Positions 1-64,000 of a stretch of 64,000 bases of DNA are shown here, piece after piece (position 1 is the first letter of the stretch; every line of letters starts with the position of its first letter). The stretch is from Hymenobacter sp. DG25A. Lineage in GTDB: Bacteria; Bacteroidota; Bacteroidia; Cytophagales; Hymenobacteraceae. Position numbers and translations under genes: made by a program. The stretch spans positions 2,170,001 to 2,234,000 of the forward strand of contig NZ_CP012623.1 in assembly GCF_001280305.1 (NCBI RefSeq), written 5' to 3'. The notes below the pieces were generated by a model. The model worked only from the letters and a program-made list of their open reading frames with translations. It was not told the DNA's origin and made no database searches.

Positions 1-415
1 TGGGAGCACGGGCGGAACGGTGCTTAGCACCATTTGCTTTGTGCTCGGCTTTGCGAGCCGAACGAGCAGCGCGGCGGTCCGCATTTTTAGCTGCCTGCTC
101 CTCATTCTGGCGCTTAGCGCTGGCCACGGCACTCACGGCCGCGCCTTTGTCCGCGCCAGTCAGCTCCGTGCCCTGGGCCACGGTCTGCACAGCCTGGCCA
201 TGGTTATCGGCTTTTGGCTTATCGCCCTCATCCGAGTCTTTGCCTTCATGTTCGGGCTTGTGCGCCTTCTTGGCTTTCTTCTCCTTCTTAGGCTTAGGAG
301 TCTCGGTACGGGTTTTAGGAGCATCATCGCCCTGCGTTGCAGTAGCAGGTGCCTGCTGGGCGAAGAGGGCTACGGAATAAAAGGCAGCAACGGCAGTAAG
401 CAGTACTTTTTTCAT
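1..415 (-). CDS. Secreted Lys/Ala-rich protein, C-terminus cut by window edge
   Basis: An open frame starts at ATG 415 and runs leftwards off the window without a stop, so only the first 138 residues are seen. It begins with a clear signal peptide (MKKVLLTAVAAFYSVALFAQ, cleavage likely after AQ). The mature part is low in complexity: Pro/Lys-rich (KPKKEKKAKKAHK), then acidic and Asp-rich, then Ala/Arg/Lys-rich with repeated AxRRAARSARKAEHK-like stretches. No domain is recognised. Such highly charged small exported proteins are common in Hymenobacter and cannot be given a function from sequence. It lies downstream of ftsZ on the same strand, separated by a hairpin at 537-572, and is probably transcribed separately. 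The signal peptide and continuous charged composition make the frame convincing. Confidence 0.7.
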   Translation of the reverse strand, partial: MKKVLLTAVAAFYSVALFAQQAPATATQGDDAPKTRTETPKPKKEKKAKKAHKPEHEGKDSDEGDKPKADNHGQAVQTVAQGTELTGADKGAAVSAVASAKRQNEEQAAKNADRRAARSARKAEHKANGAKHRSARAP

Positions 416-536
416 GGTGGTTGGAGAGTTAGGGTGATGATATGATTCAAACCTATCTCCTCAACATGAAAATAAGATGATAACCGGTAGCCTCGCCCTT
501 CTGGCCCTCTGAACGACTATCAGCCTGGTACAAACG

Positions 537-572
537 CAAGAGAGCCACCCGATAATGCAGGTGGCTCTCTTG
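537..572 (-). terminator. Stem-loop after ftsZ, probable terminator
   Basis: A perfect 13-bp stem (537-549 with 560-572) encloses a 10-nt loop, 23 nt past the ftsZ stop. A run of seven T lies on the 5' side in the minus-strand sense, but there is no strong U-tract after the stem. It is therefore a likely but not ideal intrinsic terminator of the division cluster. The rest of 416-594 shows nothing else. Confidence 0.5.
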
Positions 573-594
573 AAAAAAATGCTAGCAACGGTGC

Positions 595-2112
595 TTAGTC
601 CACGTTATCGTGCAGGAAGCGGTTGTCGCCCAGCAGTTCGTTATCGTCGGAAAGGTTGAAGCGCGAGATGTTCCGCTCACTGGAAGGCACCACGTTTTCC
701 AGCTTTACCTGACGGCGCAGGTACGCGGGCGTTTCCAGCTGGTCTTTAATCACCTCATTGCTCAAGCCATTGCTCAGCTCCTGCAAACGGCGACGACGCT
801 CATCAATGCGGGCATCCTGCTGCGGAGCACGAACCGGCGAAGCAGCTACCGGCTCCGGCTGCTGATACACCACAGGCTCCGACATGGGCGTGGAGGGCGC
901 GGCTACCGGCGGCACATAAGCAGCCGGCGACGTCTCCAGATCAAAGGTCACCTTAGGCGGCTCCGGCGTTACGGGGGCCGTTTCTACCACAGGTGTAGCG
1001 GCAACCGGGGTACCAAACGTAGGCACCATGGGCGAGGTAACCGACGCTTCCTGACGGTCCTTATCGAAAATGTTAATCTGCGGGTCGGGCGTCAGCTCAG
1101 TTGGCTCGCTGCGGTGCGCGCTGAACTGTGTGTTGATGTTGTGCGTGTCGCGGGCAAAGCCGGTGGCAATAACCGTTACGCGGATGCTCTGCCCCAGCGT
1201 TGAGTCGATACCGTGACCGAAGATTACCTCGGCGTCCTGCCCGGCTTTGTCCTGAATGTACTCCGTGATTTCCGTGAGCTCATCCATTTCCAGCTCGGCC
1301 TGGTCACCAGACATAATGGAAAGCAGAATTTTCTGCGCGCCGTGAATGTCGGTGTTGTTGAGCAGCGGCGAAGCCAGGGCCTCCTCAGCCGAGCGACGGG
1401 CGCGGTTTTCACCTTCCGTGATGCTCGAGCCCATTACAGCGGCACCGCTGTCCTTCATCACCGTTTTCACGTCTTCAAAGTCAACGTTGACTTCGCTCGT
1501 TACGGTAATGATTTCGGCAATGGATTTGGCGGCCGTACTCAGCACGTTATCGGCTTTGGCGAAGGCGGCACGGATGGGCAGGTTGCCGAAAATCTCGCGC
1601 AGCTTATCGTTAAGAATCACCAGTACGGTGTCGCAGTTGTCGCTCAGTTCCCGGATACCATGCTCGGCCTGCTGACGCTTCTTCTTGCCTTCAAAAAGGA
1701 AAGGAGCCGTAACAATGCCTACCGTCAGAATACCCAGCTCCTTGGCTACTTTGGCAATAACAGGGGCCGCACCAGTACCGGTACCACCGCCCATACCCGC
1801 CGTAATGAACACCATTTTGGTGCCATTGCTCAGCAGCTCCCGGATCTGCTCCCGGCTTTCAATGGCCGCCTGCTTGCCCCGCTCGGGGTTAGCGCCGGCA
1901 CCAAGGCCTTCCGTCAAATCTACCCCGATCTGCAGCTTGTTGGGCACAGATGAACTGTGCAGCGCCTGCTTATCGGTGTTGCAGATAACGAATTCCACGT
2001 CCTTAATGCCCTGGCTGAACATGTGGTTCACGGCGTTGGAACCGCCGCCACCCACGCCAATCACCTTAATGATGGACTTGGATTGAGAAGGAATATCGAA
2101 TTTAAAATCCAT
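595..2112 (-). CDS. ftsZ: Cell division protein FtsZ
   Basis: Tubulin-like GTPase that polymerises into the cytoplasmic Z-ring and recruits the divisome. The 505-residue product starts MDFKFDIPSQSKSIIKVIGV, then has GGGGSNAVNHM (about 21-31) and the tubulin signature GGGTGTGAAPV (about 108-118). The GTPase core ends near residue 320, followed by a Pro/Val/Thr-rich linker of about 140 residues. The C-terminal anchor peptide is recognisable as TPAYLRRQ, but 37 further residues follow it (to FLHDNVD), so the usual tail peptide is not terminal. This makes the protein longer than E. coli FtsZ (383). It is the last gene of the dcw cluster; a repeat-bearing 129-bp gap separates it from ftsA, so it may have its own promoter. 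Confidence 0.98.
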   Translation of the reverse strand: MDFKFDIPSQSKSIIKVIGVGGGGSNAVNHMFSQGIKDVEFVICNTDKQALHSSSVPNKLQIGVDLTEGLGAGANPERGKQAAIESREQIRELLSNGTKMVFITAGMGGGTGTGAAPVIAKVAKELGILTVGIVTAPFLFEGKKKRQQAEHGIRELSDNCDTVLVILNDKLREIFGNLPIRAAFAKADNVLSTAAKSIAEIITVTSEVNVDFEDVKTVMKDSGAAVMGSSITEGENRARRSAEEALASPLLNNTDIHGAQKILLSIMSGDQAELEMDELTEITEYIQDKAGQDAEVIFGHGIDSTLGQSIRVTVIATGFARDTHNINTQFSAHRSEPTELTPDPQINIFDKDRQEASVTSPMVPTFGTPVAATPVVETAPVTPEPPKVTFDLETSPAAYVPPVAAPSTPMSEPVVYQQPEPVAASPVRAPQQDARIDERRRRLQELSNGLSNEVIKDQLETPAYLRRQVKLENVVPSSERNISRFNLSDDNELLGDNRFLHDNVD

Positions 2113-2117
2113 GACTT

Positions 2118-2236
2118 TTTAATTATGAATTATGAATGCTGAATTATGAATTGATTGGCTGATCAGCAGCCGGGCGTTTTAATGCCTTTTGTGCTGACCG
2201 GCCAACTCAGAATTCATAATCCATAATTCAGAATTA
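2118..2236. repeat. Palindromic AT-rich repeat between ftsA and ftsZ
   Basis: Almost the whole gap between ftsZ and ftsA is one inverted-repeat element. The left end (2120-2152) contains AATTATGAATTATGAAT-type units; the right end (2211-2236) carries the complement with a few differences. Internal arms (TTGGCTGATCAGCA against TGCTGACCGGCCAA) extend the fold around a short GC-rich loop. It looks like a MITE-like or simple mobile hairpin that settled inside the operon. No transposase is nearby. Confidence 0.6.
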
Positions 2237-2241
2237 GCCTT

Positions 2242-3597
2242 CTAGTACTGTTTGTCGTCAAAGTCATCAATCAGCAGGCCTTTGGTACGGCTGATGATGT
2301 CCTGGAAGAACCGGCCTGCTCCCGAAGGCTTCTTGGGGGCGGCGGGCTGCTGGTTTTGCGTAGCCGCGGCCGAAACCGCCGGGCGCGACTCCTGCACCGG
2401 ACGGTACTGCTCCTCTTCGGCTGTGTTGCGGTTCTGCCGCTCGTCCAAGGAACGGTAGCCGGACAGCACCAGACCCACGGTAGTAGCATACATAGGCGAC
2501 TTTACCGCCTCAATCTTGCTCTTGCCGAGGTGCTCATTGGGGTAGCCAATGCGCGTATCCAGACCGGTTACGTACTCCGTGAGCTGCACCAGGTTCTGCA
2601 GCTGCGAGCCACCGCCCGTTAGTACAATACCGGCGGCCAGCTTGTCGGCGTGGCCCGTGCGCTGAATCTCAGCATACACCAGCTCAATGATTTCCTCCAT
2701 GCGGGCCTCAATGATGTAGGCCAGATTCTTGAGGGAAATTTCCTTGGGAGCCCGGTCGCGCAGACCGGGGATGCTCACAATTTCATTCTCGGAGGCTTCC
2801 TCGGCAATGGCTTTGCCGAACTTCACCTTCAGCTGCTCCGCCTGATTCTGCATCACCAGGCAGCCCTGCTTGATGTCAGAAGTCACGATGTTGCCGCCGA
2901 AGGGCAGCACCGCCGCGTGGCGGATGATGCCATCCTTGAAAATAGCCAGGTCCGTAGTACCGCCGCCAATGTCAATCAGGGCCACCCCAGCTTCCTTCTC
3001 TTCCTCCGACAGCACCGACATGCTGGAAGCCAGCGGCTCCAGAATGAGGTGATCAATTTCCAGGCCGGCCTTCGTCACACATTTGTTAATGTTGTTGATG
3101 GCCGTGCTCTGGGCAGTGATGATGTGGAAATTACCCTCCAGACGTACCCCCGACATCCCCACCGGATCCATGATACCTTCCTCGTAATCCACCTTGTAAT
3201 CCTGGGGCATTACATGAATAATCTCAGAGCCGGGCGGGGTTACCAGCCGGTACATATCGTTGGTCAGACGGTTCACATCCTCCACGGTAATTTCGCTGTC
3301 AGCGGTTGCCCGCGTTATGCTGCCGTTGTGCTGCAGGCTCTTGATGTGCTGCCCGGCAATACCCACGTTTACCACGCCGATGTTGATGCCGGATTGCTCC
3401 TCTGCCTGGCGGATGGCCTTTTTAATGGCGTCCACGGTTTTGTCGATGTTCGACACAATGCCACGCACTACGCCTTCCGACACGGCTTTGCCCATGCCCA
3501 GGATTTCCAGTTTGCCAAACTCGTTTCTGCGCCCTACCAGAGCACAGATTTTGGTGGTACCAATGTCGAGGCCGACTACAATCTTATCGTGTTGCAT
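2242..3597 (-). CDS. ftsA: Cell division protein FtsA
   Basis: Actin-like ATPase that ties FtsZ to the membrane and to later divisome proteins. I start it at ATG 3597 (MQHDKIVVGLDIGTTKICAL), where the family's conserved N-terminus begins; an in-frame upstream ATG at 3675 would add 26 unlikely residues. Phosphate-binding motifs are visible: DIGTTKICAL near residue 9 and LIDIGGGTTDLAIF near residue 210, with TGGGSQLQNL near 325. An extra C-terminal part rich in Gln, Pro and Ala leads to a short amphipathic end (GRFFQDIISRTKGLLIDDF) that fits the membrane-targeting helix of the family. Product is 451 residues. It follows ftsQ by 86 bp. Confidence 0.96.
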   Translation of the reverse strand: MQHDKIVVGLDIGTTKICALVGRRNEFGKLEILGMGKAVSEGVVRGIVSNIDKTVDAIKKAIRQAEEQSGINIGVVNVGIAGQHIKSLQHNGSITRATADSEITVEDVNRLTNDMYRLVTPPGSEIIHVMPQDYKVDYEEGIMDPVGMSGVRLEGNFHIITAQSTAINNINKCVTKAGLEIDHLILEPLASSMSVLSEEEKEAGVALIDIGGGTTDLAIFKDGIIRHAAVLPFGGNIVTSDIKQGCLVMQNQAEQLKVKFGKAIAEEASENEIVSIPGLRDRAPKEISLKNLAYIIEARMEEIIELVYAEIQRTGHADKLAAGIVLTGGGSQLQNLVQLTEYVTGLDTRIGYPNEHLGKSKIEAVKSPMYATTVGLVLSGYRSLDERQNRNTAEEEQYRPVQESRPAVSAAATQNQQPAAPKKPSGAGRFFQDIISRTKGLLIDDFDDKQY

Positions 3598-3683
3598 GGG
3601 ACTGGGGCGAGTGATGTTGAAGGAGAGAAGGTGGGGATATTCTGCAAAAAACGCCTTTTGTGGGCGTTTGCGCAAGCTTTTGC

Positions 3684-4448
3684 TTACTCACAAATAATTT
3701 GATCTTTGAATTCAACGTTGACGCGGTGGTACGTATCCCAGCCCAATACAGGGGGTATCTGACGGTAAAATACCATTAGTTTCGCAAATTTTTCCGAAAT
3801 ATTCTCGGGAAAGCCAAATTCTACACGCTGGTCGCCTACTTGCTGGGTAAACGATAGTTTGCCATTGGGCCCAATAAATACTTCGGCTACCTGGGCGCGC
3901 CAGAACGGATGCTCATCGATAAACCGGAGGAAGTCCAAATATCTATGACCAGTGGAATCCTGAAAAAATGCAGCTTGGAGGGGTTGGCCTCCCTGCCGGG
4001 CTATGGGCACCACGCGCGCCGTGAACAAGCCGGACAGCGGCAGGCGGCTGCCGGTATCATCAATGTAGCTATCCTGGCGGGTATCGGCGTGCACTAAACG
4101 GGCAATGGGGCGGTTCTGACGCACATCGGCGTGCAAATTTCCAGCCAGGTCTCGGTACACCTGGGCATCTTTTACGAAGCTGTGGGCTTTGAGACGCGCT
4201 TCCAGGCCCTTGAGGTTGAGGTCCTCGGGGCGGGCGCCTTCCAGGCGCTGGTTGCCGTTGCGCGTCAGTAGTGCTGTCACTTCCTGCTCGCTGATAAAAT
4301 AGTTATTGAACTCATTACCAATGGTAACTATGACATTGCTAACAGGACGCTGTGCCTGCCGCACACCGGCAAACACGGCCAGCGCTGTGAACAGCACCAG
4401 GCAACCCGTAGCGAAAAATAGGTTATTTACTTTACGCTTCAACTCCAT
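3684..4448 (-). CDS. ftsQ: Cell division protein FtsQ
   Basis: Bitopic divisome protein that links early and late division proteins (with FtsB/FtsL-type partners). The 254-residue product has a short basic cytoplasmic start (MELKRKVNN), one membrane helix (LFFATGCLVLFTALAVFAGV, about 10-29), then a POTRA-like region (VIVTIGNEFNNYFISEQEV, followed by the L-x-G-L-E type helix) and a periplasmic beta domain. The sequence is divergent, as is usual for FtsQ in Bacteroidota, but position between murC and ftsA settles the identity. Its start overlaps the murC end by 17 bp, indicating translational coupling. No ddl gene lies between murC and ftsQ. Confidence 0.92.
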   Translation of the reverse strand: MELKRKVNNLFFATGCLVLFTALAVFAGVRQAQRPVSNVIVTIGNEFNNYFISEQEVTALLTRNGNQRLEGARPEDLNLKGLEARLKAHSFVKDAQVYRDLAGNLHADVRQNRPIARLVHADTRQDSYIDDTGSRLPLSGLFTARVVPIARQGGQPLQAAFFQDSTGHRYLDFLRFIDEHPFWRAQVAEVFIGPNGKLSFTQQVGDQRVEFGFPENISEKFAKLMVFYRQIPPVLGWDTYHRVNVEFKDQIICE

Positions 4449-5856
4449 TCCATCGAATATTTAAAATATTCTTTAAGCGAGGCACCAATTGGTCGATGTC
4501 GCCGGCCCCAACGGTGGCCAGCACATCAAAGTCATTGTCTACTTCGGCGGCTGCCAGCACCTGTTCCTTGGTTTGCAACGACTTACGGGGAGCGGTAATC
4601 TTGGACAAAATCATTTCCGACGTTACGCCGGGAATGGGCAGTTCCCGGGCCGGATAAATATCCAGCAGCACCACTTCATCGGCCAAGCTCAGGCTTTCGG
4701 CAAAGCCATTCACAAAGTCGCGGGTACGGGTGAACAAGTGGGGCTGGAAGATGACGCGCAGCGTTTTGCCGGGGTACAGGGCGCGCATGGAACGTAGGAA
4801 CGCTTCAATCTCCCGGGGGTGATGGGCGTAGTCGTCCACGTAGCCGTGCTCGGGCGTGGTTACCATGAATTCAAAGCGGCGCTTTACGCCCCGGTAGGCC
4901 GCCACGGCTTCCCGTAGGGCTTCGGGCTGCACGCCTTCCAGCTGGGCCACGCAGGTAGCGGCCAGCATATTTTCCACGTTGTGGAAGCCAGGAACCGCCA
5001 GCTGCAGACCCGTTACGGTACCCGCAGGCCCGTGCATGTCAAAGTGAAACTGATGGCCTTGTGCCGTGATGTTGGCAGCCCACAATTCTGGACCCTCCTC
5101 CGAGGTGAGACCGTAGCGGATGACGCTGACCCCGGCAGGGGCCGCGGCCGCCACGCTTGGGTCAGCGGTATGGTTGATAATGAGCGTGCCGCCGGGCTGT
5201 ATCTGGCCCACAAACTGGCGGAAAGATTCTACCAGCGCTTCCTTGTCCCCATAAATATCGAGGTGGTCGGCATCGGTGCTCGTGACAATGGCCACGGTGG
5301 GGTGCAGCGTCAGGAACGAGCGGTCATACTCGTCGGCTTCTACCACTACCGGCGCGCTGATATCGGAAGCGCGGGGCAGCAACAGGTTAGAGCCCAGGTT
5401 TACGGAGATACCGCCCAGAAACGCTGCACAGTCTACGCCGGCGTGGTGCAGCAGGTGTGCCACCATACTGCTGGTGGTAGTTTTACCATGCGTACCGGCT
5501 ACCGCAATAGTAGGCCGGCCAGCGGTAAGCAGGCCCAGCACCTGGCTGCGCTTGCGGATATCGTAGCCCTGCTCCCGAAGCCAGGCCCACTCCTGGTGGT
5601 CTTTGGGAATAGCGGGCGTGAGCACCACCAGCGTCTGGGCGCGGTTTTCGCGCACCACGGCTGGCAGGCTGCTCACGGCATCATCGTAATGAATGAGAAT
5701 ACCTTCGGCCGTCAGCGCCTCGGTGAGGGGCGTGGGCGTTTTATCGTAGCCGGAAACCTGGTGGCCGTTGGCTTTAAACCAGCGAGCCAGCGCTGACATA
5801 CCAATGCCCCCGATACCCAGAAAATAGACGTAGGGAAATGCTGCTACCGGATTCAT
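4432..5856 (-). CDS. murC: UDP-N-acetylmuramate--L-alanine ligase
   Basis: Cytoplasmic ligase that adds the first amino acid (L-Ala) to UDP-MurNAc using ATP. The N-terminal nucleotide-sugar domain starts with YVYFLGIGGIGMSALA (about 10-25). The ATP loop GTHGKTTTSSM is near residue 120, and EADEYDRSF near residue 172 matches the Mur ligase metal/substrate motif. The C-terminal domain carries DYAHHPREIEAFL and FQPHLFTRT, typical of MurC. Length 474 is normal. The start ATG overlaps the murG stop by 4 nt, so the two are coupled. Confidence 0.97.
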   Translation of the reverse strand: MNPVAAFPYVYFLGIGGIGMSALARWFKANGHQVSGYDKTPTPLTEALTAEGILIHYDDAVSSLPAVVRENRAQTLVVLTPAIPKDHQEWAWLREQGYDIRKRSQVLGLLTAGRPTIAVAGTHGKTTTSSMVAHLLHHAGVDCAAFLGGISVNLGSNLLLPRASDISAPVVVEADEYDRSFLTLHPTVAIVTSTDADHLDIYGDKEALVESFRQFVGQIQPGGTLIINHTADPSVAAAAPAGVSVIRYGLTSEEGPELWAANITAQGHQFHFDMHGPAGTVTGLQLAVPGFHNVENMLAATCVAQLEGVQPEALREAVAAYRGVKRRFEFMVTTPEHGYVDDYAHHPREIEAFLRSMRALYPGKTLRVIFQPHLFTRTRDFVNGFAESLSLADEVVLLDIYPARELPIPGVTSEMILSKITAPRKSLQTKEQVLAAAEVDNDFDVLATVGAGDIDQLVPRLKNILNIRWNGVEA

Positions 5857-6989
5857 GGGCGGGACACTAGGGCTAGAAGTTCATCCACAATGGTTCCGGT
5901 TGCCTCGGGGTGAGCCAGCTGGCGCACATGGGCACTGAGCTGCTGCTGCCGGGCTTTATCCTGCAGCAAAGCCAGCGCCTCATTGTATAAACGGCCGGGG
6001 GCTTCGGCATCCGCAACCAGGATGGCGGCATCGCGCCGTACTAGGGCCATGGCGTTTTTGGTTTGATGGTCTTCGGCCACGTTGGGCGAGGGCACCAGAA
6101 TGCTGGGCTTGCCCGTGAGACACAGCTCCGACACCGACAATGCCCCGGCGCGGCTAATTACCACATCGGCCGCGGCGTAGGCCAGGTCCATGCGCTGAAT
6201 GAATTCCAGGGCTTTCAGATTACTGTCGGCAAACGGCGCCGCCTGCTGCTCGGCCTCAGCAAAGTAGGTTTTGCCGGTTTGCCAGAGCAGCTGCACGCCG
6301 GCTTCGCGCAGGCGCGGCAGTGCGGCGGCCGTGGACTGATTCAGGGTGCGGGCCCCCAGACTGCCGCCTATTACCAGCAGCACGGGCCGGGCCGGATCCA
6401 GGCCAAAGAACTTGAGAGCCTCTTCCCGATTACCGCTGGCAATTTCCGTGCGCACGGGGTTGCCAGTTATCACCAGCTTATCGGCTGGAAAGAAAGAATC
6501 CATGCCTTCGTATGCCACGCAGATTTTATTCACGCGGCGGGCCAGCAGCTTGTTTACCAAGCCGGCGTAGGAGTTTTGCTCCTGAATGAGCGTAGGAATG
6601 GCGCGGGAAGTAGCCGCCAGCAGTACGGGCGCCGAGGCGTAGCCCCCCACTCCTACCACGGCATCGGGCCGAAACTCTTCCAGCAGCTTGCCAGCCTTGC
6701 GCACCGAGCGAAACACGCGCACCGGGAACATCAGGTTTTTGGGCGTCAGGCGGCGTTGCAAACCTGTTATATCCAGGCCCACAATCTGGTAACCAGCCTC
6801 CGGCACGCGCGTCATCTCCATGCGGCCATTGGCACCCACAAACAGGATTTCCGCATCGGGCTGGCGACGGCGCACTTCGTTGGCAATGGCCACGGCCGGG
6901 AATATATGGCCACCCGTACCGCCCCCGCTGATGATAAGGCGGAGGGGCCCGGAAGTTGAGTTGGCGCTATGGTGCTTGGAATGCGGCAT
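5853..6989 (-). CDS. murG: Lipid II synthase MurG (GlcNAc transferase)
   Basis: GT28 glycosyltransferase that moves GlcNAc from UDP-GlcNAc onto lipid I at the inner face of the membrane, giving lipid II. The family hallmark ISGGGTGGHIFPAVAIA sits at about residues 19-35, GVGGYASAP near 115 and QEQNSYAGLVNK near 138. The C-terminal UDP-GlcNAc site shows VISRAGALSVSEL and PSPNVAEDHQTKNA. Length 378 is typical, with a 14-residue polar extension before the first strand. It lies between ftsW (47 bp) and murC (4-nt overlap). Confidence 0.97.
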   Translation of the reverse strand: MPHSKHHSANSTSGPLRLIISGGGTGGHIFPAVAIANEVRRRQPDAEILFVGANGRMEMTRVPEAGYQIVGLDITGLQRRLTPKNLMFPVRVFRSVRKAGKLLEEFRPDAVVGVGGYASAPVLLAATSRAIPTLIQEQNSYAGLVNKLLARRVNKICVAYEGMDSFFPADKLVITGNPVRTEIASGNREEALKFFGLDPARPVLLVIGGSLGARTLNQSTAAALPRLREAGVQLLWQTGKTYFAEAEQQAAPFADSNLKALEFIQRMDLAYAAADVVISRAGALSVSELCLTGKPSILVPSPNVAEDHQTKNAMALVRRDAAILVADAEAPGRLYNEALALLQDKARQQQLSAHVRQLAHPEATGTIVDELLALVSRP

Positions 6990-7036
6990 TTAATAAGTCA
7001 AGGCGACGTCTGAACCAGCAAGGTCAGGCGGTGAAA

Positions 7037-8215
7037 TCAGGCGTAGGCGGTTTTCTTGGGTATGCGGACGGTGTCTTCGGGCTCGCCGGTCATGGGGCGA
7101 ATTTCCCGCTCTCCCCGACTCACACTCAGGATGATACCAATGCTGATACCCGTAAAAATGAGGGAGGTGCCGCCCATGCTCAGCAAAGGTAGCGGCAGAC
7201 CGGTAATAGGCCCCAGCCCTACGGCTACGCCCATATTTACCATGGCCTGCAGCACCAGACTAAAGCTCAGGCCCGCCGACAGCAACCCGCCAAAAGCGCC
7301 GTAGCTGTTCATCACCGTAATCAACCCCCGATACAGGAAAGCCAGGTATAAAAACAGAACGATAACGCCGCCTACCAGGCCATATTCCTCGATGATAACG
7401 GCGTAAATAAAGTCGGAGTATGGGTGGGGCAGAATGTTGCGCTCTGTGCTTTTGCCGGGGCCTTTGCCCGTAATGCCGCCCGTGGCAATGGCTATGTAGC
7501 TGTGCTCCAGCTGAAACGGCACGGGCTTGCTCTTATCGGTGAAGTTCTCGATGCGCGACTGCACCGTTTTAAAGCGCTGACCCGTGGAAAGACCAATGCC
7601 GCCCACTACGGCGCCAATGGCAATCATCACGGCCATCTGCTTCAGCGGAACCCGGCCCAGGAACATCAGCAGCAGGCAGGTGGCAAACAGCAGCAGCGCC
7701 GTGGAGGCGTTACTCATAATGATGATGCCGCAAATCAAACCCACCCACAGCATTACGGGGAGCAGCGTGGTTTTAAAGTCCTGCACGTGCTGCTGGCGGC
7801 GGCTGAGCATGGAAGCCAAGTGGGCAATCAGCGCCAGCTTGGCCAGGTCAGAAGGCTGGAAAGTCTGGTTGATAACCGGAATGGTCAGCCAGCGGGAAGC
7901 CTCGTTGATGTTGGAACCCATGAAATAGGTGAACACCAGCAGCGGCACGGAAATCAGCAGCGCATACAGCGCCAAGCGCGAGTAGTGCCGGTAATCGATG
8001 CGGTGCGCCAGCCACATAAAGAACAGGCCCACGAAAATCAGGCCGGTGTGCTTCATGAGGAAGTACTCCGTGTTGCCGCCCATTTTCTTGTAGGCCAGCG
8101 TGCCCGTGGCCGAGTACACCACCGCAATGCTGATCAGCGAGAACAGAATAACAATGCCCCACAGGACCGGGTCGCCCTTCAGGTTATTGCGCAGCCAGTT
8201 TTTAATGATGTCCAT
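7037..8215 (-). CDS. ftsW: Lipid II polymerase FtsW (SEDS family)
   Basis: SEDS-family integral membrane glycosyltransferase that polymerises septal glycan together with FtsI. I choose ATG 8215 (MDIIKNWLRNNLKGDPVLWG) over 8263, since the extra 16 residues are not family-like and reach back to the murD stop. About ten hydrophobic helices are visible, with family motifs VYSATGTLAY near the start, SNINEASRW with a long loop, and GVAVGLGPITGLPLPLLSMGG near the end. The C-terminus is short and basic. The product is 392 residues. Position among murD and murG supports FtsW rather than RodA. Confidence 0.95.
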   Translation of the reverse strand: MDIIKNWLRNNLKGDPVLWGIVILFSLISIAVVYSATGTLAYKKMGGNTEYFLMKHTGLIFVGLFFMWLAHRIDYRHYSRLALYALLISVPLLVFTYFMGSNINEASRWLTIPVINQTFQPSDLAKLALIAHLASMLSRRQQHVQDFKTTLLPVMLWVGLICGIIIMSNASTALLLFATCLLLMFLGRVPLKQMAVMIAIGAVVGGIGLSTGQRFKTVQSRIENFTDKSKPVPFQLEHSYIAIATGGITGKGPGKSTERNILPHPYSDFIYAVIIEEYGLVGGVIVLFLYLAFLYRGLITVMNSYGAFGGLLSAGLSFSLVLQAMVNMGVAVGLGPITGLPLPLLSMGGTSLIFTGISIGIILSVSRGEREIRPMTGEPEDTVRIPKKTAYA

Positions 8216-8270
8216 GGGTCCATTTGAAATCTGCTGTCCGGCGGAGTGGGCTCTGCCGGACAAGTGGTCT

Positions 8271-9635
8271 TTACATCTCAGCGCTTATTTTTTTCACCGC
8301 CTGGGCGAATTGCCGCCCACGGTCCTCGTAGTTTTTGAACAGGTCGAAGGAGGCGCAGGCCGGGGAGAGCAGCACCACGTCGCCGGGGGCAGCCAGCTCG
8401 GCGGCGCGGCGCACGGCGGTGGCCACGCTTTGCGTTTCCTCCAGGTGCGGCACCACGGGGCCAAAAACGGTTTTCAGCTTTTCGTTGTCCACGCCCAGGC
8501 AAATCAGGGCCTTCACGCGGGACTGGGCCAGGGGTACCAGGGAGGTGTAGTCGTTGCCTTTATCGGTGCCGCCCGCAATCCAGATAATGGGCTGATGGAT
8601 GCCATCCAGCGCATACCAGGCCGCTTCCACGTTGGTGGCTTTGGAGTCGTTGATGAATGTAGCGCCGTTGATTTCGCCTACGGGCTGCAGGCGGTGGTCG
8701 GCGTTGTGGAAGGTGCCCAGCGCCGATTCAATCTGCTCCGGCTCCAGCCCCGCTATGCGGGCGCAGAGCACGGCGGCCAGCATGTTTTGCTTGTTGTGCT
8801 GCCCAATAAGCGGCGAGGCGGCCGTGCTGATTTCCTGGCCACCAGTGTCCAGGCCGGGATTCAGGTTGGTGCACATCCGGTCTTCGGCCGTGTAATACGC
8901 CGCCAGGTGGTAGTCGTGGCGGTGGTGCAGGCTGAAAGGAAGCTGGTTGGTTTCGTAGAAAGCCGCAGCAAACTCCTTCTGAATTACCTCGTCATCGGCA
9001 TTGTAAATGAAATACCCGTCGCTGTCCAGGTTGCGGGCAATGCGCAGCTTGGCCTGGGCGTAGGTTTCCAGGGAGTAGCCGTAGCGGTCCAGGTGGTCGG
9101 GGGTGATGTTGAGCAGCACCGCCACCCAGGGCTGGAAGTCGTGGGTGTCATCGAGTTGAAAAGAGCTCAGCTCCACCACGTAGTACTCGTGCTTATCCTG
9201 TATAACCTGCTCGGCCAGCGAAAAACCCACATTGCCTGCCAGGCCCACCTTCAGCCCGGCTTCTTTCAGCAGGTGATAGGTGAGCAGCGTGGTCGTTGTT
9301 TTGCCGTTGGTGCCCGTAATGCAGATGTACTTGGCCTTGGTATAGCGGCCGGCAAACTCAATTTCCGAGATAATAGGCGTCTTCTTCTCGCGCAGGGCCT
9401 GAATGATGGGCGCTTTCTCCGGAATGCCGGGGCTTTTCACCACTTCATCCGCCGCCAGCACGCGCTCCATGGTGTGCGTGCCTTCCTCATAGGGAATGCC
9501 CGCGGCCATCAGCTTCTGCTTGTAGGGCAGCTGAATCGGGCCCCGGTCGGACACGAATACGGTGTGGCCTTTGGCCTTAGCCAACAGGGCCGCCCCTACT
9601 CCACTCTCCGCCGCTCCGAGAATTACGATGTTCAT
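8271..9635 (-). CDS. murD: UDP-N-acetylmuramoyl-L-alanine--D-glutamate ligase
   Basis: Adds D-Glu to UDP-MurNAc-L-Ala in the cytoplasm. N-terminal Rossmann start MNIVILGAAESGVGAALLA, ATP loop CITGTNGKTTTTLLTYHLL near residue 115, then NITPDHLDRYG near 175 and INDSKATNVEAA near 317, all diagnostic of MurD. Length 454 is normal. It begins 1 bp after the mraY stop, so the pair is tightly linked in one operon. Confidence 0.97.
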   Translation of the reverse strand: MNIVILGAAESGVGAALLAKAKGHTVFVSDRGPIQLPYKQKLMAAGIPYEEGTHTMERVLAADEVVKSPGIPEKAPIIQALREKKTPIISEIEFAGRYTKAKYICITGTNGKTTTTLLTYHLLKEAGLKVGLAGNVGFSLAEQVIQDKHEYYVVELSSFQLDDTHDFQPWVAVLLNITPDHLDRYGYSLETYAQAKLRIARNLDSDGYFIYNADDEVIQKEFAAAFYETNQLPFSLHHRHDYHLAAYYTAEDRMCTNLNPGLDTGGQEISTAASPLIGQHNKQNMLAAVLCARIAGLEPEQIESALGTFHNADHRLQPVGEINGATFINDSKATNVEAAWYALDGIHQPIIWIAGGTDKGNDYTSLVPLAQSRVKALICLGVDNEKLKTVFGPVVPHLEETQSVATAVRRAAELAAPGDVVLLSPACASFDLFKNYEDRGRQFAQAVKKISAEM

Positions 9636-9636
9636 A

Positions 9637-10857
9637 TTAGCGCAGCTTCAGGGTGACAAGGGTGAATACAGCCAGCATAATGCCCACAATCCAGAACCGG
9701 GACACGATTTTGGACTCGTGGTAGCCCAGCTTCTGATAGTGGTGGTGCAGCGGCGACATGCGAAGCAACCGGCGGCCTTCACCGTACTTGCGGCGGGTGT
9801 ATTTGAAGTAGCCCACCTGCACCATTACCGACAGGTTCTCAATCAGGAAAATGCCGCACAGTACCGGAATCAGCAGCTCTTTGCGCACAATGAGGGCCAG
9901 CACCGCAATGATGCCCCCAATGGCCAACGAGCCAGTGTCGCCCATGAAAACCTGGGCCGGATAGCTATTGTACCACAGGAAACCCACGCACGCCCCCACA
10001 AAGGCCGTACAGAAAATTACCAGCTCCCCGGAGTTGGGGATGTACATAATGTCGAGATAATCAGCCAGAACCGAGTTACCACTCACGAAGGCGAAAATGG
10101 CCAGCGTAATGCCAATGATGGCGGAAGTGCCGGCCGCCAGCCCATCGAGGCCATCGGTGATATTCGCGCCGTTGGATACGGCCGTGATAATCAGAATCAC
10201 GATGGGAATGTAGAGGATGCTGTACAGGCCGTTGAAGTACGGGCCGGCGTAGCTGAACAGGTTGCCGTAGTTCAGTTCGTTGTTTTTGGCGAAGGGAATG
10301 GTGGTAATCATCAGCTTCACATCCTGATACACGGTGCTGGCATCTACCGCCGACAGCTCGCCGTTGGGCAGCAGGTACTGGCGCACGGTTACGTCCTTGC
10401 TGAAAAACAGAACCCAGCCTACCGTGAGGCCCAAACCAATCTGACCCAGCACCTTAAAGCGCCCGGCCAGGCCTTCTTTATCCTTCTTTACTACTTTGAT
10501 GTAGTCATCCACAAAACCAATCAGGCCCAGCCACACGGTACTCAGCAGCATCAGCACGATGTACACGTTATCGAGCTTGGCGAACAGCAGCACCGGCACC
10601 AGTATGGCCAACAGAATAATGAGCCCACCCATGGTTGGGGTGCCTTTCTTCTCCATCTGGCCCGTCAGGCCCAGGTCGCGGATGCTCTCCCCGATCTGCT
10701 TGCGCTGGAGGATGCGGATGAGCGGCTTGCCAAAAAACTGCGCGATAATGAGCGAAGTAACCACCGCCATGGCCGCCCGAAACGAAATAAACTGGAAAAC
10801 ACCCGCGCCCGGCAGGTGGTAAGTCTTATAGAGATACGTAAAAAGGTAATAGAGCAT
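9637..10857 (-). CDS. mraY: Phospho-MurNAc-pentapeptide transferase MraY
   Basis: Integral membrane enzyme that joins phospho-MurNAc-pentapeptide to undecaprenyl phosphate, forming lipid I. About ten membrane helices are visible. Conserved acidic motifs are [17 protein letters not shown] near residue 120 and [15 protein letters not shown] near 230; the late motif [12 protein letters not shown] carries the family's histidines. Length 406 is larger than in E. coli (360) because of an insert near 150-210 ([15 protein letters not shown]), a pattern I associate with Bacteroidota MraY. A 140-bp gap with no visible feature separates it from murE upstream. Confidence 0.97.
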
Positions 10858-10997
10858 GGGCGCAGGGTTCAGCTGATAACAGAGAGGTAGTTTCCTTACT
10901 GCAAATATTCCGCTTTTTGGGTTGGGGTCAAAGGTTGTGTTTTAGCAGATTTTGAAGTACTACTGGTTCATAGTCGGCGCTATTAGCTGGGTTATTT

Positions 10998-12479
10998 TCA
11001 TTTTCCCAATAGCGTAAACATTTCCTGTAGTGTCTGTTTGTCGTCGAAGGCGGAGCGTACGCCTTTGATTTCCTGATAAGTTTCGTGGCCTTTACCGGCT
11101 ACCAGCACAATGTCGCCGGGGCCGGCCAGGGCGCAGGCGGTTTTAATAGCCTCGCGCCGGTCGGCAATGGTGAGTACTTTGCCCAGGTCCTGGGGCTGAA
11201 CACCGGCCTGCATCTGAGCCAGAATATCATTGGGGTCTTCGAAGCGGGGGTTGTCCGAAGTCAGAATTACTCTATCGGAGCCCTTGCAGGCCAGGTCGGC
11301 CATGATGGGGCGCTTGGCCCCGTCGCGGTTGCCGCCGCAGCCCACCACGGTAATCACCTGCTGCTGGGGCTGGCGGATATCGGCAATGGTATCGAGCACA
11401 TTTTCCAGCGCATCGGGCGTGTGGGCGTAGTCTACAATGCCCGTTACGCGGGTTTTCGCTGAAACCACCGGCTCAAAACGCCCGGGCGCGGAGGTCAGCC
11501 CCGATAGTACGGTGAGCACCTCGGCGGCATCTTCGCCCAGCAGCACCGCCGCGCCATAAATGGCCAGGATGTTATAAGCGTTGAACACCCCAATGAGGCG
11601 GAACTGCACTTCGTGGCCGTCTACCTCCAGGTGCAGGCCATGCACGGCATTTTCAATCAGCCGGGCCCGGAACGTGGCCGGACCGCGCAGCGAGTAAGTT
11701 TCGCGGCGGGCAGCAGTGTTCTGCAGCATCACCATGCCGCGCTTGTCGTCGGCGTTGATCAGGGCAAACGCCGTTTTCGGCAGCGCATCGAAAAAGCCTT
11801 TTTTGGCTTTCAGATACTCATCAAATGTGCAGTGGTAGTCGAGGTGGTCGTGGGTGAGGTTGGTAAACACACCGCCCGCGAAGTGCAGGCCCGTGACGCG
11901 GTGCTGCACTACGGCGTGGGAGCTTACCTCCATAAACACGTGGGAGCAGCCGGCCTGCACCATGCGCGCCAGCAGCTCGTTCAGCCGGATGGCATCGGGC
12001 GTGGTGTGCGTGGCCGGAATTACCTCCTCGTCAATCTGATTCTGCACCGTGCTCAGCAGGCCCACGTGGTAGCCCAGCTCCCGGAACAGCTTGTGCAGCA
12101 CGGTAGCGCAGGTGGTTTTGCCGTTGGTGCCCGTAATGCCCACCAGCTTAAGCTTGCGCGAAGGCTGCCCGTAGAAAGCGGCGGCCACAACAGCCATGGC
12201 GGCCGCGCTGTCCGGCACCTGCACGTAGGTGGTGGCGGGGTTCAGCTCGGCGGGCAGGTCTTCGCAGAAAATAACGCTTACCCCCTGCTCCACGGCCTTC
12301 GGAATAAACTGGTGGCCATCGGTGGCGGCACCGCGCAGGGCGAAGAAAGCCAGCCCGGGCGCGGCCTGCCGTGAGTCCAGCGTGAGGCCGCGCACTGCCA
12401 CCTCGGCCGGGCCGTGCTGAGCCACAACCTTCAGGCCGGTCAGCAGAAACGAAAGGGGGTGCGAGAGAGAAGATTCCAT
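10998..12479 (-). CDS. murE: MurE ligase (UDP-MurNAc-tripeptide synthetase)
   Basis: Adds the third residue of the stem peptide, most likely meso-diaminopimelate. N-terminal VRGLTLDSRQAAPGLAFFAL is the family start; ATP loop GITGTNGKTTCATVLHKL near residue 117; substrate region HTTPDAIRLNELL near 160. The C-terminal SDNPRFEDP fits the DNPR motif that reads meso-DAP, which makes lysine use unlikely. KGHETYQ near the end is also conserved. Length 493 is normal. It follows ftsI by 44 bp. Confidence 0.96.
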   Translation of the reverse strand: MESSLSHPLSFLLTGLKVVAQHGPAEVAVRGLTLDSRQAAPGLAFFALRGAATDGHQFIPKAVEQGVSVIFCEDLPAELNPATTYVQVPDSAAAMAVVAAAFYGQPSRKLKLVGITGTNGKTTCATVLHKLFRELGYHVGLLSTVQNQIDEEVIPATHTTPDAIRLNELLARMVQAGCSHVFMEVSSHAVVQHRVTGLHFAGGVFTNLTHDHLDYHCTFDEYLKAKKGFFDALPKTAFALINADDKRGMVMLQNTAARRETYSLRGPATFRARLIENAVHGLHLEVDGHEVQFRLIGVFNAYNILAIYGAAVLLGEDAAEVLTVLSGLTSAPGRFEPVVSAKTRVTGIVDYAHTPDALENVLDTIADIRQPQQQVITVVGCGGNRDGAKRPIMADLACKGSDRVILTSDNPRFEDPNDILAQMQAGVQPQDLGKVLTIADRREAIKTACALAGPGDIVLVAGKGHETYQEIKGVRSAFDDKQTLQEMFTLLGK

Positions 12480-12523
12480 GCAGAGAAGAACCCCGGCCGG
12501 GCAGGTAGCCCGGTGCCGGAGCG

Positions 12524-14848
12524 TTATACTTTAGCTTTCGATTTAGATTTGATTTCCGGAGCGTCGGCGTCTTCCTGGGTTAGCTGCTGCTTGAGCCGGC
12601 GCTGCTTTTCCAGCAGGGCGGCCCGGGTTTTAGCGGGGTCCGGGTCAGCGGGGGTCAGCAGCTTGTTTTCGGCCAGCTTGGTAGCCTCAGGAGCCGGCAG
12701 CGGAGCCGGAGCCGCCGCTTTCTGGCCAATAGGCTGCAGCTCCAACATTACCGTAGCGCCCCGCTGCAAGGGCGTGCCAGCGGCTATCGACTGCGCCTTT
12801 ACCCGACCAGTGCCGTTCAGGCGCACGCGCAAACCGCGGTTTTCCAGCAGGAACAAGGCATCGCGCAGCGTCATACCTACTACGTTTGGCACCCGACCGC
12901 GCTTGATAGGATTCACCTGCAAAGCCACTGTTTTGGTGTTGCTGTCCGTCTGCCCGGTATGCACCCAGTCGTCGCCGTCGGCCTGACTTTCACTTTTCAG
13001 ACCAATACGCTCACACACCAGCTGCAGCTCTTCCTGCATGCCGCCGCCCACAAAAGGAATACGCATCTTGTTAACGGGGGCGCGGGCCAGCAGCGGCCGT
13101 TGGCTGGCCGCGTCGCGGGCCATGGCTTTGTCGGCCAGCTCCCGGAACACGGGGGCCGCCACATCGGCGCCGTAAATACGGCCGTTCTTGGGCGAATCGA
13201 CTACGACAATGCAGCTGTACTTGGGATTATCGGCGGGGAAGTAGCCGCAGAAGCTGGTGGAATACACTTTGGTGTAGGCGCCGTTCTTGAATTTCCAGGC
13301 GGTGCCGGTTTTGCCGGCCATGGTGAAGTCGGCGGAGCGGATGCCGCGGGCGGTGCCTTCCGTTACCACGCCTTCCATCATGGCGCGCACTTTGGCCAGC
13401 GTTTCTTCCGAGCAGATTTTCTGATTCAGTACCCGGGGTTCAAAGTGCTCCAGCACCTTATCGGCCTGCTTTATTTCCCGCACAATAATGGGCTGCACCT
13501 TCACGCCGTTGTTGGCCACGGCGTTGTAGAAGGCCAGAGTTTGCAGCGGCGCCAGCTTCAGCTCGTAGCCAATGCTCATGGTAGTGAGCGAGGTGCGGCT
13601 CCAGCTGCGGTCGGTGGGGTCCTTCACGTAGGGACGGGCCTCGCCGGCCATCTGGAAGCCCAGCGGCTTATCCAACCCAAACTTCTTCAGGTAGTCGGTG
13701 TACTTATCAGGGCTTTTGCTGAACTGGTGGTCGATGAGCTTGGCCACGCCGATGTTGGAGGACTTTTCGAACACCTGCTTCACGGTAATCTTGCCGTAGC
13801 CGTGCGAGTCCGTTTTCACGGCGCCGCCCACGTACACGCGGCCGTTGCCGGTGTCCACCATGTCGTCCAGAGTAATGTCGGGGTTTTCCTCAAACAGGGC
13901 CATCATAGAGGCCAGCTTGAAGGTCGAGCCCGGCTCGGTCCGGCCCTGGTCGGCAATGGCGTAGTTGTAGTCTTCCTTGTAGATGCCATCGGCCACCTTG
14001 CCCAGGTTGGCCACGGCCTTTATTTCGCCGGTTTTCACCTCCATCAGAATCACGCAGCCATACTGGGCGTTGTTATCCACGAGGGACTTGTAGAGGGCAT
14101 TTTCGGCTACGTCCTGCAGGTTGATGTCCAGGGTCGTTTTCACGTCGTAACCGGGTACGGGCTTCACCTCGGTGCCGTCGTAAATAGGCTTGTTGCCGCC
14201 GGGCAGGCGCTCAAACAGCGCTTCGCCGTCTTTGCCGGCCAGATGCTTGTTGAAGGTGTACTCCAGACCCGCGCCGTTTTTGTCTTCGTTGATGAAGCCA
14301 ATGGTGCGCTGGGCCAGCCCGCCGAAGGGCCGGAAGCGCTTGTCTACTTTCTCAAAAATAGCCCCGCCCTTGTTCTTGCCGGCCCGGAAGATGGGCCATT
14401 GCGTGAGCAGCTTTTTCTCCTGAAAGTTGATCTGGCGGGAGTTGAGGCGCAGGTAGCGCACGGCCGGGTCTTTGGCGCGCTTGGCATTCACCAGCTTGCG
14501 GCGGTACTCCTGCGGGCTGCGGTCTTTGAAAAACTGCGAGAGCAGCAGCGCCAGGGAATCTACCCCACCCCGGAAAGTCTGCTCATTTACCACGGAAGGG
14601 TCCCAGGCCACCCGGTAGAAGGGCAGCGAGGTGGCCATGATGCTCTCATTATCGGAGTAAATGTTGCCGCGGGTAGCAAACACCGGCTGGTACACAATGC
14701 GGCGCTCCTGCTCCAGGGCACGCCACTTCTCTCCTTCGTTAAACTGAATGCGCGCCACCTTCCACACCACGGCCGCCGAAAACAGGCAGACGCCCAAAAA
14801 CGCCAGCCGAACGCGGGTAACAATGGACTTTTTAACGTTTCCTTTCAT
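12524..14848 (-). CDS. ftsI: Division transpeptidase FtsI (class B PBP with PASTA)
   Basis: Septal peptidoglycan transpeptidase. The 774-residue product has a short basic start, one membrane helix (RLAFLGVCLFSAAVVWKVARI, split here at about 13-32), a dimerisation domain, and a transpeptidase domain with all three active-site motifs: STFK (in EPGSTFKLASM), SSN (in EKSSNIGVAKL) and KTGT (in AGKTGTAWKF). One PASTA domain follows (VPNVVGMTLRDALFLLENRG, around 650-700), then a Pro/Ala linker and a Lys-rich tail ending KSKSKAKV. A single PASTA is usual for this enzyme in Bacteroidota, while the charged tail is less common. The start overlaps the ftsL-like gene by 17 bp. Confidence 0.95.
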   Translation of the reverse strand: MKGNVKKSIVTRVRLAFLGVCLFSAAVVWKVARIQFNEGEKWRALEQERRIVYQPVFATRGNIYSDNESIMATSLPFYRVAWDPSVVNEQTFRGGVDSLALLLSQFFKDRSPQEYRRKLVNAKRAKDPAVRYLRLNSRQINFQEKKLLTQWPIFRAGKNKGGAIFEKVDKRFRPFGGLAQRTIGFINEDKNGAGLEYTFNKHLAGKDGEALFERLPGGNKPIYDGTEVKPVPGYDVKTTLDINLQDVAENALYKSLVDNNAQYGCVILMEVKTGEIKAVANLGKVADGIYKEDYNYAIADQGRTEPGSTFKLASMMALFEENPDITLDDMVDTGNGRVYVGGAVKTDSHGYGKITVKQVFEKSSNIGVAKLIDHQFSKSPDKYTDYLKKFGLDKPLGFQMAGEARPYVKDPTDRSWSRTSLTTMSIGYELKLAPLQTLAFYNAVANNGVKVQPIIVREIKQADKVLEHFEPRVLNQKICSEETLAKVRAMMEGVVTEGTARGIRSADFTMAGKTGTAWKFKNGAYTKVYSTSFCGYFPADNPKYSCIVVVDSPKNGRIYGADVAAPVFRELADKAMARDAASQRPLLARAPVNKMRIPFVGGGMQEELQLVCERIGLKSESQADGDDWVHTGQTDSNTKTVALQVNPIKRGRVPNVVGMTLRDALFLLENRGLRVRLNGTGRVKAQSIAAGTPLQRGATVMLELQPIGQKAAAPAPLPAPEATKLAENKLLTPADPDPAKTRAALLEKQRRLKQQLTQEDADAPEIKSKSKAKV

Positions 14849-15563
14849 TGCGGCGGGTTGCTGAACGATTGGAAGAAGGCTTGGTGGCGGTTTCTGCTTC
14901 GGATTGGTGTAAGGCGGCTTCGGTGGCTTCCGTGGTGGGTACGCCCACCGGCACGGGCGGCGCGCCTACATCCACGGGCTCATCTTCGGCGGCGGGCGGG
15001 TTGGCGCGGGCGGCGGAGTCAGCCACGGCCTGGGCCGCTACGGAATCTGCCGTGAGCAAGGGCTTGGTGTCCAGTTCGGCGGCATCCAGGCGGCCGGCGG
15101 GCACGGTAATGCGGAACGGCGGCGAGGAGCTTTCCACCAGGCCGTAGGCAGCCACTTTGCGGGCCACCTCGCTCTGCTTGCTGGCCTCCATGTAGTCGGA
15201 TTTCAGGGTGGTATAGTCGGCGCGCAGGTCCTCGGTTTCCAGCTTCAGTTTCTGAATGCTGCGGTTCATGCGCAGGCCATAGTGCGTGTTGCCGATATAA
15301 ACCAGCGTGAGGAACATGATAAACAGCAGGTGCGGCAAAAAGCGCACGGGCAGCCCTTCCCGGAACAGCCCATCCATACTGGCCAGCCGGTCCAGGAGGG
15401 AAAACACACTCCAGGTGCTGCGCTGCCGCGTGGGGCGCGGGCGCTCCGGCTTTTCACGGGCCGGTTCACGCGGCGGCTCCGGCGCGGGGGCAGGCGGCGC
15501 TACCTCCCGGGGCACATTGGCCCGGGGCTGCGAGGAAAGCGGACGAAGCGTATTAATGGCCAT
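14832..15563 (-). CDS. ftsL: FtsL-like divisome protein
   Basis: Located between rsmH and ftsI, the normal place of ftsL. The 243-residue product has a Pro/Arg-rich cytoplasmic part of about 75 residues, one membrane helix (FLPHLLFIMFLTLVYIGNTH, about 76-95) and then a heptad-like coiled coil (IQKLKLETEDLRADYTTLKSDYMEASKQ). A further 110 residues of Ala/Pro/Thr-rich tail follow. This is about twice the length of classical FtsL (about 120). The membrane and coiled-coil part is a good match for the family; the long N- and C-terminal tails are of unknown purpose. It overlaps ftsI by 17 bp. Confidence 0.82.
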   Translation of the reverse strand: MAINTLRPLSSQPRANVPREVAPPAPAPEPPREPAREKPERPRPTRQRSTWSVFSLLDRLASMDGLFREGLPVRFLPHLLFIMFLTLVYIGNTHYGLRMNRSIQKLKLETEDLRADYTTLKSDYMEASKQSEVARKVAAYGLVESSSPPFRITVPAGRLDAAELDTKPLLTADSVAAQAVADSAARANPPAAEDEPVDVGAPPVPVGVPTTEATEAALHQSEAETATKPSSNRSATRRNERKR

Positions 15564-15581
15564 GCGTAGAGTACTTCTGAA

Positions 15582-16535
15582 TCAGGAAATTGAGAAGTCA
15601 GAATTAAAAGTGTTGCGAACGGCAATGCGCAGCTTGGCCGAGCGGGCGCGGCTGTTGGCGGCCACTTCCTCGGCAGAAGCTTCTACCGGCTTGCGCGTGA
15701 GCACATCAAAAGGCACATGCGTGTGGCCAAACAGGTCTTTATCGGCTTCGCCAAAAAACTTGCCCTTGGCCATGAAGTTCTTCACCAGCCGGTCTTCCAG
15801 AGAGTGGTAGGACATCACCACCAGCCGGCCACCGGGGCGCAGCACCTGGGCCGTTTGCTCCAGCATTTCCTGCAGGGCCGTCATTTCATCGTTTACTTCG
15901 ATGCGCAGGGCCTGAAATACCTGAGCCAGGTACTTATTCTCCTTACCGCGGGGCATGCAGCTGGCAATGGCTTTTTTTAGCTCCCCAATGCTCTGGATGG
16001 AGTGGCCGCGGCGGGCAGTGGCCAGCGTGCGGGCCAGGGTGCGGGCGTTGGTCACCTCGCCGTACATCCCGAAAATGCGGTGCAGGGCGGCTTCCTCATA
16101 GTCATTCACCACGTCGGCGGCGCTGGGGCCGTCTTCGGAGTTCATGCGCATGTCCAGGGGGCCATCAAAGCGGGTGCTGAAGCCGCGCTCCGGGGTATCA
16201 AACTGGTGGGAGGATACGCCCAGGTCGGCCAGGAGGCCATCGACGGGCAGGGCGTTGCGCTGGGCCAGCTCCTGGTAAAGGTTGCGGAAATTGCTGCGAA
16301 TAAAGGTGAACTGCGGGCGGGCCAGCTGGGCAGCTTCGCGCTCGGCATCGGCATCCTGGTCAAAGCTGTACAGGTGGCCGGTGGTGAGGCGCTCCAGCAT
16401 GCGGGCCGAGTGGCCGCCGCCGCCAAACGTCACGTCTACGTACCGGCCGTCGGGCTGCATATCCAGCCCGGCCAGGCATTCGGCCAGCATTACGGGGCGG
16501 TGGTAGGCGGTATCGTTCTGGTATTCGGTGCTCAT
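15582..16535 (-). CDS. rsmH: 16S rRNA (cytosine1402-N4)-methyltransferase RsmH
   Basis: SAM-dependent methyltransferase acting on C1402 of 16S rRNA (old name MraW). I use ATG 16535 (MSTEYQNDTAYHRPVMLAEC), whose ATGA overlaps the mraZ stop by 4 nt; a longer frame to 16655 would run inside mraZ. Motifs: YHRPVMLAECLAGL, YVDVTFGGGGHSARML (SAM loop), DGLLADLGVSSHQFD, and late LVVMSYHSLEDRLVKNF, all diagnostic. The product is 317 residues, a normal length. The gene is second in the dcw operon. Confidence 0.96.
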   Translation of the reverse strand: MSTEYQNDTAYHRPVMLAECLAGLDMQPDGRYVDVTFGGGGHSARMLERLTTGHLYSFDQDADAEREAAQLARPQFTFIRSNFRNLYQELAQRNALPVDGLLADLGVSSHQFDTPERGFSTRFDGPLDMRMNSEDGPSAADVVNDYEEAALHRIFGMYGEVTNARTLARTLATARRGHSIQSIGELKKAIASCMPRGKENKYLAQVFQALRIEVNDEMTALQEMLEQTAQVLRPGGRLVVMSYHSLEDRLVKNFMAKGKFFGEADKDLFGHTHVPFDVLTRKPVEASAEEVAANSRARSAKLRIAVRNTFNSDFSIS

Positions 16536-17005
16536 GCGGCCAAGGGGCCGACGGGGCCGTTTTCGGTGGTCAGGAATTTCTGCGCCAGCTTGGAGAAGCT
16601 CTGCTGGTCTTTGATGAGGTATTCTTCGTAGCGCTCCGGCTCCCAGATTTCGCAACGATTGCCCAGGCCCACAATAATGGCTTCCTTCTCGATGCCGGAG
16701 TAGCGCAGCATAGTGCGGGGCAGCATGAAGCGGCCAATGTTATCCAGCTCCACATCCGTCATGCCCCGGAAAAAGTTGCGCTGAAACTGACGGTACTCTT
16801 CATTGAACTCGTCCAGCGCCATCACCTTATCGTGAATCACGCGCCATGACTCCCGCGGGTAGAGCACCAGGCAGGGCTCAAAGCCGCGCACCAATACCAG
16901 CTGGTTGCCGGAGGCTTCCGGCAGGTTCCCCTTCACCTTGGCGGGCAGCACCAGGCGCCCTTTCGGGTCCAGCTTGCACTCGTATTCGCCAGAGAGAAGG
17001 TTCAT
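16532..17005 (-). CDS. mraZ: Transcriptional regulator MraZ
   Basis: Ring-forming AbrB-fold DNA-binding protein that regulates its own dcw operon. Start ATG 17005 gives MNLLSGEYECKLDPKGRLVL, the conserved first repeat; the frame continues upstream to 17071 but that part holds the promoter. Two MraZ repeats are present: DPKGRLVLPAKVK near residue 14 and DNIGRFMLPRTML near residue 86. Length 157 is normal. First gene of the dcw operon, 4-nt overlap with rsmH. MraZ boxes lie 60-85 bp upstream, so autoregulation is expected. Confidence 0.96.
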   Translation of the reverse strand: MNLLSGEYECKLDPKGRLVLPAKVKGNLPEASGNQLVLVRGFEPCLVLYPRESWRVIHDKVMALDEFNEEYRQFQRNFFRGMTDVELDNIGRFMLPRTMLRYSGIEKEAIIVGLGNRCEIWEPERYEEYLIKDQQSFSKLAQKFLTTENGPVGPLAA

Positions 17006-17037
17006 GAATTGGGCAGGGCGCGTTTCAGGTATGTTAG

Positions 17038-17067
17038 CAAAAGTACACATTGCCCGGCAAAACACAA
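17038..17067 (-). promoter_or_regulatory. Promoter of the mraZ (dcw) operon
   Basis: On the minus strand TACTTTTG (17045-17038) matches the Bacteroidota -7 consensus TAnnTTTG exactly. TTG (17067-17065) lies 19 bp upstream, matching the -33 element. Start of transcription would be near 17032, about 27 nt before the mraZ ATG. The -33 TTG is inside the third MraZ box. Confidence 0.75.
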
Positions 17068-17090
17068 CCACGATTTACCATTTTCTACCA
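17066..17090 (-). promoter_or_regulatory. Three MraZ-binding boxes (TGGT every 10 bp)
   Basis: TGGT occurs at 17090-17087, 17080-17077 and 17070-17067 on the minus strand, spaced exactly 10 bp (one helical turn). Known MraZ operators are short direct repeats (TGGGN in E. coli) at the same spacing. The last box overlaps the -33 element, so binding should block or modulate RNA polymerase. Confidence 0.75.
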
Positions 17091-17435
17091 CAATCCAAAA
17101 ACCGCATTTCCAGCCAATAGAAAGGGTTTTTTGAATATTCAAATGAATCTCATCCCCCTTGTTGGGAGGAAGTGGGAAGCGGTTTGACAGAATGTCAGGC
17201 TCGGAAAACCGGAACTCCCTTTTCGGAATTTGCGCTGTTCAGGCTCTTCGCGCTGCTGGGTTTCAACCATCATAACCAACACCCCAACCCCTTTTCCTCT
17301 CTTCAAACCTTCTCCCCTACAGGCCGGCAAATATCCGTGTTTTTTGTGGGACGCGGGCAATGGCCAGCGCCTTTTCGTGCCCGGATTCTGCACACTCCGG
17401 TGGTTGGCTTGCACGCAACCCTCCGCCTGGTTCTG

Positions 17436-17443
17436 TATCTTTG
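17436..17443 (+). promoter_or_regulatory. -7 element abutting the HYC_CC_PP gene start
   Basis: TATCTTTG is an exact TAnnTTTG match. It ends 5 nt before the chosen GTG start, so transcription would begin at or next to the start codon (a leaderless or nearly leaderless mRNA). No TTG is seen 19-21 bp upstream; the nearest is 24 bp away (17409-17411). The stretch 17091-17435 otherwise holds no convincing gene. Confidence 0.5.
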
Positions 17444-17448
17444 CCCCT

Positions 17449-17898
17449 GTGAAACGCCCCCTTGCTCATCGGCTGTTTAGTGCCTGGCTGGCGCTGCTGG
17501 TCCTTACCGCCTCGGTAGGGTTCACGGTGCAGCAGCACGTATGCCGGACGAGTGGGCAGCGCACGGCGCAATTGGTCTTTACCACGCCCCACCATGGCTG
17601 CGCGGCTTCTATGCCGGTCGCGGGCAAAGCCTCCCCGGGCAAAGCCCAGCTCAAAGCCCCCTGCTGCGACTTCAAAGCCCACCTGCACAAGCTGAGCGTG
17701 CCCGGCACGGAGCACGCCTGGAGCAAAGTACTGCTCCCCGTGTGGGTAACGGCCACGTTTGTAGCACCAGGCTGGCCCGGCATTCCTCCGGTTTCGTTGG
17801 CCCGGCAGGCCAGCGCCTGGCACGCTTCTGACTCTTCGCCGCCCGGGGCCCGGGCCGGGCGCGGGCTGCTGGTGTTTGTCTGCACCCTGGTGGTTTAG
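17449..17898 (+). CDS. HYC_CC_PP-type small membrane/exported protein
   Basis: The frame is open from 17230, but the part that looks like protein starts at GTG 17449 (VKRPLAHRLFSAWLALLVLT), directly after a -7 element. A single N-terminal hydrophobic helix (about 9-25) is followed by FTVQQHVCRTSG, a CC pair (KAPCCDFKAH) and a PP pair (GIPPVS). This order recalls the HYC_CC_PP family that sits just upstream of metal-type TonB receptors in Bacteroidota; here HYC is HVC. Cysteines and histidines suggest metal handling in the envelope, but function is unknown. 149 residues. The TonB receptor starts about 95 bp downstream. The start codon is the least certain point. Confidence 0.65.
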   Translation: MKRPLAHRLFSAWLALLVLTASVGFTVQQHVCRTSGQRTAQLVFTTPHHGCAASMPVAGKASPGKAQLKAPCCDFKAHLHKLSVPGTEHAWSKVLLPVWVTATFVAPGWPGIPPVSLARQASAWHASDSSPPGARAGRGLLVFVCTLVV

Positions 17899-17912
17899 CT
17901 GTTTTTTCAACC

Positions 17913-17934
17913 CCCGGTTGCCCTGGCAACCGGG
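17913..17934 (+). other. Hairpin between HYC-type gene and TonB receptor
   Basis: A GC-rich perfect inverted repeat (CCCGGTTGCC with GGCAACCGGG, 2-nt centre) lies 14 nt past the upstream stop. There is no U-run after it, so it is more likely an RNA processing or stability hairpin, or a weak attenuator, than a terminator. Six T precede it. Confidence 0.4.
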
Positions 17935-17993
17935 CCGGATAGCCTGTGGCTGCCGGACTTCATGTGTTGAATAACAGCTTTACTTCCCTTCCT

Positions 17994-20255
17994 ATGAATT
18001 TCTATTATGTGCCCCGCTTGCTGCTGGTGGGTGCTCTTTCCCTGGGCGCGGTGGCTAGCCAGGCGCAGTCGGCGGCTATAGCACCCGTGCGGGGTCAGGT
18101 AACCGATGCCGCTACTACCTCAGCCGTGCCCGGCGCCGTAGTGCGCTGGCTGGGTACTACCGATGCCACCACCACCGACGAGAAAGGAGCCTTTTCCCTG
18201 GTGCGGCCGGCACGGGCTGAGGCCAGCCAACTGATTATCAGTTTTCTGGGCTATAAAGCCGATACTGTAGCCGTACCGGCTTCCGGCAGCCCCTACCTGC
18301 GCGTGGCCCTGCGCCGCAACGCCGAGCTGCAGGAAGTACGCGTGGAAGCACAGGCCCTCTCCTACTCCTCCCTCACGCCCACCAATACCCAGGTTATTAC
18401 CAGCCGGGACCTGACTAAATCAGCCTGCTGCAACCTAGCCGAAAGCTTTGAAACGAATGCCGCGGTGGAGGTTTCTACCACCGATGCCGTTTCCGGGGCC
18501 AAGCAGATTCAGCTGCTGGGGCTGGATGGCGCCTATTCCCTGCTCACAGTGGACAACCAGCCCGCCCTGCGCGGCCTCTCTACTCCCTACCGCCTGAGCT
18601 ATTTGTCCGGAACCTGGATTGAGAGCATCGATATCATCAAGGGCATGGGTTCGGTAGTGAATGGCTACGAAGGCATCTCGGGCCAGGTGAATGTGCGCCT
18701 GAAGGAGCCCGACAAAACCGACCGGCTTTCCTTTAATGCGTACGGCAACGACCTGGGCAAATTCGACCTGAACCTGAACGCCTCTTCCCGCCTGACCAAT
18801 AAGCTGAGTACGGTGCTGCTGCTGCACTCCGACCACCTAGGCCGCCGCGTAGACCGCAACAAGGACGGGTTTATGGACTTGCCCCTGTCTACGCAGTACA
18901 ATGCGTTTAATAAGTGGAAGTACAACACCGGCAAAGGCGTGGTAACCGAGCTGGGCCTGGGTGCCCTGCGCGAAACCCGGGAAGGCGGCCAGCTGCAGTT
19001 CCGCAAAGAAGCTGCCGATACTACCTACTACGGCACCACCCTCACCACCGACCGTTACACCGGCTACGCCAAAACCTCCTACACTTGGGCCGGCCGCCCC
19101 TACCAGAGCCTGGGCCTGCTGCTATCCGGCACCAGTCACGATTTCGACTCCCAATACGGGCGTACCGTCTATGATGGCACCCAGCGCACCGGCCAGGCCA
19201 CGCTGCTGTTTCAGAGCGTGCTGGGCACCACGGCCCATACCTACCGCACGGGCCTTAGCTATTTGTACGATGATTACCGGGAGGTATTTCAGCAGCAGAA
19301 TAGTGGCCCGACTGAATACCGCAACCGCCTGGAGCGGGTGCCCGGCGCATTTGCGGAATACACCTATCAAAATGCCAAAAACCTGACCTTGGTAACCGGG
19401 CTGCGGCTGGACCACCACAACCTCTACGGCTGGTTTCTGACGCCCCGCCTGAACGTAAAGTTTGATGCCACCAAGAGCACGGTGCTGCGCCTGGCGGCAG
19501 GCCGGGGCTTCCGCACGGCCAACCCCTTAGCCGAAAACAGCGGTATGCTGGTCAGCTCCCGCCGGTTTGTTATTGATAATAACCTGCAGCCCGAGCGGGC
19601 CTGGAATGTGGGCGGCAGTTTCACACAGTACTTCACGGTGGCCGGCCGCGCCGCCACGTTCATCACCGACTATTACCACACCGAATTTCAGAATCAGGTG
19701 GTGGCCGATATGTACCTGAACCCGGATTACTTGCGGTTGGGCAACCTGAATGGGCGTTCCTTCTCCCGCAGCCTGCAAACAGAAGTTCAGATTGAGCCCC
19801 TGAAAGGCCTGCAGGCCAAGGCTGCTTACAAGTACCTGAATGTGCGCACTACCTACGCCGGCGAGTTGCTACCCAAGGTGCTCACGCCCAAAAACCGGCT
19901 GTTCCTGAACCTGAGCTACGCTACGGCTTTTGATAAGTGGCGCGCTGACCTGACTATGCAGGGCTATGGCCGGCGCCCGCTGGCGGGGGCACCCGGCAAT
20001 GCCTTCCATCAACATGGCTTCAATGCCGACGCCTTGGAGTACGCGCCCCGCTTTGCTCTGTTTAACACCCAGCTTACCCGCGCTTTCAAGCGCTGGGAAG
20101 TATATGCCGGAGTGGAAAATCTGCTGGATTATCGGCAAAAAGACCCCATTATGGGGGCTTCTGACCCATTTGGCCCCGCATTTGATGCAGCCATGGTCTG
20201 GGGGCCTACCTACGGCCACCTGACGTACATGGGCCTACGCTTCCGGCTTGAGTAA
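17994..20255 (+). CDS. TonB-dependent receptor, probable heavy-metal (copper) type
   Basis: Outer-membrane beta-barrel for energy-dependent import. Start ATG 17994 (MNFYYVPRLLLVGALSLGAV) gives a signal peptide ending SQAQS; the frame's earlier start at 17946 adds no signal. After it come a carboxypeptidase-regulatory-like domain (VRGQVTDAATTSAVPGAVV), a plug domain (TNTQVITSRDL, GSVVNGYEGISGQVNVRLKEP) and a barrel ending in aromatic Y-M-G-L-R-F-R-L-E, fitting outer-membrane assembly. The plug carries KSACCNLAESFETN, a CC motif I associate with receptors next to HMA proteins. 753 residues. Flanked by a HYC-type protein and an HMA protein, so a copper or similar metal is the likely substrate; direct proof is lacking. 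Confidence 0.88.
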   Translation: MNFYYVPRLLLVGALSLGAVASQAQSAAIAPVRGQVTDAATTSAVPGAVVRWLGTTDATTTDEKGAFSLVRPARAEASQLIISFLGYKADTVAVPASGSPYLRVALRRNAELQEVRVEAQALSYSSLTPTNTQVITSRDLTKSACCNLAESFETNAAVEVSTTDAVSGAKQIQLLGLDGAYSLLTVDNQPALRGLSTPYRLSYLSGTWIESIDIIKGMGSVVNGYEGISGQVNVRLKEPDKTDRLSFNAYGNDLGKFDLNLNASSRLTNKLSTVLLLHSDHLGRRVDRNKDGFMDLPLSTQYNAFNKWKYNTGKGVVTELGLGALRETREGGQLQFRKEAADTTYYGTTLTTDRYTGYAKTSYTWAGRPYQSLGLLLSGTSHDFDSQYGRTVYDGTQRTGQATLLFQSVLGTTAHTYRTGLSYLYDDYREVFQQQNSGPTEYRNRLERVPGAFAEYTYQNAKNLTLVTGLRLDHHNLYGWFLTPRLNVKFDATKSTVLRLAAGRGFRTANPLAENSGMLVSSRRFVIDNNLQPERAWNVGGSFTQYFTVAGRAATFITDYYHTEFQNQVVADMYLNPDYLRLGNLNGRSFSRSLQTEVQIEPLKGLQAKAAYKYLNVRTTYAGELLPKVLTPKNRLFLNLSYATAFDKWRADLTMQGYGRRPLAGAPGNAFHQHGFNADALEYAPRFALFNTQLTRAFKRWEVYAGVENLLDYRQKDPIMGASDPFGPAFDAAMVWGPTYGHLTYMGLRFRLE

Positions 20256-20291
20256 CCTTGAATCTTTTCCGTTTTTTTAACTTCTCTCTTT

Positions 20292-20666
20292 ATGAAATCT
20301 ATCAAAGCGCTTCTGCTCACCCTCGTGGTACTGTTTTCTGCCCAGTTGGCGCAGGCGCAGGAAAAAACCAAGGTTAAAACCAAAGGCCCGGCTACTGAGC
20401 AGCTCCAGATTAAAACCTCGGCCGTGTGTGATATGTGTAAGGCCCGCCTGGAAAAGTCGCTGGCCTATGAGAAAGGCGTGCAGGCCGCGGTGCTCGACGT
20501 TCCTTCGCAAATGCTGACGGTAACCTACCGTCCGGATAAAACCTCGGCCGAAGCCCTGCGCACCGCCGTGCAAAACACCGGCTACGATGCCGATACGCAA
20601 ACCGCTGACTCCCGCGCCTACGAGCGGCTGCCGGATTGCTGCAAAAAGACCAACAGCGTGCACTAA
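20292..20666 (+). CDS. Exported heavy-metal-associated (HMA) domain protein
   Basis: 124 residues with signal peptide MKSIKALLLTLVVLFSAQLA (cleavage near AQAQ) and a ferredoxin-like HMA fold. The metal loop is SAVCDMCKARLEKS (CxxC), and later TYRPDKTSAEALRTAVQNTG and GYDAD match the second half of HMA domains. A C-terminal LPDCCKK adds a second cysteine pair. It probably binds a soft metal such as copper in the periplasm and hands it to, or takes it from, the adjacent TonB receptor (37 bp upstream). The 26-bp stem at 20676 ends the unit. Confidence 0.85.
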   Translation: MKSIKALLLTLVVLFSAQLAQAQEKTKVKTKGPATEQLQIKTSAVCDMCKARLEKSLAYEKGVQAAVLDVPSQMLTVTYRPDKTSAEALRTAVQNTGYDADTQTADSRAYERLPDCCKKTNSVH

Positions 20667-20675
20667 GCAGCCTGC

Positions 20676-20731
20676 TTCATCTGTCAACAAAAAGCCCGCT
20701 ACTGTTAGCGGGCTTTTTGTTGACAGATGAA
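20676..20731. terminator. Strong bidirectional terminator
   Basis: Perfect 26-bp stem (20676-20701 with 20706-20731) around a 4-nt CTGT loop, containing GCCCGC/GCGGGC and A5/T5 runs. It lies between the HMA gene and the convergent unknown gene and can serve both strands. Confidence 0.9.
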
Positions 20732-20740
20732 AAAGAGAAT

Positions 20741-21310
20741 CTAAGCTGCTATGGCTTGCTGGGCCACCACATCAAACTCCAGCCGCACGCTAAAGCCCAG
20801 CGGCCGGATCAGCCGCCGCCTGTTAGTGCCGGATATTTCCAGAGTAAACCACTCAGCCCGCAGGTACTCCAGCAGGTTGGGCCGACCCAGCATTTCCATA
20901 GTAATATGGTTGGGGTGCGCAGAATGATTAGTGAAGCTGGCAATGTGAATCTTATGATTATTGGCCGTTAAAAAGCAGCTGCCGGTTTCCAGCACAGCCA
21001 GGGTAGGCGTGCCACGGCCAATAACCTGACCTTCCTCCGGGTGCCATTCCAGGGAGGCTTTGCGCAGTATTACGGCTACTACTTCCGGCCGCGTCAGGGC
21101 CTCCAGGCATTCCAGGGAGCCTGGTAGCTGAACCTCTGATAAGTAGATCAAATCCAGGCTGGGGTCTATGCGCAATCTAATGGCACGGGTATTGATACCG
21201 AAGGCGGAACGAAGCGAACGGCGCAGATTTTCCTGATGCTCAATCTTCAAGTCCACCCCCAATACCACAGGCGGAATAGGAGGCATAGCAGACGAAGCTG
21301 ACTGTCTCAT
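20741..21310 (-). CDS. Hypothetical protein, 189 residues
   Basis: Not recognised. The frame is open for 189 codons from ATG 21310 (MRQSASSAMPPIPPVVLGVD), ends by a strong terminator and has a normal mixed composition with alternating strands and helices (VVLGVDLKIEHQENLRRSLR, LEISGTNRRRLIRPLGFSV). No signal peptide or membrane helix is seen, so it is probably cytoplasmic. It stands alone between the metal module and the LytTR regulator, with no operon partner. Parts (ILRKASLEWHPEEGQVIGRG) hint at a beta-rich fold but give no family. Confidence 0.6.
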   Translation of the reverse strand: MRQSASSAMPPIPPVVLGVDLKIEHQENLRRSLRSAFGINTRAIRLRIDPSLDLIYLSEVQLPGSLECLEALTRPEVVAVILRKASLEWHPEEGQVIGRGTPTLAVLETGSCFLTANNHKIHIASFTNHSAHPNHITMEMLGRPNLLEYLRAEWFTLEISGTNRRRLIRPLGFSVRLEFDVVAQQAIAA

Positions 21311-21514
21311 AGCAATAGGTGGTGTGGCAAGCGGGGGTCGGAGTAACTCAACAAAGCGCCAAGTTTCCCGAAACCTGAATAGAGGTAAAGGGGCAGAGTA
21401 TTAAGTTGATATAAAATATTGATTACCATGGTGTATAGTAGAGCAAATGGCCAAATAAGTATACCAGTGCCCAGTGGGCAGGCATCAATATTTTGGGTAT
21501 TACTTTTTTCAGAG

Positions 21515-21540
21515 CTGTGTATTTTTTAAATAATACACAG
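21515..21540 (+). promoter_or_regulatory. Palindrome upstream of the LytTR regulator
   Basis: CTGTGTATT pairs with AATACACAG (9 bp) around an AT-only 8-nt centre, 62 bp before the regulator ATG. It could be an operator or a small hairpin. The gap 21311-21602 is AT-rich with no gene and no exact TAnnTTTG on either strand. Confidence 0.35.
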
Positions 21541-21602
21541 TATAAATTGATTTATTTCCTTTATATTCCCCCCAATACAACTATCTATTAGCCACCCGGA
21601 GT

Positions 21603-22337
21603 ATGAAAATATCATGCTTGCTTCTTGATGATGATCCGCTGGTGCTGGATTTGCTGCAGGCTTATGTGGCCATGACGGAGGTGCTGGAGGTGAAAGCCGC
21701 CTTCACCGACCCCCTGGAGGCACACACCTACCTGCTCAGCCATGAGGTGCAGGTACTTTTCTCCGATGTAACCATGCCCCACCTGAGCGGGCTGGACCTG
21801 GTACGCTCCCTCCGCCAGCCGCCGCTGGTAGTGTTGATGACGGCCTACCCGCAATACGCTATGGAGGGCTTTAACCTAGATGTTATTGATTTCCTGCTGA
21901 AGCCTATTTCTCTGGAACGCTTCCTAAAGGCCGTGAATAAAGTGGCCAGCATTCTACGCACCAGCTTTATTGATACCGAAGGCAACGATATGCTATCCGG
22001 CAACGGCTCCTTCTTTATCCGGACCGACGCCCAGTTTGTGCGCCTGCACTACCGGGATGTGCTATTTATTGAGGCGCTAAAAGACTTTACCAAGATTAAT
22101 ACCGCCGATGGCCGCACGCACCTTACCCTGGTAAATCTTAAAAACCTGGAAGAGCAGCTGCCGGCCGGCCTGTTTGTGCGTACGCACCGCTCCTACCTCG
22201 TGAATGCGGCCAAAATAGAGTCGGTGAGCAACCTGGAAGTACGGGTGGGCGGACATTCGCTGCCTTTGGGGCAGACGTACCGGGAACGGGTAACGGAACG
22301 AATTGTCAACCGCACCCTTATCCGGCGGCAACACTAG
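21603..22337 (+). CDS. LytTR-family response regulator
   Basis: Receiver domain (1-125) with acidic pocket LLLDDDP, phospho-acceptor Asp55 in FSDVTMP, Thr80 in VLMTAYPQYA and Lys100 in DFLLKPIS. The LytTR DNA-binding domain follows (about 140-244): FFIRTDAQFVRLHYRDVLFI, LEEQLPAGLFVRTHRSYLVN and LPLGQTYRERV are typical. LytTR regulators bind short direct repeats, usually with a LytS or HisKA_5-type kinase partner. The only kinase beside it is convergent and of HisKA type, so partnership is uncertain. Its end overlaps the kinase's end by 20 bp. Confidence 0.93.
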   Translation: MKISCLLLDDDPLVLDLLQAYVAMTEVLEVKAAFTDPLEAHTYLLSHEVQVLFSDVTMPHLSGLDLVRSLRQPPLVVLMTAYPQYAMEGFNLDVIDFLLKPISLERFLKAVNKVASILRTSFIDTEGNDMLSGNGSFFIRTDAQFVRLHYRDVLFIEALKDFTKINTADGRTHLTLVNLKNLEEQLPAGLFVRTHRSYLVNAAKIESVSNLEVRVGGHSLPLGQTYRERVTERIVNRTLIRRQH

Positions 22338-24393
22338 CATCCTCGGCCTCATCCTGCACCGAAACTATGGGCAGGTGGGCTTCTTTGGCCACCGCAGGCA
22401 GGGTAAACCGAAAGACTGAGCCGCTGTTCAGCTCACTGGTAAAGGAGAGTTTCCCTCCGTTCATTTCCACAAAATCCTTGCAGAGGCGCAGGCCCAGCCC
22501 CGTGCCCCGCTCCCGGTCGGTGCCCAGGGTAGAGCGCACCCCAATACCGAGGACCTTATCCCAGTCGGCTTTGGGAATGCCCACGCCCGTATCGGTTACG
22601 GCTATTTCCCAGAAGGCTCCTGCCCGCAGATTAGCAATTGAGATGGAGCCGCCGGCCGGCGTAAACTTGATGGCATTGCCAATCAGGTTGCGCAGAATCA
22701 GCCGGGTCATGTCTACATCGGCCCGCACAAAGCAGCGCGTGGATAAGTGGTTCTGAAACAGGAGGTCTTTGCGCTCCGCATCGTTCAGAAGCAGCGTCAG
22801 GCACTCTTCTACCAGCTCATCCAAGGCAAACACCTTTGGCTTCATTCCCTCGTTGCGAAGCTGAGCCATGGACCAGTTCAGCAGATTATCCAGCAGGTGC
22901 AAAGTGGCATCCAAGGCCCGCGACACCCGCACGGAGTGCTCGGCCAGCCGTTGCGGCGAGGAGCTTCCCAGATTTAACAGCGTGAGCAGGGAATACAGCG
23001 AGCTAAGCGGGGAGCGGAGGTCGTGGGAGATGACGGAAAACAGCGTGTCTTTAGTGCGGTTGAGGCGGTCTAACTCTTCCTTCTGCCGATGAATGGCCTG
23101 ATTTTTCCGCGTGAGCAGGCGGTTGATGCTGGCCTGCCGCTGCCGGGCCCGGTACAGCCCACCAACCAGAAGCAGCAAGAGCAACGCGCCTACGCCCAGC
23201 ACATTGCGCCAGCCCGTTTGGCGGCGCAGGTTAGCTTCCTGCAGCAGCCGCTCCTTCTGCAGCAGCTCAATTTCCTGCTCCTTTTTCTTGGTTTCGTATC
23301 GGGTGCGCAACTCGGCTATCTGGATGGCGCGCGTTTCAGCCGCTACACTGTCTTCCAGCTCTACGTGGCGGGTAAGGGCCTCTAACGCAGCGCCCGTCTG
23401 CCCCTGCTTCCGGTAAATCATCGACAGGGAATAGTATAAGTCGCTCAGGCGGCTTTTGCTGCCTGCCCGCCACTCTAGGGCCAAGGCCTGCTGCAGATTA
23501 TACTCAGCCGCGGGCAGATTACCGGTAGAATCGTACATGGCAGCAATGTTCTCATAAAGAGAGGCCTGCAATACCGGCGGGGCATGGTGGCGGGGCAGCT
23601 TATTCAGGGCCTGGGTATAGATGCCCCGGGCCAGCCCGTAGCTGCCAAAGCTTGCGTATACACCGCCCATACTTTGCAGCACGTATCCCACGGCTATACT
23701 ATCATGCAATTCCTGTGAGCGTTGCACGCTCTGGCGCAAATAAAACAAGGCCCGGCTATACTGCTGCTGGACCAGGTACATGCGCCCAATGGCATGCATT
23801 GCCACGGATATCCGGGCGGGCTCCCGCAGCTTATGCCAGATTTTGAGGGCATTTTGATAACTCACCAGCGCCCGCTCCCATCTGTGCTGGCTGGCATATA
23901 AATCACCCAGGTGCTCATTCACCGCCGCCTGGCTGCGCAAATCGTTCAGGCGGGTAAAACCTTCCAGGGCCTGCTGGTAACGGTGGTGCGCCTGCCCACT
24001 GTCGCCGAGGGCTTCGTTTACGCTCCCCAGCAGATGATACGTATGTGCTACGCCCTGGCTATCAGCATTTGTCCGAAACTGCTGCACGGCCACCCGCGCG
24101 TGAAAAAGGGCTTCATTATACCGGCGCAGCTCCAATAAGGCCGCAGCCATGCGAACGTGCGCCCGGGTGCGGGCAGGCTGCGTGGTCAGAGTCTTCAATT
24201 GCTGCTGCGCGACCCGCAATGATGCATCTGGGTTTGACGAAGCAAGTGCCCCCGAACTCAGGCTGGGCAGTCGGTCTTCCTGCAAAGCTGCTTTTTGGGC
24301 GGCCATACCCGGCCGGGTGCTCAACAGCACCACCGCGGCCAGCAGGCAGCGCACTCCAATACCAGCACAACGCAACAGGGCAATAGGGAGCAT
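22318..24393 (-). CDS. Sensor histidine kinase with N-terminal TPR repeats
   Basis: 691 residues: signal-like N-terminus (to about 31), tetratricopeptide repeats over about 60-370 (YNEALFHARVAVQQF, RALVSYQNALKIWHK), one membrane helix (VLGVGALLLLLLVGGLYRA, about 393-412), coiled coil (INRLLTRKNQAIHRQKEELD), then HisKA with His457 in VISHDLRSPLSS and HATPase_c with N-box LRNLIGNAIKFTPAGG (Asn569) and G-boxes DTGVGIP and RGTGLGLRL. The TPR part should lie outside the cytoplasm or in the periplasm. This architecture is common in Bacteroidota orphan kinases. The 3' end overlaps the LytTR gene tail to tail. Confidence 0.9.
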   Translation of the reverse strand: MLPIALLRCAGIGVRCLLAAVVLLSTRPGMAAQKAALQEDRLPSLSSGALASSNPDASLRVAQQQLKTLTTQPARTRAHVRMAAALLELRRYNEALFHARVAVQQFRTNADSQGVAHTYHLLGSVNEALGDSGQAHHRYQQALEGFTRLNDLRSQAAVNEHLGDLYASQHRWERALVSYQNALKIWHKLREPARISVAMHAIGRMYLVQQQYSRALFYLRQSVQRSQELHDSIAVGYVLQSMGGVYASFGSYGLARGIYTQALNKLPRHHAPPVLQASLYENIAAMYDSTGNLPAAEYNLQQALALEWRAGSKSRLSDLYYSLSMIYRKQGQTGAALEALTRHVELEDSVAAETRAIQIAELRTRYETKKKEQEIELLQKERLLQEANLRRQTGWRNVLGVGALLLLLLVGGLYRARQRQASINRLLTRKNQAIHRQKEELDRLNRTKDTLFSVISHDLRSPLSSLYSLLTLLNLGSSSPQRLAEHSVRVSRALDATLHLLDNLLNWSMAQLRNEGMKPKVFALDELVEECLTLLLNDAERKDLLFQNHLSTRCFVRADVDMTRLILRNLIGNAIKFTPAGGSISIANLRAGAFWEIAVTDTGVGIPKADWDKVLGIGVRSTLGTDRERGTGLGLRLCKDFVEMNGGKLSFTSELNSGSVFRFTLPAVAKEAHLPIVSVQDEAEDASVAAG

Positions 24394-24502
24394 AGGGCGG
24401 ACAGAAACAGCGCTCCGGCAGATAACACGCTCCTTCTGCTGTCTAAAATAGGAATTTTTTTATAGTATAAATTTATTTTTTATTCCGGTAACGGCAGGCA
24501 TA

Positions 24503-25243
24503 TCAGCCATTTGCTTCTTTAGCCTGCCATAAACGCCACCACGGCAGATAGGGCTGATCGTGGTGCTCATAATGGTATCCGAAAAAATAGCAACTTATAA
24601 AGGCCCACAGGTGCTGGCGCAGCTGGCTCCGAGACTTATGCGGGTTGGAAGCGGCATGCTCGCCCCGGTGCGGCAGATAGGTACCAAAGTAAAACAGCTG
24701 TACGGTGGCCAGGATGGCGGGCACCATCCAGAAGACAATAACATTAGCCATCGGGAAAAACAGCTTCAGCACGTTATAGGTGGCTGCCATCAGCAATACC
24801 TGCCCTATTGTAACGTAGTTCCAGGCAAAGCGCCCAAACCACCAGAGGAAGCCGGGGTGGCGTCCGTCGTGGAAATCGGGGTCATCGGGGGTGGCCACGT
24901 GCCGGTGATGGGCATGGTGCTTGGGCAGCATGCCGGGAAACCAGTTGAAGGCGAATAGCCCGGCCGTGAGCAGGCCAATAGCATTGTTCAGGCGCTTATT
25001 GGGGCTTACCACGCCGTGCATGGCATCGTGCGCGGTAATAAACAGGCCGGTGTAGAGGTGGGTTTGTACTAAAAGAAGCAGGTAAGGCGCCGGAGTTTGC
25101 CAGTTAGGCCGGTAAAAGGCCAGCAAATAGGCGAGCAGTAGCGCCCAGGCCGTCAGAATCAGTAGAGCCACGGCTACCCCTTTATAACCCAGTGGCGTGG
25201 GCTTTAAGCGAGGAGTAGAAACAGCGGCAGCAGACTGAGCCAT
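24503..25243 (-). CDS. crtW: Beta-carotene 4-ketolase CrtW
   Basis: Integral membrane di-iron oxygenase that puts keto groups at C4 of beta-ionone rings (echinenone, canthaxanthin, astaxanthin-type products). 246 residues with several membrane helices and the three histidine motifs HDAMHG (about 92), HHAHH (about 128) and HYEHHDQPY (near 225). FYFGTYLPHRGEHAA is a CrtW signature that separates it from fatty-acid desaturases. It is the last gene of the carotenoid cluster, 28 bp after ispH. Confidence 0.92.
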   Translation of the reverse strand: MAQSAAAVSTPRLKPTPLGYKGVAVALLILTAWALLLAYLLAFYRPNWQTPAPYLLLLVQTHLYTGLFITAHDAMHGVVSPNKRLNNAIGLLTAGLFAFNWFPGMLPKHHAHHRHVATPDDPDFHDGRHPGFLWWFGRFAWNYVTIGQVLLMAATYNVLKLFFPMANVIVFWMVPAILATVQLFYFGTYLPHRGEHAASNPHKSRSQLRQHLWAFISCYFFGYHYEHHDQPYLPWWRLWQAKEANG

Positions 25244-25271
25244 ATAAGGGGAACGGGCAGTTATCTTCGGC

Positions 25272-26120
25272 CTACAGCGCCAACAGGGCGTCGCGCACTT
25301 GCTCCATCAGCCACATGGGCGTGCTGGTAGCCCCGCAAATCCCCACCGACTGGCCGGGCTCAAACCACTCCGCCCGCAACTCGGCTACATTCGAAATAAA
25401 GTGCGTGGCCGGATTCGTTTCCTTACACACGTGATACAGCACCTTGCCGTTGGAGCTTTTGGTGCCCGATACAAAGACAATCTGATCAAACTGGGCCGCA
25501 AACTTACGCAGGTCTTTGTCGCGGTTGCTTACCTGGCGGCAAATGGTGTCGTTGGCATTCACCTGGTAGCCGCGCTGCTCCAGCTCGTTCTTGATGCGGT
25601 AGAAGGAATCGGTGCTTTTGGTGGTCTGGCTGTAGAGCGTGATGTTGGCCGGCAGTTCATGCCGGAGCAACTCTTCCAAGTTTTCGAACACCACCGCGTC
25701 GCCGCTCGTCTGGCCCAATAGGCCGCGCACCTCGGCGTGGCCGTGCTTGCCGTAGATGAAAATCGGCTCCTTCCGGTCGTAGCTGGTTTTAATGCGGTTC
25801 TGCAGTTTCAGCACCACCGGGCAGGAGGCATCAACCAGCGTGAGGTTGTTTTCCATGGCCATCTGGTAGGTACTGGGCGGCTCGCCGTGGGCCCGAATGA
25901 GCACGGCTTCGTCGCGCAGAGCAGCCAGCTGCTCATAGTCGATAATGCGCAGGCCGCGCAGTTTCAGGCGCTCTACCTCCTCGTCGTTGTGCACAATGTC
26001 ACCCAGACAATACAGGTAGCCCTGTTCTTCCAGCAGATCTTCGGCCATCTGTATGGCATAGATCACGCCGAAGCAAAAACCAGAATTGGGGTCAATACGG
26101 ACGCTCAGGTGGTAGGGCAT
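25272..26120 (-). CDS. ispH: 4-hydroxy-3-methylbut-2-enyl diphosphate reductase IspH
   Basis: Last step of the MEP pathway: Fe-S enzyme giving IPP and DMAPP, the isoprenoid units for carotenoids. Start ATG 26120 (MPYHLSVRIDPNSGFCFGV); an earlier ATG at 26171 adds a non-family extension. The three cluster cysteines are seen in NSGFCFGV, DASCPVV and DTICRQVSNRD; HGEPPS and SGTKSSNGKVL also match. 282 residues, the short form usual in Bacteroidota. Placement in a carotenoid cluster suggests co-supply of precursor. A hairpin at 26224 lies just upstream. Confidence 0.95.
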   Translation of the reverse strand: MPYHLSVRIDPNSGFCFGVIYAIQMAEDLLEEQGYLYCLGDIVHNDEEVERLKLRGLRIIDYEQLAALRDEAVLIRAHGEPPSTYQMAMENNLTLVDASCPVVLKLQNRIKTSYDRKEPIFIYGKHGHAEVRGLLGQTSGDAVVFENLEELLRHELPANITLYSQTTKSTDSFYRIKNELEQRGYQVNANDTICRQVSNRDKDLRKFAAQFDQIVFVSGTKSSNGKVLYHVCKETNPATHFISNVAELRAEWFEPGQSVGICGATSTPMWLMEQVRDALLAL

Positions 26121-26223
26121 AGCTATCAGCGTAACCAACTCTACGGGTAGAAGGTTATGACCGGATTTCACTTAAGATACAGAATTTTGGCAGCTTCTGC
26201 CACTGACCCTTCCGGCTGAGTCT

Positions 26224-26263
26224 AAAAACAAAAGCAGCCCGGCGGTGGACTGCTTTTGTTTTT
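26224..26263. terminator. Stem-loop between the crtB-linked unknown gene and ispH
   Basis: Perfect 14-bp stem (26224-26237 with 26250-26263) with A5 on one side and T5 on the other and a 12-nt loop. In the minus direction it ends the crtI-crtB-unknown unit and has a U-run, so ispH-crtW may need its own promoter or read-through. Confidence 0.75.
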
Positions 26264-26293
26264 GGTGTAAAAAAGCGGTTTTGCCGCGCCGTT

Positions 26294-26821
26294 CTACAGG
26301 CGCGCCAGCTTCGCGGCATCGGCCTCCGAAACGTGCCCCCGGTCCAGCAGAAAGCTGCGAACCAGGGCAAAAGAATCGGCATCGAGGCCGGAAGCGGGGT
26401 GCTTCAGCAGCGTGGAAACCAGAAACTGACGGTCTTCGTCTACGTGCTGACTGAGGCCCAGAAAGGCAGGCAGATTACTTTCCACGCTCAGGCGCAGAAA
26501 GCGGATTTCGGCGTTATCAGTATCCAGCTTCACGGCTTTCTCAAACTGCTGGCTGGCATTCTGCACGTAGGTGAGCTTGTTAAACATAGAAGCATCACGG
26601 GCCCGAATGGCTTCGGCGGCGGCTTTGTAGGCCAGAACCACGGCATCCTGCTGGTTGTAGGCAGCCATCAGCTGGTGAAACTTCTCGCCGGCTTCTTTGC
26701 TGGCGGCGGCCTGCTGGTACTGGCGGCGCAGGGAAACTACGGAATACGGGTTGGCTTCAGTTGACACGATGGTGGCGAGAGTCAGAAGGAGAGTGAGAAA
26801 GATGCGGGAGAGCCGGTTCAT
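26294..26821 (-). CDS. Unknown exported protein in the carotenoid cluster
   Basis: 175 residues with a signal peptide (MNRLSRIFLTLLLTLATIVS, cleavage near TEA). The mature part is helical and TPR-like: YNQQDAVVLAYKAAAEAIRA, then FEKAVKLDTDNAEIRFLRLS, then ESNLPAFLGLSQHVDEDRQF. From memory, proteins with the NAEIRFLRLS...PAFLG pattern sit next to crtB in several Bacteroidota, but this was not checked. It begins 18 bp after the crtB stop, so it is surely cotranscribed. No enzyme motif is seen and it does not resemble any lycopene cyclase. Function unknown; a periplasmic scaffold or pigment-related role is only a guess. Confidence 0.75.
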   Translation of the reverse strand: MNRLSRIFLTLLLTLATIVSTEANPYSVVSLRRQYQQAAASKEAGEKFHQLMAAYNQQDAVVLAYKAAAEAIRARDASMFNKLTYVQNASQQFEKAVKLDTDNAEIRFLRLSVESNLPAFLGLSQHVDEDRQFLVSTLLKHPASGLDADSFALVRSFLLDRGHVSEADAAKLARL

Positions 26822-26839
26822 GCAGACAAACTTTCATAG

Positions 26840-27682
26840 CTAAATGGCCCGAAGGCGGTAGCGAAAGTACGAACCCAGCAGCAAAAGGAGCTTTGTGTTA
26901 TCGGGAACCCGCACCCGCTGGCCCAGAATGCCGGCCGCCGGCAGCTGCCGGATGCGGTGAAAAAGCTTCAGATAGTACACATACGCCAGGTATACGCCCA
27001 GGCGGGCGGCGCGGGGCAGCTGCACAATGCCCGCGTAGCCGGCCTCAAAATCGGCCCGGATGTCATCCTCAATTTCGCGCTTCACTTCGTCGGTAAATCG
27101 CTCAAACTGCACGCCCGGGAAGTACACCCGGCCCCGCTCCTCATAGTCGGAGCGGATATCCCGCAGGAAGTTGATTTTCTGGAAGGCGGAGCCCAGGCGC
27201 CGGGCGGGCTCGCGCAGGCGGTCAAACATGGCCGTATCTCCCTCGCAGAAAATTCGCAGACACATAAGTCCCACTACTTCTGCCGAGCCATAGATGTACT
27301 GCTCATACAGGCTCTGGTTGTAGTTGCGGTCATCCAGGTCCATTTCCATGCTGAACAGAAAGGCATCGATAAACTCCCGGTCAATACCATACTGGTGCAC
27401 TACGTCCTGAAAGGCGTGCAGCACCGGGTTCAGGCTCAGGCCCAGGTCCAGCGCTTCGTAGGTCTGGCGCTTGAAATCCGCGAACAGCGCCGCCTTATCA
27501 TAAGTATGAAAGGTGTCGACGATTTCATCGGCCCAGCGCACAAAGCCATACACGGAGTACACCGGCAGATGAAACCGTTTGTCCAGGGTGCGGATACCCA
27601 GCGTGAAGGAGGTGCTGTAGCGCTTGGTAATGAGCTTGCTGCAGGCCCGGCTGGTTTCAGTAAAAAGGGCAACGTGGTCCAT
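26840..27682 (-). CDS. crtB: Phytoene synthase CrtB
   Basis: Condenses two geranylgeranyl diphosphates to phytoene, the first committed step to carotenoids. 280 residues of the squalene/phytoene synthase family. First aspartate-rich motif is RWADEIVD (Asp52, Asp56); the second is FLRDIRSDYEERGRVYFP. YGSAEVVGLMC matches the family's middle motif. The gene lies 9 bp after crtI and 18 bp before the unknown exported protein. Confidence 0.95.
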   Translation of the reverse strand: MDHVALFTETSRACSKLITKRYSTSFTLGIRTLDKRFHLPVYSVYGFVRWADEIVDTFHTYDKAALFADFKRQTYEALDLGLSLNPVLHAFQDVVHQYGIDREFIDAFLFSMEMDLDDRNYNQSLYEQYIYGSAEVVGLMCLRIFCEGDTAMFDRLREPARRLGSAFQKINFLRDIRSDYEERGRVYFPGVQFERFTDEVKREIEDDIRADFEAGYAGIVQLPRAARLGVYLAYVYYLKLFHRIRQLPAAGILGQRVRVPDNTKLLLLLGSYFRYRLRAI

Positions 27683-27691
27683 TTCTGCTAA

Positions 27692-29164
27692 TTATGAATT
27701 CTCCTTTTCTACTTCTTTGGCCACTACCTGCCCGGAAATGAGCGAGGGCGGCACGCCAGGGCCCGGCACCGTGAGTTGCCCCGTAAAATACAGGTTGCTC
27801 ACTTTTTTGCTTTTGATGGAGGGCTTGAGAATGGCCGTTTGGCGCAGGGTATTGGCCAGGCCATAGGCATTGCCTTTGTAGCTGTGGTAGTCCTGCTCAA
27901 AATCCTGGTGGGCGTAGCTGCGCTTATACACCACGGCATCCCGAATGCTGGTGCCGCAGTGGCGCTCCAGCCGATCCATAATCAGGTGATAGTAGTGCTC
28001 CCGGGTTTCCTCGGGGTCAGCTAAGTTCGGGGCCACCGGAATCAGCAAAAACAGGTTCTCGCAGCCTTCAGGGGCCACAGAAGGGTCCGTTTGGGACGGC
28101 GCCGACACATAGAACAGTGGCTTGGTGGGCCATTGGGGTTCCTCATAGATTTCCTGGGCGTGCAGGCTGAAATCTTCGTCGAAGAACAGATTATGGTGGC
28201 GCAATTTGGGCAGGCGCTTATTCACGCCCAGGTAAAACAGCAGCGAGGATGGGGCCATGGTGCGCTTGTCCCAGTAAGCTTCGTCGTAGTTACGCCACTC
28301 CGGGGCCAGCAGGTGCTGCTCGGCGTGGTGATAGTCGGCGCCGGCCACAATGACATCGGCGGCGCGGAAGCCGGTGGCTGTTTGCACACCGGTGGCGCGG
28401 CCCTTTTCCACCACTATCTGCTGCACGGGGGCATTATACTCTAAGGTTACGCCCTGCTCCCGGGCCAGCTGCACCATGCCTTCCACTATTTTGTGCATGC
28501 CCCCCATGGGGTACCAGGTGCCCAAGGCTAGGTCGGCGTAGTTCATCAGCGAGTACAGGGCCGGGGTGTTCTGGGAGGTGGCGCCCAGGAAGAGAATGGG
28601 AAATTCCACCAGCTCCAGCAGGCGCGGGTCTTTAAAGAACTTGCGCACGTGCTTATGCATGCTTTGCAGCAAATCCAGACGCACAGCATCTACCAGCAGG
28701 CGCGGGTCGGCAAACTCCATGAGCGAGCGGCCGGGCATATGCACAAATTTGCTGATGCCCACCTCATACTTATAGGCAGCCTGCCGCAGGAACTCATCCA
28801 GGCGGGCGGCGCTGCCGGGCTCGTAGCTTTCAAACAAGTCCCGCAGCTCACTCATCCGGGCCGGAATATCCACGGCTTCCTGCCCTTTAAAAATTACCTG
28901 GTAGGAAGGATCCAGTCGGCGCAGGTCATAATAATCGGAGACTTTCTTTCCAAAGCGGGCAAAATACTGCTCAAACACATCCGGCATCCAGTACCAGCTC
29001 GGGCCCATATCAAAGGTGAAGCCTTCGGCCCGGAATACCCGCGCCCGCCCACCCGGCCCCTCGTTCTTTTCCAGAATATGCACGCGGTAGCCGCGCTGAG
29101 CCAGCGAGGTAGCTGCCGACAGGCCCGCAAAGCCAGCCCCAATTACAATGACGTCCTTTATCAC
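27692..29164 (-). CDS. crtI: Phytoene desaturase CrtI
   Basis: FAD-dependent desaturase turning phytoene into lycopene. Rossmann start VIVIGAGFAGLSAATSLA, then EKNEGPGGRARV, both typical of CrtI. The C-terminus has LYFTGQLTVPGPGVPPSLIS, matching the family's bacterial-type carotenoid dehydrogenase signature. 490 residues is a normal length. A 289-bp gap separates it from the sigma-factor gene upstream, containing a terminator, so crtI likely has its own promoter near 29200-29350; no TAnnTTTG is found there. Confidence 0.95.
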   Translation of the reverse strand: MIKDVIVIGAGFAGLSAATSLAQRGYRVHILEKNEGPGGRARVFRAEGFTFDMGPSWYWMPDVFEQYFARFGKKVSDYYDLRRLDPSYQVIFKGQEAVDIPARMSELRDLFESYEPGSAARLDEFLRQAAYKYEVGISKFVHMPGRSLMEFADPRLLVDAVRLDLLQSMHKHVRKFFKDPRLLELVEFPILFLGATSQNTPALYSLMNYADLALGTWYPMGGMHKIVEGMVQLAREQGVTLEYNAPVQQIVVEKGRATGVQTATGFRAADVIVAGADYHHAEQHLLAPEWRNYDEAYWDKRTMAPSSLLFYLGVNKRLPKLRHHNLFFDEDFSLHAQEIYEEPQWPTKPLFYVSAPSQTDPSVAPEGCENLFLLIPVAPNLADPEETREHYYHLIMDRLERHCGTSIRDAVVYKRSYAHQDFEQDYHSYKGNAYGLANTLRQTAILKPSIKSKKVSNLYFTGQLTVPGPGVPPSLISGQVVAKEVEKENS

Positions 29165-29201
29165 AGATTACACAGATTTCCCTGCAGATTACGCAGATTT
29201 T
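29162..29201. repeat. Short tandem repeat at the crtI start
   Basis: Two copies of a 17-bp unit (CAGATTACACAGATTTC / CAGATTACGCAGATTTT), about 20 bp apart, overlap or abut the crtI start codon region. Within each unit CAGATT is itself repeated. It resembles dispersed ATTACGCAGATT repeats common in Cytophagales genomes and may have moved the crtI promoter. 29202-29360 shows no gene. Confidence 0.5.
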
Positions 29202-29363
29202 AAGCAATCAAGCGGCGCGGAGCACCTCGGCTGGTATTCCCTATGCCCTACCCTCGCCGCAAAAGGCATACCGGCAAACCAGACTGTTGTTTATCCGGCG
29301 ACGAAAAAAAGCCTGTTACCGGCCCGTCCGGGCTTATTAATCGAAAAAAACGGGAATAAGGGG

Positions 29364-29417
29364 CAAAAAACCGGGCCGCGAGCAACGCAGCTTGTGGCTA
29401 ACGTCACCCGCGGCCCG
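29364..29417 (-). terminator. Terminator after the ECF sigma gene
   Basis: Minus-strand stem CGGGCCGCG with CGCGGCCCG (29372-29380 with 29409-29417, 9 bp) followed by G and six T. It ends 36 nt past the sigma-factor stop. This separates regulator transcripts from crtI. Confidence 0.7.
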
Positions 29418-29453
29418 TCTACGCCCGGGGCGGTTGTACTCTCTCCCTATTCC

Positions 29454-29969
29454 CTACACGCCGGGGGCGTATACCTTCAATACGTCTTTTAGCTCTTTTC
29501 GGGCAATGTGAATCCGATTTTTTACGGTCCCGATTGGAATTTGCAGTTTCTCAGCTATTTCCAGGTATTTATAGCCGATGTAGTACATCATAAACGGCGT
29601 CCGGTAGTCGGCTGAAAGGCCGGCAATGGCTTCGTTTATGTCGGTTACCACAAAGTCGCTGGTGGCGCCGTTGTGGGTAATGTAGTTTTCATCGGTATTG
29701 AAGTACTGGAAGTAGTCAGTACTATCAATGTTACTGTTGCGCTTCGTTATCTTATTGTAGTTGTTGATAAACGTGTTGCGCATGATGGTGTACAACCATG
29801 CCTTCAGGTTGGTGCCCGCCTTGAACTTGTCCTTGTTCAGCAGTGCCTTCAGCAGGGTTTCCTGTACCAAATCCTTGGCATCGTCAGCGTCGCGGGTCAG
29901 GTTCATCGCCACGGGCTTCAAAGAGTAGGAAATCTTTTGTACTTGGTCGGTAAATTCCAGAGATGTCAT
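29454..29969 (-). CDS. ECF-type RNA polymerase sigma factor
   Basis: 171 residues. Sigma region 2: DADDAKDLVQETLLKALLN followed by the -10 recognition helix (LKAWLYTIMRNTFINNY). Region 4: RTPFMMYYIGYKYLEIAEKL, then PIGTVKNRIHIARKEL. No anti-sigma gene or membrane partner is next to it. The family member close to crtI is widespread in Bacteroidota, and its position between the MerR-B12 regulator and crtI is like the light-response pair of sigma factor plus LitR known in actinobacteria. It probably directs the crt promoter(s), though this one is also similar to general RpoE-type sigma factors of the phylum. Confidence 0.92.
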   Translation of the reverse strand: MTSLEFTDQVQKISYSLKPVAMNLTRDADDAKDLVQETLLKALLNKDKFKAGTNLKAWLYTIMRNTFINNYNKITKRNSNIDSTDYFQYFNTDENYITHNGATSDFVVTDINEAIAGLSADYRTPFMMYYIGYKYLEIAEKLQIPIGTVKNRIHIARKELKDVLKVYAPGV

Positions 29970-30000
29970 CTTGTTTAGCTTTCCGTGGCAAAATGTTAAA

Positions 30001-30008
30001 CAAATATA
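30001..30008 (-). promoter_or_regulatory. -7 element of the ECF sigma gene
   Basis: TATATTTG on the minus strand matches TAnnTTTG, 31 nt before the ATG at 29969. No TTG lies 19-21 bp further up, so this is a -7 element only. The region 30009-30222 also holds an 11-bp palindrome TGACTCAGTCA (30077-30087) of unknown meaning. Confidence 0.5.
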
Positions 30009-30222
30009 CGGGAAGTATCGGAAGATGTACCATTGTGCAAAAGAAAATTTTTCACAACCAAGTTTTTTCTTTTCACTGACTCAGTCAACGTACGAAGCGC
30101 CTGAAAATCAGGATCTATTCTGCTAGTACATAATTCTGCCTATCCCCTTTCAGAAGGCCAGAAGGCGGCTTATTGCGTAGTAAGAGCAGTGAAAGCCGGG
30201 CTCGCGCCCCGGCCGGGCGGCT

Positions 30223-31134
30223 TCAGGAAGCCACCAGTTCCTGCGGGCAGGTGCACAAACGCCCGGCCAGGGTCAGGAAGTCCGTCATGAGGCGCACCCG
30301 GACGGTATTGGGCGGCAGGCGCAGGTTTTCCTGTTGGGCCAGCGGGCCATAGATATAGAGCATCACCTCGGGGCAAAGGGTATGGATCTGCTCCACGTAG
30401 CCCTGCACCTGGTCGCGCTCCGGCAGGGCCGTCATTACGGTGCACAGCGCGTGCGGCTTATAAGTCTCGCACACGGACTTCAACTCCTTTACCGGCAGGT
30501 TCTGGCCCAGGTATAGGACATGCTGCCCCCGAAAACGCAGGGCATAGTTCATAAACAGCAACGCCAGCTCGTGCATTTCACCTTCCGGCAGAAACAGGAC
30601 CCAGCGCCGGGCCTGCGCCGGCTGCACGGGCGGCAGGCTGTCGATAGCCACTATCATTTTCTGCCGCAACATATTGGTAACCAAATGCTCCTGGGCCGGA
30701 TTAACGGAGCCGGCGTGCCAGAGCACCCCAATGCGCTGCAGAAACGGATACACCACCTGCAGAATGGCTTCTTCGAAACCCAGTTGCTTGACAGCAGTAT
30801 CCAGCAGGTTGCACAAACGGCGCTCATCCATTTCCAGCATGGCCGCCAGCAAAGAATTTACCTGCTGGCAGTAGTCATGGGCGTCATCGTAGCTGGAAAT
30901 AACGGCCTGACTCAGTTCCTCCGGCTTAAGCTGGGCCACGCGCGAGATGCGGTAGCCGCGGGAACAGAGCGTGGCCACGTTCAGCAGGCGGCGCAGGTCT
31001 TCGTCGCAATACGTGCGGATGTTGGTAGCCGTGCGCACTGGCTGCAGAATGCCGTAGCGCTGCTCCCACATCCGAATGGTATGCGCCTTAATGCCGGAAA
31101 GCTGTTCCAGGTCGCTGATTGAAAACTGTCCCAC
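30223..31134 (-). CDS. MerR-type regulator with B12-binding domain (CarH/LitR-like)
   Basis: 303 residues. MerR helix-turn-helix (ISDLEQLSGIKAHTIRMWEQ) at 5-45; a helical cap domain with the trio Trp139 (VLWH), Glu149 and His150 (NPAQEHLVTNML); and a cobalamin fold with His188 in EGEMHELALLF and YLGQNLP. Trp-x9-Glu-His spacing is exactly that of Thermus CarH (W131, E141, H142), where it caps adenosylcobalamin, and His188 matches the cobalt-binding His. In the last motif Gly is Ala. A light-sensitive repressor of carotenoid genes is the likely role. The start is GTG 31134, overlapping the crtZ stop by 1 nt (TAGTG), so it is coupled to crtZ. Confidence 0.9.
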   Translation of the reverse strand: MGQFSISDLEQLSGIKAHTIRMWEQRYGILQPVRTATNIRTYCDEDLRRLLNVATLCSRGYRISRVAQLKPEELSQAVISSYDDAHDYCQQVNSLLAAMLEMDERRLCNLLDTAVKQLGFEEAILQVVYPFLQRIGVLWHAGSVNPAQEHLVTNMLRQKMIVAIDSLPPVQPAQARRWVLFLPEGEMHELALLFMNYALRFRGQHVLYLGQNLPVKELKSVCETYKPHALCTVMTALPERDQVQGYVEQIHTLCPEVMLYIYGPLAQQENLRLPPNTVRVRLMTDFLTLAGRLCTCPQELVAS

Positions 31135-31634
31135 TAGTGTATTCTTTCTTTATGAGTAGTACGCGCTGGCGTTTGGGTAGTCCGGCGCCAGGCCATAGCA
31201 TAGTATTTAGGCGATACCCATAACATGCCAAACTCCTCGGAGCCAAGGCGGCCGGTAGCTTTATGATGCATCTTGTGGGCCATATTCAAGGCTCTCAGAT
31301 AGGTGTTGCGCGACTTACGCCAGAAGCGCATGCGTCCGTGAATCAGCACATCGTGCACAAAGAAGTACACTGTTCCATAGGCGGCAATGCCGGTGCCTAC
31401 CCAAAAGCGCCAGTCTTTGGCTGGCGAGCCATAGACAATGAACAGCATCGAGAGCAAGCCATAAAACAGGAAAAAGAAGTCGTTGCGCTCCAGGCGGTGC
31501 GGATGGCGTACGTGATGCGAGCGGTGCAAAAACCACAACGGCCCGTGCAGCACATATTTGTGCATGCCCCAGGCCACAAACTCCATTCCCAGAAAAGTAG
31601 CGGTGGTAACGGCTACGGCTGCCAGCGTTGTCAT
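31134..31634 (-). CDS. crtZ: Beta-carotene hydroxylase CrtZ
   Basis: Membrane di-iron hydroxylase adding OH at C3 of beta rings (zeaxanthin, or with CrtW astaxanthin-type products). 166 residues with four predicted helices. Histidine motifs: HKYVLHG (near 25), HRSHHVRH (37-44), HDVLIHGRM (about 94) and HKMHHKA (about 120). Promoter not obvious: no TAnnTTTG within 150 bp. It is the first gene of the carotenoid run and overlaps the regulator start by 1 nt. Confidence 0.92.
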   Translation of the reverse strand: MTTLAAVAVTTATFLGMEFVAWGMHKYVLHGPLWFLHRSHHVRHPHRLERNDFFFLFYGLLSMLFIVYGSPAKDWRFWVGTGIAAYGTVYFFVHDVLIHGRMRFWRKSRNTYLRALNMAHKMHHKATGRLGSEEFGMLWVSPKYYAMAWRRTTQTPARTTHKERIH

Positions 31635-31726
31635 GTGCTGCTAACCGGCAGAAAAGCGAAAAGTTGAGAATCCAACCTCATCTACAAAAGAAAGAGTAAG
31701 CTAAGTCCGGCAAGATAAGCCATATA

Positions 31727-31765
31727 AGGCCTGCCTTTGCAGCGAAAAGCAACAAAGGCAGGCCT
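31727..31765 (-). terminator. Stem-loop after the crotonase gene
   Basis: 13-bp perfect stem (31727-31739 with 31753-31765) and 13-nt loop between the crotonase stop and the crtZ start. On the plus strand a T5 run follows; on the minus strand the U-run is absent. It probably separates the crotonase unit from crtZ. Confidence 0.55.
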
Positions 31766-31782
31766 GTTTTTATGGTTAGGAG

Positions 31783-32592
31783 TTATTCCCAGGAAATTTT
31801 CTCCTTGTTGAGGAAGGCGGCAATACCCCGGCGGCAATCCTGCGAGCCTCGGGCCTCGGCATTCATCTGCGCCGCATAGAGCAGGCTGTCTTCCAGGGGC
31901 ATTTCCGGAATGCGGGCCAGCATTTCCTTGGTCAGTTCCATGCTCTGCCCGGAATTCTCGGTGCACAGCCGGCGGGCAAACCGAACTACGTTGTCGGCCA
32001 GCTCTTCGCGGCTTACCACAAAGTTGACGAGGCCAAACTCGGCGGCCTTATCGGCCGTGATGATGTCGCCGGTGAGCAGCAGCTGCTTAGTGCGGGCCTC
32101 CCCTATTTTGCGCAGCAGAAATACGCTTACAATAGCGGGCAGGAACCCAATCTTCACCTCGGTGTAGCCAAATTTGGCCTCGGGCACCGTGAAAGCGAAG
32201 TCGCAGATGGTGGCCAGGCCGCAGCCACCGGCCAGGGCGTGACCCTGCACCTGCCCAATTACTACTTTGTTCAGCGTATAAATCTGATGAAACAGCTGCA
32301 TCAGGTGGGTGCTGTCGGCCAGGTTATCGGTATAGCCAAAGCCTTGCAGCTCCTGAATATAAGCCAGGTCGGCGCCGGCGCAGAATACTTCACCGGCCGC
32401 CCGCAGCACAATTACTTTGCAGGTTTCATCGTCTTCCGCTGCTGAAAAGGCCAGCTTTAGCTCCGTTACCATGTCGGCGCTCAGCGCGTTGCGCTTGTCG
32501 GGCCGGTTCAGGGTAATGTAGCCAATAGCGTCGCGGCACTCATATTGAATGTAGCGCAGCGCTTCTAACTCTTGGGTAGGCAAATTGTCCAT
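31783..32592 (-). CDS. Enoyl-CoA hydratase/isomerase family, methylglutaconyl-CoA hydratase-like
   Basis: Crotonase-fold enzyme acting on a CoA-thioester. Start ATG 32592 (MDNLPTQELEALRYIQYECR); an upstream in-frame start at 32682 gives an unlikely extension. Oxyanion hole residues are in EVFCAGADL (70s) and GHALAGGCGLATICDFA (118-133). Typical hydratases have two catalytic Glu: the first is replaced by Gly (GGCGL), the second is kept (Glu145 in TEVKIGFLPAIVS). This E-V-x-x-G-x-x-P-A form is like LiuC/AtuE methylglutaconyl-CoA hydratases of leucine or terpene breakdown. 269 residues. It stands alone, 143 bp upstream of crtZ on the same strand. Confidence 0.85.
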   Translation of the reverse strand: MDNLPTQELEALRYIQYECRDAIGYITLNRPDKRNALSADMVTELKLAFSAAEDDETCKVIVLRAAGEVFCAGADLAYIQELQGFGYTDNLADSTHLMQLFHQIYTLNKVVIGQVQGHALAGGCGLATICDFAFTVPEAKFGYTEVKIGFLPAIVSVFLLRKIGEARTKQLLLTGDIITADKAAEFGLVNFVVSREELADNVVRFARRLCTENSGQSMELTKEMLARIPEMPLEDSLLYAAQMNAEARGSQDCRRGIAAFLNKEKISWE

Positions 32593-32746
32593 GGTTATCG
32601 TTGCTGGCGGTGGTAAAAAGCCCGGCGGTAAAGCCATTATGTAAGGTTGTAAGCCGGGAAGAGCAGTATCTAAACCTAACAAAAACGGTGCTACAAAGAA
32701 AGACTTCTTCCGCTATTGTTACGATGAACTACGGCTGTTGGACGTC

Positions 32747-34975
32747 TTACCTAGGAGGCTGAACGATGAAAGCTCCTCGGGAAGCTACATCATGTACCTG
32801 AATACCAGCTGCTTGAAAAACAGAATCCTGCCGCGTGATATACCAAGACTTGCAGGAAGAGTCGAACACCACCGGCGCCTGCCGCCCAAACACAGCGGCC
32901 ACCTCCGCGGCCTGCACGCGGGCATTCCGGCGCAGCACTACTACATCTACGGGCACGGGCTGCCGGGAGCCATCCAGGCGGCCCGCCACCAAGGCCACGC
33001 GCAACCCCTGCCATACCAGCACCTGTACGCCCGGCCCAATGGGGCGCACCACTAAGGGGGCTTCTTTCCACCCCTCATAATACCGTACCCGGCGCGCTTC
33101 CCGCTGAATAATGCCCGGCACAATGCGGTAGGTGCGTTCCGTTTCGGACAGCGGCAGCGAGTCGGCGGTGACAATCTCCGCCGAAGCGCCGCGCCAGAAA
33201 CCGCACACGGAGCGGCGCGGAATGCTGTACACCACAAACTGCTCATCGGGCGCGAGGCGGTGGGCCGCCCATACCCGGCTGCCGGCAAACATGCCCAGCA
33301 GGGCGCAGGCTACCACAAGCCAGGAAAGCTTCCGCACGGCCAAAAAGGCCAGCAGCGCCAGAATACAGGCAAAAATCAGCCAGGCCTGCGGAGCCGTTAC
33401 GTGAATACCGGTGAGCAGCGCGCCCGGCATGGCCTGGCCAATCCAGAAAATGTATTCGTTGAAAAGCCAGATCATCTGCTCAAACACCCAAGCCACCAGC
33501 CGCGGCAGCCAGTCGAGCACGGGCGCCGCCGCGGGCACCAGCAGACTCAGCAGCGCTACAATTCCCTTCAGCAGCAACAGCAGCACGCCCACATACACGG
33601 CCCCGGAGGAAATGGGCACTGCCACCAGATTGGAAAACAGGAACGTGAGCGGAAACTGATGAAAATAAAACAGCCCCAGCGGAAAGGTGGCTACCTGCGC
33701 GGCCAGGGATAAGGCTGTGGCCTGCCAGATCCAGTCGGCGCTATGGCCGGCGCCGCGCCACAGTTGCTGCACGGCGCGCGGCTGCCAGGGCCGGAGCTGA
33801 TCCAGGGCTTTATCCCGGAAATCAAGCCAGGCCGCAATGCGCGGCTGCAGGTATACAATGCTCAGCACGGCCAGAAACGAGAGTTGAAAGCCGACATCCA
33901 CCAGCAGAAATGGGTCGTAGCACAGCAGCACGAAAGCGGCCACGGCCAGCGTGTTATACATATTGCTCTGCCGGCCCGAGGTACGGGCAATAATGATGAA
34001 CGTAAACATCACGGCCGCCCGCAGCACCGAGGCCGAGAGGCCCGTCAGAAACGCATAGCTCCAGATAACCGCCAGCCCCACCCCCGCCGACCAGTACCGG
34101 AAACCCGGCGTAGCGCCGAAAAACCGCGTGAGCAGCCACGTAACCAAAGCAAATAATAACCCCACCTGCAACCCCGAAACGGCCATGATGTGCGTGGTGC
34201 CGGTGTTGGCATAAGCCTGCCGGGTTTCCTGATCTACCTCATCCTTAATTCCCAGCACCAGCGCCGACGACAGCGCATATTCCCGCTTGGCGTGCACGTA
34301 CTGGCGGAACACGCCATCCAGCACCCGGGCGGCCCGCATACTAACGGCTTTCAGCGCATTGGGCGGCGTGTGCGCCAGAGTGCGGTACTGATCGGGATGA
34401 ATGAATTGCTGATGATAAACTTGGTGATACTCCAGGTAGCGGCGGTAGTCGAACTCGCCGGGGTTGAGCGGCGGCTTACTGGGAGCGGGCGCCCCCCGCA
34501 CCAGCCAGACGTCGCCATACTGCGGGGCCGCCACGCCGGAGTCGCGCGGGATGGATACCCGGATGCCACCCACGGCCGCCTGCCATTTGCCCCCTAACCG
34601 CACCGCCGAAACCCGCACGGTGGTGGCATATGTGGCGGGACGAACTACAGTATAGTCATCAACCACGGCGCGGTAGAACTCAATTTTGTTCCCGAACCGG
34701 TAGAGGTGATTGGTCCGGCGGCTTTGGGTGGCTTCCTGCGTTAAGGTGGCGCCGGCCACATATACCACTAGTATAGCCAGCAGCCCGGCCGCATCGGTAG
34801 CGCCCCGGCCCGGTTGGCGGGCAGCCCACCATTGCAGCGCGCCAAACAGAAAAACCAGGCCCAGCCACGGCACTAGTAGCGGCGGCAACTCAGTGCCCAG
34901 ATAGAGGTAGGTGATAATGCCGGCGGCCAGCGCGAGTGTTAGACGCACAAAGGCATAAGGTGCCCAGATTATCAT
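32747..34975 (-). CDS. comEC: ComEC/Rec2-family DNA-uptake channel protein
   Basis: Polytopic membrane protein for DNA transport in natural transformation. Start at ATG 34975 (MIIWAPYAFVRLTLALAAGI); 35053 adds 26 residues without support. It has an N-terminal DUF4131 part with soluble OB-like region (VRVSAVRLGG... to GEFDYRRYLEYH), then the competence domain, with HIMAVSGLQVGLLFALV and many helices (LFYFHQFPLTFLFSNLVAVP). The last ~140 residues (from RLAPDEQFVVYS) do not show the HxHxDH motif of a beta-lactamase-like domain. Total 742 residues, shorter than Bacillus-type ComEC with its nuclease-like end, as is usual in Bacteroidota. Confidence 0.88.
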   Translation of the reverse strand: MIIWAPYAFVRLTLALAAGIITYLYLGTELPPLLVPWLGLVFLFGALQWWAARQPGRGATDAAGLLAILVVYVAGATLTQEATQSRRTNHLYRFGNKIEFYRAVVDDYTVVRPATYATTVRVSAVRLGGKWQAAVGGIRVSIPRDSGVAAPQYGDVWLVRGAPAPSKPPLNPGEFDYRRYLEYHQVYHQQFIHPDQYRTLAHTPPNALKAVSMRAARVLDGVFRQYVHAKREYALSSALVLGIKDEVDQETRQAYANTGTTHIMAVSGLQVGLLFALVTWLLTRFFGATPGFRYWSAGVGLAVIWSYAFLTGLSASVLRAAVMFTFIIIARTSGRQSNMYNTLAVAAFVLLCYDPFLLVDVGFQLSFLAVLSIVYLQPRIAAWLDFRDKALDQLRPWQPRAVQQLWRGAGHSADWIWQATALSLAAQVATFPLGLFYFHQFPLTFLFSNLVAVPISSGAVYVGVLLLLLKGIVALLSLLVPAAAPVLDWLPRLVAWVFEQMIWLFNEYIFWIGQAMPGALLTGIHVTAPQAWLIFACILALLAFLAVRKLSWLVVACALLGMFAGSRVWAAHRLAPDEQFVVYSIPRRSVCGFWRGASAEIVTADSLPLSETERTYRIVPGIIQREARRVRYYEGWKEAPLVVRPIGPGVQVLVWQGLRVALVAGRLDGSRQPVPVDVVVLRRNARVQAAEVAAVFGRQAPVVFDSSCKSWYITRQDSVFQAAGIQVHDVASRGAFIVQPPR

Positions 34976-35070
34976 GAATAATAGGATAGAAACGAAGAAA
35001 TAGGATAAGGCTAAGCTATAGTACGCAAATACAGGCAGTTGGGCAAAACCCAATAATCACAACCATAAAA

Positions 35071-35102
35071 AACCCCTGCTGAAGGATGCATCAGCAGGGG
35101 TT
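35071..35102 (-). terminator. Terminator of the GNAT gene
   Basis: 12-bp perfect stem (35071-35082 with 35091-35102), 8-nt loop, followed on the minus strand by a T5 run. It lies 26 nt after the acetyltransferase stop and 95 nt before the comEC start. Confidence 0.8.
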
Positions 35103-35128
35103 AAAAAACGAGCATAGAGCCAGCCGGC

Positions 35129-35569
35129 TTATATACCGGGCCGCTGCCACTCCATCTTATAGTGCTCAATGTCGCACTCCGAGAATTTCTCGCCCACTTT
35201 CTGAAAGCCATGCCGCTCATAGAAGGGCACGGCCCGCAGCTGGGCGTGCAGGTACACCGTAGCCTGGGGGTGCTCCTGCTGCACATCGGCCAGCACCCGC
35301 TGCAGAATGGCGCTGCCGGCGGCGCGGTTGCGAAAAGCATCCAGCACGGCAAAGCGCTCCAGCTTCACCCCTTTCTCGGTGGTGCGCCAGCGCGCCGCGC
35401 CGCAGGGCGTGCCTTCGTCGGAAACAACCAGATAATGGCGGGCGTCCTGCTCATCGTGCGCGTCATACTCATCGGTGCGCGGCACGCCCTGCTCTTCCAC
35501 AAACACTTTTTCACGGATGGCAAAAGCAGTGGCCCGGTCTTCCGGCGTAGTAATCGGGTGCGCTTTCAT
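35129..35569 (-). CDS. GNAT-family N-acetyltransferase
   Basis: 146 residues. The start MKAHPITTPEDRATAFAIRE and KVFVEEQGVP resemble ElaA-type GNAT enzymes, with HYLVVSDEGTPCGAARWR as first strands, the CoA-loop region FRNRAAGSAILQRVL (R/Q-x-x-G-x-A variant: RAAGSAI), and VPFYERHGFQKVGEKF as the closing motif. The substrate cannot be told. It lies 21 bp past phoH on the same strand, so likely cotranscribed, and a terminator follows. Confidence 0.88.
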   Translation of the reverse strand: MKAHPITTPEDRATAFAIREKVFVEEQGVPRTDEYDAHDEQDARHYLVVSDEGTPCGAARWRTTEKGVKLERFAVLDAFRNRAAGSAILQRVLADVQQEHPQATVYLHAQLRAVPFYERHGFQKVGEKFSECDIEHYKMEWQRPGI

Positions 35570-35590
35570 GCGGAATAAACAAGCAAGGAA

Positions 35591-36670
35591 TTACAGCTGC
35601 TCGTGGTTAACGGGCAGCTCAGCGGTATCATCATTCGGGCGGCGGGCATCCGGATGGTTTTCGGGCGTTTCGGGGCGGCGGTACTCGCGGCGCGGGCGCT
35701 GGGCCTGGTCCTGCTGCAGCTTCACATCAAAACGGTCGTAGGCCAGCACAATTTCCTTTACCAAGCGGTGGCGCACCACATCCTCGGCCGTCATTTCCAC
35801 AAACCCGATTCCACCCACATCCTTCAGAATATCCATGGCCTGAATCAGACCGGATTTCTGCTTGGTGGGCAAGTCAATCTGGGTCCGGTCGCCGTTCACC
35901 ATCACCTTAGCCGATGGGCCCATACGCGTCAGGAACATCTTCAGCTGCGAAGGCGTGGTGTTCTGGGCTTCGTCCAGTAGTACAAACGCATTGTTAAGCG
36001 TGCGACCCCGCATGTAAGCCAAAGGCGCAATTTCAATGATTTTGTTTTCCTGGTAGAACTTCAGCTTTTCCGGCGGAATCATGTCTTCCAGGGCATCATA
36101 AATCGGGCGCAGATAGGGGTCTACCTTTTCCTTCATGTCGCCGGGCAGAAAGCCCAGGCTCTCGCCGGCTTCCACTACGGGGCGGGAAATGATAATTTTC
36201 TTGACCTCTTTATTTTTCAGCGCACGCACGGCCAGTGCTACTGATACGTAGGTTTTGCCGGTACCCGCCGGCCCCAGCGTAAACACCAGGTCGTGCTTCA
36301 TCACGGCCTCTACCAACCGCTTCTGGTTGGCCGTTTTGGCCTTGATGATGCCGCCTTTGGCCCCGAAGACGATAACATCGGGAGCCGCTGCCAGGCTGCG
36401 CTCCTCCTGCTCCTCATCGGCCGCGTTGAGATACTGATTAACGGTTTTGTCTGTGATTTGCCCGTACTGGTGGTAGTGCTCGATGAGGGAGGACAGGATT
36501 TCGTTGATACGGGCGATGATGGGCGTCTGGCCCTGGATTTTTATTTCGTTGCCTCGGGAGATGATCTTGCTGCCGGGGAAGGCCGCGGCCAGCTGTCGGA
36601 TGTTCTGGTTATCAGGTCCCAGGAAATCGACGAGGGAGACATTTTCGAGCGTGATGATTTTCTCGACCAA
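35591..36670 (-). CDS. phoH: PhoH-family P-loop ATPase
   Basis: 359 residues counted from TTG 36670, which gives the conserved start VEKIITLENVSLVDF; an upstream ATG at 36724 would give 377 residues with a non-conserved hydrophobic start. PhoH N-terminal KH-like part (SKIISRGNEIKIQGQ), Walker A GPAGTGKTYVS (about 134), Walker B FVLLDEAQNTTPSQLK, and TRMGPSAKVMVNGDRTQIDL. Known as an ATPase with possible RNA helicase/RNase role. The C-terminal tail (residues after QDQAQRP) is Arg/Pro/Asp-rich. Divergent from the SAM hydrolase gene. Confidence 0.93.
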   Translation of the reverse strand: MVEKIITLENVSLVDFLGPDNQNIRQLAAAFPGSKIISRGNEIKIQGQTPIIARINEILSSLIEHYHQYGQITDKTVNQYLNAADEEQEERSLAAAPDVIVFGAKGGIIKAKTANQKRLVEAVMKHDLVFTLGPAGTGKTYVSVALAVRALKNKEVKKIIISRPVVEAGESLGFLPGDMKEKVDPYLRPIYDALEDMIPPEKLKFYQENKIIEIAPLAYMRGRTLNNAFVLLDEAQNTTPSQLKMFLTRMGPSAKVMVNGDRTQIDLPTKQKSGLIQAMDILKDVGGIGFVEMTAEDVVRHRLVKEIVLAYDRFDVKLQQDQAQRPRREYRRPETPENHPDARRPNDDTAELPVNHEQL

Positions 36671-36743
36671 ACTTAAGGGGATTTTGAACGGCGTTAAGAA
36701 AAGAAGAACCTGAAAAGACAGCACTTGTTCAAGGCAAATAGCC

Positions 36744-36751
36744 TACTTTTG
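36744..36751 (+). promoter_or_regulatory. -7 element of the SAM hydrolase gene
   Basis: TACTTTTG matches TAnnTTTG, 49 nt before ATG 36801. The nearest upstream TTG (36725-36727) is only 16 bp away, so the -33 element is weak. Confidence 0.5.
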
Positions 36752-36800
36752 CCGCCCTTACGTGGGTAAACAATAGTACGAAGAACTCAGCATTTTCGGC

Positions 36801-37574
36801 ATGGGCCTGATTACGTTTCTGTCTGATTTCGGCTACCGCGACCATTATGTGGCCGCCGTAAAAGCGCGGATTCTGCAGCTGGCTCCTATACAACCGGTGC
36901 TGGACATTACCCACGCCATTGAACCCTTTAACATCGCGCACGCCGTGTACGTTCTCGGCGCGGTATTTTCTGACTTTCCCGCCGGCACCGTTCACCTGGT
37001 GGGGGTCAACGATTGGGGCGCAAATGGCGGCAGTTGGCGCGCTGCGCGCTACCAGGGGCACTTTTTTGTTACGGCTGATAATGGTCTACTCCCGTTGCTT
37101 ACCGATGGCGGGGCCGAGGAAGTAGTAGCCCTTTCGGCGCTGGAACCTACTGCCTCCCCCACCCGCGACGTGCTGGCCTCGGCGGCGGTATTCCTGGCGC
37201 AGGGCCACTCCTTATATGAGTTGGGCCCGCCGGCGCCGCCCCAGTATCAGCTTCTCAACCGGCAGCTGCGGTTACAGGACCACCGCATTACCGGCCACGT
37301 GGTGCACGTAGACCACTACGGCAACCTGATTACCAACATTTCCCGTACCGCGGTGGAGGCCGTGGGCCATGGCCGGCCATTTACCATTCACTTCGCCCGC
37401 GAGGTAGCCCGCGAGATTCTCCCCCACTTCCAGGCTACTTCGCCCGGCGAAGCCGGCTGCATCTACAACAGTAAGGGGTATCTGTGCATTGGTATCAATC
37501 AGGGGCATGCCTCCGAGCTACTCGGCCTGCACTATGATTCGCAGGTCGATATTCGCTTCCCGGCCACCTCGTAA
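36801..37574 (+). CDS. SAM hydroxide adenosyltransferase (DUF62 family)
   Basis: 257 residues. Family enzymes split S-adenosylmethionine using water (or halide in the rare fluorinase/chlorinase members). The start GLITFLSDFGYRDHYVAAVK has the family's DFG-x-x-D-x-Y-V; other motifs are HLVGVNDWGANG, FVTADNGLLPLL, TRDVLASAAVFLA and DHYGNLITNIS. Absence of a fluorinase-like insertion points to the common hydrolase form. Single gene, with a 130-bp gap after it. Physiological role is unknown. Confidence 0.9.
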   Translation: MGLITFLSDFGYRDHYVAAVKARILQLAPIQPVLDITHAIEPFNIAHAVYVLGAVFSDFPAGTVHLVGVNDWGANGGSWRAARYQGHFFVTADNGLLPLLTDGGAEEVVALSALEPTASPTRDVLASAAVFLAQGHSLYELGPPAPPQYQLLNRQLRLQDHRITGHVVHVDHYGNLITNISRTAVEAVGHGRPFTIHFAREVAREILPHFQATSPGEAGCIYNSKGYLCIGINQGHASELLGLHYDSQVDIRFPATS

Positions 37575-37704
37575 GCGAGGGAAAACCAGCCCTATGACCT
37601 GGAAAGACCTTTTTCAGTGAATGTCTGATTCAATTTATTTATTATGTTAAGTAAAATATGACACCCTGTCATTCATTGCTTAACCACACTTTGCCCGTTG
37701 CCTT

Positions 37705-38022
37705 ATGCTGATTCGAATTGTGCGCATGAGCTTCCGGCCGGAGGCGGTAGTAGAGTTCCAAGCTATTTTCCAGCAGTCCGAGGAAGCCATTCGCAGCAGG
37801 CCGGGCTGCTTGTATCTGGAATTGTGGCAGGATGCCGATACGCCTACTATTTTCTGCACCCACAGCCACTGGGAGTCTGCGGCGGCGCTGGATGCTTACC
37901 GCCAGTCGGAATTGTTTGGGCAGGTATGGCCCGCCACCAAGCGACTGTTCTCCGCTCCCCCACTCGCTTTTTCCGTACACAATGTGCAGGGTGACTCTGC
38001 AGCCGCGCCAACATCTCACTAA
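37705..38022 (+). CDS. Antibiotic biosynthesis monooxygenase (ABM) domain protein
   Basis: 105 residues, one ferredoxin-like ABM domain: LIRIVRMSFRPEAVVEFQAI, SRPGCLYLELWQDADTP, FCTHSHWESAAALDAYRQSE and LFSAPPLAFSV. Such dimeric proteins include quinol monooxygenases and heme-degrading enzymes; the aromatic and histidine pattern here does not fix a substrate. It lies 42 bp before hscB, so may share its transcript. Confidence 0.82.
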   Translation: MLIRIVRMSFRPEAVVEFQAIFQQSEEAIRSRPGCLYLELWQDADTPTIFCTHSHWESAAALDAYRQSELFGQVWPATKRLFSAPPLAFSVHNVQGDSAAAPTSH

Positions 38023-38064
38023 CCTGCGCGGTTGTGTAGCCCCTCTCCTACCGTTCCCTTTGCC

Positions 38065-38601
38065 ATGCAACCAGACTATTTCGAGTTTTATCATCTCCCT
38101 GAAACCTTCCGCCCGGATGAGGCGGCGCTGAAGCGTGCCTATTATGCGCTAAGCCGTGAACATCACCCCGATTTTCATGCTACCGCGTCGGCTGAGCACC
38201 AACAGGAAATGCTGAACATGGCTACGCTGAACACCAACGCCTACCGCACCCTCTCCGACCCCGAACTGCGCATGGCTTACATCCTGAGCCGCCATGGGCT
38301 GCTGGAAGAAGGAAAACAGGAGCTTCCCGCCGAATTCCTGATGGAGGTGATGGACCTCAACGAGCAGCTGATGGAGTTGGAATTTGAGCCGGATGCTACC
38401 ACTGTGCACCAGGTGGAAGATGAGGTAAATATCCTTTTTGAAACGCTGGAAGCCGGAATTGAGCCCGTACTGGCTGGCTATGAGATGCTTCCGGGCGATA
38501 AAAAGCCGCAGGCCCTGGAGCAAATCCGTACGTATTATCTTAAACGGCGGTATTTGTTGCGCATTCGTGAAAGTCTGGCTAAGTTTGCTGCCCGATCCTG
38601 A
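38065..38601 (+). CDS. hscB: Fe-S cluster co-chaperone HscB
   Basis: J-protein that brings scaffold IscU to the Hsp70 HscA for cluster transfer. Start ATG 38065 (MQPDYFEFYHLPETFRPDEA). The J-domain HPD motif is in SREHHPDFHATA; the C-terminal three-helix domain (from LMEVMDLNEQLME) binds the scaffold. 178 residues. No hscA, iscU or fdx is adjacent, which is usual in Bacteroidota. The tRNA-Leu gene follows after 24 nt. Confidence 0.9.
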   Translation: MQPDYFEFYHLPETFRPDEAALKRAYYALSREHHPDFHATASAEHQQEMLNMATLNTNAYRTLSDPELRMAYILSRHGLLEEGKQELPAEFLMEVMDLNEQLMELEFEPDATTVHQVEDEVNILFETLEAGIEPVLAGYEMLPGDKKPQALEQIRTYYLKRRYLLRIRESLAKFAARS

Positions 38602-38625
38602 ACAACTAACCGAGTTGTTCCTCTT

Positions 38626-38707
38626 GCCCAGATGGCGGAATCGGTAGACGCGTCGGTCTCAAACACCGATATCGAAAGATGTGCCGGTTCGACCCCGGCT
38701 CTGGGTA
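38626..38707 (+). tRNA. tRNA-Leu (anticodon CAA)
   Basis: 82 nt. Acceptor arm GCCCAGA pairs with TCTGGGT (with a G-T at the first pair), discriminator A at 38707. D-arm GGCGGAATCGGTAGACGC has the Leu-type G-rich loop. The anticodon arm is TCGGT CTCAAAC ACCGA, giving CAA (codon UUG). A long variable arm (TATCGAAAGATG) confirms class II Leu. The T-arm is GCCGGTTCGACCCCGGC. CCA is not encoded (CTC follows). Confidence 0.95.
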
Positions 38708-38722
38708 CTCAGATTGACTACT

Positions 38723-38777
38723 AAAAGGCCCTAAAAGCTGTGCATTTGTTCGCAAATGCGGTTTTTAGGGCCTTTTT
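38723..38777 (+). terminator. Terminator after tRNA-Leu
   Basis: Outer 14-bp stem (38723-38736 with 38763-38776) plus an inner GCATTTG/CAAATGC hairpin, ending in T5. Lies 16 nt past the tRNA. The gap to 38943 contains no other clear feature. Confidence 0.88.
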
Positions 38778-38943
38778 GCGTCCGGGGCTTTTCGTATTTA
38801 CGTCCGTGCATTGTCTATTCTCCTTTCTCTCAAAATACTAGGTTTAATAGAAGCGTCAAGCGCTGCCACAGATAACCCTACCGGCGCCACCCCGTTAGGG
38901 TAAGTATTACTGGCCTATACTTAACGGCCAAACACCTGCTACC

Positions 38944-39348
38944 ATGGAAAAGAAAGAGGTTCAAAACCAAGTCCACCTAGATGCCGCTACGGCTTTGCTG
39001 AATGGCAACTTACTGGAAGAAGCTTCCCGCGCGGGGCTTGACAACACGTTCCAGCGCTGGATTCAGGACCTGAAGGATGCCAACAACCCCGAAATGCACC
39101 AATTGGTGGTGGATATGCAGGAGTTGAAAGCCCACTTTGGCTCCGGCACCCTGGACAAGGATGTCATCGGCCGTTTGCTGCAGCGCCTCGGAGAAAACAC
39201 CCTGAAAGCCGCCATTTTCTCAGAAGGCAACACCCGTCCGCGCATTGAGCATTTGGGAGAAGCCCTCCTGGCTGCCTCCAAGCAGGTACAAAACCCCGGC
39301 TTTGCTACTGAGGAAGACTTTCAGAATGCAAATCACGAAGCCCGCTAA
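38944..39348 (+). CDS. Hypothetical acidic-helical protein, 134 residues
   Basis: Not recognised. MEKKEVQNQVHLDAATALLN is a soluble start without signal peptide; the product is helical throughout with regular charge (LDNTFQRWIQDLKDANNPEM, LLQRLGENTLKAAIF). It could be a cytoplasmic regulatory or stress protein. Spacing to neighbours and a strong terminator after it make it a single-gene unit. Base composition matches its neighbours. Confidence 0.72.
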   Translation: MEKKEVQNQVHLDAATALLNGNLLEEASRAGLDNTFQRWIQDLKDANNPEMHQLVVDMQELKAHFGSGTLDKDVIGRLLQRLGENTLKAAIFSEGNTRPRIEHLGEALLAASKQVQNPGFATEEDFQNANHEAR

Positions 39349-39370
39349 CAAGGCATCTGATTTTATAAAT

Positions 39371-39412
39371 GCAAAAAGCCCGGCGCTACTTCTGTAGCGC
39401 CGGGCTTTTTGC
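39371..39412. terminator. Bidirectional terminator between the hypothetical gene and aspA
   Basis: 18-bp perfect stem (39371-39388 with 39395-39412), 6-nt loop, A5 and T5 flanks. Serves the convergent plus-strand gene and aspA. Confidence 0.9.
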
Positions 39413-39428
39413 GGCTGTAGGGAGCCGG

Positions 39429-40835
39429 CTATTGAATAAAGCCGGGCCGGATGAGGTTCTCAAACGTGAAGATTTCATCCCACTTGGCCTGAGTTAGCAG
39501 GTTTCGTTCGGTTACCGCAATCTGGTAAACCGACTTGCCCGTTAATAAGGCCTCCTTGGCAATTTCGGCGGAGGTTTCGTAGCCAAGTACCGGATTCAGC
39601 TGCGTTACAATGCCAATGCTGTTGCGCACCAGATTTTCGGCGTGCTGCTTGTTCGCCGTGATACCTACTACACACTTGTCGCGCAGGGTATGGCAGGCGT
39701 TGGTCATGTAGGAAATGGAAGTGAATAAAGCGAAGGAGATAACCGGCTCCATCACATTCAGCTGCAGTTGTCCGGCTTCGGCGGCCATGGTCACGGTCAG
39801 GTCGGCGCCAATAACGTAGAAGGCCGTTTGATTCACTACCTCGGGCACAACCGGGTTTACTTTGCCCGGCATAATGCTAGAGCCCGGTTGCAGCGGCGGC
39901 AGGTTGATTTCAAACAAGCCCGCCCGCGGGCCCGAGGAAAGCAGGCGCAAATCATTACAAATCTTGGAGAGCTTTACGGCCGTGCGCTTCAGTACGCCGG
40001 AAAGCTGCACATAGGCGCCGGTATCATAGGTAGCCTCAAATAAGTCGCCGGCCAGGCTCAGGTCCAGCCCCGTGATGGTGCGCAAATGCTGCGTTACCAG
40101 CTCGGCATAGCCCTTAGGAGCATTTACGCCGGTGCCAATGGCGGTAGCCCCCATGTTTATTTCGCTGATGAGCCGGCGGCTGTCTTCAATGCGCAGCAGC
40201 TCTTCCCGCAGGTTGGTGGCGAAGGCATGAAATTCGTCGCCCATGCTCATGGGTACGGCATCCTGCAGCTGCGTGCGGCCCATTTTCAGCACGTTCCGGA
40301 ACTCCTCGCCTTTGGCGTGAAAAGCATCGGCCAGTTCTCCCAGGGCTTTGCTGTAGCCCACCAGCTTGTTACTGAGCGCAATGCGGAAGGCCGTGGGATA
40401 AGCATCGTTGGTAGACTGGGAGAAGTTGACGTGGTTATTGGGGTGGCAGAACTCATACTCCCCTTTCTGCTTGCCCATGATTTCCAAGGCCACATTGGCA
40501 ATAACCTCATTGGCATTCATGTTCACGGAGGTACCGGCCCCGCCCTGAATCATATCCGTGAGAAACTGATTATCAAACTCGCCAGCGGCCACCCGGTCGC
40601 AGGCTTTTATAATGGCCTCCGCAATAGGCGCCTCCAGCACGCCCAGGTCCCGGTTGGCCATGGCGGCGCCCTTCTTAACATAGGCCAGGGCCTGCACAAA
40701 CAGGGGCTCTACTTTGAGCGGAATGCCCGTGATATAAAAGTTCTCAATGGCGCGCAGCGTCTGAATGCCATAGTATACATCGGTGGGAATAGCCCGTTCA
40801 CCCAGGAAGTCATGCTCAAGTCGGGAGGTCTGCAT
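39429..40835 (-). CDS. aspA: Aspartate ammonia-lyase
   Basis: Converts L-aspartate to fumarate plus ammonia in the cytoplasm. 468 residues. Fumarase/aspartase family: TSVNMNANEVIAN near 102, HPNNHVNFSQSTNDAYPTAF near 136, GRTQLQDAVPMSMG near 187, and the flexible loop GSSIMPGKVNPVVPE near 318. The start IPTDVYYGIQTLRAIENF and LLTQAKWDEIF at the end match aspartase rather than fumarase class II. The 197-bp upstream gap shows no promoter match. Confidence 0.93.
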   Translation of the reverse strand: MQTSRLEHDFLGERAIPTDVYYGIQTLRAIENFYITGIPLKVEPLFVQALAYVKKGAAMANRDLGVLEAPIAEAIIKACDRVAAGEFDNQFLTDMIQGGAGTSVNMNANEVIANVALEIMGKQKGEYEFCHPNNHVNFSQSTNDAYPTAFRIALSNKLVGYSKALGELADAFHAKGEEFRNVLKMGRTQLQDAVPMSMGDEFHAFATNLREELLRIEDSRRLISEINMGATAIGTGVNAPKGYAELVTQHLRTITGLDLSLAGDLFEATYDTGAYVQLSGVLKRTAVKLSKICNDLRLLSSGPRAGLFEINLPPLQPGSSIMPGKVNPVVPEVVNQTAFYVIGADLTVTMAAEAGQLQLNVMEPVISFALFTSISYMTNACHTLRDKCVVGITANKQHAENLVRNSIGIVTQLNPVLGYETSAEIAKEALLTGKSVYQIAVTERNLLTQAKWDEIFTFENLIRPGFIQ

Positions 40836-41032
40836 TCTGTACGGTTGAGGTTTGGAAGGTCTTGTACGGTAATGGGCCGTTGGAGGGAACGAAGCGGCGG
40901 AGTTACTTAATAGTGAAGAGACATTTTCACCACACTCACAGTCAAATTTCAGCTACGCATTATTTACAGCCTGCCGCGAATATCCTGGTTGAAGCAAAAT
41001 GAGGTATGATGCCGGACTTTACCAGACGCAGG

Positions 41033-41950
41033 CTACACCACCAGGTCCACCGCAACTGCCGTAGACCCGCCGGCATCATCATCCGTCACCAGCAGCAGCT
41101 CGTAACGCCCGGGGCCGGTGCGGCGGCGCACGGCTACGCTTTCTACTTTGCCCCGGTAAGGCTTTCCATCAGGGAGTTGCAACTGCGTCAGCACAACCGG
41201 CAGGGGCCGCTCACTTTCCCTGGTAAGCTGGAGAACTCCTACAAATGAGCCCAGCACGGCGCCATCCAGCACGGCATTCTGAGTATCTTCTACCGAAGCC
41301 GTAACGAACAGCCTATCCGCAAACCAGGAGGCGCCGGAAAAGCCGGCCGGCTTGCCATCAATAGCCGGCAGTGCCGCAAACTGCCACTGAACGGGCGGCA
41401 ACTGGGGCGTGCGGTGGTGCAGATAATCCAGCGTAGCCACCAACGGGAGGCAGAAAACCAGGTTCCCGGAGGCCGTGCCCACGGTGCGCTGAAATAACAG
41501 GAGCTCGGTGGCGGTAGCGGCCGCGGCTTCCAGATTTAAGACAATGCCCGCCGGCAGCAAGGCGCGCAGCGCTGCGTAGAGTCCGCCCAGCGCCAGCGGA
41601 TACACGCTGGCGGCCGCCCCGGTGGAGCCGGGCAGAGGCACCCAGAAGCCCTGCTCGCGGGCGGCGGTGGCACCGGAGCCCAGCACCAGCAGGCCCACCT
41701 CCCCTGCAGGTGTGGTCAGGGCCGTCAGGCATTCCAGGTCCAGCTTTACGTCTTTGGGAATGCGGCCGGTGCTGAAATGGGCGGTTTCAAACAAGGGCAC
41801 CTTCTCCCCGGCGGCCAGCGACGAAGCCGACAGCTGATACAGAAACGGCGAATCATCCCCGATAACGTAGGCTACCTCCCCAATAATCTCAATGCCGGAC
41901 GCCGAGGGCAGGTCAGGCAATGGTGCTTCTTGTAGAATAGTGGCCCGCAT
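41033..41950 (-). CDS. Uncharacterised protein, DUF6929-like
   Basis: 305 residues from ATG 41950 (MRATILQEAPLPDLPSASGI); an upstream ATG at 41998 also fits. Beta-rich, with repeated strand-turn units (GIEIIGEVAYVIGDDSPFLY, LTALTTPAGEVGLLVLGSG, RYELLLVTDDDAGGSTAV), suggesting a beta-propeller. I think it matches a Bacteroidota family of unknown function (DUF6929), from memory only. No signal peptide. It lies 13 bp upstream of the end of the OmpA-type gene in genome order, both on minus, with aspA further down. Confidence 0.7.
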   Translation of the reverse strand: MRATILQEAPLPDLPSASGIEIIGEVAYVIGDDSPFLYQLSASSLAAGEKVPLFETAHFSTGRIPKDVKLDLECLTALTTPAGEVGLLVLGSGATAAREQGFWVPLPGSTGAAASVYPLALGGLYAALRALLPAGIVLNLEAAAATATELLLFQRTVGTASGNLVFCLPLVATLDYLHHRTPQLPPVQWQFAALPAIDGKPAGFSGASWFADRLFVTASVEDTQNAVLDGAVLGSFVGVLQLTRESERPLPVVLTQLQLPDGKPYRGKVESVAVRRRTGPGRYELLLVTDDDAGGSTAVAVDLVV

Positions 41951-42011
41951 AATCGGTTTTTGAGGCGCAGTATATGTTTTCCCGTGGAGGGTTGCCACCC
42001 GATATGGCCGG

Positions 42012-44036
42012 CTACTTCACAATCGTAAATTCTACGCGGCGGTTAAGGCGGCGGGTTTCTTCCCGGTCGTTGCTGGCGCGGGGTTTGGAGCCCCCGTAGC
42101 CTACGGTGCTGATACGGTTTTCCGCCACGCCGCGGCGCACCAGGTAGTTTTTCACTTCCTTCACCCGATCCTCAGAAAGCTTCACGTTCAGGGCCGCGTT
42201 ACCTACGTTATCGGTGTGGCCTTCCAGCCGGATATTTACCGTGGGGTTATCTACCAGCGTAGCGGCCAGCCGGTTGAGCTCCGTAAAAGAGGCCGGCAGC
42301 ATGGTGTACTTGCCCTGCGCAAAAATAAGGGTAGGCAGCTCCAGTCGGGAGCCCACGCTGGCCGGCATCACCAGGAATTCACGGGCTTGGTTGGTGGTGA
42401 GGATGATGGTATCGGTGGCGGTAAGGAAGCCGCCGGCGGTGGCGGATACCCGGTAGCGACCGGCCGGCAGCATCAGCTGGAACGTGCCGCCGCTGGCCTC
42501 GCTGCGCGCATTGGCCAGCAGCATGATATTCTCGTGCAGGCGTTCGGCCTTAATCGTGGCGGCAATGGGCTTGCGGGTTTTGGCATCCAGCACGCGGCCC
42601 GTGAGGGTGGCCCGCACCAGTGCGGGCGGCGCAACTACCGTATCGGGCTTGGGCGGGGGCGGCGTTACGCCTACTTCTGCCCGCACAATATCGGCCGGGC
42701 CATTGGGGGTGCTGGAGGTAACATAGTAAGCCTGCTTGCCATCGGGGGTCAGCTGAAAATAAGCATTGAACCCGGGCCCATTCACCGTTGGGCCCAGATT
42801 CTGCGGGGCGCTCCAGGCAGTCCAGGAATTATCGAGGCGGTGGGTTACGAAGATATCGGCCGAGCCGTAACCGGCGTGGCCGTAGGAGGCAAAATACAGG
42901 GTTTTGCCATCGGGCGTGAGCCAGGGCGCAAACTCAAAGCCGGGCGAGTTGATGACGTTGCCCAGATTGCGCGGCTCGCTCCAGGCGCCGTCGCGGGTGG
43001 GCAGACTCACGTACAGGTCGTTGGCCCCGTAGGCATCCGGCCGGTCCAGGGAAAGGAACAGCACTTTGCCATCGGCCGGCGCAAAAAACGTGGTGGAAGT
43101 ACCGTTGGAATAGTAGTTGTCGATTTCGAGGGGTTCGGGCTTTAAAGCCTGCTTGCCGCTGAGCTCGGTGTGCGACACGCCCTCGTCGCGGAAGGAGCCG
43201 TCCCGCTCGTAGCGGCCGCGCACCAACAGGGCTTTGCCGTTGTCTACCACCGCCATTACGCCGTTGTTCTGGGGCGTATTCAGGGCATCGAGGCGCTGAG
43301 CCAGGCCCCAGGTGCGGCCGTTATCGGTGGAGCGGCTCACCCATACGTCCGCCGATTCGGTGTTGCCTTCCATATTGCCGGCAAAGCGGTTACGGGCAAA
43401 GTACAGCGTGTTGCCATCGGGGCTGAGCACGGGGTGCATTTCATTGCCTACGCTATTCACGCCGGGCCCCAGCGAGGTGGGTGGGCCCATCAGGGGGTGG
43501 TCGGTGGCCAGGTTCAGCTTTAGCGGAAACAGCCACCACTGCTGGCTGGCGCGGCCCAGGGCGCGCTGGCCTACCACGGGGGTAGCATTGGCTTTGTCGG
43601 CAGCAGCCAGTGCCATGCTGAAATCATTGCCCCGGCTTACCAGCTGAAAGGAGCCAATGGGGCCGGCCGGTACAATACGCCACTGCTGGTAAAAGCTGCC
43701 CGACCATGGCTGCTGCACTACGGCGGCATTTTCGGCGGGGCCATCCAGCGTGAGCACCTTGCCGCTATGGCGGGCCTCAATGCGGTAATAAGTGCTGTTG
43801 GGGGTAACGGGCGTGAGGCGCCACTGCTGGCTTTGGGCCTGCGTAAACTCCCACTGCACAGCCCTGGCGCCCGTTTCGGGCGAGGCATTGCTGATATCAA
43901 GGGAGCGGCCACTGCCGCGGGCTACCACCCCGTACCATACGCCGGGGTTGGGGATGAAAGCTGCCTGTTGGGCCACAGCCGGAGTGTCCAGCCCGAGTAC
44001 AACCAACCAAAGCAAGCAAACCAGGAAACGAATCAT
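42012..44036 (-). CDS. OmpA-family protein with lectin, propeller and carrier domains
   Basis: 674 residues from ATG 44036, giving a signal peptide (MIRFLVCLLWLVVLGLDTPA, cleavage near VAQQ). Domains: ricin-type beta-trefoil (about 30-155, with QQWRLTP, QQWRIVP and QQWWLFP repeats), WD40-like PD40 beta-propeller (about 190-450; LSPDGNTLYFARN, LTPDGKTLYFASYGHAGYGSADIF), carboxypeptidase-regulatory-like (LTGRVLDAKTRKPIAATIKA), and C-terminal OmpA peptidoglycan-binding domain (VNIRLEGHTDNVGNAALNVK, NRRVEFTIVK). It is anchored to the cell wall at the outer membrane; the lectin part suggests glycan contact. The lectin-OmpA combination is unusual. Confidence 0.88.
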   Translation of the reverse strand: MIRFLVCLLWLVVLGLDTPAVAQQAAFIPNPGVWYGVVARGSGRSLDISNASPETGARAVQWEFTQAQSQQWRLTPVTPNSTYYRIEARHSGKVLTLDGPAENAAVVQQPWSGSFYQQWRIVPAGPIGSFQLVSRGNDFSMALAAADKANATPVVGQRALGRASQQWWLFPLKLNLATDHPLMGPPTSLGPGVNSVGNEMHPVLSPDGNTLYFARNRFAGNMEGNTESADVWVSRSTDNGRTWGLAQRLDALNTPQNNGVMAVVDNGKALLVRGRYERDGSFRDEGVSHTELSGKQALKPEPLEIDNYYSNGTSTTFFAPADGKVLFLSLDRPDAYGANDLYVSLPTRDGAWSEPRNLGNVINSPGFEFAPWLTPDGKTLYFASYGHAGYGSADIFVTHRLDNSWTAWSAPQNLGPTVNGPGFNAYFQLTPDGKQAYYVTSSTPNGPADIVRAEVGVTPPPPKPDTVVAPPALVRATLTGRVLDAKTRKPIAATIKAERLHENIMLLANARSEASGGTFQLMLPAGRYRVSATAGGFLTATDTIILTTNQAREFLVMPASVGSRLELPTLIFAQGKYTMLPASFTELNRLAATLVDNPTVNIRLEGHTDNVGNAALNVKLSEDRVKEVKNYLVRRGVAENRISTVGYGGSKPRASNDREETRRLNRRVEFTIVK

Positions 44037-44110
44037 AAGCACGCGAAACGGATGAATCGGCCCCAAGTTAGCCGATTTCCGGGCGGCAGGCGCAAACCCG
44101 TTAAAAGAGC

Positions 44111-44151
44111 AGGGCGCCAATCTCTTTCCGGAGAAAGAAAATCGGCGCCCT
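44111..44151 (-). terminator. Stem-loop ending a short minus-strand unit
   Basis: 8-bp GC-rich stem (44111-44118 with 44144-44151) with an inner TCTTTC/GAAAGA stem. It is about 60 nt past the stop of the small frame at 44213 and upstream of the OmpA-family gene start. No strong U-run follows. Confidence 0.45.
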
Positions 44152-44212
44152 GGTCTGGCGGATCTGAAGTAGTGGTTTCAACTATAGAGAGACACTAAAT
44201 GAAACACCGGAC

Positions 44213-44434
44213 TTATTGATTATTGATGTACTTGAAGCGTACAAAACGCTCATTTTCATAAATAGCCGCAAAATGGCCGCCGCCGCTGCTGCTGGTGTTG
44301 GACGGCGAGGAAGAAGAGGAAGCGCGGCGTTCCGGGCGCTCGGCGGGGGCTTTAGGGGTAGTAGGAACGGCGGGGTATGCCCCTGGTGTGAGGCCAGGAA
44401 CATGGCAGATAAAAGAGAGGATTTTAGAGGGCAT
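44213..44434 (-). CDS. Possible small protein (73 residues), or sRNA region
   Basis: Frame from ATG 44434 with MPSKILSFICHVPGLTPGAY at the start, a Pro/Ala/Ser-rich middle (repeated Ser, then SSSGGG) and an ordinary-looking C-terminus (HFAAIYENERFVRFKYINNQ). The last 20 residues look like real protein rather than antisense noise. A promoter candidate stands 102 nt upstream (44536-44566) and a hairpin downstream (44111-44151), so a transcript of about 400 nt is plausible. No family is known. Another frame on the same strand and one on the plus strand overlap it, so coding is uncertain. Confidence 0.4.
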   Translation of the reverse strand: MPSKILSFICHVPGLTPGAYPAVPTTPKAPAERPERRASSSSSPSNTSSSGGGHFAAIYENERFVRFKYINNQ

Positions 44435-44535
44435 GTTAGTAAAGGTTAAGAGGTGTGAAATAACTCCGGTGGTATTAAGAGGAAAGCAGAGCGGCGTCTT
44501 AAGGAATGCGGCTTAATAAATTTTATTGAACGATG

Positions 44536-44566
44536 CTAAGATAAAACAATAATTTTCAATTATCAA
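44536..44566 (-). promoter_or_regulatory. Promoter candidate for the small minus-strand unit
   Basis: Minus strand: TTG (44566-44564), 20-bp spacer, TATCTTAG (44543-44536), which matches TAnnTTTG except for one base. Spacing fits the Bacteroidota consensus. The gap 44435-44723 contains no other recognisable feature. Confidence 0.45.
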
Positions 44567-44723
44567 TCCGTAGTATCCCGGAAATTCACCTCCGTACCAG
44601 TACGGAGTTTAAAGATTGGCTGCTGGCTTCACACGCATAACTTCTTTCATAGCCCAAAGGCGCGTAGCAAATACCCGGCGGCAGAAACGGGCGCTGGCTT
44701 ATTCCAGGAAGGTTTTGCGCTGT

Positions 44724-45446
44724 TTAGCTGATCAGCTTATGCCGGAACGCGTACTTGATCAGCCCCACAATAGACTTGGAGTTGGTTTTGGCCAGGATGT
44801 TTTTACGGTGCGTTTCCACCGTCCGCTCACTGATAAACAGCTCCTCGGCAATGCGGTTGTTGGAATACTCCCGCACAATCAGCTCCAGCACCTGCCGCTC
44901 CCGCTCCGTTAGTACCGCCGGCGCCTGTTGCGGGGCGCGGCGGGCCGGAATATCCAGGTTCTGCAGCAGCGCTGCCCCTACTTCCTGGCTGAAAAACGTG
45001 TTATGGGCCGCTACCTGCCGGATTGCCAGCACCAGTTCAGACTTAGTAGAATTTTTCAACAGATAGCCTGTGCCTCCGGCGGCCAGTACGGCCTGAATCC
45101 GGGCGGCATCTGACAGGGAGGAAAGCGCCAGCACCTGCACCTCCGGCTTTTGCTGTTTGATGCGCCCAATAAGCTCCACTCCTTCCGCGCCTGGCATATT
45201 CAGGTCTACAATAGCCACCTGCACCTGCGGCAGGGCCCGCAGCAGTTGCAAAGCCTCTTCCCCATTGCTGGCCTGGCCTACCACCTGTATATCCTGCTCC
45301 GGGCGCAACAGCGTCCGGATGCCTTCCAGCACCATCTGATGGTCATCTACCAGGAGTACCTGAATACTGGGAGGACTTCTTTCTTCACTGATCATGACCG
45401 AAGGGGGCCGACCCGTGGGCTTTGCAATAGCTTGGTGGCTGCTCAT
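44724..45446 (-). CDS. NarL/LuxR-type response regulator
   Basis: 240 residues (or 223 from ATG 45395). Receiver: VLLVDDHQMVLEGIR, Asp81 in AIVDLNMPGAEG, ALSSLSDAARIQAV and GYLLKNSTKSEL (Lys near 128). C-terminal LuxR helix-turn-helix: LTERERQVLELIVREYSNNR, ISERTVETHRKNILAK, TNSKSIVGLIKYAF. A histidine kinase partner is not adjacent. Weak -7 element at 45504. The gene is followed by a 290-bp gap containing no other known gene apart from the small unit. Confidence 0.93.
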   Translation of the reverse strand: MSSHQAIAKPTGRPPSVMISEERSPPSIQVLLVDDHQMVLEGIRTLLRPEQDIQVVGQASNGEEALQLLRALPQVQVAIVDLNMPGAEGVELIGRIKQQKPEVQVLALSSLSDAARIQAVLAAGGTGYLLKNSTKSELVLAIRQVAAHNTFFSQEVGAALLQNLDIPARRAPQQAPAVLTERERQVLELIVREYSNNRIAEELFISERTVETHRKNILAKTNSKSIVGLIKYAFRHKLIS

Positions 45447-45503
45447 CTTTCTATCCCTGGTTGTATAGCACCATACTAAATATAGACATATTACTTATGT
45501 AAT

Positions 45504-45511
45504 CAAATTTA
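45504..45511 (-). promoter_or_regulatory. -7 element of the NarL-type regulator
   Basis: TAAATTTG on the minus strand matches TAnnTTTG, 57 nt before the ATG at 45446. No -33 TTG at the expected spacing. 45447-45674 is AT-rich and has no gene. Confidence 0.4.
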
Positions 45512-45674
45512 TATTTTATTGTCTTAATTATACATAAAACAGGTTAACTTATTGACTTAATGAACGATATAGCATCAAAAACTTAACCAAGCCCAAGCAT
45601 AGGCAGGTGGTTTGTATGCTTCTGGCCGGCAACTTCTTTCACCGCCTTAGCGCATCAGAAAGTAGAAGCCAGCA

Positions 45675-45708
45675 AAAAGCCCCGCCAGTAATTACTGACG
45701 GGGCTTTT
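45675..45708 (-). terminator. Terminator of the amino-acid permease gene
   Basis: Near-perfect inverted repeat (AAAAGCCCCG... with a single C-A mismatch), AATT loop, and T5 on the minus strand. Lies 24 nt past the permease stop. Confidence 0.82.
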
Positions 45709-45731
45709 CACAATCAAAGTATTCCGCTCGA

Positions 45732-47297
45732 CTATTCGTGCACGGTTACTTTATCCATTTCAGTAGGCATTACCACAATGCCTTGCTGCAGCTTGGAGTT
45801 GCGCTTGCCATAGAGGAAATACACGATAAAGCCCAGAATCATCCAGCCAAAGGCCACCTTCAGCGTGAACGAATCCAGCGCCAGAATCATGCTGGTGCAT
45901 ACCAGGACTCCCATAACGGGCACCAGGGGGAACGACGGCGAGGAGAGCGGCGCCCGGAACGGACGGTGCTGCGCGGGGTCGGAGCGGCGCATAATCCAGA
46001 TACCGGCCGATACCAGCACGAAGGCCAGCAGCGTACCGAAGGAGGTTAAGTCGCCGGCCAGGGAACCGGGCACGAAGGCCGCGAAACCACCCACAAAAAT
46101 CAGCAGGGCAATGTTCGACTTATAAGGCGTGCCGTAGCGGGGGTGCAGCTCTGAAAAGGCGTTTGGCATCAGACCATCCTTCGCCATGGAGAAGAACACG
46201 CGGCTTTGGCCCATCAGCATCACCAGAATTACGGAGGAGAAACCCAGCAGAATGGCCACCGTCACGGCGGTGCTCAGCCACTCGAAACCGGGCATGTGGT
46301 TTTTAATAGCATAGGTAACAGATGCCTCGCCGCCCAGAGCCGGGTCAGCAAACTCGCGCCAGTTGGCAACGCCCGTCAGCACGTGGCCAAACAGGATGTA
46401 GAGCACCGTGCAGATGGCCAGAGAGCCCAGGATGCCGATGGGCATGTCGCGCTTAGGATTTTTGGCTTCCTGTGCGGCCGTGCTCACGGCATCAAACCCA
46501 ATGAAGGCGAAGAATACGATGGCCGCGCCACCCAGTACGCCGCCCCAGCCGTGCTTATTCCACGCCGTGTACTCGCGCACAATGGTGCCCGCTGCGTTTT
46601 TCACTGGCTCTGCGTTTTCCGGAATCAGGTAAGGCGTGTGGTTGGCGGGGTTGATGAACTGCCAGCCTACCGCAATGAAAACCAGCACGATGGCTACTTT
46701 CAGCACCACTACCACAGCGTTGAACATAGCCGACTCCTGCGTGCCCTTGATGAGCAGCAAGGACAGGGCCACGATGATCAGCAGCGCGGGCAGGTTAATC
46801 ATGCCATGCTGGGTTACGCCGTTTACAACGGCGCTTTCGAAGGGCGAGTGACTTAAGCTGTACGGTATACTGGTCCCAAAGACTTCTAAGAGCTTATTCA
46901 GGTATTCGCTCCAGGCAATGGACACCGTGGCGGCGCCCAGGGCGTATTCCATAATAAGGGCCCAGCCGATAACCCAGGCCACAAACTCGCCCATGGTGGT
47001 ATAGGCGTAGGTGTAGGCCGAGCCGGCAATGGGAATCATGGCCGCAAACTCAGCGTAGCACAGACCAGCGAAAACGCAGCCAATAGCTGCCACAATGAAA
47101 GCCAGCGTTACGCCCGGACCCGAAGCCTGAGCCGCCGCTGCTGCCGTGCGCACAAACAAACCCGCACCGATGATGGCTCCCACGCCCAACGCTACCAGGT
47201 TGGCAGCCCCCAGCGTACGTTTTAGTGTGCCGTGGCCCGTGGAGTTGGCCTCGCCCAAGAGCAGGGCCAGCGGTTTTTTGGCGAAAATATTTGCCAT
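45732..47297 (-). CDS. APC-family amino acid permease (CAT type)
   Basis: 521 residues from ATG 47297 (MANIFAKKPLALLLGEANST); the frame's earlier start at 47402 adds 35 unlikely residues. Twelve to fourteen membrane helices. First helix has GVGAIIGAGLFVRTAAAAAQ, the family's unwound substrate site; then GPGVTLAFIVAAIGCVFAGL, and FFAFIGFDAVSTAAQEAKNP is the cationic amino acid transporter signature. Likely imports a cationic or general amino acid by proton coupling. No regulatory partner is next to it. Confidence 0.9.
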   Translation of the reverse strand: MANIFAKKPLALLLGEANSTGHGTLKRTLGAANLVALGVGAIIGAGLFVRTAAAAAQASGPGVTLAFIVAAIGCVFAGLCYAEFAAMIPIAGSAYTYAYTTMGEFVAWVIGWALIMEYALGAATVSIAWSEYLNKLLEVFGTSIPYSLSHSPFESAVVNGVTQHGMINLPALLIIVALSLLLIKGTQESAMFNAVVVVLKVAIVLVFIAVGWQFINPANHTPYLIPENAEPVKNAAGTIVREYTAWNKHGWGGVLGGAAIVFFAFIGFDAVSTAAQEAKNPKRDMPIGILGSLAICTVLYILFGHVLTGVANWREFADPALGGEASVTYAIKNHMPGFEWLSTAVTVAILLGFSSVILVMLMGQSRVFFSMAKDGLMPNAFSELHPRYGTPYKSNIALLIFVGGFAAFVPGSLAGDLTSFGTLLAFVLVSAGIWIMRRSDPAQHRPFRAPLSSPSFPLVPVMGVLVCTSMILALDSFTLKVAFGWMILGFIVYFLYGKRNSKLQQGIVVMPTEMDKVTVHE

Positions 47298-47496
47298 AGA
47301 GGTGAAAAGAGAGAAGAAAGAAAGGTGAGTAGGAAAGAAACTGATGGTTGCCAGGCAGCAACGGCATGGCCAATATAGTCGATTATCCGGACTGGGGGGC
47401 AAATATGGTGGTTCGGGCCGGCATTCAAACCCGGATTAAACCTGGCACCTGCTTTGTCATCTAACTCGGCAAAACCATTCCACAGACTCACTTGCT

Positions 47497-47976
47497 ATGA
47501 AAAAGATGCTTGCTTTGGTAGCCATGGCTGCCCTTTTTACTACCGCCGCTTCCGCACAAACCACCACTACCACTCCCCAGGGCCCGGGCACGCACCACGG
47601 CAGGGGCATGGGCATGGGCCACGAGAAGATGACGCCGGCGCAGCGCGCTGAAAAGATGTCGCAGCACCTGACCCAGCAGCTCTCCCTCTCGGCTGATCAA
47701 ACCTCCAAAGTGCAGGCCATCCTGCTAGCCCAGGGCCAGGAAATAGATGCCATTCACACTAAATACGCTGCCTCTACCGACCGTAAGGCCGCTATGCCGG
47801 AGATGAAAGCCACCCGGGAAAAATACGAAGCCCAGCTGAAGGGCGTCCTCACCGCAGAGCAATACGCCAAGTATGATAAAATGCGCGACGAGAAAATGCA
47901 GAAGCATAAGTCCCGCATGAAGGACGGCAAAATGAAAATGAAGCACGACAAGATGAAAATGAAGGCTCAGTCCTAA
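47497..47976 (+). CDS. Exported Spy/CpxP-like helical protein
   Basis: 159 residues with signal peptide MKKMLALVAMAALFTTAASA. The mature part starts with Thr and Gly/His/Met-rich stretch (GRGMGMGHEKM), has helical segments with the LTxxQ-like motif (LSLSADQTSKVQAILLAQGQ and LTAEQYAKYDKM), and ends in a Met/Lys-rich tail (KMKMKHDKMKMK). Such proteins of the periplasm are chaperones or metal-binding stress proteins. Met and His content suggests binding of copper-like metals. Stands alone, ended by a hairpin. Confidence 0.82.
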   Translation: MKKMLALVAMAALFTTAASAQTTTTTPQGPGTHHGRGMGMGHEKMTPAQRAEKMSQHLTQQLSLSADQTSKVQAILLAQGQEIDAIHTKYAASTDRKAAMPEMKATREKYEAQLKGVLTAEQYAKYDKMRDEKMQKHKSRMKDGKMKMKHDKMKMKAQS

Positions 47977-48009
47977 TTTCTGCTCTGTACTACGTACCAC
48001 CGTATGCAA

Positions 48010-48035
48010 AAGCCCCGGCCGTTTGGCCGGGGCTT
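48010..48035 (+). terminator. Terminator after the Spy-like gene
   Basis: Stem AAGCCCCGGCC with GGCCGGGGCTT (11 bp), loop GTTT, followed by G-TTG-T. Lies 33 nt after the stop, between convergent genes, so it can also serve the reductase gene. Confidence 0.78.
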
Positions 48036-48069
48036 GTTGTTGGAGGATGTCCTGAAAACACGCGCCGTA

Positions 48070-48714
<645 letters not shown>

Positions 48715-48757
48715 ATGTTAATTGGTAAAGGTGAGAGTGAGAAATGAATTTGTTTGG

Positions 48758-48773
48758 TTGTACATGCAATTAT
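48758..48773. promoter_or_regulatory. Operator-like motif before the reductase gene
   Basis: TTGTACATGCAATTAT matches 15 of 16 bases of the motif before marR (opposite orientation). The core TTGTACATGCAA is an imperfect palindrome. It is 44-59 nt before the reductase ATG. No -7 element is found between. Confidence 0.6.
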
Positions 48774-48791
48774 TAATCGACCAAAAAAAGG

Positions 48792-49229
48792 CTATTCAGC
48801 CTCTTCCAGCGCCTGAATGGCGGTATAAGATTGTTGGGTAAGCATTTTGGCAGCTTCCACGCCAATTAGCTCGGAGTAGCGGGCATACAGGCTGCGCCAG
48901 GCGGCCTGCAATTGCGGCTGCAGGGCCTGCCCCTTCTCCGTGGCATGCACCTGCGTGGTGCGCCCGGTTACCTCGCGGCGCAGGTAGCCCTGGTGCTCCA
49001 GCTTTTCCACTAGCCTTGACACGGTAGAGGGCGTCAGCTTCATCAGCTCGCTGAGCTGGGACGGCTGAATGCCGGGCTGCCGGTTCACGTTCATCACCAC
49101 AAACGCCAGGCTGGGAGCCAGCCCCGTGGTCCGGAATTCCTGATCGGCCAGTCCGGTTAACAGCCGGCCCAGCGCATTGGCCGCAAAAAACAGGCAGCCG
49201 CAGTAAGGGGAATTCTTTTTGTCGCTCAT
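48792..49229 (-). CDS. MarR-family transcriptional regulator
   Basis: 145 residues. Winged helix: MNVNRQPGIQPSQLSELMKL, then TPSTVSRLVEKLEHQGYLRR (recognition helix and wing) and EVTGRTTQVHATEKGQAL. The N-terminus carries cysteines in SPYCGCLFF, so redox or electrophile sensing is possible, as in some MarR proteins. It stands upstream of the reductase on the same strand. Exact -7 element TACCTTTG is 8 nt before the ATG, and the shared operator motif sits just upstream of it. Confidence 0.92.
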   Translation of the reverse strand: MSDKKNSPYCGCLFFAANALGRLLTGLADQEFRTTGLAPSLAFVVMNVNRQPGIQPSQLSELMKLTPSTVSRLVEKLEHQGYLRREVTGRTTQVHATEKGQALQPQLQAAWRSLYARYSELIGVEAAKMLTQQSYTAIQALEEAE

Positions 49230-49236
49230 GATGGCT

Positions 49237-49244
49237 CAAAGGTA
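49237..49244 (-). promoter_or_regulatory. -7 element of marR
   Basis: TACCTTTG on the minus strand, exact TAnnTTTG, 7 nt from the ATG at 49229, so the mRNA would have a leader of only a few nt. A TTG lies 23 bp upstream (49270-49268), inside the operator. Confidence 0.5.
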
Positions 49245-49254
49245 ATGGATTTTT

Positions 49255-49270
49255 ATAATTGTATGTACAA
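49255..49270. promoter_or_regulatory. Operator-like motif before marR
   Basis: Minus strand TTGTACATACAATTAT, one base from the motif at 48758. It covers the -33 region of the marR promoter, which fits a repressor site and autoregulation. Confidence 0.62.
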
Positions 49271-49380
49271 GCATTATTAAAAATAATATTTCATAATCCT
49301 GAATGAGCCTTTTCCGAAGGCTTAGCCTGTCAATTTGCCACAGAATCAGCCTCCGCCATACAAAAGGAACTACACTTGCT

Positions 49381-49388
49381 TATATTTG
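49381..49388 (+). promoter_or_regulatory. -7 element of the MBL-rhodanese gene
   Basis: TATATTTG matches TAnnTTTG, 53 nt before ATG 49442. No TTG at 19-21 bp upstream. Confidence 0.45.
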
Positions 49389-49441
49389 AAAATATGCCTC
49401 CCGCGTAGCTGCGTCCGAGGCATCCACCAAGTTATACCCCT

Positions 49442-50821
49442 ATGAGTCCCCTTCCCAGTAGTACCTCGTCGGTACAAATTCAGCAGTTTTACGATAAAGG
49501 GCTTGCCCACGCCAGCTACGCTATCCGTAGCGGCCGCCAGGTAGCTATCATTGACCCGGCCCGCGACCCCCAACCCTACTATGATTTTGCCGACGAGCAC
49601 GAGGCCCGGATTGTAGCCGTTATTGAGACGCATCCGCACGCTGATTTTGTATCCTCGCACCTGGAAATAGCCGAAGAAACCGGCGCTACTATTTACTGCA
49701 GCAAGCTGGTGCACGCCACCTACCCCCATCATTCGTTTGATGATGGCGACCGGATAGCGCTGGGCACCGTGGAGCTGCATGCCATGAACACCCCCGGTCA
49801 CTCCCCGGACAGCATCAGCATTCTGCTGATAGACGATTTAGCCCAGACGCGGGCCGTTTTCACCGGCGATACGCTGTTTGTGGGTGACGTAGGCCGCCCC
49901 GATCTGCGCGAGGACGAATTGGTAGGCGGGCACCAGCGCGAGCAGCTGGCCGTCCAGCTCTACCACTCTACCCGCAACAAGCTCATGACGCTGCCGCCCA
50001 CTACGCGCGTCTACCCGGCCCACGGCCCGGGCTCCCTGTGCGGCAAAACCACCAGCCCCGATCTGGACAGCACCATTGGCAAAGAGCTGAAAACCAACTA
50101 CGCCCTGCAGCCCATGACGCAGGACGAGTTTGTGAAAGTGCTGCTGGAGGACCAGCCCTTTATGCCCAAGTATTTTGGGCACGATGTGATGCTGAACAAG
50201 CAGGGTGCGCTGCCCTTCGAGGACAGCATCCGGCGGGTGCCGCGCCCCCTCATGGACACACCCGTAGAGCCCGGCATTCTGATTATTGATACCCGCCCGG
50301 CGGCGGAGTTCCGGGCCGGCCACCTGCCCGGCGCCATTAACCTGATGGATGGCGGCAAGTTTGAAACCTGGCTGGGCTCCATTGTAGGTCCGCAGGAGCC
50401 GTTTTATCTGCTGGCCGATTCCCAGATTGCCCTGGACACCGTGATTCGGAAAGCCGCCAAAATCGGCTACGAAACCAACATCAAAGGCGCCCTGCTCACG
50501 CCCCACCAGCTGCCGGCCACCAGCCCCACCACCGATGTGGAGCACGTGCGCCAGCAGCCTCAGGATTTCACCATCGTAGACATCCGCAACCGCACCGAGG
50601 CCCAGCACCCTATTTTCGATAATGCCCTGCTGATTCCGCTGCCCGAGTTGCGCGAACGGGTGCGCGAAGTGCCGACCGATAAACCGATTCTGGTGCATTG
50701 CGCCGGGGGCTACCGCTCCGCAGCGGGTGCCAGCATTCTGGAAGCGGCCCTGCCCGGCGTGCCGGTTTATGACCTCGGCGAAGCTATTACCACCTTTCAG
50801 ACGCAATCAGCGCACGTGTAA
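49442..50821 (+). CDS. Metallo-beta-lactamase fold protein with two rhodanese domains
   Basis: 459 residues. MBL domain with the persulfide dioxygenase (ETHE1) metal residues: His64, His66, Asp68 (ETHPHADFVSSH), His120 (NTPGHSPDS), Asp143 (FTGDTLF), His194 (YPAHGPGS). Two rhodanese domains follow: the first (about 275-350) has LLADSQ where the Cys loop should be, so it is probably inactive; the second (about 370-455) has the catalytic Cys420 in HCAGGYRS. The likely role is oxidation and transfer of sulfane sulfur from glutathione- or other persulfides in the cytoplasm. Single gene with its own promoter and terminator. Confidence 0.92.
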   Translation: MSPLPSSTSSVQIQQFYDKGLAHASYAIRSGRQVAIIDPARDPQPYYDFADEHEARIVAVIETHPHADFVSSHLEIAEETGATIYCSKLVHATYPHHSFDDGDRIALGTVELHAMNTPGHSPDSISILLIDDLAQTRAVFTGDTLFVGDVGRPDLREDELVGGHQREQLAVQLYHSTRNKLMTLPPTTRVYPAHGPGSLCGKTTSPDLDSTIGKELKTNYALQPMTQDEFVKVLLEDQPFMPKYFGHDVMLNKQGALPFEDSIRRVPRPLMDTPVEPGILIIDTRPAAEFRAGHLPGAINLMDGGKFETWLGSIVGPQEPFYLLADSQIALDTVIRKAAKIGYETNIKGALLTPHQLPATSPTTDVEHVRQQPQDFTIVDIRNRTEAQHPIFDNALLIPLPELRERVREVPTDKPILVHCAGGYRSAAGASILEAALPGVPVYDLGEAITTFQTQSAHV

Positions 50822-50864
50822 ACAACTTTGCGCAGTGCAACTATCTGGCACGGCGCGTACTCTT

Positions 50865-50900
50865 AAAATGACCAGGGACTTGCGAGCCTCTGGTCATTTT
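50865..50900 (+). terminator. Terminator after the MBL-rhodanese gene
   Basis: 11-bp stem AAAATGACCAG with CTGGTCATTTT, 14-nt loop, ending in a T-run. 44 nt past the stop. Confidence 0.75.
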
Positions 50901-50938
50901 TGTTTTCTATGGCACCCGGCGCCTTCACCTGCATTCCT

Positions 50939-51277
50939 ATGAAGAAGATTTTCTACTGTTTGATTGGCTCCGCCTTTGCATTCACGGCCTGCGAGAAGGT
51001 CGATATTGCCAAGGATTCTCCCAAGTGTATAAAGCAAAAAGCCGTGGACCTGAAAGAGGCTCCTTGTGAGTCGGATGTTAACATTAAGGAGTACTTTTTT
51101 CAGGGGAAACTAGTCTATGTTCTCAACCCGGGTGATTGTATTGCTGATGGTAATGCTGAGGTGATAGATGGCAATTGCAATTCGCTCGGCTACCTGGGCG
51201 GATTCGGAGGAAACACCAAAATCAACGACGAGGACTTCAGTAAGGCCGAGTACAAGCGCACCATCTGGGAGAAATAA
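50939..51277 (+). CDS. Small lipoprotein, DUF6970-like
   Basis: 112 residues from ATG 50939. Signal peptide with lipobox (MKKIFYCLIGSAFAFTACEK, Cys18 lipidated). The mature part has several conserved Cys and the strings VNIKEYFFQGKLVYVLNPGD, NCNSLGYLGGFGGNTKIND. I recognise this as a Bacteroidota family of unknown function (DUF6970) from memory. Paired cysteines suggest disulfides in the periplasm. The frame extends upstream to 50900 but that part overlaps the terminator. Confidence 0.8.
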   Translation: MKKIFYCLIGSAFAFTACEKVDIAKDSPKCIKQKAVDLKEAPCESDVNIKEYFFQGKLVYVLNPGDCIADGNAEVIDGNCNSLGYLGGFGGNTKINDEDFSKAEYKRTIWEK

Positions 51278-51331
51278 ATAATAATCACAGACATAAATAG
51301 CCGCTCTTTTCATTAGCATCATCCTCCAATC

Positions 51332-51453
51332 CAAACCCGCCTGTCATCCTGAGCCCTTTGAAGGACCTTGTCCCGTCTGCACGAGTCGTTCCAACGATTG
51401 TCGTTCAGCTGGTAGAAGGTCCTTCGAAGGGCTCAGGATGACAGGCGGGTTTG
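51332..51453. repeat. Long intergenic hairpin repeat (38-bp arms)
   Basis: Arms 51332-51369 and 51416-51453 are inverted copies with one difference (G-U in RNA), with a 46-nt loop. The ends contain CCTGTCATCCTGAGCCC, a string similar to GTCATGCTGAGCGC of the repeat at 58565. It is a REP-like mobile palindrome and not a gene. Nothing else is found in 51278-51580. Confidence 0.85.
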
Positions 51454-51580
51454 AAAAATTGGCGAGTGATGCGCGTGGAGCTTCTATTTCTAATGTGTAT
51501 TTCTACAAAAGAGCTTGTTTCGCTTATGACTGATACGCTGGCCGATAACACCGGAGCTTTCTTCTTACAGCCGGCAGAAG

Positions 51581-51588
51581 TATCTTCG
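51581..51588 (+). promoter_or_regulatory. -7-like element abutting the sbcD start
   Basis: TATCTTCG is one base off TAnnTTTG and ends 5 nt before the ATG at 51594. A TTT lies 20 bp upstream. If used, the mRNA is leaderless or nearly so, as in the HYC-type gene. Confidence 0.4.
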
Positions 51589-51593
51589 TAGTT

Positions 51594-52823
51594 ATGCGCG
51601 TACTACACACCGCCGACTGGCACCTGGGTCAACGCTTCATCAGCGGGCACGAACGCACCGATGAGCACCGCCACTTTCTGGACTGGCTGGTGCAGACCGT
51701 GCGCGAGCAGCAGGTGGAAGTGCTGATAGTGGCCGGTGATATTTTCGATACCGGTTCGCCCTCCAATCAGGCGCTGGAGCTGTATTACTCCTTTCTGCTG
51801 AATATGCGCGGCACCGGCTGCCGCGACATTGTGGTAGTGGGCGGCAACCACGACTCCCCCGCCACCCTCAACGCCCCTGCCCGCCTGCTGCGCCACCTGC
51901 GCGTGCACGTGGTAGGCTGCGTGCCCGACTGCTTCGAGGACCAGGTGCTGGTGCTGGATGACGCCCACGGCAAGCCCGGCCTGGTGGTGTGCGCCATTCC
52001 CTTTCTCCGCGACCGGGACGTGCGCCTTTCCGTGCCCGGCGAAACCGCCGAGGAGCGCGAAGCCCGCATCAAGCAAGGCATAGCCGACCACTACTCCCGC
52101 TGCGCCGAGATAGAGCAGGTATGGCAGCTCAAAGACCTGGGCCTGCCCATTATTGCCACCGGCCACCTCTACGCCGCCGGCGCCGCCCCTTCCGATTCTG
52201 AGCGAACCATTCATGTGGGCAACCTGGGCCAGGTTACCGCTGACCACTTCCCCGATATTTTCGATTACGTGGCCCTAGGCCACATTCACCGGCCGCAGCG
52301 CGTGGGCGGGCGGGAGCATATCCGCTACTCCGGCTCCCCTATTCCGCTTTCTTTTTCCGAGGTAGACCACCCAAAGGAAGTCTTGCTGCTGGATTTTAAG
52401 GCCGGCTGCCTGGCTGAGCTGCAGAGCCTGCTGGTACCGGGTGCCCGGCGGCTGGTGCGCTTCCACGGCACCCTGCAGGAAGTCACCCAAAGCCTCACCA
52501 CTTACGATAATACCGGCTACCACCTCCCCGCCTGGGCCGATGTGCAGGTGCACTCCGAACTCACCCAGCTGGAAGTAGCCGATGCTCTGCTCAAAGTAAT
52601 TCAGGAGTTGGACCGGCAGCAGTTGGAAGTACTGGCCCGCCGCCACTTCCGTTTGGTGAAACTCCGCGCCCTCGGCGAGGGAGAAGAAACCGATGCGCCC
52701 CTCACCCGCAGCCTCCACGATTTTACGGAGCGCGAAGTATTTGAGCAGCGCCTGGCCGCCGAGCCGGAGGACAGCCGCGCCGACCTGCTGCGCACGTTTG
52801 ATGAGCTGCTGGAACGCATGTAA
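51594..52823 (+). CDS. sbcD: Exonuclease SbcD (nuclease subunit)
   Basis: Mre11-type phosphoesterase of the SbcCD complex, cleaving hairpins and DNA ends. 409 residues. Metal-site motifs: HTADWHLGQRF (near 5), VAGDIFDTGSPSN (near 48), VVGGNHDSPATLN (near 80), and GHLYAAGAAP plus VALGHIHRPQ (near 223). C-terminal cap follows. The partner sbcC is 9.4 kb away at 62248, an unusual distance. Confidence 0.95.
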   Translation: MRVLHTADWHLGQRFISGHERTDEHRHFLDWLVQTVREQQVEVLIVAGDIFDTGSPSNQALELYYSFLLNMRGTGCRDIVVVGGNHDSPATLNAPARLLRHLRVHVVGCVPDCFEDQVLVLDDAHGKPGLVVCAIPFLRDRDVRLSVPGETAEEREARIKQGIADHYSRCAEIEQVWQLKDLGLPIIATGHLYAAGAAPSDSERTIHVGNLGQVTADHFPDIFDYVALGHIHRPQRVGGREHIRYSGSPIPLSFSEVDHPKEVLLLDFKAGCLAELQSLLVPGARRLVRFHGTLQEVTQSLTTYDNTGYHLPAWADVQVHSELTQLEVADALLKVIQELDRQQLEVLARRHFRLVKLRALGEGEETDAPLTRSLHDFTEREVFEQRLAAEPEDSRADLLRTFDELLERM

Positions 52824-52825
52824 AG

Positions 52826-52856
52826 AAAAAGGCCACTGAAATTCAGTGGCCTTTTT
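52826..52856. terminator. Terminator after sbcD
   Basis: 14-bp perfect stem around an AAT loop, A5 and T7 flanks. It lies right past the sbcD stop, between convergent genes. It ends sbcD transcription before the inserted genes. Confidence 0.9.
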
Positions 52857-52913
52857 TTATGCAGACTCTTTAATAATTAGATGGCTGCTGTGCTTTCAAG
52901 AAACCAACAACGG

Positions 52914-54194
52914 CTACTTGCCCTTTACATAAAACGGAATGTTGGCGGTGGCTACGTTGTCGTGCCCATCATAGGTGTAGATGAACAGGCGGTAGGCGCC
53001 TTCCTTATCGGGGGCTTTGAGTTTGATTTTGGCTTTGGCATTCGCCGGAATCAGCCCTGCAATGGGTGCCGGGCGGCTTTCTTGGTCGCCGCCGGATTTC
53101 AGGTCGGTGCTTTCCGGGAGCAGCTCCCAGCGGTAGGTCAGCCGGTCTTTATCGGGGTCGGTGACGGAGACGATGGCGGGGTAGCGCTTGCCGGGCTGCA
53201 GGTACACGCTATCCGTGGCCTGCTGGCCATTCAGGCGGAAACCCGCCAGGTGCGGGGCGCGGTTTTCGGGCCACTGGCCGCTCCACAGGTACTGCATCAC
53301 ATCCACCACTTCCGACTCCTTCCCATCCTCCGTGAAGATGCCGTACCAAGTGGGCGTGCGCTCCTGCTTCTGGCCCCACAGAAACACGTAGGTGCCCAGG
53401 CATTGGGTTTTGTCCTTGGCAACCGAGGCCTCGTAGCGACTCTGGTACACGGCGGCTTTCTGGCTGCTGGTTTCCTCTACCGAGGCTTTCCAGGGCGTCA
53501 CGGGGCTTTCCCAGTGGCCGGTGGGCCCCCACTCGGCTACCACGTACGGCCCCGTCCAGCCGGTGGTGCGCACCTGCTGCGGAATGGCCGCCAGCCCGGC
53601 GTAAGTATTAATGCTGAGGATATCCACGGCCGGGCACTTCGCCTTGATCAGGTCAACCTCCTTTTGATTGAGGCCCGCCAGCACGGTGCTGGTGGGGTGG
53701 TTGGGGTCCACTTCGTGGATCATCTGGGCAATCTGCTGCACAGCATCCCACACTTTGGGGTTGGTGTACTCCAGGTTCAGCTCGTTGCCGATGCCCCAGA
53801 ACAGCACGGCGGGGTTGTCCTTGTACTTGAGCACTTCGGCGCGCACCTTTTGCAGCTGCTCGGCCACGGCCTGCGGGTTGTTGTAGTCGAAGCCGTGCCG
53901 CTCCCGGGCCACGTCCAGGCCCAGCATCACGGTCAGGCCGTTTTTGTTGGCTTCGGCCAGTGTTACATCGGCGCCCTCGGTGCTCCAGGTACGAATGGAG
54001 TTGCCGCCGTAGGCTTTCACGCGCTCCGGGAACTGCCCGCCGCCCGCGCCTTTGATGAAGTATGGCTGGCCACCCCGCAGCAGCTCGTAGCGGCCATCGG
54101 TCTGTTTTACTTCGACTTTAACCGGGCCGCTTTGGGCATAGGCAGTGGTGCTGAGAGCCAGCAATGGGAGCAGAAAACGCAGATTTACGGACAA
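52914..54194 (-). CDS. Secreted glycoside hydrolase, GH2/GH5-like TIM barrel
   Basis: 426 residues with signal peptide (MSVNLRFLLPLLALSTTAYA). Start codon is TTG 54194, no ATG being near. TIM barrel with acid/base Glu138 (FWGIGNELNLEY) and nucleophile Glu221 (VVAEWGPTGHW), the glycosidase clan A pattern. Only the barrel and a C-terminal beta domain (about 320-425, YRLFIYTYDG) are present; no N-terminal sugar-binding domain. Likely substrate is a beta-linked polysaccharide, unknown exactly. It opens the insert that splits sbcD and sbcC. Confidence 0.85.
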   Translation of the reverse strand: MSVNLRFLLPLLALSTTAYAQSGPVKVEVKQTDGRYELLRGGQPYFIKGAGGGQFPERVKAYGGNSIRTWSTEGADVTLAEANKNGLTVMLGLDVARERHGFDYNNPQAVAEQLQKVRAEVLKYKDNPAVLFWGIGNELNLEYTNPKVWDAVQQIAQMIHEVDPNHPTSTVLAGLNQKEVDLIKAKCPAVDILSINTYAGLAAIPQQVRTTGWTGPYVVAEWGPTGHWESPVTPWKASVEETSSQKAAVYQSRYEASVAKDKTQCLGTYVFLWGQKQERTPTWYGIFTEDGKESEVVDVMQYLWSGQWPENRAPHLAGFRLNGQQATDSVYLQPGKRYPAIVSVTDPDKDRLTYRWELLPESTDLKSGGDQESRPAPIAGLIPANAKAKIKLKAPDKEGAYRLFIYTYDGHDNVATANIPFYVKGK

Positions 54195-54398
54195 AATATG
54201 AGGAGTAAGGAGGCAGAAGGGGGTACCAAATCTAACGCAGAAAACGCACGTTACGCTGCTTCCCTACCCTCAAAATATGCGCGGCTCCGGGGTAGGCCAC
54301 CTATTTATGCAACCCGACTCCTGATTTACAGCCTTTTGAAACTAACCCCAATGGCGCTGTCTGCGTTATTATAGCCTACACCATATCCCTTGTCAATC

Positions 54399-54635
54399 AT
54401 GAGCATATTTGGTTCTGACCGCCCCAGCGGCACTATGGGTGGCCTGCTTTCAGGCCTGTTTGGGGGTCGCAAGACCGTTTACCCTACTACTGGCACCTAT
54501 GACACCGCCGGCCGGTCTGGCGGTGCTGGCCGTAAGCTCGTCACCGGCGCGCTGCTGGCGGCCGGCGCGGCGTATCTCTATAATCGGAATAAAAATAAGA
54601 GCGGCGCAACTCCTGGGTTTTTGCCTAACCACTAG
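54399..54635 (+). CDS. Small Gly-rich protein with one membrane helix
   Basis: 78 residues from ATG 54399 (MSIFGSDRPSGTMGGLLSGL). Gly/Arg/Thr-rich, with one hydrophobic segment KLVTGALLAAGAAYLYNRNK. No known family. It is the only plus-strand gene between sbcD and sbcC. A strong terminator follows, which supports real expression. Confidence 0.6.
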   Translation: MSIFGSDRPSGTMGGLLSGLFGGRKTVYPTTGTYDTAGRSGGAGRKLVTGALLAAGAAYLYNRNKNKSGATPGFLPNH

Positions 54636-54655
54636 ACTTTAAGTCATTAAGTAGT

Positions 54656-54696
54656 AAGCCTCAGTAATCCAACTTAAAAAAGGATTACTGAGGCTT
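54656..54696 (+). terminator. Terminator of the small Gly-rich gene
   Basis: 15-bp perfect stem (54656-54670 with 54682-54696), 11-nt loop with A-run, then T4. The stretch 54697-54846 is AT-rich with no feature. Confidence 0.88.
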
Positions 54697-54846
54697 TTGT
54701 ATGAATGCTTGTGCGCTATATATTCTACCCCACTACCAATTGAATATTTAACGTGGGTACAATGAGGTTATCGAATCGAATTTAGTTTAGAGAGGATTAT
54801 AATAAAAATAATTAGCAAAGAGCAACAGATAGGACTACTGCCCTTT

Positions 54847-55278
54847 CTACCTTACTCCTATATACCGCTCCTTAGTATCCTCACTTTCATGATAGATAAT
54901 ATCTCCATTATCAACTACAATGAATGCGCCTAAATTCCTGCCTAATATTTCTGTCAGAGTTTCTTTTATGGGCATCCATCTCCCATCTAAATGAGCACTT
55001 TCGTGTATTATATAGCATTCTTTAGATGTGGTTAAAGCACCTATATTCTCTAGTACATAGTCAGTAGATTGAGAGCCAGCCGGTATTTTCTTGCAATACC
55101 GCAAATCTAGATTATCAATAAAGTGCGCTAGCTCTCCAAAGCCATAACTACCATTCGAATTTGGCTTTTTAGTTTTAGCCAAATATCTAGCTTGTCTGTG
55201 CTTTACAACGAAATTTCTTATTACTCGCTCTACTATTTCTGATTCAGGCAACCGATTGGCATTCGTTTTAACTTTCAT
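54847..55278 (-). CDS. AT-rich hypothetical protein, 143 residues
   Basis: Not recognised. Start ATG 55278 (MKVKTNANRLPESEIVERVI). It is soluble, charged and contains ESAHLDGRWMPIKETLTEIL and AFIVVDNGDIIYHESEDTKE. The codons are strongly A/T-biased compared with the neighbours, so it has probably been acquired by transfer. It has no obvious partner; immunity-protein-like small proteins of contact-dependent systems look similar in size and composition, but that is only a thought. Confidence 0.6.
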   Translation of the reverse strand: MKVKTNANRLPESEIVERVIRNFVVKHRQARYLAKTKKPNSNGSYGFGELAHFIDNLDLRYCKKIPAGSQSTDYVLENIGALTTSKECYIIHESAHLDGRWMPIKETLTEILGRNLGAFIVVDNGDIIYHESEDTKERYIGVR

Positions 55279-55321
55279 AACCAGGCAAAGCAATTTAAGA
55301 CGCTTAATTTCCTACCTATGT

Positions 55322-57616
55322 CTATTGCTTCCCCGCCATCGTAAACACCAACTCCCCGCCATTCAGAATATCCTGATGATTGAGGAAAGGCCGCGTCAGC
55401 TTCTGGCCATTTAGTCGGGCTTCCTTTACATACACGTTTTTGTCGCTCTGGTTTTTGACGGTGATGCGGAAGGTTTTGCCGTTTTCCAGCCGGAGCGTGG
55501 CGCCGTGGATGGCGGGGCTGCCGAGGGCGTATTCTGGCGAGCCGGGCGCTACGGGGTAGAAGCCCAGCGCCGAGAAGACGTACCACGCCGACATCTGCCC
55601 GCAGTCGTCGTTGCCGCCGAGGCCGTCGGGCGTGGGGCGGTACATTTTGGGCAGAATCATGCGCACGCGGGCCTGGGTTTTCCACGGCTGGTTGGTCCAG
55701 TTGTAGAGATAGGCGGCGTGGTGGGCGGGCTCATTGCCGTGCACGTAGTTCCCGATGATACCGTCGCGGGTGATGTCCTCGGTTTCGGCGAAAAACTTAT
55801 CCGGCAGGTGCATGGTGAACAGCGAGTCCAGATGCTCCGTGAAGCGGGCATTGCCACCCATTTTGGCGATAAGCGCGGCGGGGTCCTGAGGCACGTAGAG
55901 GCTGTAGTTCCAGGCATTGCCCTCAATGAAGCCTTGGTTGTGGGTGCTCAGCACATCGAAGTCTTTACGAAAGGAACCATCGGAAAGGCGCGGGCGCATA
56001 AAGCCGATGCGCTGGTCGTACACGTTCTGCCAGTTCTGGGCGCGCTTGCTGAATTCCTGCTCAATATCCGGGCGGCCGAGCTTTTTGGCGGCCTGGGCAA
56101 TGCACCAGTCGTCGTAGGCGTATTCCAGAGTTTTGGAGACGGAGGAGTTGCTTTTGTCCTCGGGCACGTAGCCCAGGCGCAGGTACTCGCCTATGCCGTC
56201 GTACCATTGCTGGCGGGCGGTAGTCACGCAGGCGTCCAGGGCCTGGTTGGCATCGAAGGGCGCGTTACCTTTCACAATGGCATCGGCAATAACGGGCACC
56301 GCGTGGTAGCCAATCATGCACCAGTTTTCGTTGGCGTGGTGGCTCCACACGGGCAGCATATGCTCGGCGCTCTGCCCAAAGTGCGCCAGCATAGATTGAA
56401 TCATGTCGGCGTTGCGCTTGGGCTGCAGCACGTTGAACAACGGGTGCAGGGCGCGGTAGGTATCCCAGAGCGAGAAGGTGGTGTAGTTGGTGAAGCCTTC
56501 GGCTTTGTGAATGTTCTGGTCGAGGCCGCGGTACTGGCCATCCACGTCCTGGTAGGTAGTGGGGCTGAGGAAGGCGTGGTACAGGGCCGTGTAGAAGTTG
56601 TCCTTGTCCACCCGTTTCGGCGACTCAATTGTGACCTTGCTTAGCTCCTGCTGCCACTGCGCCTGGCCCTGGCGCTTCACCTGCTCAAAATCCCAGCCCG
56701 GCAGCTCGGCGCGCAGGTTGCGCAGCGCCCCTTCGGTACTTACCCCGGATAAGGCCATTTTCAGCTTGATCTTCTCCCCTGCCTGGGTCTGAAAATCGAA
56801 GTATAGGCGCAGCTGCTCGCCGGCCTGCTCCGGGAAGTTATGCGCCTGATCGAAACGACCCCAGAAGCCACGGTAGGCCTGCTTTTTGGCGTAGTTGCGG
56901 GCGCCGTACTGGCGGAAGGGCTTGGAGAACTGCAGAGCGAAATACTCGGTGCGCGTGCGGGCCCAGCCGTTGGTCTGGCGGTAGCCGGTTACCAAGGAGT
57001 CGTTTTCCACGCGCACAAACGTCCAGACGTTTTTATCGGGGTAGTTGTAGATGCCAGCCGTTAGGTCGAGGAGGATGTGGGCGTCGTCGGCCTTCGGGAA
57101 GGTGTACTGGTGAAAGCCGACGCGGGTGGTGGCCGTCAGCTCGGCCAGGATGTTGTGGTCATCGAGCTTCACCTTGTAGTAGGCCGGCTCCGCTACTTCA
57201 TTCTGGTGCGAAAACCGGGAGCGGAAGCCACTTTCGGGCTTATCGGCGGTGCCGGGGTTGAGCTGCAGCGGCCCGGTGGTGGGCATAATCAGGAAGTCGC
57301 CCAGATCGGAGTGGCCGGTGCCGCTGAAGTGCGTGTGGCTGAACCCGACGATGGTTTTATCCTCGTACTGGTAGCCGGCGCAGTACTCGTACACCTTGGG
57401 GTTGTACTTGCCGTTCTGCTCGTAGCTGATGGTATCGGTATCGGGCGAGAGCTGCACCATGCCAAACGGCACCGTAGCCCCCGGAAACGTGTGCCCCATC
57501 CGCTGCGTGCCCACTATGGGGTGCGCGTATTGCACGAGGTTTTCGTCGGGCCTGGCTTTTTGGGCGAAGGTGGGGAAGGATGCGAGGAGGAGCGCGGCGA
57601 TGGAAAGGCGGTTCAT
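55322..57616 (-). CDS. Secreted GH92 alpha-mannosidase
   Basis: 764 residues from ATG 57616 (MNRLSIAALLLASFPTFAQK, a signal peptide). GH92 (calcium-dependent inverting alpha-mannosidase): start VQYAHPIVGTQRMGHTFPGA, PFGMVQLSPDT, GFSHTHFSGTGHSDLGDF, GFTNYTTFSLWDTYRALHPL, HGNEPAHHAAYLYNW, and the acidic motif GGNDDCGQMSAWYVF. Acts on alpha-1,2-type mannose linkages in the periplasm or outside. No SusC/SusD pair is present, unlike typical utilisation loci. A second GH92 at 58677 is a paralogue. Confidence 0.92.
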   Translation of the reverse strand: MNRLSIAALLLASFPTFAQKARPDENLVQYAHPIVGTQRMGHTFPGATVPFGMVQLSPDTDTISYEQNGKYNPKVYEYCAGYQYEDKTIVGFSHTHFSGTGHSDLGDFLIMPTTGPLQLNPGTADKPESGFRSRFSHQNEVAEPAYYKVKLDDHNILAELTATTRVGFHQYTFPKADDAHILLDLTAGIYNYPDKNVWTFVRVENDSLVTGYRQTNGWARTRTEYFALQFSKPFRQYGARNYAKKQAYRGFWGRFDQAHNFPEQAGEQLRLYFDFQTQAGEKIKLKMALSGVSTEGALRNLRAELPGWDFEQVKRQGQAQWQQELSKVTIESPKRVDKDNFYTALYHAFLSPTTYQDVDGQYRGLDQNIHKAEGFTNYTTFSLWDTYRALHPLFNVLQPKRNADMIQSMLAHFGQSAEHMLPVWSHHANENWCMIGYHAVPVIADAIVKGNAPFDANQALDACVTTARQQWYDGIGEYLRLGYVPEDKSNSSVSKTLEYAYDDWCIAQAAKKLGRPDIEQEFSKRAQNWQNVYDQRIGFMRPRLSDGSFRKDFDVLSTHNQGFIEGNAWNYSLYVPQDPAALIAKMGGNARFTEHLDSLFTMHLPDKFFAETEDITRDGIIGNYVHGNEPAHHAAYLYNWTNQPWKTQARVRMILPKMYRPTPDGLGGNDDCGQMSAWYVFSALGFYPVAPGSPEYALGSPAIHGATLRLENGKTFRITVKNQSDKNVYVKEARLNGQKLTRPFLNHQDILNGGELVFTMAGKQ

Positions 57617-57663
57617 CAGCTTCGGTGGTAGCGTTGAAGCTGGGAAGGTAATACCAAGTCCCT

Positions 57664-58068
57664 TTACTGCGTAGGTTTTATGGCCGTATTGGGATATCCA
57701 TATCTCTCCCACTTACCATCTTGCAGTACTTCCAGCGCCAACTTTCTTTGCTGTCCTTCTACAAAGACGCACCTGGTTTCGTTGGCAGCAAACAAGGCAG
57801 AAACATCCTTCACTTCCTGAAGAATTTCATCTTTGGTTTCTCTCCCATAAAACTCAATATGCTCAATGGGATATTTCAATTGATCTTCTTTAACGGACAC
57901 AAATATGTATTGCCCATCTTTTAAGAGGTCAATAGCAATTGTATGGGTGTTCTTATTTAACTGGAAAGAGAATAAATTCTGAGTTTCGGTAAAAGGAATA
58001 TTCAGCTCTTTCGCCAGAGCTTCTGCATCCATTACATGGATTGTGTTTTGCAACGCTTTAATGCCCAT
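57664..58068 (-). CDS. AT-rich hypothetical protein, 134 residues
   Basis: Not recognised. MGIKALQNTIHVMDAEALAK, then TETQNLFSFQLNKNTHTIAI and YIFVSVKEDQLKYPIEHIEF; no signal peptide or membrane helix. Low GC compared with the GH92 genes on both sides. Its start overlaps the DUF4440 gene end by 11 bp, so they may be cotranscribed. GC difference suggests a separate origin. Confidence 0.6.
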   Translation of the reverse strand: MGIKALQNTIHVMDAEALAKELNIPFTETQNLFSFQLNKNTHTIAIDLLKDGQYIFVSVKEDQLKYPIEHIEFYGRETKDEILQEVKDVSALFAANETRCVFVEGQQRKLALEVLQDGKWERYGYPNTAIKPTQ

Positions 58069-58549
58069 AACTCACCACCCGCGTTACTTTCCACTGCCCA
58101 TCCTTTAGCCGCCACACCATCATATTCTTAAAAGTGCCACAGTCGTCTTTGCCATTTTCCACGTGGCAGAAACGGTGCTGGTAAGTTTCCACGGCGCCGT
58201 AGCCGTTGATGGGGTACACTTCCAGCGTGCCCGGTACCAGCTGGCGGTTCAGGCCAGTGGTTTTGTTCTGGGCGAACATATTTCGGAAGCCCTGCATGGT
58301 TTGCTGAAAGTTGGCCAATCCGCCCTTATCGTGGTAAAACTCTAGGTCTTCGGCAAAGAAGGTTTGCAGCTTCTCTACATCGTGCTGGTTGAACGCCACG
58401 AACATGGCGCTATCCTGCTGGGCAATGGTGCGGTACAATTGCGCATCGACTGGCTTGTACGCCCCTGCTGCAGCTGGAGTGGTGGGTTTTACCGTGGCGC
58501 AAGCGCTCAGGCTGGCCAAACTTATCAATAGCGCATACCAATTTTTCAT
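58058..58549 (-). CDS. DUF4440/NTF2-like lipoprotein
   Basis: 163 residues. Signal peptide with lipobox (MKNWYALLISLASLSACATV, Cys17). Mature NTF2-like fold of the SnoaL/DUF4440 type: IAQQDSAMFVAFNQHDVEKL, FFAEDLEFYHDKGG, VETYQHRFCHVENG and VWRLKDGQWKVTRVVSY. These are small ligand-binding or enzyme-like domains with no fixed function. It is anchored to the outer or inner membrane. Confidence 0.85.
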   Translation of the reverse strand: MKNWYALLISLASLSACATVKPTTPAAAGAYKPVDAQLYRTIAQQDSAMFVAFNQHDVEKLQTFFAEDLEFYHDKGGLANFQQTMQGFRNMFAQNKTTGLNRQLVPGTLEVYPINGYGAVETYQHRFCHVENGKDDCGTFKNMMVWRLKDGQWKVTRVVSYGH

Positions 58550-58564
58550 ACCTCATTTCTTTTG

Positions 58565-58651
58565 CGTCATGCTGAGCGCAGTCGAAGCATGACGCTAGTG
58601 TAGTAAACCCAACGAAGTGAGCGAGATGCTTCGGCTGCGCTCAGCATGACG
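58565..58651. repeat. Second intergenic hairpin repeat (26-bp arms)
   Basis: Arms 58565-58590 and 58626-58651 are inverted with one mismatch, loop 35 nt. Contains GTCATGCTGAGCGC, similar to GTCATCCTGAGCCC in the repeat at 51332. These two are likely of one family, spread by a RAYT-type transposase elsewhere. Confidence 0.82.
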
Positions 58652-58676
58652 TTCAATTAGGTTTAAATAGGCTGCC

Positions 58677-60953
58677 CTACTTCTTCTCCTGCGAAAACGA
58701 ATACGGCGCGTCCTCAGCTTTCGTACTACGCGTTGTATTCGGCTTATCTCCCATATCAAAATCCACTGTTGCCCCCTGCATCAGCGCCTCGTGGCTGAGC
58801 CAGTTGTGGGTGTAGGGCTGGCCGTTGAGGCGCACAGCCTGCACGTAGCGGTTGGCGGCGCTGTTGGCGGGGGCGTTCAGCACGATAGTCTTGCCGTTGG
58901 CGAGGTGCAGGGTGGTTTTCGGGAAGAGCGGGGCGCCCAGCACGTATTGGTCGGTGGCGGGGCACACGGGGTAGAAACCCAGAGCCGAGAAGACGTACCA
59001 GGCCGAGGTCTGGCCGTTGTCTTCGTCGCCGCAGTAGCCATCGGGGGTGGGCAGGTAGAGGCGGTTGAGGGTTTCGCGGGCCCAATACTGGGTTTTCCAG
59101 GGCTGACCGGCGTAGGCGTAGAGGTACACCATATGCTGAATGGGCTGGTTGCCGTGAGCATAGTTGCCCATGCCCGCAATCTGCATTTCCCGGATTTCAT
59201 GAATCACGGAGCCGTAGTACGAGGCATCGAACACCGGCGCCAGGGTAAACACCGTGTCCAGCGCCGCCACAAAGGGCTTGGGGCCGCCCATGAGCGTCAT
59301 CAGCCCGTGCACATCATGGAAAACCGACCAGGTGTAGTGCCAACTGTTGCCCTCCGTGAAGGCGTCGCCCCACTTAAAGGGGTTGAAGGGCGACTGGAAC
59401 GTGCCGTTCTGGTTGCGGCCGCGCATCAGGCGGGTTTCTTTGTCGAAGAGGTTGCGGTAGTTCTGGCTGCGCTTCTGGTAGAGCGCCACTTCCTTTTTGG
59501 GCCGACCCAGCGCCTTCCCGAGTTGGGCAATGGCAAAGTCATCGTAGGCGTATTCCAGGGTGCGGGCCGCGCTTTCGTTGATTTTGACGTCGTAGGGCAC
59601 GTAGCCGAGCTTGTTGTAGTAGCTGGCGCCGGCGCGGCCCACGGCCTCCAGCGGGCCTTGGGCGTTGGCGCCTTTCAGCATGGCTTCATAGAGCGTGTTG
59701 ATATCGTAGCCGCGTACGCCTTTCAGGTAGGCATCGGCTACCACGGAGGCCGAGTTGTTGCCTACCATAATGTCGCGGTAGCCGGGGCTGGCCCACTCCG
59801 GCAGCCAGCCGCCTTCCTTGTAGGTGTTCACAAGGCCCGCCTGAATCTGGCTGTTCACATCGGGGTACAGCAGGTTCAGGAAGGGAAACAAGGCCCGGAA
59901 GGTGTCCCAGAAACCGGTATCGGTGTAGAGGTAGCCGGGCAGCACCTGGCCGTTGTAGGGCGAGTAATGCACGGGCTGACCAGCGGCATCCAGCTCGTAA
60001 AACTTGCGGGGAAACAGAAGGGAGCGGTACAGGCAGGAATAGAAGGTGCGCTGCTGGGCATCGGTGCCGCCTTCCACCTGCACCCGGCCCAGCTGCTCGT
60101 TCCAGGCCGCTTTGCCCTGCTGCTTCACCGTCTCAAAGTCGTTGGTGCCGATTTCCTGCAGGTTGCGCTCGGCCTGCTCGGGGCTGATAAACGAGGAAGC
60201 AACCCGCGCCTGCACCTGCTCGCCCTTGCGGGTTTTAAAGCCCACCACGGCCCCGGTGTGGCCGCCGGTAGCTTCCAGCGGCTGCCCGTAGAGCACTTTA
60301 TCCAGGTAAATAGTGGTGCTGCTGAACTCGTGGTCGAACTCGATGATGAAGTAGTTCTTGAAGTTCTGCGGCGCGCCACCGCTGTTGCGGGTAGTGTAGC
60401 CAATAATGCGGCGCTGCTGGGGTTGCACCTGCACGTGGGAGCCACGGTCCAGGGCATCGAGCACCACGTAGGCGCTGTCGGTTTTTGGGAAGGTGAAGCG
60501 GAAGCGGGCGGCGCGTTCGGTGGGCGTCAGCTCGGTGGTAATGTCGTAGTCGGCAAGGTACACGCGGTAGTAGTAGGGCGTAACTACCTCGGCCTTATGC
60601 GAAAACCAGCTGGCCCGCTCCTCTTCCTCAAAGCGCAGCGCCCCGGTGATAGGCATGAGGGCAAACTGCCCGTAGTCGTTCATCCACGGCGAAGGCTGGT
60701 GCGTTTGCTTGAAGCCTTTGATCTTATCGGCCGAATACTGGTAGGCCCAGCCGCTGCCCATCTTGCCCGTTTGCGGCAGCCAGAAGTTCATGCCCCAGGG
60801 CCGCGCAATGGCTGGATAGGTGTTGCCATTGGAAAGACTGGGCTTGGAGTCGGTGCCCATCAGCGGGTTCACCAGGTCGGCCAGGTCGGGGGCTTGAGCT
60901 TGGGCGAAGAGTGGGAGGAACGCGAGGAGAAAGACAGATAGAAGTCGATTCAT
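58677..60953 (-). CDS. Secreted GH92 alpha-mannosidase (paralogue)
   Basis: 758 residues with signal peptide (MNRLLSVFLLAFLPLFAQAQ). GH92: DLVNPLMGTDSKPSLSNGNT, YPAIARPWGMNFWLP, TDTGFWDTFRALFPFLNLL, HGNQPIQHMVYLYAYAG, and acidic motif GYCGDEDNGQTSAWYVFSAL. The family's GND-D of the first paralogue is GDED here, so substrate preference may differ. The C-terminus ends in a short charged tail (STKAEDAPYSFSQEKK). With the first GH92 and the GH2/5-like gene it makes a small glycan-degrading set. Confidence 0.92.
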   Translation of the reverse strand: MNRLLSVFLLAFLPLFAQAQAPDLADLVNPLMGTDSKPSLSNGNTYPAIARPWGMNFWLPQTGKMGSGWAYQYSADKIKGFKQTHQPSPWMNDYGQFALMPITGALRFEEEERASWFSHKAEVVTPYYYRVYLADYDITTELTPTERAARFRFTFPKTDSAYVVLDALDRGSHVQVQPQQRRIIGYTTRNSGGAPQNFKNYFIIEFDHEFSSTTIYLDKVLYGQPLEATGGHTGAVVGFKTRKGEQVQARVASSFISPEQAERNLQEIGTNDFETVKQQGKAAWNEQLGRVQVEGGTDAQQRTFYSCLYRSLLFPRKFYELDAAGQPVHYSPYNGQVLPGYLYTDTGFWDTFRALFPFLNLLYPDVNSQIQAGLVNTYKEGGWLPEWASPGYRDIMVGNNSASVVADAYLKGVRGYDINTLYEAMLKGANAQGPLEAVGRAGASYYNKLGYVPYDVKINESAARTLEYAYDDFAIAQLGKALGRPKKEVALYQKRSQNYRNLFDKETRLMRGRNQNGTFQSPFNPFKWGDAFTEGNSWHYTWSVFHDVHGLMTLMGGPKPFVAALDTVFTLAPVFDASYYGSVIHEIREMQIAGMGNYAHGNQPIQHMVYLYAYAGQPWKTQYWARETLNRLYLPTPDGYCGDEDNGQTSAWYVFSALGFYPVCPATDQYVLGAPLFPKTTLHLANGKTIVLNAPANSAANRYVQAVRLNGQPYTHNWLSHEALMQGATVDFDMGDKPNTTRSTKAEDAPYSFSQEKK

Positions 60954-61063
60954 CAGCTTCAGGGTAGCATTGAAGCCGGGAAGTTAGAATATGCCCCGAT
61001 TATCGCACGATTTACTTAGCAGTATATCCGCCCCTGCTTAATCCGCTCCAACAACATATCATC

Positions 61064-62059
61064 TTACTTTTTACTCAACCAAGCCAGCCAGTCATCGGCC
61101 ACCTTATCCCAATTAAACACCTCATAATTCGGTTGGCCGTTGGGCAGCACTGGGAAATAATTATGCTCGGTGCCGATGTAGGGCAGGAAGGTCGCGTTAG
61201 TCTTATGGCTCCGAATAAAATCGACCCGTAGTAAATCCACATAAGGCGCGCACCAGTCTTTGGTGCCGTAGGAAATAAGGGTCGGTATCCGCAGCTTCTG
61301 TAAGTATTCCTGCGGCGGAATAGAAAAGCTGTAAGTGGCCAGATGCGTATCCCCCTGCGAGGCGTTCAAATCTTGAGGAGTGTTGACCACTGTCTGCCAA
61401 TCAGCCAAGGAAGCTTCTCCGGTGCGGCTGCTGTCGGTTTCCACGGCGCGGTCCTGCGCAATGATGTTGAGGATTCGGCCACTGGGGTTACCACCGGAAT
61501 AAATCAGGTGCGTAATCGGATGAAAGTTCTGGGCCATTTTGGCCGCCACGGTACTGCCTTCCGAATGACCGGCTACCACCAGCCGCTGTTTGGCAACCCA
61601 GGGTTGCCGCCGCAAAAAGCGCAGCACCGCAATGTTCCGTTTTACATAGTAAGTCAGATGATTGCGCCGGGAGTAAGCAGCCGGGAAACTACCGTTGGGC
61701 TCTACGTACGTGAAGTTGCGCCCCAGCTTACTTTTCTGCCCGATTAAAGGCACGTAGGGCTTGCCGATGATAGCCAGATGATACTGCCGCAGGAGGCTAT
61801 CCGGCTTAAAGGGGAACACGCCATATACGTGGCCGTCATCGGCCAGCTTAAGGAGCGGCTGCGGCAGGCTTCCCTGGCAAAACAAGAATAGCGGCTTGGG
61901 CACCTGCTCTTCCACTGCGCGGGATTTGATGAGAATGTCGACGGTGTCGCCCTGAAAAACTGTTCGCAAATGCCGAAATCCATAATCGGCGGCGGTTTTC
62001 TGCTGTCCCAATGCGCCCACCGGTAGCAGGACCAGCCAGAGCCAATAGTATAACTTCAT
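61064..62059 (-). CDS. Secreted alpha/beta hydrolase
   Basis: 331 residues with signal peptide (MKLYYWLWLVLLPVGALGQQ). Nucleophile elbow GHSEGST (Ser166), acid Asp in SYGTKDWCAPY and His in GTEHNYFPVL complete the triad. Oxyanion loop FCQGSLPQPL. Esterase or peptidase of unknown substrate; with GH92 neighbours, deacylation of glycans is possible but is a guess. It sits between GH92 and sbcC. Confidence 0.83.
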   Translation of the reverse strand: MKLYYWLWLVLLPVGALGQQKTAADYGFRHLRTVFQGDTVDILIKSRAVEEQVPKPLFLFCQGSLPQPLLKLADDGHVYGVFPFKPDSLLRQYHLAIIGKPYVPLIGQKSKLGRNFTYVEPNGSFPAAYSRRNHLTYYVKRNIAVLRFLRRQPWVAKQRLVVAGHSEGSTVAAKMAQNFHPITHLIYSGGNPSGRILNIIAQDRAVETDSSRTGEASLADWQTVVNTPQDLNASQGDTHLATYSFSIPPQEYLQKLRIPTLISYGTKDWCAPYVDLLRVDFIRSHKTNATFLPYIGTEHNYFPVLPNGQPNYEVFNWDKVADDWLAWLSKK

Positions 62060-62247
62060 GGAGTATAGTTTCTATAAATGGGCGGCCAGTCGGCCAGACC
62101 CGGCCCCAAATGTAGTTTGCCTTTTTTCCCGATGCCGAAACGCCCGCTTCGGCGTAACTTCGTGTGCTGTGTGCCCGGCGGCTTATGAGCCGCTTACCGC
62201 TATTTTCTTCTGCTTTTTCCCGGCTTCTCCCCTGCCCGGTTTGCCCT

Positions 62248-64000
62248 ATGAAAATTCTCCGCGTCCGCTTTTATAATCTGAACTCCCTGCGCGGGGAGCA
62301 CACCGTTGATTTTAGCCAGACGCCGCTGGTAGATGCGGGCCTGTTTGCCATTACCGGCCCCACCGGCGCGGGCAAAACCACCATTCTCGATGCCATTACC
62401 CTGGCCCTCTACGGCCAGGTGCCCCGCCACGAAACCAGCGGCCCAGAGCACGTCATGAGCCACGGCACCGGCGAAAGCTGGGCCGAAGTGGAGTTCGAAG
62501 TAAACGACCAGCAATACCGCTCCAAGTGGGGCCAGTACCGCGCCCGCCGGAAGCCGGAAGGCAACCTCCAGGATTCCAAAATGGAGCTCAGCGAGCGGAA
62601 AGTAGCGGAGGATGGCACGGAAACCTGGGTGTTTCTGGAAACCTATAAATCGAAGGTTCCGGCAAAAGTGGCCGAGCTGAGCGGGCTGGAGTACAAGCAG
62701 TTCCTGCGCTCCGTGCTGCTGGCCCAGGGCGACTTTACCCGCTTTCTGAAAGCCCCGGCCGGGGAGCGGGCCCAGCTGCTGGAGAAAATCACCGACACCC
62801 GGAAGTATTCCGACATCTCGCGGGCCGCGTTTGAGCGCGCCAAGCAGGAAACCCAGCAGGTGGAGCAGCTGCGCGCCGGCCTGACGGGTTTGGTGCTGCT
62901 CTCGCCGGAAGAAGTGTCGTTTCTGGAAACCGAAATTCAGGAGCTGACCACCCAACTGAGTACCGCCACGGCGGCCCAGGAACAGCTGCGCGAGGCCCGG
63001 CAGTGGCAGCTGCGCCTGCGGGAATTGCGCCAGAAACAGCAAGCCACGCAGGAACAGCAGCAACGGCTGGCAGCACAGTCAGAAGCGCTGGCCCCGTTGC
63101 GGCAGCGGCTGGCCGGGCACCAGCAGGCGGCCCCTTTTGCTACTGATTTTGCTTTGTTACGGCAGGCCGAAGAGCTGGTAGCCCGTCTGCGCCGGGAGGC
63201 CGGGCAGCTGCAGGAGCAGCTCCCGCAGCTGGAAGAGCGCCGCGCCGCGGCAGAGGCGGCCCGCACCGCAGCCCACCAGGCATATGAACAGGCCGCGGGC
63301 AACCGGGACCAGCAGGAACCAAAGCTGCGTGCCGCCGAACAGTTGGACCTGCTGCTCTCCGAAGCCCGGCAGCGCCTTGCAACCGGCAAGCAGGAATATC
63401 AGGAGCGCAATGCCCTCTGGAAAGAGCAGAACCGCGAAGCCACTCACGCTGCCGAACAAACCAGGCAGCACCAGCACCAAGCCCATGAGCTGCGCGACTG
63501 GCTCACGCGCCATACCGTGCTAAGCGGCACGGCGGAAGCCCTGGCCCCGCTCAGCGGCTTTCTGCACGACTGGCAGCACGTGCAGGCCGAAATAGCAGAG
63601 CTGGAGCACCAGGTAAAAACGCGGCAGCAGCTATGGGCTACGGCCACCGCCACCCAGGCCAGCAGCGCGCAGCAGCTGCAGGAGGTGGAAACGCAGCTCA
63701 GCATCCTTGCCACGCAGTACGCTACCGCCACCGCCGCCCGCCACGACTGGCGGCACCAGCTCACGCACCACGTGGCCCGGCTGCACCGCGAAGAACAGGC
63801 CCTGGAAAGCAGCGTGCAGGATTTGCGCCGCCTCACGCAGGCGCATCAGCTCATTCTTACCCACGAAGAAGCCCGACAGCAACTAACACCAGGCGAGCCG
63901 TGCCCCTTGTGCGGCGCGAAGGAGCATCCGTTTACGGCAGGCCTGCTGGGCGTAAGTCACGATTCGGTGCAGCAGGACCGCCAGCGGGAACAGGAGCTGA
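62248..64000 (+). CDS. sbcC: Exonuclease SbcC (ATPase subunit), 3' end cut
   Basis: Rad50-type SMC-like ATPase partner of SbcD. ATG 62248 gives MKILRVRFYNLNSLRGEHTV; Walker A is GPTGAGKTTIL (Lys43). DFTRFLKAPAGERAQLLEKI fits the family. A long coiled coil follows (from about 190) with a zinc hook CPLC at residues 552-555. The frame stays open to the window edge; 584 residues are seen of an expected 1000 or more. sbcD is 9.4 kb upstream. Confidence 0.95.
   Translation, partial: MKILRVRFYNLNSLRGEHTVDFSQTPLVDAGLFAITGPTGAGKTTILDAITLALYGQVPRHETSGPEHVMSHGTGESWAEVEFEVNDQQYRSKWGQYRARRKPEGNLQDSKMELSERKVAEDGTETWVFLETYKSKVPAKVAELSGLEYKQFLRSVLLAQGDFTRFLKAPAGERAQLLEKITDTRKYSDISRAAFERAKQETQQVEQLRAGLTGLVLLSPEEVSFLETEIQELTTQLSTATAAQEQLREARQWQLRLRELRQKQQATQEQQQRLAAQSEALAPLRQRLAGHQQAAPFATDFALLRQAEELVARLRREAGQLQEQLPQLEERRAAAEAARTAAHQAYEQAAGNRDQQEPKLRAAEQLDLLLSEARQRLATGKQEYQERNALWKEQNREATHAAEQTRQHQHQAHELRDWLTRHTVLSGTAEALAPLSGFLHDWQHVQAEIAELEHQVKTRQQLWATATATQASSAQQLQEVETQLSILATQYATATAARHDWRHQLTHHVARLHREEQALESSVQDLRRLTQAHQLILTHEEARQQLTPGEPCPLCGAKEHPFTAGLLGVSHDSVQQDRQREQEL

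Follow-up and report, generated by a model that had tools for sequence, protein, structure and literature searches.

The closest described systems are the CarH proteins of Thermus thermophilus and Myxococcus (class I LitR), which combine a MerR domain, a four-helix bundle and a Rossmann B12-binding fold, carry a Wx9EH motif and an axial ligand in ExH, and are encoded beside carotenoid genes. In Streptomyces, a LitR is said, in work by Takano from 2005, to occur with an ECF sigma factor, LitS, the regulator gene adjoining the ECF sigma gene in a carotenoid cluster. CarH operators have a TnnACA consensus in 11-bp direct repeats (PMC9304148; papers given by PMC number are drawn on for part of their text). 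The signature of light-responsive CBDs has been given as GxxW, EH, GxxH, and GxxxP, with the cap residues marking light-responsive domains (PMC11796333); CtMerR of Chloracidobacterium (8JBS) and the photocobilins share it.

Among Bacteroidota, a MerR gene has been noted in or before the crt cluster in several cases (PMC4732338, PMC11573002, PMC11855829); in the available parts of the first two of these papers it is given no light or B12 role. A MerR gene with a B12-binding domain beside the crt genes of Muricauda has been suggested to exert photo-oxidative control (PMC6974559, in part). Rhodopsin expression and light-driven pumping have been described in Dokdonia (PMC3587595), in a paper whose available portion does not use the term MerR. 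The accessible parts of the literature on bacteria of this sort mention no sensor by which light switches on rhodopsin and carotenoid genes, and we found no paper in the open-licence PMC literature that deals with the palindrome described below or that ties it or the regulator to rhodopsin.

The window analysed here is a 64,000-nt stretch of the Hymenobacter sp. DG25A genome. Its minus strand carries, in order, crtZ, a regulator, an ECF sigma factor, crtI, crtB, a 175-aa protein, ispH, and crtW. Judged by its sequence, the regulator appears to represent a branch of the CarH family, whose members sense light through vitamin B12. Our main reading, to which we assign a probability of roughly 0.68, is that it encodes a CarH-like, AdoCbl-dependent, light-inactivated repressor, belonging to a Bacteroidota-wide branch, that would jointly control carotenoid (crt), retinal and rhodopsin genes. 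The features are as follows.

31134..31634, minus strand: crtZ-like beta-carotene hydroxylase gene (His motifs; named from its sequence and conserved place)
30223..31134, minus strand: CarH-like regulator gene, 303 aa, GTG start (open reading frame, domain searches, predicted fold)
30718..30720, minus strand: Trp139 codon (TtCarH W131), within GxxW (alignment)
30685..30690, minus strand: Glu149-His150 codons (TtCarH E141-H142; alignment)
30571..30573, minus strand: His188 codon (TtCarH H177, lower axial cobalt ligand; alignment)
30001..30008, minus strand: TATATTTG, putative Bacteroidota-type -7 element, overlapping the first half-site by two bases
29972..30002, no strand assigned: predicted operator TGTTTA-N19-TAAACA, between the -7 element and the ECF start codon
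29454..29969, minus strand: ECF sigma factor gene, 171 aa (domain searches)
29375..29391, minus strand: terminator-like hairpin with a T-run, 3′ of the ECF gene (consensus scan only)
27692..29164, minus strand: crtI, phytoene desaturase (NCBIfam CrtID above cut-off)
26840..27682, minus strand: crtB, phytoene synthase-type (Pfam SQS_PSY)
26294..26821, minus strand: 175-aa protein without an assigned function, conserved in the cluster (locus comparison)
25272..26171, minus strand: ispH, isoprenoid precursor enzyme (domain searches)
24503..25243, minus strand: crtW-like beta-carotene ketolase gene (NCBIfam CrtW best, 240 bits, below its cut-off of 350)

The regulator reads from 31134 to 30223 on the minus strand; the plus-strand frame is interrupted by stops. 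As a preliminary description of this DNA had noted, its GTG overlaps the crtZ stop by one base, and an ECF sigma gene and crtI follow; the shared base is 31134, the stop is a TAG, and the ECF sigma (29969-29454) and crtI (29164-27692) genes are on the same strand. That description also spoke of a regulator fused into the carotenoid cluster, which is right as to its place within the cluster; there is no protein fusion. The crtZ-like product had no match in Pfam or NCBIfam.

Between the regulator and the ECF sigma gene are 253 nt that hold a promoter element. The hairpin behind the ECF gene comes from a consensus scan of the region that found 9 vs 3.2 expected, and a sigma-70 scan of the cluster found 1 vs 2.1 expected. 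Because of this terminator-like hairpin, and of gaps of up to 3 kb behind the ECF gene, crtI in Hymenobacter needs a promoter of its own, which the ECF sigma factor perhaps reads. No conserved promoter was seen upstream of crtI in Hymenobacter, and a shared ECF promoter upstream of crtI and crtZ was considered and put aside, no conserved element being visible by eye. Within Hymenobacter the ECF sigma factor is 88-98% identical and the regulator 58-89%; the sigma factor is thus far more constrained.

The regulator has a MerR winged helix (about residues 1-66), a four-helix bundle (88-165) and a B12 Rossmann domain (177-295). A Pfam scan at E 0.001 matched MerR_1 and B12-binding_2 but not PF02310, the B12 model for the Rossmann domain, so that this part is assigned by predicted fold. 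Its closest named homologue among the matches listed is from Hymenobacter sp. DG25B (91% identity); its best structurally solved relative is TtCarH (81 bits), to which it is about 23-28% identical. It scores 117 bits with the NCBIfam CarH equivalog NF052513, far below the cut-off of 400.

The preliminary description had picked out Trp139, Glu149, His150 and His188 as matching the AdoCbl-capping residues of Thermus CarH, and the alignment bears this out, placing them at TtCarH W131, E141, H142, and H177. Wx9EH is intact, and the axial histidine stands within D/ExH (E186, H188). Since GxxW, GxxH, and GxxxP are present along with these four residues, the light-responsive CBD signature of PMC11796333 is complete, as it is in 76 of 171 homologues. 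The D/ExHx2G/P-SxT/V-GG motif (PMC9304148) is incomplete, with Ala191 for Gly, TxM for SxT/V, and GP for GG, and for this reason we file the regulator as CarH-like rather than as CarH. Its GG and tail-motif Gly thus differ from those of TtCarH, as does its wing, TNIR rather than GGHR. The altered nucleotide-tail pocket may mean that the corrinoid bound here carries a different lower ligand or has its tail displaced. CtMerR and the photocobilins are close fold matches, but the DNA-binding domain of CtMerR is divergent, and the photocobilins have a biliverdin domain that the regulator lacks.

His140 of the regulator is equivalent to TtCarH His132, which forms a bis-His light state (PMC11796333). 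It occurs in no more than 3 of 172 sequences, counting the window protein, so relatives may form different photoproducts.

Conservation was counted over the homologues (all homologue counts exclude L114, which is TtCarH, and L117; the count of DNA-binding residues also excludes L115 and L116). His188 is present in 156 of 171 locus homologues and the full quartet W139/E149/H150/H188 in 153. Where the homologue is crt-linked, His188 is found in 113/113, Trp139 and Glu149 in 113/113, and His150 in 110/113; among those without a nearby crt gene (none within about 7 kb of retrieved sequence, some contigs being short), 15/58 lack one or more of these residues, in each case including His188, a contrast that ignores descent. 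The only invariant columns in an alignment of 69 hand-picked rows (the window protein with 15 homologues out of 120 listed from the database and 53 out of the 171 from loci) are W23, R40, Y42, G136, W139, E149, H150, and H188; this alignment happens to include none of the crt-linked homologues without His150 (L120, L126, L135). A second alignment consists of the identical 69 rows plus TtCarH.

These residues bear on an alternative in which a repressor on the same operator does not bind B12 and is cued by another protein, for instance a flavin photoreceptor, in the manner of CarA or class II LitR, its Rossmann domain being a relic kept for oligomerisation. The altered tail motif and the missing PF02310 match would suit such a protein, as would the retention of the same DNA-binding residues in homologues that have lost His188; moreover class II LitR (PplR/PmlR) of Pseudomonas, which resembles the regulator in having MerR and B12-binding_2 domains, a paired-half-site operator and light-linked targets, keeps only the four-helix bundle, and its PmlR2 acts via a LOV protein (PMC9758184). 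Yet class II LitR has no similarity to the B12 Rossmann domain, whereas the regulator has both the Rossmann fold and the axial His; CarA of Myxococcus, with the same architecture, lacks the Trp of Wx9EH, which the regulator has as W139. A relic would hardly retain Trp139, Glu149, His150, and His188 to the extent seen in the crt-linked homologues, and all four elements of the light-responsive signature are in place. We consider this alternative unlikely.

Thirteen crt-unlinked homologues (L067, L074, L076, L077, L079, L082, L150, L152, L154, L155, L160, L172, and L198) have lost the cobalt-ligand His, some of them also the Trp or the His of EH, with their DNA-binding residues nearly invariant. 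For five of these (L150, L152, L154, L160, and L172) the genome also carries an intact copy, compare CarA beside CarH in Myxococcus.

The predicted operator emerged from the regulator-ECF gap. Across 48 sequences from the genus (window included) most of this gap varies; the exception is the final 50 bases, which hold TATATTTG, the inverted repeat TGTTTA...TAAACA, and the ATG. We take TATATTTG to be a -7 element, on the assumption that TAnnTTTG is the Bacteroidota-type -7 promoter consensus. The inverted repeat also lies between the regulator and the ECF gene in other families, and at many loci without an ECF gene it lies between the regulator and crtI. Exact sites downstream of the regulator number 88, with a spacer of 18 in 32 and of 19 in 56 (10 to 26 allowed). 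With at most one mismatch, a site stands beside the regulator at 45/47 Hymenobacter loci (shuffles 0.20) and 58/63 other crt-linked loci (shuffles 1.15), and beside 13/34 crt-unlinked homologues with the quartet (shuffles 0.80) and 2/14 homologues without it (shuffles 0.25). The group L163-175, with a different DNA-binding wing (NRR for NIR), has 0/13 exact and 1/13 at up to one mismatch (shuffles 0.30); it was delimited by its numbering and so takes in L172, a homologue of a different kind. H18 and T19 hardly vary across the regulator branch. The half-sites match TnnACA, as in CarH operators, but the geometry is that of an inverted repeat with 18/19 bp rather than of 11-bp direct repeats (PMC9304148, in part). 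The palindrome seems to be a site belonging to the regulator, and in several Bacteroidota families it stands ahead of carotenoid genes and of genes for light-driven rhodopsin pumps. Base composition was considered as its cause and is unlikely, in view of dinucleotide shuffles, other spacings and the reversed pattern.

In the window's genome the pattern occurs 4 times with spacers of 14-22, and a reversed control 0 times. One occurrence (spacer 22), within a long ORF, is probably due to chance; the other three, all with spacer 19, stand before the ECF gene, a fasciclin gene and a rhodopsin gene. The fasciclin-gene site has the same layout as the ECF promoter. The rhodopsin (PF01036) site is 60 bp upstream of the ATG, with no TAnnTTTG element seen there, and the rhodopsin gene is followed by a beta-carotene dioxygenase (blh) gene (PF15461). 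The rhodopsin carries RYIDWTLTVPLMVVEFYLL, which we take to fit a DTE-type proton pump. DTE pumps are described in PMC4732338 (in part). The likely regulon, as far as such sites indicate it, is wider than carotenoids, extending to the rhodopsin-blh pair and the fasciclin gene.

Of 395 genomes sampled across the phylum, 61 carry rhodopsin genes. In the regulator-bearing genomes of this sample, 9/16 rhodopsin genes have an exact site within 350 bp and 12/16 one with at most one mismatch; of the four misses, one has two mismatches and three are rhodopsins of other types. The genus sample gave 5/38 exact and 9/38 with up to one mismatch, all nine among the 14 rhodopsins of TFFxGYMAM type, of which 5/14 have no site. 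Genomes without the regulator had a site at 0/52 of their rhodopsin genes by either count, a comparison in which descent and the regulator are inseparable because these genomes are all in other classes. Five alternative spacing pairs gave no exact site and, at up to one mismatch, averages of 1.6/16, 0.8/38, and 0.2/52. Within the window's own class, the regulator is present in 15/15 rhodopsin-bearing genomes vs 70/98 overall (hypergeometric p 0.004). The rhodopsin counts skip broken frames (G436 C151 and C128, G445 C2:40279, and the smaller G404 piece); the genes concerned have an internal stop or are split or cut (G445:C2:40279-40869, G404:C1:367650-368260, and G436 C151 and C128).

Genes behind the palindrome were viewed at 18 hand-chosen sites of the 95 in the genus plus two from families f3 and f2, and at 15 of the 32 sites in three f7 genomes chosen for high counts; gene names come in part from a Pfam scan and otherwise by eye. 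Six of the first 20 sites front a rhodopsin gene (L229, L231, L237, L240, L247, L248); two front fasciclin, four patatin-like and two OsmC/GH3-like genes, one an ECF gene, and L234, L235, and L244 other genes, with no gene behind L232 and L233. The f7 set holds four fasciclin genes and one BLUF gene, the rest being without a plain light link. Fasciclin genes stand behind four sites in the three f7 genomes, and behind the site in three genomes of Hymenobacter; there were one to four cases each of OsmC, BLUF, MsrA, peroxiredoxin and patatin-like genes.

Under the main reading the mechanism is most probably that of CarH: AdoCbl-loaded protein would in the dark occupy TGTTTA-N18/19-TAAACA, thereby covering the ECF-sigma gene's -7 element and start region or, where that gene is absent, the site before crtI; the same dark-state protein would sit on the identical site upstream of the rhodopsin-blh pair. 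Light would cleave the Co-C bond beneath the Trp139/Glu149/His150 cap and the protein would leave the DNA, upon which carotenoid synthesis, retinal synthesis and the rhodopsin pump would be switched on together. AdoCbl binding, photolysis, DNA binding by the regulator, dark repression, and, in Hymenobacter, the driving of crtI by the ECF sigma factor are steps we infer. The parts read directly from the sequences are the residues, predicted fold, palindrome and its distribution, the genes behind it, and a B12 adenosyltransferase gene.

This adenosyltransferase family (PF01923, PduO) is present in 85/85 regulator-bearing genomes of the phylum sample (compared by eye), with none lacking it, and in 207/310 others. 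The window's genome carries a single PduO gene, and its one cobalamin riboswitch precedes a gene for a TonB-dependent receptor. A protein binding an adenosyl-corrinoid might instead report corrinoid or B12 supply, pigment and rhodopsin being tuned to B12 status rather than to light: the same cofactor residues would serve, and the riboswitch shows that B12 supply is sensed in this genome. The cap residues, however, are those marking light-responsive domains (PMC11796333, in part), the targets are light-related (rhodopsin, retinal synthesis and carotenoids, with one BLUF gene in another genome), and no B12 gene was seen at the three sites in the window's genome, which makes this explanation quite improbable.

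A search of the 395 genomes sampled from the phylum detected the regulator in 85 (E <= 1e-15). At 47/47 Hymenobacter-type loci it is flanked by crtZ and the ECF gene, most having crtI and crtB within reach. In f2, main-copy loci with wide flanks have the order regulator-ECF-crtI-crtB in 8/8 cases, with crtZ in front in 4/8; the ECF and crtI matches are just 20-50 bp apart in 7/8, and the two genes could share a single transcript. Most f5 loci have regulator-ECF-crtI-crtB with crtZ further along, and most f7 loci regulator-crtI-crtB-crtZ with no ECF gene between. No crt gene was in range of the regulator at three f3 loci (L178, L179, L181). An essential role of the ECF sigma factor in the module is ruled out by the f7 loci without it, many of which keep the palindrome. 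The earlier interpretation holds in part: residues, fold and context support a B12 photosensor of CarH type within the carotenoid cluster of a Hymenobacter-like genome, but its pairing with an ECF sigma factor is optional, and its likely regulon extends past carotenoids. The resemblance to LitR-LitS of Streptomyces is limited accordingly: the phylum is another, the ECF gene can be absent, and dependence of crt on it is only presumed. Predicted control of rhodopsin likewise sets the regulator apart from CarH.

In genome-wide counts, 61 genomes from the genus together hold 95 sites vs 23 for the control, with at least one site in 56; across 70 regulator-bearing genomes of the window's own genus, order and class, 370 vs 192 (Wilcoxon p 1e-7); and in 20 genomes from the same ranks, outside f4 and without the regulator, 16 vs 41. 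For f7 the figures are 280 vs 144 in 37 genomes with the regulator and 2 vs 10 in 3 without. The exception is f4, where 8 genomes without a detected regulator have 34 sites vs 8; because of this excess, another factor may use the site in f4. A direct search of six of these eight genomes at E 1e-5 again found no regulator; an empty result of this kind carries little weight, though the same query does find matches elsewhere. Genomes of f4 with such an excess are G099, G214, G261, G363, G379, and G080. That the palindrome generally serves another factor (the ECF sigma or an unrelated repressor, for example), with the adjoining regulator acting elsewhere, could draw on these eight genomes but is very improbable indeed, given that the site persists in f7 where the ECF gene is absent, adjoins the regulator at 103/110 Hymenobacter or other crt-linked loci (at most one mismatch), and is nearly missing beside the different-wing group L163-175 (0/13 exact, 1/13 at up to one mismatch).

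Through the regulator and its site, several Bacteroidota families may turn on their defences against light and their harvesting of it at the same time. The prediction specifies one sensor, a 31-bp site and, within a single culturable genus, three targets; the site would also provide a short palindromic operator from which to build a green-light switch for Bacteroidota. If true, the prediction would link rhodopsin phototrophy with a vitamin, B12, that many of the bacteria concerned may be obliged to import. We would give even odds to the class-wide form of the idea, namely a B12 photoreceptor branch with a fixed operator that makes rhodopsin phototrophy and carotenoid photoprotection one regulon and light harvesting B12-dependent.

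Some further arrangements were noted in passing. In four genomes of the genus Hymenobacter (L230, L239, L242, L243) the palindrome separates a gene for a patatin-like phospholipase from a divergent gene for a small basic protein; in two genomes (L236, L245) it is flanked by genes for an OsmC peroxidase and a GH3-like protein, and at L228 (G130) it is 87 bp upstream of a BLUF blue-light sensor gene. A cobalamin riboswitch at L213, around 3964-4191 on the minus strand, stands ahead of a TonB-dependent receptor gene that probably serves B12 import. On a plasmid of the betaproteobacterium Eleftheria terrae (L117), a MerR/CarH-like gene adjoins a fasciclin gene, echoing the fasciclin target seen here.
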